IMG/VR virus record: IMGVR_UViG_3300017917_000526
Coordinates: 1-24,014 of that record
From: a virus
Strand: one strand, 5' to 3'
Length of the DNA: 24,014 bases
Position numbers and translations under genes: made by a program. The first letter of the stretch is position 1; each line of letters opens with the position of its first letter. Of the stretch, positions 1-24,014 are shown piece after piece. The notes beneath the pieces are model-generated. The model was not told the origin of the DNA and ran no database searches. It saw nothing but the letters and a program-made list of their open reading frames with translations.

Positions 1-68
1 ACACCCATTGGCAAAGACATAAAGTCTATATACTCCTGTGCTGGAGTTTGTAATACAATAGTCTCCAT
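1..68 (-). CDS. N-terminus of an unknown protein, cut by the left edge
   Basis: An ATG on the minus strand (66-68) opens a frame that runs off the window and begins METIVLQTPAQEYIDFM. Only 22 residues are visible, so no family can be named. The start follows an A-rich stretch (CTTATAGAAATG) like other leaders here and lies downstream of the terminator hairpin at 91-135, which suggests its own promoter within about 69-90. It is the last visible gene of the leftward arm. Confidence is moderate because the open frame is short. Confidence 0.5.
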   Translation of the reverse strand, partial: METIVLQTPAQEYIDFMSLPMG

Positions 69-90
69 TTCTATAAGATTTTTGTGTGAA

Positions 91-135
91 ATAAAAATGT
101 GTGAGCCCTTTGACGTTATCTCCAGGCTTCACACA
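91..135 (-). terminator. factor-independent terminator of the leftward operon
   Basis: Read on the minus strand, TGTGTGAAGCC (125-135) pairs with GGCTCACACA (98-107) around a loop of about 17 nt, giving a ten-pair stem with one bulged A. TTTTTAT follows immediately. The hairpin plus U-run lies just past the stop of the 73-aa gene at 144-365 and probably ends that transcript. Confidence 0.7.
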
Positions 136-143
136 AAATAAAC

Positions 144-365
144 TTATACATATTGTTCAAAATAGTCTTGATTATGCATATAATACTCTCTTGTTGGGAA
201 TATTGCTATCCACCAACCAAAGAATATTGTATATGCCATAAACCATCCATGGTCTGAAATAACAGCATAATAGCTGTCATTCCATAGAAGTCCTACTAAA
301 GACATTAAGAAGAACATGCCCATAAATGTGGTTGTGTAAATAAGAATGATAATTAAACTTTTCAT
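144..365 (-). CDS. small two-helix membrane protein, unknown function
   Basis: This 73-residue protein has two hydrophobic segments, about residues 3-27 (MKSLIIILIYTTTFMGMFFL and following) and about 40-56 (WFMAYTIFFGWWIAIF), separated by a short polar loop with an acidic, Tyr-rich tail. It is likely an inner-membrane protein. Its start lies 3 nt after the stop of the 58-aa membrane gene upstream, so the two are probably co-transcribed and perhaps act together. A terminator follows. Size and topology would fit a holin, a superinfection-immunity factor or another host-envelope protein, but nothing in the sequence picks one. I do not recognise a family. Confidence 0.65.
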   Translation of the reverse strand: MKSLIIILIYTTTFMGMFFLMSLVGLLWNDSYYAVISDHGWFMAYTIFFGWWIAIFPTREYYMHNQDYFEQYV

Positions 366-368
366 GTT

Positions 369-545
369 TTACCAATTTTTTGCTGTGTAAGAATACCATT
401 TAGTAAATCTTACATGTTTGTTAATAAATCTTGTTCCAATAAATAGGTCATCTACAGAGAATCTGTATAACCAAAAGATGCCTCCTAATACAAAGGACAG
501 TATAAAGAGGAATGCAAACACTGGAAGGATGAGAATGTGTCTCAT
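369..545 (-). CDS. 58-aa single-pass membrane protein
   Basis: Minus-strand ATG (543-545) to TAA (369-371). The protein begins MRHILILPVFAFLFILSFVL and has one hydrophobic helix over about residues 3-26, followed by a basic and aromatic tail (FINKHVRFTKWYSYTAKNW). The leader AATTAAACATG is A-rich, as elsewhere in this genome. The stop lies 3 nt before the start of the next membrane protein (144-365), so the two form a pair. A signal-anchor or inner-membrane location is inferred from hydrophobicity. No family recognised. Confidence 0.6.
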   Translation of the reverse strand: MRHILILPVFAFLFILSFVLGGIFWLYRFSVDDLFIGTRFINKHVRFTKWYSYTAKNW

Positions 546-567
546 GTTTAATTGTTTTAATGTGTGA

Positions 568-705
568 TTAATAACCCAACAGTTCTAGATCAGAACGGTC
601 GGCTTTTACTGTTACGATTTCTTTGTTAATGCTAACATCGTAGAAGAATGTAGCAACAGTCTTAAAGAAGTAGAATTCTTTAATTGAGAGATGAATTTTC
701 TTCAT
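568..705 (-). CDS. 45-aa unknown small protein
   Basis: Minus-strand ATG (703-705) to TAA (568-570), beginning MKKIHLSIKEFYFFKTVATF. It is a small, mixed-charge soluble protein with no recognised domain. Its upstream region is distinctive: TAACCCTTAAATTT sits 22 nt before the ATG, the same element and spacing seen ahead of the major capsid gene and the gene at 23833. That supports real, probably strong expression. A structured region (745-821) separates it from the lipoprotein gene upstream; the two membrane-protein genes follow downstream. Confidence 0.55.
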   Translation of the reverse strand: MKKIHLSIKEFYFFKTVATFFYDVSINKEIVTVKADRSDLELLGY

Positions 706-713
706 TTTATATG

Positions 714-729
714 AAATTTAAGGGTTAAA
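714..729 (-). promoter_or_regulatory. TAACCCTTAAATTT leader element
   Basis: The minus strand reads TTTAACCCTTAAATTT, 22 nt (first T of TAACCC to the A of ATG) before the start at 705. Near-identical elements at the same distance precede the capsid gene and the last gene of the window. It lies between any promoter and the start codon, so a role in translation initiation or mRNA stability is the simplest reading. Confidence 0.45.
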
Positions 730-744
730 GAATACATGTTTTAC

Positions 745-821
745 GTGAGCCCATCTGTGGGCTCTATAACATACCAATACATTATATACTGTTATATTAT
801 AGAGCCCACCAGTGAGCCCAT
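745..821. repeat. nested repeats: 13-bp inverted repeat inside 10-bp direct repeats
   Basis: GTGAGCCCAT occurs at 745-754 and 812-821 as a direct repeat. Between them lies a perfect 13-bp inverted repeat, GTGGGCTCTATAA (757-769) and TTATAGAGCCCAC (797-809). The left direct repeat can also pair with the start of the left arm (GAGCCCA with TGGGCTC, 4-nt loop), so two mutually exclusive hairpins are possible. The 27-nt loop holds a minus-strand match to the recurring AGTATATTATATT motif (778-790). The block sits between the lipoprotein gene and the 45-aa gene. It could be a terminator plus promoter, or an operator around a promoter. Confidence 0.55.
778..790 (-). promoter_or_regulatory. promoter-like AGTATATAATGTA motif
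   Basis: The minus strand reads AGTATATAATGTA, matching 10 of 13 positions of the element AGTATATTATATT found at 2331-2343 and 23785-23797. It lies in the loop between the arms of a 13-bp inverted repeat and ahead of the leader element at 714-729. The order motif, TAACCC element, ATG is the same as at 23785-23833. A promoter role is inferred from recurrence only. Confidence 0.35.
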
Positions 822-826
822 GGAGA

Positions 827-946
827 TTAGTATCTATGAAGTGGTTTATAGATAATATCTCTGTCTTTTGTTTCATAGCATCCGTACTTGTTAGCACAAG
901 AGCTTAATGTAACAACTGCTAGGATGATGATGAGGAACGTTTTCAT
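827..946 (-). CDS. 39-aa phage lipoprotein
   Basis: Minus-strand ATG (944-946) to TAA (827-829). The protein starts MKTFLIIILAVVTLSSC. It has a short basic N-terminus, a hydrophobic core and a lipobox L14-S15-S16-C17, the standard signal for lipoprotein processing by signal peptidase II. The mature peptide would be only 23 residues with a second Cys (CANKYGCYE). It would be anchored in a host membrane facing the periplasm or surface. Small lipoproteins are used by some phages in superinfection exclusion, and by others as lysis components (spanin or lysis lipoprotein); either is possible and neither is shown. Host-like micro-lipoproteins with similar SSC...KYGC cores occur in Bacteroidota, so acquisition from a host is also possible. 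It lies just downstream of the tRNA gene. Confidence 0.65.
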   Translation of the reverse strand: MKTFLIIILAVVTLSSCANKYGCYETKDRDIIYKPLHRY

Positions 947-965
947 GCGTGTGAAATTTGGTTAG

Positions 966-1037
966 TAGGTCCACCAGGAATCGAACCTGGATCTGGAGCT
1001 TAGAAGGCACCCGTTCTATCCTTTGAACTATAGACCC
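966..1037 (-). tRNA. tRNA-Arg (anticodon UCU)
   Basis: The minus strand folds as a complete 72-nt tRNA: acceptor GGGTCTA with TGGACCT (two G-U pairs), D arm GTTC-8 nt-GAAC, anticodon arm with loop CTTCTAA (anticodon TCT), a 4-nt variable loop, and T arm CCAGG-TTCGATT-CCTGG. The discriminator base is A, and CCA is not encoded. One U-U mismatch sits in the anticodon stem (pair 29:41). UCU reads AGA, the arginine codon used heavily in most genes here, so the tRNA probably supplements the host supply during infection. It lies between the 96-aa gene and the lipoprotein gene. Confidence 0.93.
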
Positions 1038-1046
1038 AAAAGAAAA

Positions 1047-1337
1047 TTAAGGATGTACGTCTTCTTCTGAAACATAGTAACGTGCATCCCTATGTATACT
1101 CCAATCTAATTGCTCCCATTGGATGAATTCGTCATATGAATAACCTATCTCTTCAGCCATGTTTTTAGAGATGTATTCTTCCCTTGTAACAGAAGCTTTA
1201 TACTCCTTCATAGGAGCATTTTGCTCTTCTGCATACTTATCTGCAGATTGTCTAGATGCAAATATCATACTTACGTGTACGTGATGATCCTCGTAAGACA
1301 TTCCATTGTCATAATAGACTAAATAAACTTTTTCCAT
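1047..1337 (-). CDS. 96-aa conserved-type hypothetical protein
   Basis: The soluble, acidic protein begins MEKVYLVYYDNGMSYEDHHV. The opening strand KVYLVYYDNGxSYED, followed by a segment like IFASRQSADKYAEEQN, resembles a group of small phage proteins in which a beta strand leads into a SxxxAxxY helix; I cannot name a verified family. The middle and C-terminus are rich in Glu, Tyr and Trp (YDEFIQWEQLDWS). The leader CTTATAAACATG is A-rich. A terminator sits upstream (1361-1390) and the tRNA gene 9 nt downstream, so the transcript may run into the tRNA. Confidence 0.65.
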   Translation of the reverse strand: MEKVYLVYYDNGMSYEDHHVHVSMIFASRQSADKYAEEQNAPMKEYKASVTREEYISKNMAEEIGYSYDEFIQWEQLDWSIHRDARYYVSEEDVHP

Positions 1338-1360
1338 GTTTATAAGTTTTAGTTGTGTGA

Positions 1361-1390
1361 AAAAAGAAAAGAGCCCTGTTACAGGCTCTT
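1361..1390 (-). terminator. factor-independent terminator
   Basis: On the minus strand AAGAGCC (1384-1390) pairs with GGCTCTT (1369-1375), extended by TGT/ACA across one bulge, and TTCTTTTTTC follows. It lies 3-33 nt past the stop of the 91-aa gene at 1394 and should end that transcript. The 96-aa gene that follows would then need its own promoter within 1338-1360 or depend on read-through. Confidence 0.8.
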
Positions 1391-1393
1391 ATA

Positions 1394-1669
1394 TCAGTGC
1401 ATTATATGATAGGCATCTTCTAATCTTTTATAAAGAGGTCCTAACAATACACCTTCTTCATTATAAACTAAGAGCCTAAGAACATCAGCATCCAGTTTAG
1501 TACCACCTAACATCTCCATGTTAATGTGGTCTATTTTATGACTACCTACATAGAAGCTAATACTCCAAGAATATCCATTATCTCTTTCTATCACTTTTAA
1601 TTCTGGATCTTCTGTTGTGGTTAATGTAGGAGCCCACCATCCTGTGTGTATAAAGTCTTTGTGTGACAT
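1394..1669 (-). CDS. 91-aa hypothetical protein
   Basis: The protein begins MSHKDFIHTGWWAPTLTTTE and is soluble, with alternating beta-type segments (ELKVIERDNGYSWSISFYVG) and a C-terminal helix (LYKRLEDAYHIMH). The leader AACAGTTAATTATG is A/T-rich with no Shine-Dalgarno. A terminator lies on each side (1743-1789 upstream, 1361-1390 downstream), so this gene is probably a single-gene transcription unit. No catalytic motif and no recognised family; an early host-takeover role would fit its place near the divergent control region but is only inference. Confidence 0.6.
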   Translation of the reverse strand: MSHKDFIHTGWWAPTLTTTEDPELKVIERDNGYSWSISFYVGSHKIDHINMEMLGGTKLDADVLRLLVYNEEGVLLGPLYKRLEDAYHIMH

Positions 1670-1742
1670 AATTAACTGTTTTTAAGGTTTATAGCTATCT
1701 GATCCGCCAAAAAATGGGTAGATGGACTAGTTTTGATGTTTA

Positions 1743-1789
1743 GAAAAAAGAAAGGATGTGGATCTACCATCACCATTAACCCACATCCT
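1743..1789 (-). terminator. strong factor-independent terminator
   Basis: On the minus strand AGGATGTGG (1781-1789) pairs perfectly with CCACATCCT (1753-1761) around a 19-nt loop, followed by TTCTTTTTTC (1743-1752). This is a 9-bp stem with U-run. It ends the transcript from the 86-aa gene after a roughly 90-nt untranslated tail carrying the ACGGTAA repeats. Confidence 0.82.
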
Positions 1790-1791
1790 AG

Positions 1792-1850
1792 ACGGTAAAA
1801 GTAACGGTAACAATAACGGTAACCCACTGATTATCAGCAGATTACCGTTA
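1792..1850. repeat. ACGGTAA repeats at 12-bp spacing plus inverted copy
   Basis: ACGGTAA occurs at 1792-1798, 1804-1810 and 1816-1822, exactly 12 bp apart, with an inverted copy (TTACCGT) at 1842-1848. TAACGGTAA (1814-1822) and TTACCGTTA (1842-1850) form a perfect 9-bp inverted repeat, and an identical TAACGGTAA lies at 1802-1810. The loop holds the palindrome CTGATTATCAG. Further TCGGTAA/TTACCG copies lie at 1874-1895. The block is non-coding and sits between a stop codon and a terminator. It could be an iteron-type replication or binding site, or a structured 3' untranslated region. Confidence 0.6.
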
Positions 1851-1874
1851 AGATGCCTGTACCTTCCACAGAAT

Positions 1875-1895
1875 CGGTAAACTTATTGTTTACCG
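1875..1895 (-). other. 8-bp hairpin enclosing a stop codon
   Basis: CGGTAAAC and GTTTACCG form a perfect 8-bp stem with a 5-nt loop, and the TAA stop (1883-1885) of the leftward 86-aa gene lies inside it. No U-run follows, so it is not a classical terminator. It contains the same GGTAA core as the repeats at 1792-1850 and may be part of the same system, or an mRNA 3'-end structure. Confidence 0.5.
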
Positions 1896-2143
1896 AGAGT
1901 CTCAACTACTTGAGATTTACTGTTGAAAGCCCAGATACTACCTGTAAGGTCATTACCCTTATCAGTTGTAAAGTTTGCTACCCCTACGTAGAGTGTCTTT
2001 TTGGTGTCTGTTTTCTCACCAAAGAAGACGGTACCAGCAGGTGTATACGCAAAGCGTCTACCTTTACCTTTAAGAATTTCAACATCATCCATTCCTACGA
2101 ACGTTAAGAATTCGTTCCACGGCATTGTATTTTTTATTTCCAT
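1883..2143 (-). CDS. 86-aa hypothetical protein, first gene of the leftward arm
   Basis: Probably starts at the ATG at 2141-2143 (MEIKNTMPWNEFLTFVGMDD) after CACAAATTTT. A longer frame to 2212 would add residues from a G-rich stretch unlike its neighbours, so I reject it. A second ATG six codons in (MPWNEFLTF) is also possible, with leader AAATACA. The body is beta-rich and ordinary in composition (GRRFAYTPAGTVFFGEKTDTKKTLYVG), ending VETLGKQ. No family recognised. It reads away from the divergent control region, so it may be among the first genes expressed. Its stop codon is inside a hairpin. Confidence 0.6.
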   Translation of the reverse strand: MEIKNTMPWNEFLTFVGMDDVEILKGKGRRFAYTPAGTVFFGEKTDTKKTLYVGVANFTTDKGNDLTGSIWAFNSKSQVVETLGKQ

Positions 2144-2234
2144 AAAATTTGTGCGGGGGGTTAAATCCGCTAAAAGTAAGCAGGGGAGCTGTTGGGTAGT
2201 AGGCCAACACACACTCTAACATAATAGTTTCTAT

Positions 2235-2300
2235 ATACGGGGGTATTTTATAGATATTCACATAAGGGGGATAAGTGGATTGTACAACATATGGGGGATA
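2235..2300 (+). repeat. three ATAnGGGGG blocks spaced exactly 27 bp
   Basis: ATACGGGGGTA (2235-2245), ATAAGGGGGATA (2262-2273) and ATATGGGGGATA (2289-2300) start exactly 27 bp apart in an AT-rich gap between divergent gene blocks. The sequence between the blocks is not conserved, so this is a spaced motif rather than a copied unit. Two more G-tracts (2155-2160 and 2183-2186) fall close to a 28-bp continuation of the spacing. The third block lies between the -33 and -7 elements of the promoter at 2280-2312. They look like operators for a phage regulator, or iterons of an origin. Confidence 0.6.
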
Positions 2301-2312
2301 GTAGTAAATTTG
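2280..2312 (+). promoter_or_regulatory. host-type (Bacteroidota) promoter for the rightward genes
   Basis: TTG (2280-2282) and TAAATTTG (2305-2312) are separated by 22 bp, fitting the primary-sigma promoter form of Bacteroidota (-33 TTG, -7 TAnnTTTG). Transcription would begin near 2317-2320, leaving a leader of about 25 nt to the ATG at 2344. A G5 block lies in the spacer, an obvious place for a repressor. This is the only strong host-type promoter I found on the rightward strand. Confidence 0.55.
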
Positions 2313-2330
2313 GAAAGTTTAAACATTTAA

Positions 2331-2343
2331 AGTATATTATATT
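2331..2343 (+). promoter_or_regulatory. recurring AGTATATTATATT motif
   Basis: AGTATATTATATT directly abuts the ATG at 2344 and is identical over 13 nt to 23785-23797, with variants at 778-790 (minus), 13766-13778 and 17781-17793. Every copy lies in one of the few true intergenic gaps ahead of a gene. If it is a phage promoter, this copy would give a leaderless or internally started mRNA; it may instead be part of the leader made from the promoter at 2280. Confidence 0.35.
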
Positions 2344-2580
2344 ATGAACAAAACAAGGATCCAACATTTTGACACAGAGGAAGGGGAAGAAAAGCTTTTG
2401 TCACATTACAGAATAACCACTAATCAATATGGTCAGGATGTTCCTGTCCCTGTAGTGGATGTTAGAGACGGTATTAGTTACCGTATTCTAGCATATAATA
2501 TGATTAGAGCATCCAACCGTTCTAAATACATGAATTATAATCAATATCACATATCACCTAAAAAACAAACAAGAATATGA
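2344..2580 (+). CDS. 78-aa hypothetical protein, first rightward gene
   Basis: The soluble protein begins MNKTRIQHFDTEEGEEKLLS and ends HISPKKQTRI. It mixes an acidic N-terminal segment with a basic, Asn/Tyr-rich C-terminal half (NRSKYMNYNQYH), with no recognised domain. It is first behind the promoter at 2280-2312 and is joined to the next gene by an ATGATG overlap (stop 2578-2580, start 2577-2579), indicating translational coupling. Its place beside the control region would suit a regulator binding the 27-bp-spaced G-blocks, but no helix-turn-helix is visible. Confidence 0.65.
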   Translation: MNKTRIQHFDTEEGEEKLLSHYRITTNQYGQDVPVPVVDVRDGISYRILAYNMIRASNRSKYMNYNQYHISPKKQTRI

Positions 2581-2891
2581 TGGTACATGAAACCAACGTG
2601 TGGTGTCACACAGATCCCAAGACAGCAGAGCTTACAGGAAAAACAGATGATGGTAAGTGGTTACCCTTTGTATTTAGTATGGAGATAGTGGAGGCTATTA
2701 AGCTTTCTACAGATGATGAAGAGAGTCCTCTTTATAACTGCACTACACTCTTCACTGTACAAAGTGACACTTTTATTATTAACACCCCCTTTGCAGAATT
2801 CTCAAAGAAGTTTGTACAATACAACTCTTTGATTATTATGAAATCAGATGATGATGTAGAATTAGGAGGAGATGATGATTTAGAACTGTAA
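2577..2891 (+). CDS. 104-aa hypothetical protein with acidic tail
   Basis: The protein begins MMVHETNVWCHTDPKTAELT. It has a predicted compact alpha/beta body up to about residue 88 and a strongly acidic tail with the pattern DDDVELGGDDDLEL. The start overlaps the previous stop by 4 nt. The early part (TGKTDDGKWLPFVFSMEIVEAIKL) reads like a small beta-sheet domain. Acidic C-terminal tails are typical of single-stranded-DNA-binding proteins and DNA mimics, but no OB-fold signature can be claimed. No family recognised. Confidence 0.6.
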   Translation: MMVHETNVWCHTDPKTAELTGKTDDGKWLPFVFSMEIVEAIKLSTDDEESPLYNCTTLFTVQSDTFIINTPFAEFSKKFVQYNSLIIMKSDDDVELGGDDDLEL

Positions 2892-2903
2892 AACACCAAC
2901 AAT

Positions 2904-3254
2904 ATGACAGTAGAACAAGTGGCTCAAGTGGCCCATGAAATTAACAGAGCTTATTGTATAAGCAGGGGGGATTTTTCTCAGGTGCAGTGGGACCATGCTC
3001 CAGAGTGGCAAGTGAAGTCTGCTATACACGGGGTGGATTTCCATCTTAACAATCCTGGTGCTAGTCCTTCTCTTAGCCATGAAGTGTGGATGAAAGAGAA
3101 GATAGCAGATGGCTGGGTGTATGGAGAGGAGAAAAGTTCTGAAAAGAAAACCCATCCTAGCATTGTGTCTTATACACAACTGCCTATAGAAGAACGTACA
3201 AAGGACCATTTATTTAAACAAGTGGTAGCTAGTTTAAAACAGTATATTCACTAA
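2904..3254 (+). CDS. RyR-domain protein
   Basis: About residues 6-105 match the RyR (ryanodine-receptor repeat, Pfam RyR type) pattern: VAHEINRAYCISRGDFSQVQWDHAPEW, then a Gly-Val and HLNNPGASPSLSHEVWMKEK, then DGWVYGEEKSSEKKTHP and YTQLPIEERTKDHLFKQVV. The signature residues WxxAPEW, SHExWxxEKxxDGWxYG, KTHPxxVxY and LPxExRxKDxLF are all present, and the 116-residue protein is little more than this domain. In animal channels the domain is structural; in bacteria and phages it occurs as small stand-alone proteins of unknown role, possibly ligand binding. The start follows the leader AAACACCAACAATATG. It is one of a row of small early-type genes, where host-interaction or counter-defence proteins are often found. 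Confidence 0.85.
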   Translation: MTVEQVAQVAHEINRAYCISRGDFSQVQWDHAPEWQVKSAIHGVDFHLNNPGASPSLSHEVWMKEKIADGWVYGEEKSSEKKTHPSIVSYTQLPIEERTKDHLFKQVVASLKQYIH

Positions 3255-3267
3255 AAAACCAATAAAC

Positions 3268-3600
3268 ATGTCAGAAGAACAAAAAGTACCAAGTAAGGAA
3301 GAGATTGTTAAATTTCTTCAAGAGCAAATTGATGTAAAGAAAGTGCAGTTTGAACTGCAAGATATTAACACTAAGTTGGCTGTAGCTAGAGCTGAAGAGT
3401 TGAAAGCTTTACAGTTCATTGGGCAGATGACCAATCCTCAGCCACCAGCTGATGCTCAACCTCACACCTTGACACAAGAAGATATGGACGAAAATCCAGA
3501 GCTTGCTGAACAAGGATTGAAGGTGGGAGACGAGGTATTGATCCCAAAAGAAATGGCTGAAGAAGTTGCAGAAAAAGCTAAACGTTCTTTAAAGAAATGA
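3268..3600 (+). CDS. 110-aa coiled-coil hypothetical protein
   Basis: The protein begins MSEEQKVPSKEEIVKFLQEQ. Residues 10-55 form a strongly heptad-like charged helix (QIDVKKVQFELQDINTKLAV), followed by a Pro/Gln-rich linker (NPQPPADAQPH) and a C-terminal segment ending in a basic helix (AEEVAEKAKRSLKK). It is probably an oligomeric soluble protein. The leader AAAAAACCAATAAACATG is the A-rich form shared with the scaffold and 338-aa genes. The stop overlaps the next start (ATGA), so it is coupled to the GNAT gene. Function unknown. Confidence 0.65.
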   Translation: MSEEQKVPSKEEIVKFLQEQIDVKKVQFELQDINTKLAVARAEELKALQFIGQMTNPQPPADAQPHTLTQEDMDENPELAEQGLKVGDEVLIPKEMAEEVAEKAKRSLKK

Positions 3601-4040
3601 TTCAAACTCTCTACAAACTAAGAGACTATAAAGAGACATTTGTTTTTGAAAAAGAACACCCTAAGGAATTACGGTGGGATGACAAGTATAAACTCTTTAT
3701 GTTTAACACTAAAGGAGAACGCTGTCAAGGAATTTGGTTTAGAGACAAAACCAAAGACATCCTTGTAGCAGAAGCCATTCTTACATGGCAGTCTTCTAAC
3801 GTTGTACATATAGATGGGTTTACAGTGTTGCCATCCCACCGTGGTCAGGGACTAGGATATAAGTTGATAGATGCTGTTATAGAATGGGCTGTCAATTCTG
3901 ATTATTCTATTCTGACAGGGGAAGCTAGAGAAGGAGCTAGTTGGCATATGTTCCAAAGTGTAGGAGCAGATGAGATATTAAAGTATAATAACTGGGGAGG
4001 AACCAATGAAACATATACAAGTTTTAAATTACAATTGTAA
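3597..4040 (+). CDS. GNAT-family N-acetyltransferase
   Basis: This 147-residue protein carries the acetyl-CoA binding motif of GCN5-related acetyltransferases: strand HIDGFTVLPSHRGQGLGYKL (71-90) with the pyrophosphate loop R82-G-Q-G-L-G87, followed by the helix LIDAVIEWAV. Downstream, ILTGEAREGASWHMFQSVGA gives the usual beta5 and an A..W..F..xGA acceptor-side helix. The reaction would be acetyl transfer from acetyl-CoA to an amine; the acceptor is unknown (protein, small molecule or antibiotic-like). Phage GNATs are thought to modify host proteins or take part in DNA-base modification, but neither is shown here. Coupled by ATGA to the gene before and TAATG to the gene after. Confidence 0.85.
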   Translation: MIQTLYKLRDYKETFVFEKEHPKELRWDDKYKLFMFNTKGERCQGIWFRDKTKDILVAEAILTWQSSNVVHIDGFTVLPSHRGQGLGYKLIDAVIEWAVNSDYSILTGEAREGASWHMFQSVGADEILKYNNWGGTNETYTSFKLQL

Positions 4041-4411
4041 TGGCTATAGTAAACCAAGTGGACAAGAGGGCAAGGATGAATAAATGGGATATTGTAAAAT
4101 ACCAGATCCTCACCTATTGTTACATAAATAAAATCAATGTTAGTGAGGCAGACTTAAACTGCCTTACATATTTAGCTTTAGAAGGAGAGCAAGAACTTAC
4201 AAGCTTCTGCCATAAAGCTCATGTAAAACATATATTTTCTTCTACGCAGTCTGTACGTAACTGCCTCACTAAAGCTGAGAAGAAAGACTTAATTAAGAAA
4301 GAAGGAAAGAATAAAAAAAAGATTTACATCAACCCTGATATAAAAGTGTTTTGTAAAGGAACCATTCTTCTTGATTTTAAATTTCTATCTGTTGAGACCC
4401 AAGAAAGCTAA
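4040..4411 (+). CDS. possible winged-helix DNA-binding protein
   Basis: This 123-residue basic protein begins MAIVNQVDKRARMNKWDIVK. The segment SSTQSVRNCLTKAEKKDLIKKEGKNKKKIYINPDI (about 67-102) has the helix-helix-wing shape of a winged-helix domain (SxxxxRxxLxxxxKxxLIxKxG...KxIxINP), close to proteins I associate with Bacteroidota phages and plasmids. It could bind DNA or be a structural or replication accessory. The start overlaps the GNAT stop (TAATG). Its 3' end overlaps the next gene by up to 41 nt. Confidence 0.55.
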   Translation: MAIVNQVDKRARMNKWDIVKYQILTYCYINKINVSEADLNCLTYLALEGEQELTSFCHKAHVKHIFSSTQSVRNCLTKAEKKDLIKKEGKNKKKIYINPDIKVFCKGTILLDFKFLSVETQES

Positions 4412-4772
4412 AGACTTTACACCAGAAGTTGCTGAAGAATTAAATATATCAGAAGATATTGTAAAAGATGTCGTAGATTATTATTGGAGAAGCATAAGAA
4501 AAAACCTTTCTTCATTAGAACATACACGCATACATCTAACAAATCTTGGTGACTTCACTATAAAGCACTGGAAGATTGATGGTATGATAGAGGGACTAGA
4601 GAAGTGGGAAGAGAATAATAAGTCAAGAGGACTTCAGAAAATAACAGAACGTTTTAAAACAGCTGAGAATCTTTACAATCTAAAGAAAGTGAAGACACTG
4701 TTACAAGAAGAAGAACAAAGAAAAGAATTTATTAAACTGCATAAATCTAAAACCAATGAGTCTGGGAGCTAA
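4371..4772 (+). CDS. HU/IHF-like DNA-binding protein, non-ATG start
   Basis: The body (NISEDIVKDVVDYYWRSIRK... HTRIHLTNLGDFTIKHWKID) matches the HU/IHF core, in which two helices lead to the sheet motif xIxLxNLGxFxxK. A long charged C-terminal helix follows (RGLQKITERFKTAENLYNLK). Such IHF-like subunits are known from crAss-like and other Bacteroidota phages and would bend or compact DNA during replication or packaging. No ATG lies in frame near the N-terminus. Candidate starts are TTG at 4371 or, more likely from the motif LRPKKAKDF, CTG/TTG at 4389-4394. It overlaps the preceding gene by 20-41 nt and the following gene by 17 nt. Confidence 0.65.
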   Translation: MILNFYLLRPKKAKDFTPEVAEELNISEDIVKDVVDYYWRSIRKNLSSLEHTRIHLTNLGDFTIKHWKIDGMIEGLEKWEENNKSRGLQKITERFKTAENLYNLKKVKTLLQEEEQRKEFIKLHKSKTNESGS

Positions 4773-5091
4773 TATATTTAAAATCTGGAAGAACAAGGGA
4801 CAGATATTAGAGGGCATCACTAATAGTATATTTAAGAAAGAAGATGTTGAAGCTGTAGCAGAATACAGAATGTTTATATGTAAGAACTGTCCTTCTAAAT
4901 GTTATGATGAAATAGGAGAAGGTTGTGCAATGCCAGGAACAGCTCCATGTTGTAATGAAAAACTAGGAGGCTGCGGATGTAGTCTTTCTCTAAAGACAAG
5001 AGCGTTGTCTTCTGATTGTCCATTTGGACATTGGAAAGCTGAGCTCTCAGAGGAAGAGGAAGATAAGCTTAACGAAAAACTAGGAATATGA
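4756..5091 (+). CDS. Cys-rich, probable metal-binding protein
   Basis: The 111-residue protein begins MSLGANIFKIWKNKGQILEG. A basic helical N-terminus (1-40) leads to a cysteine-rich core: C42, C45, C49, C57, C65, C66, C73, C75, C88, arranged as CxxCxxxC and GGCGC. This looks like one or two zinc sites (or an Fe-S site). The protein ends in a very acidic helix (AELSEEEEDKLNEKLGI). The layout IWxNKGxILEGI...FKKExVE followed by a Cys core recurs in small Bacteroidota-phage proteins; function unknown. Starts within the HU-like gene (AAAACCAATG leader) and its stop overlaps the nuclease start (ATGA), so it may assist DNA processing. Confidence 0.7.
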   Translation: MSLGANIFKIWKNKGQILEGITNSIFKKEDVEAVAEYRMFICKNCPSKCYDEIGEGCAMPGTAPCCNEKLGGCGCSLSLKTRALSSDCPFGHWKAELSEEEEDKLNEKLGI

Positions 5092-5915
5092 GTATATTAA
5101 AATTCACCCCACACAACCACAAGTACACAAGTGATGATGATATTAACTGGCTAAGCGTAACTAGTTTAATATCTAATGTTAAACAACCGTTTGAAGCAGA
5201 TGCCATAGCAATTAAGTCTTCTAAGAATAAGAAGAGTAAGTGGTATGGTATGACACCAGAAGAGATTAAAGAAGCTTGGAAAGCTGAAGCTAACAGAGCT
5301 ACAACATTAGGGACATGGTATCACAATCAGCGTGAAGCTGATATCTGTGAGATAGAGAATATGGAAAGGCACGGACACACTGTGCCTATTTTTAAACCCA
5401 TAGAAAAAGAGGGGATTAAATATTCACCAGAACAAAAGTTAAAGGATGGCATCTATCCTGAGCATATGGTCTATCTTAAGTCTGCTGGAATATGCGGCCA
5501 GTCTGATCTGGTGGAGGTGGTTAATGGAACCGTCCATATCACTGACTATAAAACTAATAAGGAGATTAAGACTGAAGGATATACAAACTGGGAAGGTATC
5601 ACTCAGAAAATGCTTCCTCCTGTTGCCCACCTTGATGATTGTCATCTCAATCATTACGCTCTTCAGCTTAGCATGTATATGTACATTATTCTTAAACATA
5701 ACCCTAAGCTTAAGCCTGGCACCCTTACTATTCATCATATACTGTTTGAGGAAGCTGGTAGGGATAAATTTGACAACCCTATTTCCGCAAAAGACAGCCA
5801 CGGTAATCCAATAGTTACAGATATTGTTCAATATGATTTACCATATTTAAAACAAGAAGCCATATCTTTAATACACTGGTTGGAAGATAATAGACATAAA
5901 CTGAAAGCTAAATGA
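5088..5915 (+). CDS. RecB/Cas4-like PD-(D/E)XK exonuclease
   Basis: This 275-residue protein has the ordered motifs of the RecB-like nuclease family: H79 in LGTWYHNQRE (motif I), E125 in YPEHMVY, D140 in GQSDLVE (motif II), D153 and K155 in ITDYKTNKE (motif III), and Q193 in QLSMYMYI. D140 and D153 with K155 would bind the metal and catalyse phosphodiester cleavage. The size fits a single-domain phage exonuclease used in recombination, DNA repair or processing of replication ends. The four Fe-S cysteines typical of Cas4 are not visible. It is coupled by ATGA overlaps to genes on both sides and lies two genes before a PhoH-like ATPase. Confidence 0.88.
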   Translation: MSILKFTPHNHKYTSDDDINWLSVTSLISNVKQPFEADAIAIKSSKNKKSKWYGMTPEEIKEAWKAEANRATTLGTWYHNQREADICEIENMERHGHTVPIFKPIEKEGIKYSPEQKLKDGIYPEHMVYLKSAGICGQSDLVEVVNGTVHITDYKTNKEIKTEGYTNWEGITQKMLPPVAHLDDCHLNHYALQLSMYMYIILKHNPKLKPGTLTIHHILFEEAGRDKFDNPISAKDSHGNPIVTDIVQYDLPYLKQEAISLIHWLEDNRHKLKAK

Positions 5916-6529
5916 TACTTAACGCAAACATTGATAATTTAAAATGTTATGTAAGACTTTCTCATTTTACAAAAGACGAGAAAGACTATAACACATTTCA
6001 TAAAGCTTATGCTTTTGCGGTTCAATCAGTTGCTGGCAAAATACTTACGTTTCATATAATGACTGACTATGGTATGTTAAGATCAAGAGTGCCCATCTCT
6101 GAGATTTTTTTAGAACTTCCTAAAACAGATATACCTTCTCATTTTAAACAATTATGGGATTGTTTTAGTGAGAATGTTTCTGTAATAACTTATGACTATC
6201 TTTATGAAAAAAGATGTGAGGTGGTATTAAAAGATAAAACAAAAGTTTGGGCCACTTATTTATTTACGGTAGATTGGTATAAGAATGGATATTCTGATGA
6301 ACCTAGTGATTATAAATGTGGTCATATTCTAGTAGCAGACGATGGTTATTTAATGTGTCAACCTAATAACAGAATATTTTGGAAAGATTGTAACTGGGTG
6401 ACAAAAGATTTTCCTGTTGATGTTAGTAGTTTAAAAGTGGATAGTGAATTAATTTCTGTTGAAAGTTTTAGTGATAAATGGGTTAGTGAAGATGGTGATT
6501 CATTTTATTACATCATAAAAGAAAAATAA
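5912..6529 (+). CDS. 205-aa conserved-type phage protein, unknown
   Basis: The protein begins MILNANIDNLKCYVRLSHFT. The motifs NIDNLKCYVR at the start, LWDCFSENVSVITYDYL in the middle (about 144-160 in relative order before YLFTVDWY) and QPNNRIFWKD near residue 155-165 match a protein type I associate with diverse phages, always of unknown function and often beside replication genes. It is soluble, with mixed alpha/beta character and many aromatics. ATGA overlap with the nuclease and TAATG overlap with the PhoH gene put it in one translationally coupled unit with them, suggesting a role in nucleic-acid metabolism. Confidence 0.7.
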   Translation: MILNANIDNLKCYVRLSHFTKDEKDYNTFHKAYAFAVQSVAGKILTFHIMTDYGMLRSRVPISEIFLELPKTDIPSHFKQLWDCFSENVSVITYDYLYEKRCEVVLKDKTKVWATYLFTVDWYKNGYSDEPSDYKCGHILVADDGYLMCQPNNRIFWKDCNWVTKDFPVDVSSLKVDSELISVESFSDKWVSEDGDSFYYIIKEK

Positions 6530-7182
6530 TGGAGAAACAAAAAAAGGTGCTTAAGAACGAGATTAAGTATAAGGTGACATTAAATGATGAACAAAAAGAA
6601 GCTAAAAGGCTTATTAGAGAAAATCAAATAGTGATCATTACAGGTAGAGCAGGATCTGGTAAAAGTCTTGTCTCAGCACAAACAGCTCTAGACTTTTTAT
6701 TTAAGAAAGAATATGAATCAGTTTACGTTACAAGAGCAGCAGTTGAAGTTGGTCATTCTCTTGGGTTTCTACCTGGGTCTCTATCTGATAAGTTTGATCC
6801 GTATTTGGAAGCCTTTCAGGAAAACCTACTTAAGTGTTACGACAAAGTTAAGATTGAAGAACTACTTGCTTCAGAAAAAATTAAAGCACTTCCTGTACAG
6901 TTTATACGTGGTAAGACCGTTGATGACATACTTATTGTTGAGGAAGCTCAAAACCTTACTAAGGCTGAGATGCTCGCAATTCTTACACGCCTTGGTAAAG
7001 ACGGCAGAATTATAATTAACGGAGATAATGAACAAAAGGATATTAAGGATCCATATAATGGACTAAGTTATGTTATTGAACTTAGTAAAAAGATTTCAGA
7101 AATTAAATATCTAAAACTTAAACATAACCATAGATCAGATTTAGTAGGTAAAATTTTAGACTATGAATACTCAGGAAAATAA
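6529..7182 (+). CDS. phoH: PhoH-like ATPase
   Basis: This 217-residue P-loop protein has Walker A GRAGSGKS (39-46), Walker B ILIVEEAQ (134-141) and the PhoH-specific block VTRAAVEVGHSLGFLPGSLS followed by DKFDPYLEAF. A helicase-like motif with NGD (164-166) and a late Arg (R202) complete the fold. PhoH proteins belong to the SF1-like helicase-related ATPases; host PhoH2 forms have RNA helicase and RNase activity, while phage PhoH is common in marine and large phages with an unsettled role (RNA handling or phosphate stress). It is coupled by TAATG to the 205-aa protein and overlaps the next gene by 20 nt. Confidence 0.9.
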   Translation: MEKQKKVLKNEIKYKVTLNDEQKEAKRLIRENQIVIITGRAGSGKSLVSAQTALDFLFKKEYESVYVTRAAVEVGHSLGFLPGSLSDKFDPYLEAFQENLLKCYDKVKIEELLASEKIKALPVQFIRGKTVDDILIVEEAQNLTKAEMLAILTRLGKDGRIIINGDNEQKDIKDPYNGLSYVIELSKKISEIKYLKLKHNHRSDLVGKILDYEYSGK

Positions 7183-7384
7183 CATTCCTCTTCTACAACA
7201 GGTGATAGAGGATTATGAAAACGGTATTTTAGATATGACACAGAAAGCTAGAAAGTGTTACATGTCTGAAAAAGAAAAACATATTGGACGAACTGTTTGG
7301 ATACACAATGATGAATTAAAAAACCATGCTCTTCTAAGAGGAATGAGTAAACAAAACAGTAGAGATTTTTTACGAAACAGATAA
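7163..7384 (+). CDS. 73-aa hypothetical protein
   Basis: The protein begins MNTQENNIPLLQQVIEDYEN inside the 3' end of the PhoH gene and ends KQNSRDFLRNR. It is a small charged helical protein (MTQKARKCYMSEKEKH, then IGRTVWIHNDELKNHALLRG). The overlap of 20 nt and the ordinary codon use support translation, and the gap to the next gene is 4 nt. Function and family unknown. Confidence 0.55.
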   Translation: MNTQENNIPLLQQVIEDYENGILDMTQKARKCYMSEKEKHIGRTVWIHNDELKNHALLRGMSKQNSRDFLRNR

Positions 7385-7388
7385 AATT

Positions 7389-7616
7389 ATGAAACTATTA
7401 ATTAAAGAAATTGATAAAGCTAACCACTTTATTGCTGGTACAATCTTATTTTGTTTTTTTGCAAATTTTTTAGATCCAGTGTTTAGTTTGTTTATGGTGT
7501 ATCTAATTGGATTTATGAAAGAATATTTTGACGATAAACCAGATATGATGGATGCTTTTTACACTGCACTTGGTGCTCTACCAATTTTTATTTTACTACT
7601 TCTTAAAAATGTATAA
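7389..7616 (+). CDS. small membrane protein with HFxxG...KEYFDD motif
   Basis: The 75-residue protein begins MKLLIKEIDKANHFIAGTIL. Hydrophobic segments cover about 14-42 and 56-74 (FYTALGALPIFILLLLKNV), with polar motifs DKANHFIAG, GFMKEYFDDKPDMMDAF and TALGALP between them. This His...Lys-Glu...Asp...Asp layout recurs in small phage membrane proteins and resembles VanZ-like or lipoprotein-associated domains; it may be an enzyme or a holin-like protein. Followed after 1 nt by another membrane protein, so the two probably form a pair that acts in the host envelope, possibly in lysis. Leader AAAATTATG. Confidence 0.65.
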   Translation: MKLLIKEIDKANHFIAGTILFCFFANFLDPVFSLFMVYLIGFMKEYFDDKPDMMDAFYTALGALPIFILLLLKNV

Positions 7617-7617
7617 T

Positions 7618-7914
7618 ATGTTAAAGATAATTAAACCATTAATTGCCCTACCACTTATGTGTGGTATTCCTGTAGCAGTTTGTTCTGTTGCATTATTTAA
7701 TGAATCTCATAGCATATGGTTGGCTATAATAGGAATAGTGTCAGCTTTTTTAGGTGTTAGAATATCTTATGGGATGGAAGGATTTTATGAACATCCAAAA
7801 TTTATTGGAAATATTGATAACAACATTAGACCAGTGATTAATCAAAACTGGATTATGTTTCTTATTACATTGATAATTAACTTAATGGTTGCAAACTTAG
7901 CAGGAACATGGTAA
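7618..7914 (+). CDS. 98-aa membrane protein, possible holin-like
   Basis: Starts at the ATG at 7618, right after the previous stop (TAATATG); an in-frame ATG at 7552 inside the upstream gene is an unlikely start. The sequence begins MLKIIKPLIALPLMCGIPVA. Three hydrophobic stretches are seen: about 6-27, 33-50 (SIWLAIIGIVSAFLGV) and 79-95 (MFLITLIINLMVANLA). Three helices in under 100 residues is the size and topology of class I holins, but no family match can be claimed. The 3' end overlaps the following gene by 7 nt. It lies just before the packaging genes. Confidence 0.6.
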   Translation: MLKIIKPLIALPLMCGIPVAVCSVALFNESHSIWLAIIGIVSAFLGVRISYGMEGFYEHPKFIGNIDNNIRPVINQNWIMFLITLIINLMVANLAGTW

Positions 7915-8420
7915 GACTATTTGATGTACAGAATGGAAAGGTGACACCTAGTGAGCATTGCTACACTTTAAACTTCTTAAAGAAGATAATGGATGAATTT
8001 CCAGAAGATCATTTAAGTATATATGCTTATTTGTTTTACATGACTTGTCCCAATCCAGATATGAATCCGTTCTTTGATGTACCAGAACAGGACAAAGAAG
8101 AACTTATTCTTAGAGAAGTGGATGGAGATTTTAGTGTAGAAGAAGATAGTATAGTTTATGCACTAGCTCAATGTAAGAAGATGTATGAAACTCCTACCTA
8201 TAGAGCATACCAAGGTATAAAGATTGCACTAGATAATATGGCTAGGTTTATGGCCACAGAACAAGTGACATCTGGTAGAGATGGGTCAGCTACAGCCATT
8301 CTTAGAATAGCAGAAAGGTTTGACCAAGTGAGACAATCTTTTAAAGGTGTTTACAGAGACTTGCAAGATGAACAACAATCTAGTGTACGTGGTGGACAAA
8401 ACTTAGCTTACGATCAATAA
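7908..8420 (+). CDS. conserved protein upstream of terminase, candidate small terminase subunit
   Basis: The 170-residue protein begins MVRLFDVQNGKVTPSEHCYT. Recognisable segments are HCYTLNFLKKIMDEFPEDHL, YAYLFYMTCPNPDMNPFF, the helix YETPTYRAYQGIKIALDNMA, SGRDGSATAI and a C-terminal FDQVRQSFKGVYRDL with VRGGQNLAYDQ. I associate this protein with the gene pair before the large terminase in Bacteroidota phages. Position and helical content would suit a small terminase subunit that recognises phage DNA, but no helix-turn-helix is obvious, so this is inference from context. Confidence 0.6.
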   Translation: MVRLFDVQNGKVTPSEHCYTLNFLKKIMDEFPEDHLSIYAYLFYMTCPNPDMNPFFDVPEQDKEELILREVDGDFSVEEDSIVYALAQCKKMYETPTYRAYQGIKIALDNMARFMATEQVTSGRDGSATAILRIAERFDQVRQSFKGVYRDLQDEQQSSVRGGQNLAYDQ

Positions 8421-8432
8421 ACCTTATACAAA

Positions 8433-8675
8433 ATGGAAACTTATCAAGACTATGAATTTATGAAAAATGACATGTCCTATCTCTATGATTGGACGTTTCA
8501 CTACAACCATTACACAAAACAATGGGCAGCTATTCCCAGAGATGTATATAATCAATATTGGGATAAGTATGATCTTCCTGGTGTAATAAGAAGTAGTAAG
8601 ATAGAAACATTGCTTGAACTCTTACATAAAAGTAAGGGAGATGTAGATTTACTTAATGAGATAGTGAAAGTATGA
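8433..8675 (+). CDS. 80-aa hypothetical protein before terL
   Basis: The acidic, Tyr/Trp-rich small protein begins METYQDYEFMKNDMSYLYDW. The segment YDWTFHYNHYTKQWAAIPRD reads as a beta hairpin, followed by the helical end SSKIETLLELLHKSKGDVDL. The leader CTTATACAAAATG resembles that of the gene at 18872. Its stop overlaps the terminase start (ATGA), so its amount is tied to TerL. It may be a packaging accessory; no family recognised. Confidence 0.6.
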   Translation: METYQDYEFMKNDMSYLYDWTFHYNHYTKQWAAIPRDVYNQYWDKYDLPGVIRSSKIETLLELLHKSKGDVDLLNEIVKV

Positions 8676-10867
8676 GTTTTATAGAAATACCAACATATGA
8701 TAAAGGTCAGTGGACTACCACTGATTTTTCTACAAGAGAAGATTTTAGAGACTTTCTTCTTGGGTTATTTAAAGAACCTGGGCAGTATAACTTTGATGAA
8801 GCCTCTCTTATATTTAATGCTGAGGGTAAAAAGTTTCAGAAGCAAGGATACTATTGTGCAGCTCCTGTAAAAAGTAAAGACTTTATAACTTATTGGGATG
8901 ATCAAAAAAATAAATGCCGTAAAGGGATTATTGTTCGTAGTGGGGAGCATACTTGGTATATCACTCGCGATTATTATATGTGGCTTAATTTTCTTCCTAT
9001 CTACGATAAGGAGGAAAAGAGGTTCGACTTTGCAAAGGTGAGAGATGCTCAGTACCACATGGCTTTATATGAACATATAGCTGAGCTTCATTATAAGCAT
9101 GCTATTATTTTAAAGAAACGTCAGATAGCTTCTTCCTATTTTCACATGGCCAAACTTATTAACCAGTATTGGTTTGAAGAGGGTGCTGTGTTAAAGATAG
9201 GAGCTAGTCTAAAAGATTATATAAATGAGAAGGGATCCTGGAAGTTCTTAGATGAATATAAGAACTTTCTTAATGCTCACACTGCATGGTATAGACCTAG
9301 TGAACCTGAGAAGGTGGGAGCTTGGCAGCAGAGAATTAAAGTGAGGGTTAATAATAGAGACACATACAGAGGTTTAAAGTCTACAATATCTTCCTACTCT
9401 TTTGAGAAAGATCCTACCAATGGTGTCGGTGGTCCTGTAACTTACTTTTTTCATGAGGAAGCAGGTATTGCTCCTAAGATGAATGACACCTACGGGTTCA
9501 TGAAACCAGCTCTTAAGTCTGGTCATATTATCACTGGTCAGTTTATTGCAGCAGGATCTGTGGGTGATCTTGATCAATGTGATCCTCTAAAGGAATATGT
9601 ATTGCATCCAGATGAAAATGGATTCTATGGAGTGGAGACAAACTTAATAGACTCTGATGGTACTATAGGACGTACAGGATTATTTATACCAGAGCAGTGG
9701 AGCATGCCTCCGTATATAGACTCATATGGTAACTCTAAAGTGGAAGAAGCATTAGAAGCTTTAGAAGAAGAGTTTGCTAAGATGAAAAAAGAAATGGAAC
9801 CAGCTGCCTATCAGCTCACTGTTTCTCAGCAACCTCGTAATATAGAAGAAGCATTTGCTTCTAGAAAGGTGAGTGTGTTCCCTACTCATCTGGTTTCTAA
9901 ACAATTACAAAGAATATCTGATAAGGAATACTCAGTGGAATACTTAGAACTAAGTAGAAATGCTGAAGGAAAGATAGTAGATAAACCTAGTAGAAAGACT
10001 CCTATAATGGATTTTCCTATTTCTAAAAAGACAGAAGATAAGGAAGGAGTGATATGTATATATGAACGTCCTCATAAAGATCCTCAGTTTGGAATGTATT
10101 ATGCCAGTGTGGATCCTGTAGGAGAAGGTAAAACTACAACATCAGAATCTCTATGTTCTATATACATATATAAGAATCCTGTTGAGGTTATACAGGATGA
10201 GGGAGATGGTAAAGTGAAGAATAGTATAGAAAGGGATAGGATAGTGGCATCTTGGTGTGGTAGATTTGACGACTTAAATAAAACACATGAACGTCTAGAG
10301 ATTCTTATAGAATGGTATAATGCTTGGACATTAGTGGAAAATAACGTAGCTTTATTTATACAATACATGATCTCTAAGAAGAAGCAGCGTTACCTGGTTC
10401 CAAAAGATATGATTTTATTCCTAAAAGATATAGGAGCTAATCGTAATGTGTTCCAAGAGTATGGATGGAAAAACGTAGGTACAATATTTAAAGGTACTAT
10501 TCTAAGCTATGGTATAGAGTTTTTGAAAGAAGAACTAGATCATGAAACTCTTCCTGACGGCACTATAGTTAAAACTATATATGGGGTGGAGAGAATACCA
10601 GACCCAATGCTTTTAAAAGAGATGCAAGCTTATAGAGATGGTCTTAACGTGGATAGACTTGTAGCATTTTGTTCTTTAGTAGCATTTGCTAAAGTGCAAC
10701 AATCCAATAGGGGCTTGGCTAAACGTATAGAAGTTAGTAAAGAAAACTTGGATAACTCCAAAAAATTTAGTAAATTAAATTGGAGTCCTTTTAGACACAT
10801 GGGCGGTTCTAAAACTGCCAATTCTGCTATGAGGATTTCTCGTAATGCATTTAAAAACATACGATGA
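8672..10867 (+). CDS. terL: large terminase subunit
   Basis: This 731-residue protein has the two-domain layout of phage large terminases: an N-terminal packaging ATPase and a C-terminal RNase H-like nuclease. Walker B is VTYFFHEE (256-263), with E262/E263 as catalytic candidates; the coupling motif is AAGS (293-296). The Walker A position (about 145-156, IILKKRQIASSY) lacks the usual GK[ST], having a deviant form with early Lys/Arg. The nuclease acids are D481 (ASVDP), E556 (LVENNV) and D661 (VDRLVAF). It would cut concatemers and drive DNA into the procapsid through the portal. The length is near the upper end for TerL. It is coupled to the preceding gene (ATGA) and followed by the portal gene, the usual order. 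Confidence 0.9.
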   Translation: MSFIEIPTYDKGQWTTTDFSTREDFRDFLLGLFKEPGQYNFDEASLIFNAEGKKFQKQGYYCAAPVKSKDFITYWDDQKNKCRKGIIVRSGEHTWYITRDYYMWLNFLPIYDKEEKRFDFAKVRDAQYHMALYEHIAELHYKHAIILKKRQIASSYFHMAKLINQYWFEEGAVLKIGASLKDYINEKGSWKFLDEYKNFLNAHTAWYRPSEPEKVGAWQQRIKVRVNNRDTYRGLKSTISSYSFEKDPTNGVGGPVTYFFHEEAGIAPKMNDTYGFMKPALKSGHIITGQFIAAGSVGDLDQCDPLKEYVLHPDENGFYGVETNLIDSDGTIGRTGLFIPEQWSMPPYIDSYGNSKVEEALEALEEEFAKMKKEMEPAAYQLTVSQQPRNIEEAFASRKVSVFPTHLVSKQLQRISDKEYSVEYLELSRNAEGKIVDKPSRKTPIMDFPISKKTEDKEGVICIYERPHKDPQFGMYYASVDPVGEGKTTTSESLCSIYIYKNPVEVIQDEGDGKVKNSIERDRIVASWCGRFDDLNKTHERLEILIEWYNAWTLVENNVALFIQYMISKKKQRYLVPKDMILFLKDIGANRNVFQEYGWKNVGTIFKGTILSYGIEFLKEELDHETLPDGTIVKTIYGVERIPDPMLLKEMQAYRDGLNVDRLVAFCSLVAFAKVQQSNRGLAKRIEVSKENLDNSKKFSKLNWSPFRHMGGSKTANSAMRISRNAFKNIR

Positions 10868-10941
10868 TAATTAATTACCCTTACAAATTTATTAGCAACA
10901 TTACAGGAAATGTTGTTTTCACTGTTATAACTTATTCATAA
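10864..10941 (+). CDS. possible 25-aa peptide between terL and portal
   Basis: An ATG overlapping the terL stop (ATGA) opens a 25-codon frame, MIINYPYKFISNITGNVVFT, ending 2 nt before the portal ATG. It exactly fills the gap, as other coupled genes here do. The short length means a chance frame is quite possible; the stretch also holds TTACCCTTACAAATTT, a weak variant of the leader element found before the capsid gene, so it may simply be an untranslated leader for the portal gene. Confidence 0.25.
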   Translation: MIINYPYKFISNITGNVVFTVITYS

Positions 10942-10943
10942 TC

Positions 10944-13697
10944 ATGCAGATATATAACGCACTACAGTTAAAAAAAGGAGCTAAAGTTGAGTACAATAAG
11001 ATGGGTACTCTGGTTCAGCCTTTTCAGTTTGTATCTGAAAAAGAAAAAGATGATGAGTGGAGAGCTTGGAATCTTGACTGGTTGGAGTTCCAAGGTATGA
11101 AAATGCTTAGACGTAATGCAAGACGTCTAATGAAAAACTATAAACTTTCTCGTGGTATAATTGATAAAACAGACTATATAGTAGAGGAAGATAATGATAT
11201 GGCTGAGTTGATAGATGTCCTTACTAAAGAAGACGTATCAGCTTTAGAGCTTAAGTTCTATCCTATTATTCCTAATGTTATTAATGTTCTTACAAACGAG
11301 TTTTCTAAAAGAGTTTCTAAAGTTACGTTTAGAGCAGTAGATGACATTTCTTATAATGAAATGTTAGAGACAAAACGTCAAATGATTGAAGATGTTTTGC
11401 TTCAGGAAGCTCAACAGAAACAACTGTTTAAGGCAATTCAGATGGGGATTGAGATGGATAGTGAAGAAGCTCAGCAGATGATGTCTCCTGAAAGTTTAAA
11501 ATCTCTTCCTGAAATAGAAGGTTTCTTTAAGAAAGACTACCGTTCAATGATAGAGGAGTGGGCTACCCACCAAATGTCTGTAGATGAGGAAAGGTTTAAG
11601 ATGCAAGAACTTGAAGAAATGGCGTTTAGAGATATGCTTATTTCAGATAGAGAATTTTGGCATTTTAATATGAGAGAGGATGACTATGATGTAGAACTTT
11701 GGAATCCTCTTCTTACATTCTATCATAAGAGTCCAGATGTACGTTACATTTCTCAGGGTAACTGGGTGGGTAAAATGGATATGATGTCTATATCAGACGT
11801 TGTAGACAAGTATGGTTGGATGATGACACAAGAACAATTAGAAGCTTTAGAAGCCATCTATCCTGCTCGTTCAGCTGGCTACGCTATACAAGGATATCAG
11901 AATGATGGTACATACTATGATCCTACAAGATCTCATGATTGGAACGTCCAGATGCCTTCTATAGGGTATAGAAAGTTTACGTCACTTTATGATGCAAACT
12001 ATCAGTTTGGTGATATTGTTCAATTTATACTTTCAGACTCAGAAGACTTACAAGACTTTGGTAAAAGCTATATGCTTAGAGTTTCTACAATCTACTGGAA
12101 GAGTCAAAGAAAGGTGGGACACTTAACTAAGATTACAGAAGAAGGTGAGATTATACAAGATATTGTTTCTGAAGAATATAAGATAGTTGATAAAGGTGTT
12201 TATAATACAGCTGTATATAAACAAAAGACAAAAGATAATTTAATAGCAGGAGAACATATAGATTGGATATGGATTAATGAAGTGTGGGGTGGTATTAAGA
12301 TTGGTCCTAACAGACCTGCTTTCTGGGGAATGAGTAATCCTGGTGGTCTTAACCCTATCTATCTTGGTCTTAATGGTGGTCGTCCAGGACGTGTACCATT
12401 CCAATTTAAAGGAGACAATAGTATATACGGATGTAAGCTTCCTGTAGAAGGAGCTGTATTCGGAGATAGAAATACAAGATCTATTTCATTAGTTGATCTA
12501 ATGAAACCATTCCAAATAGGCTATAATATTGTTAATAACCAAATAGCTGATATACTAGTAGATGAGCTTGGTACGGTTATTATGTTAGACCAGAACGCTT
12601 TACCACGTCACTCTTTGGGAGAAGACTGGGGTAAAAATAATCTGGCTAAAGCCTATGTGGCTATGAAGAATTTCCAGATGCTTCCTCTGGATACTACAAT
12701 TACTAACACTGAGAATCCTCTTAGCTTCCAACACTATCAAGTGTTAAACTTAGAGCAGACTCAGCGTTTGATGTCTAGGATACAGCTTGCCACTTATTTT
12801 AAAACTCAAGCTTTTGAAGTGATAGGTTTAAATGCACAACGCATGGGTCAACCTATTGCTCAACAACAAACAGCTACAGGTATAGAACAGGCGGCTAATG
12901 CTTCATATGCACAGACAGAACAATACTTTATACAGCATAGTGATAACCTGATGCCACGTGTACATCAGATGAGAACTGACTTGGCTCAGTATTATCACTC
13001 TAAGAAACCTAGTGTACGTCTTCAGTATATTACAGGAAATGATGAGAAGGTTAATTTTCAGATGAATGGTACAGATCTTCTTATGAGAGATCTTAATATA
13101 TTCTGTACTACTAAAACTAATTCTCGTGCTATAATGGAGCAGCTTAAACAGCTGGCTCTTAATAACAACACAACAGGTGCTTCTATATATGATCTTGGAA
13201 ATATTATTAAGTCTGAGTCTATAGCAGAACTTACAAGTGTTCTTAAAGATGCTGAGAGTAAAGTTAAGAAACAGAAAGAAGCTGAAATGCAACAGCAGCA
13301 ACAGATGCAGCAACAACAGTTGGAAGCTCAAGAAAAACAGCTTCAGATGGCACAACAGTTTGAGTCTCAACAAGCTGAGTTGGATAGACAAGCTCGTATT
13401 ACAGAAGCTCAGATTAGAGCAGCTGGATATGGTGCACAATCTGATATTAACCAAAACCAACAATCTGACTACCAAGATGCTATGCAAGGTATACAAGAAC
13501 AGCAGAACTATCAAGATCAGATGAACTTGAAAAGAGAACAGGAAATAAATAGACAGAATCAAAGTAATCAGAAGAACGGAATAGAAAGAGAAAAACTACA
13601 GGCTCAAAGAGATATAGCTGAAAAACAGCTTCAAATTGCTAGAGAGAATAAAAACAAATATGATGTAAAATCTTCTTCTAAAGAAAATAAAAAATAA
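10944..13697 (+). CDS. portal protein with long Gln-rich tail
   Basis: The 917-residue protein lies directly after terL, where portal genes normally lie. It starts MQIYNALQLKKGAKVEYNKM. The body (about 40-760) is a mixed alpha/beta, Trp- and Asp-rich protein with a conspicuous long helix region (LEQTQRLMSRIQLATYFKTQ onward) followed by AQQQTATGIEQAANASYAQT, the kind of long helix and tunnel-loop region seen in large portals. From about residue 770 a Gln/Glu/Lys-rich coiled coil runs to the end (AEMQQQQQMQQQQLEAQEKQ and on). It would form the dodecameric vertex through which DNA enters. Its large size resembles crAss-like and other large Bacteroidota-phage portals. The assignment rests mainly on position and size. 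Confidence 0.75.
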   Translation: MQIYNALQLKKGAKVEYNKMGTLVQPFQFVSEKEKDDEWRAWNLDWLEFQGMKMLRRNARRLMKNYKLSRGIIDKTDYIVEEDNDMAELIDVLTKEDVSALELKFYPIIPNVINVLTNEFSKRVSKVTFRAVDDISYNEMLETKRQMIEDVLLQEAQQKQLFKAIQMGIEMDSEEAQQMMSPESLKSLPEIEGFFKKDYRSMIEEWATHQMSVDEERFKMQELEEMAFRDMLISDREFWHFNMREDDYDVELWNPLLTFYHKSPDVRYISQGNWVGKMDMMSISDVVDKYGWMMTQEQLEALEAIYPARSAGYAIQGYQNDGTYYDPTRSHDWNVQMPSIGYRKFTSLYDANYQFGDIVQFILSDSEDLQDFGKSYMLRVSTIYWKSQRKVGHLTKITEEGEIIQDIVSEEYKIVDKGVYNTAVYKQKTKDNLIAGEHIDWIWINEVWGGIKIGPNRPAFWGMSNPGGLNPIYLGLNGGRPGRVPFQFKGDNSIYGCKLPVEGAVFGDRNTRSISLVDLMKPFQIGYNIVNNQIADILVDELGTVIMLDQNALPRHSLGEDWGKNNLAKAYVAMKNFQMLPLDTTITNTENPLSFQHYQVLNLEQTQRLMSRIQLATYFKTQAFEVIGLNAQRMGQPIAQQQTATGIEQAANASYAQTEQYFIQHSDNLMPRVHQMRTDLAQYYHSKKPSVRLQYITGNDEKVNFQMNGTDLLMRDLNIFCTTKTNSRAIMEQLKQLALNNNTTGASIYDLGNIIKSESIAELTSVLKDAESKVKKQKEAEMQQQQQMQQQQLEAQEKQLQMAQQFESQQAELDRQARITEAQIRAAGYGAQSDINQNQQSDYQDAMQGIQEQQNYQDQMNLKREQEINRQNQSNQKNGIEREKLQAQRDIAEKQLQIARENKNKYDVKSSSKENKK

Positions 13698-13808
13698 TTA
13701 TAGCTCTATTATCCAGACCTTAGTTATTTTTTAGAGGGGGATTTTAAATTTATATAGTTTAAAGTAGTATATTGTTAATGTAGAATTATACATAAAAAAC
13801 CAACAAAT
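13698..13808 (+). promoter_or_regulatory. intergenic control region before the scaffold and capsid genes
   Basis: This 111-bp gap is one of the longest in the rightward arm. It holds GGGGGAT (13736-13742), echoing the G-blocks at 2235-2300, then AGTTTAAA (13756-13763) and AGTATATTGTTAA (13766-13778), a variant of the recurring motif, and the A-rich leader AAAAAACCAACAAATATG. The same order (GGGGGAT, TAAATTT, AGTTTAAA, AGTATATT) occurs upstream of 2344. A late promoter for the scaffold-capsid unit is likely. Confidence 0.45.
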
Positions 13809-15071
13809 ATGACTGATAATCAAACATCTGTACAACAAGTTGACTTGGATATTGACAGCTTGTTTTCTGGAGCACCTGGTGCTGATAGCATAGTGACTCC
13901 TTCTGAACCTACTGAGATTAAACCTAATGTGTTTAGTAAGAAACAAACAGATCTTACTTTTTTAGATGCAGATGGTTCTCAAAAAGATGCTGAGGGACAG
14001 CAACAAGCTGTTTCACGTGAAACATCTAAAGAAGTTCTTACTGATATTTTAGATGAGGATGTAAGAAAGGATGAAGAGGAAGAAGATAATGAACCTTCTA
14101 CAAAAGGTAAACCAGGTAGACCTAAAACAGAAAAATCTGGATTAGTAGAGTTTCTAAAGAAACGTATTGAGTCAAAAGAAATGTTTGCTTTTGATGACTA
14201 TGATGAAACTAAACAGTCTCTTGATGACTATCTTAGTGGATTAGGAGAGAAAGACGTAGAAGAACTTTGGCAAGCTAATGTAGATAATCTTAAACAGGAA
14301 GTGGCTGCTGCTACACCTGCTGAGTTTTTTGAAAGTTTACCAGAAGAATTGCAATATGCTGCTAAATATGTAGCAGACGGTGGTCAAGATCTTAAAGGAT
14401 TATTTCAAGCTTTGGCTCAAGTGGAAGAAGTAAGAAGCATGAATCCTACAGATGAGAATGATCAAGAAGGTATTGTAAGAAGTTATTTACAAGCTACCAA
14501 CTTTGGTAATGCAGAAGAAATTGAAGAAGAATTAACTACCTGGAAAGACTTAGGTGTTTTAGAGAAAAAGGCTAAGCAGTTTAAACCTAAGTTAGATCAG
14601 ATGCAAGAACAGATAGTTCATGCTAAACTTCAAGAACAAGAGTATAAGAAACAACAACAAGAAGCTGCTGCTGAAGCATATGTTCAAAATGTATTTGAAG
14701 CTTTGAGACCTGCTGAAATTAATGGTCTTAAATTGGATAAGAAAACACAAGCTCAGTTGTATAGTGGACTTGTTCAACCTCAATATCCATCTATTAGCGG
14801 AAAACCTACCAACTTGTTAGGTCATCTTTTAGAGAGATATCAGTTTGTAGATCCTAACTATCCATTGATTGCAGAAGCTCTTTGGTTACTTTCTGATCCA
14901 GAGTCTTACAGAAATGAGCTTAAAAAACAAGGTAAGAATGATGCAGTGACCCAAACTGTTAGACAATTAAAAACAGAACAGTCTCGTAAAACAGCATCAA
15001 CTTATTATGAAGATCAGGATGAACAAAAACCTAGAAAAATAAGTAGACCACAAAATATTTTTAAAAGATAA
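13809..15071 (+). CDS. scaffold-like head assembly protein
   Basis: The 420-residue protein lies between portal and major capsid, the usual place for a scaffold. It begins MTDNQTSVQQVDLDIDSLFS. The N-terminal 100 residues are acidic and low-complexity, with a run of EEEED near 90-93. An AT-hook-like basic patch KGKPGRPK lies at 99-106, then a helical domain (LVEFLKKRIESKEMFAFDDY) and a coiled coil rich in Gln/Glu/Ala at about 255-300. It ends in a basic segment (KPRKISRPQNIFKR), as scaffolds that bind capsid often do. Inferred role: internal scaffold directing capsid assembly. Leader AAAAAACCAACAAAT. Confidence 0.65.
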   Translation: MTDNQTSVQQVDLDIDSLFSGAPGADSIVTPSEPTEIKPNVFSKKQTDLTFLDADGSQKDAEGQQQAVSRETSKEVLTDILDEDVRKDEEEEDNEPSTKGKPGRPKTEKSGLVEFLKKRIESKEMFAFDDYDETKQSLDDYLSGLGEKDVEELWQANVDNLKQEVAAATPAEFFESLPEELQYAAKYVADGGQDLKGLFQALAQVEEVRSMNPTDENDQEGIVRSYLQATNFGNAEEIEEELTTWKDLGVLEKKAKQFKPKLDQMQEQIVHAKLQEQEYKKQQQEAAAEAYVQNVFEALRPAEINGLKLDKKTQAQLYSGLVQPQYPSISGKPTNLLGHLLERYQFVDPNYPLIAEALWLLSDPESYRNELKKQGKNDAVTQTVRQLKTEQSRKTASTYYEDQDEQKPRKISRPQNIFKR

Positions 15072-15080
15072 TTTATTAAT

Positions 15081-15104
15081 TAACCCTTAAATTTTAAACG
15101 CCCT
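15081..15104 (+). promoter_or_regulatory. TAACCCTTAAATTTTAA leader of the capsid gene
   Basis: TAACCCTTAAATTTTAA starts at 15081, 24 nt before the capsid ATG. The same element lies at nearly the same distance before the genes at 705 (minus) and 23833. There is no Shine-Dalgarno. It is placed as expected for a translation-enhancing leader of a highly expressed gene. Confidence 0.5.
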
Positions 15105-16727
15105 ATGGCAACTCCAGTTTTAAACAATGGTATATTCCTCCGTGATAACCAGTACCAAACTAGTTCTCACGTGGATTCGTACCACCTGTCTAACCTGTTG
15201 AAGAGTGCAGAGCCTACTGACCTTGGTCCAGTAGATCTGTGGGCTATGGCACAAAAGGTTGAGATGCCTTTGTACCAGATGTCAAGCTTCGGAGGTAAGA
15301 ACGTTATCATGGTAGATAACGCTCGTGGTGAGTACAAGTGGCAGATTCCTGTAGCTCAGGATCTTCCTTACATCGTAGAAAACATTATTGACCCGTCTGT
15401 TACTCAGCCTGGTATTGATGGAACTACATTCAAAATTAAGCTGAACAAGCGTGCTTTTGGACATGGTGACATCATTACTTATGACAAGTACAATGGTTTG
15501 GAAATGTACATCACAGCTGATGACATCGTTCCAGTTGGTGATGGTTTTATCTACACAGTACAGTTGGTAAATAACGATAACAGTGCTTACATTAACATTG
15601 ATTATTTAACAATTGGTACTAAAATTTTCCGTAAAGGTTCTGCTCGTGGAGAGTATGGAGAGCGTTTCTCAGATATTGGAAACGTAACTTCTGGCTTCCG
15701 TGAGTTTTACAACTTCGTAGGTGGAGCTGAGGCTCACGTACATTACAGCATCTCTTCTCGTGCAGATTTGATGATGAAAGGTGGTATGAAAGCTGATGGT
15801 ACTGTACCAGTTATTGAGCTTTGGAGAAACTTTGACAAAGGTTTGGATCCTTCTATCACTTCATTGGAAACAATGGCTGATAAGATGGGTAAAGACTATG
15901 TAAAGAAAGCTTACGAGTCTGGTCAGTTGTCACGTTCTTTCTTGACTACTTTGGAAGCAGCTCACTTGACTAAGATTGCTAACGACATTGAGACCTACTT
16001 GATGTGGGGACAAGGTGGTAAGGTTAAGCAAGATGGTCCAGATGATATTCGTCTGTCTGTGGGTCTGTGGAGACAATTGGATAACTCTTACAAGCGTATT
16101 TACAACCGTGGTTCTTTCAACCTTGACTTGTTCAAGTCTGAGATCTTCAACTTCTTCAATGGTCGTGTGGAGTTCAAAGGACCAGATCCTCAGCGTGCTC
16201 TGATTGTTCAGACAGGTTTGGGTGGTATGAAGCTTGTTAACGAAGCTATTAAGAAAGAAGCAGTTAACTCTGGTTTGGTTCTTAATGCTCATGAGCTTGG
16301 AGCAGTAACTGGTAAAGGTATGGATCTGAACTTTGGATTTGCATACACTAGTTATGTTATTCCGTTCTTGGCTAACGTTAAGTTTGTGTTGAACCCTGCG
16401 TTTGATAACGTACATACAAACGATATTGAAAACCCAATTATTGATGGTTTCCCTCTTTCTTCATATAACTTTATTATCTTTGATATCACTGATAACACAA
16501 ATGATAATATCTACTTGTTGAAATTGTCTTGGGATAATCAATTGAAGTGGTTCTATCAAAATGGTACTATGGATTACATGGGTCGTACTCAAGGCTTTCA
16601 GTCTTCTGGACAGTTCAACGGATACCGTGTGTTCATGACACAAACTATGCCAGCTATCTGGGTTAAAGATCCAACTAAAGTGTTGAAGATCGTTATGAGA
16701 AACCCAATCACTGGTGGTTCATTCTAA
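15105..16727 (+). CDS. major capsid protein
   Basis: The 540-residue protein begins MATPVLNNGIFLRDNQYQTS. It is assigned as the major capsid protein from position after a scaffold-like gene, size, an isolated strong leader, a strong terminator right behind it, and highly biased codon use: Phe TTC, Tyr TAC, Asn AAC and Arg CGT dominate here, while neighbours prefer TTT, TAT, AAT and AGA. Segments such as AEPTDLGPVDLWAMAQKVEM and ANVKFVLNPAFDNVHTNDIE are typical of beta-rich capsid proteins with a long helix. The HK97 fold is expected for this class but cannot be read directly. About 1600 copies or more would be needed for a large head, fitting the codon optimisation. Confidence 0.8.
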   Translation: MATPVLNNGIFLRDNQYQTSSHVDSYHLSNLLKSAEPTDLGPVDLWAMAQKVEMPLYQMSSFGGKNVIMVDNARGEYKWQIPVAQDLPYIVENIIDPSVTQPGIDGTTFKIKLNKRAFGHGDIITYDKYNGLEMYITADDIVPVGDGFIYTVQLVNNDNSAYINIDYLTIGTKIFRKGSARGEYGERFSDIGNVTSGFREFYNFVGGAEAHVHYSISSRADLMMKGGMKADGTVPVIELWRNFDKGLDPSITSLETMADKMGKDYVKKAYESGQLSRSFLTTLEAAHLTKIANDIETYLMWGQGGKVKQDGPDDIRLSVGLWRQLDNSYKRIYNRGSFNLDLFKSEIFNFFNGRVEFKGPDPQRALIVQTGLGGMKLVNEAIKKEAVNSGLVLNAHELGAVTGKGMDLNFGFAYTSYVIPFLANVKFVLNPAFDNVHTNDIENPIIDGFPLSSYNFIIFDITDNTNDNIYLLKLSWDNQLKWFYQNGTMDYMGRTQGFQSSGQFNGYRVFMTQTMPAIWVKDPTKVLKIVMRNPITGGSF

Positions 16728-16741
16728 TAAAATATAACAGT

Positions 16742-16779
16742 ACCCTGGAGCTTACCGTAAGATCAGCTCCAGGGTCTTT
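16742..16779 (+). terminator. strong terminator after the capsid gene
   Basis: ACCCTGGAGCT (16742-16752) pairs perfectly with AGCTCCAGGGT (16765-16775) around a 12-nt loop and is followed by CTTTA. The 11-bp stem is the longest perfect one in the window. The U-run is short, but the stem stability and the place 14 nt after the capsid stop make termination, or protection of the capsid mRNA 3' end, likely. Confidence 0.85.
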
Positions 16780-16813
16780 ATACTAATTTAATAACTACTA
16801 AATATAAACTACA

Positions 16814-16999
16814 ATGGCTGGAAATCCTAGAACTCCTAAATCTACTGCCCCTGCTTCTGCTCAAACTAAACCTGGCTCTAAAGGAGTGATGGTTGGTTTG
16901 AATAAAGGAAAAGGTGTAGTATCTTCTACTGCTGTTACTACTAAGTCTATGGGAACTTATGGTTCTACTAAGACTAGAAAAGGAATGAAGAAAAAATAA
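16814..16999 (+). CDS. 61-aa basic Gly/Ser/Thr-rich protein
   Basis: It begins MAGNPRTPKSTAPASAQTKP and ends TKTRKGMKKK. It is low in hydrophobics and rich in Lys, Gly, Ser and Thr, so probably extended or disordered. It is the first member of the run of small basic proteins that follows the capsid gene and shares their poly-Lys end, although it lacks the KxGG motif. It is likely a virion or DNA-associated protein by analogy with its neighbours. Leader ATATAAACTACAATG. Confidence 0.6.
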   Translation: MAGNPRTPKSTAPASAQTKPGSKGVMVGLNKGKGVVSSTAVTTKSMGTYGSTKTRKGMKKK

Positions 17000-17102
17000 G
17001 TCACCCTCCCATGGATAGTATCCTTGGGTTAACCTATAGTATGCACACCACGCTGATCACGTGAAGAGTTTGCAGCTCTTAATAGGTTCTAAATACAACA
17101 AC
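17000..17102 (+). other. structured non-coding leader
   Basis: This gap holds a hairpin at 17008-17028 (CCCA/TGGG and GGAT/ATCC with one mismatch and a 3-nt loop), the palindrome GGTTAACC next to it, and two abutting stems at 17049-17063 (CACG/CGTG) and 17064-17080 (AAGAG/CTCTT, 7-nt loop TTTGCAG). The pair resembles D and anticodon arms, but no acceptor or T arm follows. A leader ATACAACAACATG then opens the next gene. It may be a terminator plus structured leader. Confidence 0.45.
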
Positions 17103-17558
17103 ATGAAATCTTTAAAAAAATTAATAATGAGACCTGGTTCCCCTGATAGGGCTATGGAGCAGGCTTATTATGAATCTGAAGGAGCATTAGCTAGAATAGC
17201 TCATGTTAACAGATTGTCTAGAGATATAATGGATGTTAAGTATTATGAGTTAGATATGCAAGCTGGTTCAACAGGACAGCTTAGATTTTTTTCAAGAAAA
17301 GGAATAGTTAATTTAACTAATTTTGATCAAACTGCTACTGAGTTTCAAGTTTCTTTAGAAAATATTGAAGTTAGTAATCCTAGTGTAGATAAGTTTTATG
17401 TACAGTTAAGTTTACATTCTAATGGTATTGCCATCCCTACCATTTTTGTGACAGGGTTTGGATCTGATACAATAGACTTAAAAATTGTAAATACAACTGG
17501 TCAGGGTAGCGAATGGGGAGATGTTTATTTTTATTATGACATTATAAAAATTGAGTAA
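17103..17558 (+). CDS. 151-aa probable structural protein
   Basis: The start is taken at the ATG at 17103, preceded by AAATACAACAAC, rather than a GTG at 17061 that lies in a structured region. The protein begins MKSLKKLIMRPGSPDRAMEQ. After a basic helical N-terminus (YYESEGALARIAHVNRLSRD) the rest is beta-rich (GQLRFFSRKGIVNLTNFDQT, EFQVSLENIEVSNPSVDKFY, PTIFVTGFGSDTIDLKIVNT). A small beta-sandwich with N-terminal helix would suit a capsid decoration or head-closure protein. No recognised family; its place between capsid and virion-like genes supports a structural role. The stop is followed after 1 nt by the next gene. Confidence 0.6.
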   Translation: MKSLKKLIMRPGSPDRAMEQAYYESEGALARIAHVNRLSRDIMDVKYYELDMQAGSTGQLRFFSRKGIVNLTNFDQTATEFQVSLENIEVSNPSVDKFYVQLSLHSNGIAIPTIFVTGFGSDTIDLKIVNTTGQGSEWGDVYFYYDIIKIE

Positions 17559-17559
17559 T

Positions 17560-17781
17560 ATGAAAACAAGAATCGGACAGCTGCTAACAATTAAAAATAG
17601 TAAGTCTAAAACATTTACTAATGAAAATGACAGTTATAAAACTGTTCTTGTAAAAACAGAATCAGGTTCTGTTAAATGTTTGATGTTTACAGATGTTGAA
17701 TTGAATAAAGCAGAAGCTCGTGCTGATAAGAATATGGAAGACCAACCACAGCAAAATTTTTGGTCTAAATTGTTAGATTAA
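17560..17781 (+). CDS. 73-aa hypothetical protein
   Basis: Starts at the ATG at 17560 (TAATATG after the previous stop) and begins MKTRIGQLLTIKNSKSKTFT. It has a basic, beta-like N-terminal half (SYKTVLVKTESGSVKCLMFT) and an acidic-to-Gln-rich helical end (DKNMEDQPQQNFWSKLLD). It is small and soluble and probably co-translated with the 151-aa gene. Function unknown; virion-associated by context only. Confidence 0.55.
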   Translation: MKTRIGQLLTIKNSKSKTFTNENDSYKTVLVKTESGSVKCLMFTDVELNKAEARADKNMEDQPQQNFWSKLLD

Positions 17782-17843
17782 GTATAATTTATCGGAATAA
17801 TTCCGTAAATTGATTATATAAGTTACATAAAAACCAACAAACA
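17781..17843 (+). promoter_or_regulatory. intergenic region with palindrome and promoter-like motif
   Basis: AGTATAATTTATC (17781-17793) is a variant of the recurring AGTATATTATATT element. It overlaps an almost perfect inverted repeat at 17786-17811: CGGAAT-A-ATTCCG, extended by AATTTA/TAAATT with one extra T on the left. No U-run follows, so it is more likely an operator or RNA-processing hairpin than a terminator. The leader ACATAAAAACCAACAAACAATG then opens the 338-aa gene and is almost the same as the scaffold-gene leader. Confidence 0.5.
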
Positions 17844-18860
17844 ATGAGTGAAATCACTATGGTGGAGAAGTATCCACAAAACAAAAAATCTTCAATTGCT
17901 ATCCGTCCTTACTTTAATCCTAAAGTGGACAACATGGGACTTCAGAATTATGGGTTAAGTCTTTTTGATGGAGCCTTTCACGAAGAGTCTATAGCTTGTT
18001 TAGAGATTAATGGTATTAAAAGATTTTTAACGGGACTAAATGAATTTGCTCCAGAAGTTAAAACTCTTCCATTAGAAGAACAGGAAGCTAAGATTAAGCA
18101 AATTAGAAGTGTAGTAGCTCAGCTTGAAAAAGAATTAGCTGGTAATGTGATTGATCCTGAAGACAAGGAGTTTTGGAATAAGGTAAAACTTCTGCGTCAC
18201 GATAATTTAGAGTTTTGGGACAAGATTAAGATTAGATGTAGTAATGAGCCAGTGTTTTTAGAACCAGAAAAAGATCCATATGATCTTATTAGATTATATG
18301 CTATAGAAGCAGGAGGTTTTTCAATTGTAGCTAAGTCTTTAGAACATGCTCAAAAGATGTCAGTTGCTCCTAAGTTCTACTTAGATAAGTTAGAAGAAAC
18401 TGCATCAGTTAATACAGAAGTTAAGAAACTTAGAAACAAAGCTCTTGCAGAACTTCAGAAGTTGTTTGATAAGAATCAGAATAAGTTGTTCTACGTTGCT
18501 AAAGTGTTGGATTCTAATTCAACACAGTATAAGAAGTCAACACCTAATGATATCATCTATGATAACATGGATAAGTATATCAATGGTGATTTGGTAGATA
18601 AGAATAAAAAGAAGACAGCTGAGAAATTTTTAGAAGCTTCTGCTATGGATATGGAAACTTTAAAAATTAGAACAATAGTTAAAGATAGTTCCTTGTATAG
18701 ACTTATTGCTACAAAAGCTGACGGTTTTATATATCATATGGAGAAAAGCGTTCTTCTTGGTAGAACTCAATCTGATGTTTTTGAATATCTTAAGAATCCT
18801 TTGAATGAAGAAATTCTTATTGATCTTACTAAAAAGGTTGAAAAATACTGGAATCAATAA
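17844..18860 (+). CDS. 338-aa probable virion or assembly protein
   Basis: The protein begins MSEITMVEKYPQNKKSSIAI and is largely helical with many charged residues. Features include a beta-like region at 16-66 (RPYFNPKVDNMGLQNYGLSL, FHEESIACLEINGIKRFLTG), a coiled-coil-like region about 71-102 (LPLEEQEAKIKQIRSVVAQL) and a helical C-terminal half (KKTAEKFLEASAMDMETLKI). No catalytic motif is visible and I do not recognise the family. Its own control region and A-rich leader match those of the scaffold gene, so it is probably made late. A structural role in head, neck or internal proteins is inferred from position. Confidence 0.6.
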   Translation: MSEITMVEKYPQNKKSSIAIRPYFNPKVDNMGLQNYGLSLFDGAFHEESIACLEINGIKRFLTGLNEFAPEVKTLPLEEQEAKIKQIRSVVAQLEKELAGNVIDPEDKEFWNKVKLLRHDNLEFWDKIKIRCSNEPVFLEPEKDPYDLIRLYAIEAGGFSIVAKSLEHAQKMSVAPKFYLDKLEETASVNTEVKKLRNKALAELQKLFDKNQNKLFYVAKVLDSNSTQYKKSTPNDIIYDNMDKYINGDLVDKNKKKTAEKFLEASAMDMETLKIRTIVKDSSLYRLIATKADGFIYHMEKSVLLGRTQSDVFEYLKNPLNEEILIDLTKKVEKYWNQ

Positions 18861-18871
18861 AATCTTATACA

Positions 18872-19036
18872 ATGAAAAAAATGGCTACTAAAAAAATGAA
18901 GATGGGTGGTTCTTACGGTGATCCTGGTATTGCTGAAAGAATGGCTGGTAAGAAAGATGCTAAGGCTGCTTATATGAAGCTTGGTAACACTAAACCTGCT
19001 ATGAAAAAAGGTGGAACTGTTAAAAAGAAAAAGTAA
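18872..19036 (+). CDS. 54-aa basic KxGG-motif protein
   Basis: ATG at 18872 to TAA at 19034-19036, leader CTTATACA. The protein begins MKKMATKKMKMGGSYGDPGI and ends MKKGGTVKKKK. It has two copies of the array motif (MKMGGS near residues 9-14, MKKGGT near 44-49) and a short helix between them (AERMAGKKDAKAAYMKLG). The pI is clearly very high. Its stop overlaps the next start (TAATG). Such a protein would bind nucleic acid or a negatively charged surface; a packaged head protein is the favoured guess. Confidence 0.65.
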   Translation: MKKMATKKMKMGGSYGDPGIAERMAGKKDAKAAYMKLGNTKPAMKKGGTVKKKK

Positions 19037-19209
19037 TGGCTAAGTCTAAAGTTAACGCAGCTGGTAATTATACCAAACCTGGAATGAGAAAGTCTTTATT
19101 TAATAAGATTAAAGCTGGCTCTAAGGGTGGTGATCCTGGTGAGTGGTCTGCTCGTAAAGCTCAGATGCTTGCTAGAGAGTATAAATCTAAAGGTGGAGGA
19201 TACAAATAA
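19036..19209 (+). CDS. 57-aa basic Gly/Lys-rich protein
   Basis: ATG at 19036 overlaps the previous stop, and its own stop overlaps the next start (TAATG). The protein begins MAKSKVNAAGNYTKPGMRKS and has the central segment AGSKGGDPGEWSARKAQMLA ending in YKSKGGGYK. The WSARKAQxLAxxYKxxGGGY pattern is one I associate with small proteins from tailed-phage and marine viral genomes, of unknown function. It is highly basic and part of the coupled run of small proteins. Confidence 0.65.
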   Translation: MAKSKVNAAGNYTKPGMRKSLFNKIKAGSKGGDPGEWSARKAQMLAREYKSKGGGYK

Positions 19210-19478
19210 TGGCATTAGCTAAATCTCAACAAAGTTTAAAAAACTGGGGTGATCAAAAGTGGATGACCTCTGGGACTCATGCTAATAAAAAGAAAGGATC
19301 CTCTAAAGAAGTTAAGTCTAAAGGAACTAAGAGATATTTACCAGAAGCTGCGTGGAGTTCTTTATCTGCTGGAGAAAAAGCTGCTACTAATAAAGCTAAA
19401 GCTGAAGGTAATAGAAAAGGAAAACAGTTTGTTTCTCAACCTAAGTCAATTAAACAAAAGACTAAAAACTATAGATAA
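19209..19478 (+). CDS. 89-aa DUF5872-like basic protein
   Basis: The protein begins MALAKSQQSLKNWGDQKWMT and contains SLKNWGDQKWMTSG, RYLPEAAWSSLSAGEKAATN, KGKQFVSQPKSIKQKTKNYR. This order (KSxxSLxxWxxQKWxTxxG, then RYLPExAxxxLxxxExAAT, then KGKQFVxQPK) matches my memory of the DUF5872-type proteins in phages and large DNA viruses; the exact family name should be verified. It lacks the KxGG motif but is strongly basic. Start overlaps the previous stop. A nucleic-acid binding role is plausible. Confidence 0.75.
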   Translation: MALAKSQQSLKNWGDQKWMTSGTHANKKKGSSKEVKSKGTKRYLPEAAWSSLSAGEKAATNKAKAEGNRKGKQFVSQPKSIKQKTKNYR

Positions 19479-19479
19479 A

Positions 19480-19635
19480 ATGGCAGCTAAGAAAGATAAG
19501 AAGTGGATACAGAAAGCTATTAACCCAGCTCATAAAGGTTATTGCACTCCAATGACTAAAGCTACTTGTACACCTAAAAGAAAAGCTTTAGCTATCACTC
19601 TTAAGAAAATGGCTAAAGCTCGTAAAGGAAAATAA
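19480..19635 (+). CDS. 51-aa basic protein with CTPMTK...CTP motif
   Basis: I place the start at the ATG at 19480, 1 nt after the previous stop; longer frames to 19279 lie inside the preceding gene. The protein begins MAAKKDKKWIQKAINPAHKG and continues YCTPMTKATCTPKRKALAIT to LKKMAKARKGK. The WIQKAI opening and the paired CTP motifs (C22, C30) are typical of small phage and large-DNA-virus proteins. Two cysteines could form a disulfide or join a metal site in an oligomer. It is very basic; function unknown. Confidence 0.7.
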   Translation: MAAKKDKKWIQKAINPAHKGYCTPMTKATCTPKRKALAITLKKMAKARKGK

Positions 19636-19636
19636 T

Positions 19637-19957
19637 ATGAAAAGTAAAAAAACTTCTATTAAAAAGCCTCTTACTAAAGTAAAAAAGTACCAAAAGGGAG
19701 GAACCTCTACTGGTGCCAGTGGTGCAACTAGTGACGGAAAAATATATACAGGTGTTGTAAGAAGACCTACAGCTGGTGGTCCAAGATATTATACTGCACA
19801 ATCTCCTGATTATAATATTGCTATGAGCATTGCTCAGTCTAAAGCAAGAAGAGAAGGAGCTGATTCTACAAAAAGAGCCACTCTTAGTAAAATGCAGTTA
19901 GAAGAACTTGGAGAAAAGAAGAAAGGTGGTCAAGTTAAAACTAAGAAGAAGAAATGA
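19637..19957 (+). CDS. 106-aa basic KxGG-motif protein
   Basis: The protein begins MKSKKTSIKKPLTKVKKYQK and ends KKKGGQVKTKKKK. It has a KKYQKGGT motif (about 16-23), a Gly/Ser/Tyr segment (TSDGKIYTGVVRRPTAGGPR) and a helix AMSIAQSKARREGADSTKRA before the basic end. The KKYQxGG element is shared with both halves of the 214-aa protein at 21121, supporting common origin. Coupled to the following gene by an ATGA overlap. Probably a virion or DNA-associated protein. Confidence 0.65.
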   Translation: MKSKKTSIKKPLTKVKKYQKGGTSTGASGATSDGKIYTGVVRRPTAGGPRYYTAQSPDYNIAMSIAQSKARREGADSTKRATLSKMQLEELGEKKKGGQVKTKKKK

Positions 19958-20097
19958 AATCTAATAAGTTATTAACATCTGTTAAACAAACCACTTCAAT
20001 TAATGCTAAGAGTGTTCCTAGCACTAATGGAAACATGTTAGATGACATTATGAAAAATACAGAAAAACAAAAATCTAATAATTCTAAAAATAAATAA
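19954..20097 (+). CDS. 47-aa Asn/Lys/Ser-rich small protein
   Basis: ATG at 19954 overlaps the previous stop (ATGA) and the frame ends at TAA 20095-20097, 1 nt before the next ATG. The protein begins MKSNKLLTSVKQTTSINAKS and contains a short acidic-hydrophobic helix (GNMLDDIMKN) before TEKQKSNNSKNK. It lacks the GG motif. The exact fit between two coupled genes supports it as real in spite of its length. Confidence 0.55.
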   Translation: MKSNKLLTSVKQTTSINAKSVPSTNGNMLDDIMKNTEKQKSNNSKNK

Positions 20098-20098
20098 C

Positions 20099-20872
20099 AT
20101 GTATCAAATGAAAAAAGGCGGTTCTTCTAAAGGTAAGAAACAACAAGCTGCTATTGCAATGTCTATGAAAGCTAAAGGTAAAAAACCTAAAATGCAAGCT
20201 GGTGGTACTGCTTTTCAACAGTATGTAAGTAAATATCCTGGAAGTGGGTCTGATACAACAGCTCGTACTGATCCAAGATATAATTTTAGAAATAGTGGTT
20301 TTGCAGGAGAAAATGCTCAAAAAAATGCAGATCTTAAAAAAGCTTTTACTAAAACATATGGTGAAAAAGATATGACTGGTGTTGATCAAGATGATCAAGC
20401 AGCATATAGAATTAAACAAAAAAAGAATGGAGGATCTATAGGTAAGAAACCTAAGATGCAGAAAGGAGGAGAGAAAAAACCTACTCCCACTTACAAAAAC
20501 TTAAGAATGGGAGTTGCTAACGAGTATTATGAAGCAACAGGTCAGAATAGAGAAATGACTCCTACAGCATTAGATAGTGCTAATTATAGAAGAGGTTTTG
20601 AAAGAGGTTTGAAAGGTGAAAAAGGATATCCTAATGAGAGAAACGTTGAAAAAGTGGGTAGATGGGAAGGTCAGAATGCTGTTAAGAAAACTGCTCCTAA
20701 ACAACAAATGGGAGGTGCTATAAAAAGTAAAACTTCTAAAATGAAAATGGGTGGTAGTTTAAAACCTGTTGATGCTTCTAAAAATCCAGGATTGGCTAAG
20801 CTTCCTACACCAGTAAGAAATAAAATGGGTTACAAAAAGAATGGTGGTATTGTAAAAAGTAAAAAGAAGTAA
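20099..20872 (+). CDS. 257-aa multi-repeat KxGG basic protein
   Basis: The protein begins MYQMKKGGSSKGKKQQAAIA. GG motifs occur near residues 7, 35, 111, 123, 205, 218 and 249: MKKGGS, MQAGGT, KKNGGS, MQKGGE, QQMGGA, MKMGGS and KKNGGI. GKKPKMQAGG (27-36) and GKKPKMQKGG (115-124) are near-identical. Between the motifs lie folded-looking segments (FQQYVSKYPGSGSDTTARTD; GVANEYYEATGQNREMTPTA then NYRRGFERGLKGEKG). It ends GGIVKSKKK. The layout looks like several of the small array genes joined end to end. It probably binds DNA or the capsid interior. Leader ends AAATAAC before ATG. Confidence 0.65.
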   Translation: MYQMKKGGSSKGKKQQAAIAMSMKAKGKKPKMQAGGTAFQQYVSKYPGSGSDTTARTDPRYNFRNSGFAGENAQKNADLKKAFTKTYGEKDMTGVDQDDQAAYRIKQKKNGGSIGKKPKMQKGGEKKPTPTYKNLRMGVANEYYEATGQNREMTPTALDSANYRRGFERGLKGEKGYPNERNVEKVGRWEGQNAVKKTAPKQQMGGAIKSKTSKMKMGGSLKPVDASKNPGLAKLPTPVRNKMGYKKNGGIVKSKKK

Positions 20873-20873
20873 C

Positions 20874-21119
20874 ATGCCTAAGAAGGTTAAGGTGTCTGCA
20901 GGCGGTGAGAAACATTTAGTGTATAAAAAGACCAATAAGATTGGTAAAGGAAAACCTGGAGACATAATGGTAACTCATCCTACTAAAGATAAAGGTAAAT
21001 GGGATACTATTAACTTAACAAAGATAGGAAGAGCTAAGACAGTTGCTCAAGGAGTAGCTTCTACTAAGAAATGGCATAAAGACAATCCTGATTATAAATA
21101 TAAAAGTAAAAAGAAATAA
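20874..21119 (+). CDS. 81-aa basic protein
   Basis: The protein begins MPKKVKVSAGGEKHLVYKKT. It has a beta-like core (GDIMVTHPTKDKGKWDTINL) and a short helix (GRAKTVAQGVASTKKWHKDN) before the basic end YKYKSKKK. It looks like a compact nucleic-acid-binding domain rather than a disordered repeat, but I recognise no family. It lies 1 nt from both neighbours in the array and shares their Lys-rich end. Confidence 0.6.
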   Translation: MPKKVKVSAGGEKHLVYKKTNKIGKGKPGDIMVTHPTKDKGKWDTINLTKIGRAKTVAQGVASTKKWHKDNPDYKYKSKKK

Positions 21120-21120
21120 T

Positions 21121-21765
21121 ATGAAAAAAAAGATTGGTTCTTCTAAGTCTATGAAAAAATATCAAGAAGGAGGACAAGATAAGTCTAAAGCTCCTTATGT
21201 AACATCTGTTGGACCAAAAGGAGGAACTCAAACTGTAGATACTTCAGGACTTGCTGGTGGAGCTAAGAGATTTAAAGTTAGTGGAGTAAAACCTGGAGGC
21301 AGAACTGTTGAGTTTGAAACAAATAGAAAAGGTGCAGAAAGAGTTATAGAAGCTTCTAAAACTCCAGGTAAGAAACATAAAGCAATTCGTGTAGTAGGAG
21401 GACGATTAAAAGCTAATCCTCCTTATCCTGAGGATCCATTTGATTTTGGATTTAAAAACGGTGGTTCTGTAGGTAAGTCTAAAATGAAAATTGGTGCTTC
21501 TAAATCTATGAAGAAATATCAAATGGGTGGAAGTAATAATAGTGCTGGTCGAATGAGTGATAGTATTCCTTCCTCATCTATGAAAGCTGTATATAACCAA
21601 TACTTACAAAAGAAAAACTCTAGTTCTGGTCCTAAGTATGAAGTTAAAAATCCATCACCAGTTACACCTAAATATGAAGCTAAAAATCCATCAGCAAATT
21701 CTAAACCTGTTTATGAAAAATTAAAAAAAGGTGGATCTGTAAAGAAAACCTCTAAAAAGAAGTAA
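21121..21765 (+). CDS. 214-aa duplicated KxGG basic protein
   Basis: Residues 3-18 (KKIGSSKSMKKYQEGG) recur at 122-137 (MKIGASKSMKKYQMGG). The first half ends in FKNGGSVGKSK (111-121) and the protein ends in LKKGGSVKKTSKKK, so each half looks like a complete array gene with its own KKYQxGG head and GGSV-Lys tail. This supports duplication followed by fusion. The first half contains TQTVDTSGLAGGAKRFKVSG and the basic beta-like AERVIEASKTPGKKHKAIRV; the second has two PKYExKNPS repeats (171-191). Probably a virion-interior or DNA-associated protein. Confidence 0.65.
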   Translation: MKKKIGSSKSMKKYQEGGQDKSKAPYVTSVGPKGGTQTVDTSGLAGGAKRFKVSGVKPGGRTVEFETNRKGAERVIEASKTPGKKHKAIRVVGGRLKANPPYPEDPFDFGFKNGGSVGKSKMKIGASKSMKKYQMGGSNNSAGRMSDSIPSSSMKAVYNQYLQKKNSSSGPKYEVKNPSPVTPKYEAKNPSANSKPVYEKLKKGGSVKKTSKKK

Positions 21766-21767
21766 TC

Positions 21768-22022
21768 ATGGCTAAATCACCAGCTTGGCAAAGATCAGAA
21801 GGTAAGAGTCCTAGTGGAGGACTTAATGCTAAAGGTAGAGCTTCTTACAATAGAGCTAATCCTGGTAAGCCTGGTCTTAAAGCTCCTCAGCCAGAAGGTG
21901 GTCCTAGAAAGAAATCATTTTGTGCTAGGATGTCTGGGATGAAAAAGAAACTCACTAGTTCTAAAACAGCTAATGATCCTAACTCAAGGATTAACAAGAG
22001 TCTTAGAAAATGGAAATGTTAA
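21768..22022 (+). CDS. 84-aa DUF6321-like basic protein
   Basis: The protein begins MAKSPAWQRSEGKSPSGGLN. The stretches PAWQRSEGKSPSGGLNAKGR, PQPEGGPRKKSFCARMSGMK and LTSSKTANDPNSRINKSLRK followed by WKC match a highly conserved small phage protein that I recall as the DUF6321 type in cyanophages and other marine viruses; the number should be verified. The FCARM...DPNSRINKxLRKWKC block is very conserved, with Cys residues in both parts. It is basic, of unknown function, and is the last of the array before the connector gene. Confidence 0.8.
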   Translation: MAKSPAWQRSEGKSPSGGLNAKGRASYNRANPGKPGLKAPQPEGGPRKKSFCARMSGMKKKLTSSKTANDPNSRINKSLRKWKC

Positions 22023-22023
22023 T

Positions 22024-22722
22024 ATGAATAACAATCTGCTACAAATAAAAATTAAACAGCGTCTTAATAAGTTAGACTCATTTGACTATGATAATTTAAC
22101 TTGTTGGCAAATAGCTGAAGCTTTTAATAAAGCTCAGATAGAATGGACACGTAGACAGATTTATGGATATAATCTTCGTAAAGAAGGTGCTGAACAATCT
22201 AGTGGATTAATAGATGATCTTCAAAGATTGATGAAACATGATATTGTTTTGATGAATGAAAAGACAATATTTTATGATACTGATATTCCTTCTGACTATC
22301 TTCACTATGTAAGAACAGATGTATTTGCTAAAACAGATTGCTGTCCTAAACGTAGAATGACTGTATATGAAGTGGAAGAGTCTAACATATCTATTGTACT
22401 AAATAGTGATAATAAGAAGCCAAGTTTTGAATGGGGAGAGACTGTTTCAACCATAATGGATAACAGACTTAAAGTGTATACAAATGGTGAATTTAAGATT
22501 GATGAGTGTCATTTGATATATTTTAGAAAACCAAGAGAAGTTCAGTTTAATGGTTGTGTAGATATTAGTACAGGTGTTTCATTTACGGCAGATCAGACGT
22601 GTGAGTTTAATGATGATATAGCTGAGATTATTTGTGATAATGCAGCTATGATTTTAGCTGGAGATATAGAAAGTATGACTCAGTACCAAAGAGAACAACA
22701 ATCAGTACAAACAAATAGTTAA
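22024..22722 (+). CDS. probable head-tail connector or ring protein
   Basis: The start is taken at ATG 22024 (TTAATATG), 1 nt after the previous stop, rather than upstream inside the preceding gene. This 232-residue protein begins MNNNLLQIKIKQRLNKLDSF. An N-terminal helical part (CWQIAEAFNKAQIEWTRRQI) is followed by a beta-rich domain (DTDIPSDYLHYVRTDVFAKT, RRMTVYEVEESNISIVLNSD) and a short helical end (ICDNAAMILAGDIESMTQYQ). This helix-then-beta layout and position after the capsid genes resemble head-tail connector proteins of large Bacteroidota phages. The role is inferred. Confidence 0.6.
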   Translation: MNNNLLQIKIKQRLNKLDSFDYDNLTCWQIAEAFNKAQIEWTRRQIYGYNLRKEGAEQSSGLIDDLQRLMKHDIVLMNEKTIFYDTDIPSDYLHYVRTDVFAKTDCCPKRRMTVYEVEESNISIVLNSDNKKPSFEWGETVSTIMDNRLKVYTNGEFKIDECHLIYFRKPREVQFNGCVDISTGVSFTADQTCEFNDDIAEIICDNAAMILAGDIESMTQYQREQQSVQTNS

Positions 22723-22724
22723 TA

Positions 22725-23309
22725 ATGCAAAAGATAGTTCGTCCTACGGTATTTAATACAAAAAGTTCTGTAACATCTGAACCTATAAAAACAGGAATTA
22801 AAACATCATCTACTGAAGGTAAAAACCCTATGATTGATGAATCCTGTATAAGTTTTTTAAATTATAGAGTGCAGCAAGAAGATCAATCTGCTAGAATTTA
22901 TTTATCAATGTCTCTTTGGTTAGACAATAATGGATATGTAAATGCTGCAAAACTTTGGAAAAAGTATTCAGATGAGGAGAGAGGACATGCTGATATAGCT
23001 CGTACTTATCTTCTTAATATGGGAGTACAACCAGCTACACCATCCTTGGAACAGCCTTCTGAAACTTATGAAGGTCTTCCTGATATTATATATCAGTCTT
23101 TTGATCATGAGGTGGAGATTACCAGACAATGTAGTGATCTTGCTACCCATGCTTTAAAAGATGGATCTCACATGCTCTATGAACTAGCTCTTCATTATCT
23201 AAAAGAACAAAATGAAGAACATGGTAAAATGCAAAACTGGGTAGATCAGTTAAAAGCATTTGGAGAAGATAAGATAGCTATTAGATTACTAGACAACGCA
23301 ATGGGATAA
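22725..23309 (+). CDS. ferritin with N-terminal extension
   Basis: This 194-residue protein is a bacterial-type ferritin. The diiron ligands line up exactly with E. coli FtnA at a constant offset of 35: E52, E85, H88, E129, Q162 and E165 for FtnA E17, E50, H53, E94, Q127 and E130, within QQEDQSARIYL, SDEERGHA, FDHEVEIT and KEQNEEH. Iron oxidation and storage activity is therefore likely. The 35-residue extension begins MQKIVRPTVFNTK and continues to TEGKNP; its first residues recur on the Dps-like protein encoded next. The gene sits among virion genes, so the shell may be packaged with DNA or protect it from oxidative damage. Leader TTAATAATG, spacing 2 nt from the preceding gene. Confidence 0.9.
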   Translation: MQKIVRPTVFNTKSSVTSEPIKTGIKTSSTEGKNPMIDESCISFLNYRVQQEDQSARIYLSMSLWLDNNGYVNAAKLWKKYSDEERGHADIARTYLLNMGVQPATPSLEQPSETYEGLPDIIYQSFDHEVEITRQCSDLATHALKDGSHMLYELALHYLKEQNEEHGKMQNWVDQLKAFGEDKIAIRLLDNAMG

Positions 23310-23310
23310 T

Positions 23311-23781
23311 ATGCAAAAGATACCTAGACCTTCCGTTTTATCGGCTAAAGCTCCTGAAATGCCTAAAGGACATATTGGAGCTGGAAATTCCCAAATGGGA
23401 CCAGTGTGTACAATGTGTGCAGCACTTGGAAATGAACTTATGAATGCTGCTACAAGCTTTCATAGACTACATCTAAAAGTGCAGGGATTGGGATCCTATG
23501 CTGCCCATAAAGCTTTAGGTGATCTTTATGATGCTCTTCCTGATCATGCTGATGATCTAATAGAGCAGTATCAAGGTGCTGCTGAAAAGATTTTAGACAT
23601 TCCTTCTACAACACCTAGAACAGTTAATTCAGTAGAAGAAGCTGTAGCATACTTACGAGAACTTCACAATATGACAACTAATCTTCAAGATTCTATGCCA
23701 TATAGTGAGATTACAAATCAGTTAGATGAAATAAAAAGTACTGTAGACTCAGCTAAATATAAGTTGTTGTTTTTAAAATAA
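23311..23781 (+). CDS. Dps-like ferritin-superfamily protein
   Basis: This 156-residue protein has the Dps ferroxidase spacing: H54 and H66 (12 apart), D81 (15 further) and E85 (4 further), in HLKVQGLGSYAAHKALGDLY and DHADDLIEQYQG. One ligand, the Asp four residues after the second His in Dps, is Gly70 here with Asp71 next to it, so the site is slightly altered. The N-terminus MQKIPRPSVLSAK matches that of the preceding ferritin. C33 and C36 form a CxxC. The C-terminal helices (EEAVAYLRELHNMTTNLQDS) complete a four-helix bundle. It resembles phage proteins I recall as DUF5856-like. Iron storage and DNA protection are expected; the tag suggests targeting. Confidence 0.8.
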   Translation: MQKIPRPSVLSAKAPEMPKGHIGAGNSQMGPVCTMCAALGNELMNAATSFHRLHLKVQGLGSYAAHKALGDLYDALPDHADDLIEQYQGAAEKILDIPSTTPRTVNSVEEAVAYLRELHNMTTNLQDSMPYSEITNQLDEIKSTVDSAKYKLLFLK

Positions 23782-23784
23782 TTT

Positions 23785-23832
23785 AGTATATTATATTGTA
23801 TATTTGTTTATAACCCTTTAAATTTTTAAGTT
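23785..23832 (+). promoter_or_regulatory. promoter-like and leader region
   Basis: AGTATATTATATT (23785-23797) is identical to 2331-2343. TATATTTG (23799-23806) also fits the Bacteroidota -7 element, though no TTG lies at proper spacing upstream. TAACCCTTTAAATTTTTAAG (23811-23830) matches the capsid leader and ends 2 nt before the ATG at 23833. The order promoter motif, leader element, ATG suggests a strong late gene. Confidence 0.5.
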
Positions 23833-24014
23833 ATGTATTTTAATCACGCCTTTAGGAAAACTTTCCTAATTGCAAAAGACGGTGGTGTTATTGATTACAC
23901 CACAACAGGTAACACTGCTCAGCTTACAGCTGGACAAATTGGTTTGTTTGATGCTCAAACTTACACAGCATTTCCTGGAACAAACAGTGGTAAACCATTT
24001 ATTATTGCTCAGGG
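23833..24014 (+). CDS. N-terminus of a probable structural protein, cut by right edge
   Basis: ATG at 23833 opens a frame that runs off the window, with 60 codons visible. It begins MYFNHAFRKTFLIAKDGGVI and continues DYTTTGNTAQLTAGQIGLFD to FIIAQG. The N-terminus, with a beta-rich, Thr/Gly-rich style, reads like a tail or capsid component. Its leader (AGTATATTATATT and TAACCCTTTAAATTT) shares elements with the capsid gene, which suggests abundant late expression. A tail-sheath, tube or fibre protein is possible; the family cannot be told from this part alone. Confidence 0.65.
   Translation, partial: MYFNHAFRKTFLIAKDGGVIDYTTTGNTAQLTAGQIGLFDAQTYTAFPGTNSGKPFIIAQ

Follow-up and report, generated by a model that had tools for sequence, protein, structure and literature searches.

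In encapsulins, a short terminal peptide directs a ferritin-superfamily enzyme into a shell of the HK97 fold. For phage P22, the C-terminus of the scaffolding protein is known to bind the coat protein, and engineered cargo is loaded by fusion to that region (PMC9962691). Crassvirus virions contain internal cargo proteins, and the tail of phicrAss001 has constrictions of under 50 angstroms (PMC10172136). The literature searched yielded no virion proteomics for the phages considered here and mentions neither ferritin in crAss-like phages nor DUF5856 in phage virions. Here, we discuss a phage locus in which a ferritin and a DUF5856 (Dps-like) protein share an N-terminal peptide, hereafter the tag, which resembles the C-terminus of the probable scaffolding protein encoded on the same DNA.

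The stretch of DNA analysed (the window; 24,014 bases) comprises the entire record. It is part of the genome of a crAss-like phage (Crassvirales), as assigned from its crassvirus capsid protein and from a ring protein whose fold is like that of the crAss001 tail barrel. Portal and terminase are also encoded. The relevant features are as follows.

10944..13697, plus strand: portal protein (phrog_6547, E 9e-93)
13809..15071, plus strand: probable scaffolding protein, 420 aa (gene order, alignment A7, charge)
13920..13943, plus strand: KPNVFSKK segment near the scaffold N-terminus (alignment A7, scaffold list)
15036..15068, plus strand: codons of the scaffold C-terminal motif KISRPQNIFKR, which matches the tag
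15105..16727, plus strand: crassvirus major capsid protein (PF23898, E 2e-32; crAss001 gp32, E 0.002)
22024..22722, plus strand: tail-barrel ring protein, upstream slot marker (AlphaFold2 model against 7qoj chain D)
22725..23309, plus strand: FtnA-type ferritin, 194 aa (PF00210, E 2e-19)
22725..22763, plus strand: ferritin tag codons, MQKIVRPTVFNTK, kept in relatives
23311..23781, plus strand: DUF5856 (Dps-like) protein, 156 aa (PF19174, E 9e-17; phrog_858, E 1e-21)
23311..23349, plus strand: DUF5856 tag codons, MQKIPRPSVLSAK, read from the sequence
23833..24014, plus strand: downstream slot marker, start of a YFHAF-type gene (MYFNHAFRKTFL...) that runs off the window end

The open reading frame (ORF) of the ring protein is listed from 21973, and the conserved start at 22024 was taken. 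A PDB sequence search with this protein gave no match; its identity came from structure comparison, in which its AlphaFold2 model matched chain D of the crAss001 tail barrel (7qoj) with a TM-score of 0.75 and a Foldseek E of 5e-12. The first-pass annotation had placed the ferritin/Dps pair next to head genes, which needs correction, the adjoining upstream gene being that of the tail-barrel ring. Between positions 19209 and 22022, the window carries a series of small genes for lysine-rich products in which KxxGG-type motifs recur (KKYQKGG, KMQAGG, KMKMGG, KYQEGG), together with the gene of a conserved MAKSPAWQR...GGLNAKGRASYN protein, and GG motifs of this kind also occur in cargo-region proteins of the relatives G003 and G018.

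The ferritin is identified by its PF00210 match (70 bits against a cut-off of 24.5), and its closest PDB ferritin is 3qz3 of Vibrio cholerae (E 4e-34); its score stays below the cut-off of the NCBIfam FtnA equivalog model (54 of 178 bits). Positions 1-155 of that model correspond to residues 36-190, so that the fold begins at about residue 36 and the constant offset of 35 to Escherichia coli FtnA, proposed at first sight of the sequence, is borne out. Judged from this alignment, the tag is an addition to the ferritin fold. At the FtnA ligand positions, the window ferritin has E52, E84, E85, H88, E129, E161, Q162, E164 and E165, which are invariant in 18 of 18 phage ferritins. Among these, E52, E85, H88, E129, Q162 and E165 correspond to the diiron ligands E17, E50, H53, E94, Q127 and E130 of E. 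coli FtnA. Both the diiron and the third-site ligands are intact.

The neighbouring protein had been called Dps-like, a description that holds for its predicted fold; by profile, it formally belongs to DUF5856 (PF19174, 62 bits against a cut-off of 34.6), and it stays below the cut-offs of PF00210 (14.5 bits against 24.5, E 0.03) and of the NCBIfam DpsA model (14 of 170 bits). Its AlphaFold2 model comprises a four-helix bundle (residues 31-154) preceded by an arm, residues 1-30, that is predicted to be disordered. The top Foldseek matches of this model are nearly all Dps, with TM-scores of about 0.5-0.68 and a best E of only 2e-3. The inter-subunit ferroxidase ligands of E. coli Dps are H51, H63, D67, D78 and E82. 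H54, H66, D81 and E85 of the DUF5856 protein match such ligands and are invariant in its relatives, and the equivalent of D67 is G70, with D71 adjoining. A DUF5856 homologue in phage phiR1-37 (g280) is annotated as "phage structural protein".

The common N-terminal peptide described in the first-pass annotation is confirmed, the ferritin starting with MQKIVRPTVFNTK and the DUF5856 protein with MQKIPRPSVLSAK, as is the identity of the first 12 nucleotides of both genes (ATGCAAAAGATA). Beyond these nucleotides, the codons diverge (CGT/AGA for R, GTA/GTT for V), and the peptide is therefore not a recent copy. Aligned without gaps, the two 13-mers score 36, a value reached by none of 200,000 pairs in which one partner had been shuffled (maximum 28), and the next best N-terminus within the window scores 14. 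Shuffles served as the chance control; random pairs of real N-termini were spoiled by homologous pairs and were dropped. In relatives, the ferritin tag reads MQKIARPTIFSTK, MAIQKIPRPTIFSTK or MKTIPRPTVFSVK. The arm is absent from ten flavobacterial chromosomal ferritins of 42-50% identity, which read M[KE]TKSEFL..(E/A).V.LLNYR (in two of the ten, the longest ORF starts earlier, yet the same MKTKSEF start is present), and the tag is absent from three DUF5856 proteins of other phages. The idea that it might recur on further proteins of the same genomes was not borne out, since the gene-like hits of a regular expression among 1,828 ORFs were almost all proteins of this gene position, and no other N-terminus came near the tag in 14 genomes. 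A scan for the motif at the DNA level was abandoned, the pattern being too degenerate.

Two observations concern similar N-termini elsewhere. On one contig (L018, 6442-7239), a third protein, of 265 aa and encoded after the capsid gene, has a tag-like start in the same register (MFKGPKEVMLKRIPRPGYFG). In another genome (G012, contig L023, 40922-44643), a ferritin starting with MKTLKRILK adjoins a 1065-aa cargo-like gene starting with MKKLKREIPK, and this pair lies away from the ring gene.

What was seen in one window extends to many related phages. Relatives were fetched via the ring gene only, blind to the gene downstream; 52 distinct loci extended far enough in that direction, and in these the gene following the ring gene encodes DUF5856 in 47, ferritin in four and neither in one. 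With the addition of loci fetched by ferritin or DUF5856, which biases the ratio, 148 ring genes are followed by DUF5856 (97), ferritin (46), both (2) or neither (3), the window being left out of this set as too short downstream. Both genes are found in three lineages, including that of the window; they occurred together in none of the 20 contigs first tested. Homologues lacking the peptide at the same place had been named beforehand as an argument against a tag, and an examination across the slot loci did not overturn it. The two families share their peptides in this slot, as in MQKIARPTIFS (ferritin) and MQKLSRPSIFS (DUF5856), MKTIPRPTVFS and MKTISRPSIFS, or MEAKPRSLKR and MEAKPRMLKR, and MAEQPRNLLKR stands on both a ferritin and a DUF5856 protein. 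A motif specific to MQKI was not upheld; more generally, the peptides read basic-x-[IL]-x-[RK]-[P/N/S/D], within which two classes, defined by regular expressions, can be distinguished, namely KIxRP and, in other lineages, LKR.

On a tree of 139 ring proteins, a quick tree in which 52 of 136 forks are open, at least 20-21 changes of domain type stand against three of tag class, as compared with 33-37 and 31-37, respectively, in the few shuffles listed. On supported branches, there are ten independent domain swaps, and the tag class is unchanged in nine to ten of these. The similarity between ferritin and DUF5856 tags falls with the distance of the ring proteins (Spearman -0.47, permutation p 0.001), whereas the 13 residues that follow the tag (the linker) show no such fall (Spearman +0.15). 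Cross-family tag similarity thus tracks the phage lineage; that of the adjacent linker does not. Spread of the tag by simple duplication, as suggested at first, finds no support in these data, which agree with repeated domain exchange behind a retained tag.

Some genomes have an alternative slot beside the portal gene (L018, 3088-3612; L033-L036 and L038, gene after the portal), which holds ferritin or DUF5856. The N-terminus of the DUF5856 protein is there mostly M[SG]Y[IL]xK[ML]K (e.g., MSYIDKMK), unlike the tag beside the ring gene, and the neighbouring scaffold-like protein ends in QLDMKRLFE. This lineage was considered as a test of co-variation, both ends differing from those of the main lineage, and was rejected because their mutual likeness is too weak. 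In a further genome (G013, 25149-26517), a gene beside the ferritin combines a homing-endonuclease-type start with a ferritin-like C-terminus (MFESFGTEQITLLHIDEKMGELA), which suggests, from its sequence, that a mobile gene has interrupted a copy of the ferritin gene.

In P22, the genes of portal, scaffold and capsid follow one another in this order. In the window, the gene between portal and capsid encodes a 420-aa protein with an acidic body (net charge -34 without the last 15 residues) and a basic C-terminus (+6 in the last 15); searches against PHROGs, NCBIfam, the PDB and phage records gave no match for it, and gene order, charge and layout indicate that it is probably the scaffold. This protein ends in the tag motif (RKISRPQNIFKR). 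Tag-like ends are found in relatives (RKIARPQNIFKR, RKIAKPQNIFKR, QKLQRPSQNFFKR, RRIPRNDSFFKR and similar), and nearly all relatives listed have related C-terminal ends; among 29 further contigs, two of the ORFs taken (L361, L164) turned out to be another gene and were left out. Near the scaffold N-terminus, KPNVFSKK is conserved in most relatives and resembles, by eye, the RPxIFSxK half of the tag.

Among the 6,599 scan positions on window-encoded proteins other than the two tagged ones, none matches the tag profile better than the scaffold C-terminus. When a profile of the KIxRP class only was run over 12 genomes (6,599 to 36,759 scan positions each), the scaffold end ranked first in the whole proteome in three, including the window, and among the top three in six; it ranked poorly in two (G015 and G016). 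The likeness stands out most in the KIxRP class; with an LKR-class profile, the scaffold C-terminus is not singled out. Across 41 genomes, tag and scaffold end reach a mean score of 15.9 in their best seven-residue match, compared with 11.2 for shuffled ends, 10.3 for other C-termini that are basic and 8.5 for random ones. Lineage-specific co-variation is seen as a weak trend only (15.9 with the own lineage's end against 15.1 with another lineage's, sd 0.6). The likeness of the tag to the probable scaffold C-terminus, a likeness of sequence, is new here.

The suggestion that the shared, added peptide targets proteins to the virion gains strong support from its retention on both protein families of the slot in many phages, from its absence in the flavobacterial ferritins and the three DUF5856 proteins of other phages, and from the scaffold match; its reading as a tag that docks to the assembling head is well supported. 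Given its resemblance to the probable scaffold C-terminus, the tag most likely binds the site that the scaffold would use on the procapsid, on the capsid protein or at the portal vertex; the proposed partner is the crassvirus major capsid protein. An iron cage, either a ferritin 24-mer or a 12-mer of the DUF5856/Dps-like protein, would thereby be loaded as internal head cargo. In known structures, the N-termini of ferritin and Dps cages face outward, so that each cage would display many copies of the motif, 24 or 12. The cargo domain would be interchangeable, lineages exchanging ferritin and DUF5856 behind the retained tag. As the metal ligands are conserved in both families, iron chemistry would be the point, the cage sequestering and oxidising iron beside the packaged DNA or, after ejection, in the host; an intact cage would, however, not pass a tail with constrictions like those of phicrAss001. 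Taken as a whole, this mechanism, in which a scaffold-site docking tag loads an iron cage as head cargo, is the one that we think somewhat probable.

Alternatively, the tag may dock the cage to a part of the tail or portal (the ring, the YFHAF protein or the portal itself), its resemblance to the scaffold reflecting a general motif. The position of the slot, directly between the ring and YFHAF genes with a spacing of 1-2 nt in the window, is in keeping with such docking, as are the alternative slot adjoining the portal and the fact that the tag class follows the ring lineage. However, any co-inherited structural gene would give the same lineage signal, and by the KIxRP profile, no C-terminus is more tag-like than that of the scaffold in most of the genomes scanned; we consider docking of this kind unlikely.

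N-terminal tails are a common means of DNA binding in Dps-type proteins, and the tags are basic; the arm could, hence, bind DNA in the manner of the lysine-rich E. coli Dps N-terminus and coat phage DNA in the cell. This is very improbable in view of the specific hydrophobic and proline positions, which are kept and are common to unrelated domains while the following residues vary, and of the same motif at the end of the probable scaffold.

In four of five groups, which were picked by the tag motif and are biased to that extent (the fifth was misregistered), pN/pS is lower in the tag than in the linker (0.33-0.44 vs 0.81-1.34), and identical tag residues of the two families often use different codons. 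A functionless peptide left by recombination, in which the 5' end stays and the rest is replaced, would agree with the frequent domain swaps behind a kept 5' end and with the 12 identical nucleotides of the window, but is hardly credible in the face of this selection pattern and of identical peptides written differently (four synonymous codon differences in MAEQPRNLLKR), and it leaves the scaffold C-terminus match unexplained.

If the docking-tag reading holds, the heads of tailed phages would have a short label of natural origin that addresses protein cargo to them, serves two iron cages and is readable from sequence alone. It makes the presence of iron-handling enzymes in phage virions a directly testable question, would offer capsid engineering a loading tag much shorter than the P22 scaffold domain, and the motif could help in the search for additional cargo of uncultured crAss-like phages.

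Compared with described systems, the DUF5856 proteins of T4-like phages and g280 of phiR1-37 belong to the same domain family but are without the tagged arm, and the T4-like gene examined is not part of a structural block. Gratiaviridae gut phages have DPS and manganese-catalase genes, likewise of the ferritin superfamily and proposed for oxidative stress; these proteins are, however, proposed to act in the infected cell, and the available text describes neither a tag nor a fixed slot among structural genes (PMC8008677). phicrAss001 provides the precedent of virus-encoded proteins inside heads and tails (C1, C2 and RNA polymerase subunits), but these are large ejection and polymerase proteins, and the accessible part of the account mentions no ferritin, Dps or shared short tag (PMC10172136). 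Engineered P22 particles are alike in that cargo enters the capsid bearing the scaffold's C-terminal coat-binding region (PMC9962691); there, this region is a folded helix-turn-helix used by human design, whereas the phage tag is a natural motif of about ten residues at the cargo N-terminus, with docking proposed. That these phages have a natural cage-in-capsid system, with whole ferritin or Dps cages loaded via an N-terminal copy of the scaffold's capsid-binding motif and cages swapped between lineages, is a proposal on which our own judgement is evenly divided. With encapsulins, whose cargo includes ferritin-like proteins and DyP peroxidase, the locus shares a short terminal peptide on a ferritin-superfamily protein and an HK97-fold shell, and by analogy the tag would, at most, work like encapsulin cargo loading. 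In the window, the phage capsid gene (PF23898) is the only one identified for an HK97-type shell; in encapsulins, the peptide is usually C-terminal and the shell cellular, whereas here the peptide is N-terminal, the shell would be a phage head, and two cage families have one tag in common.
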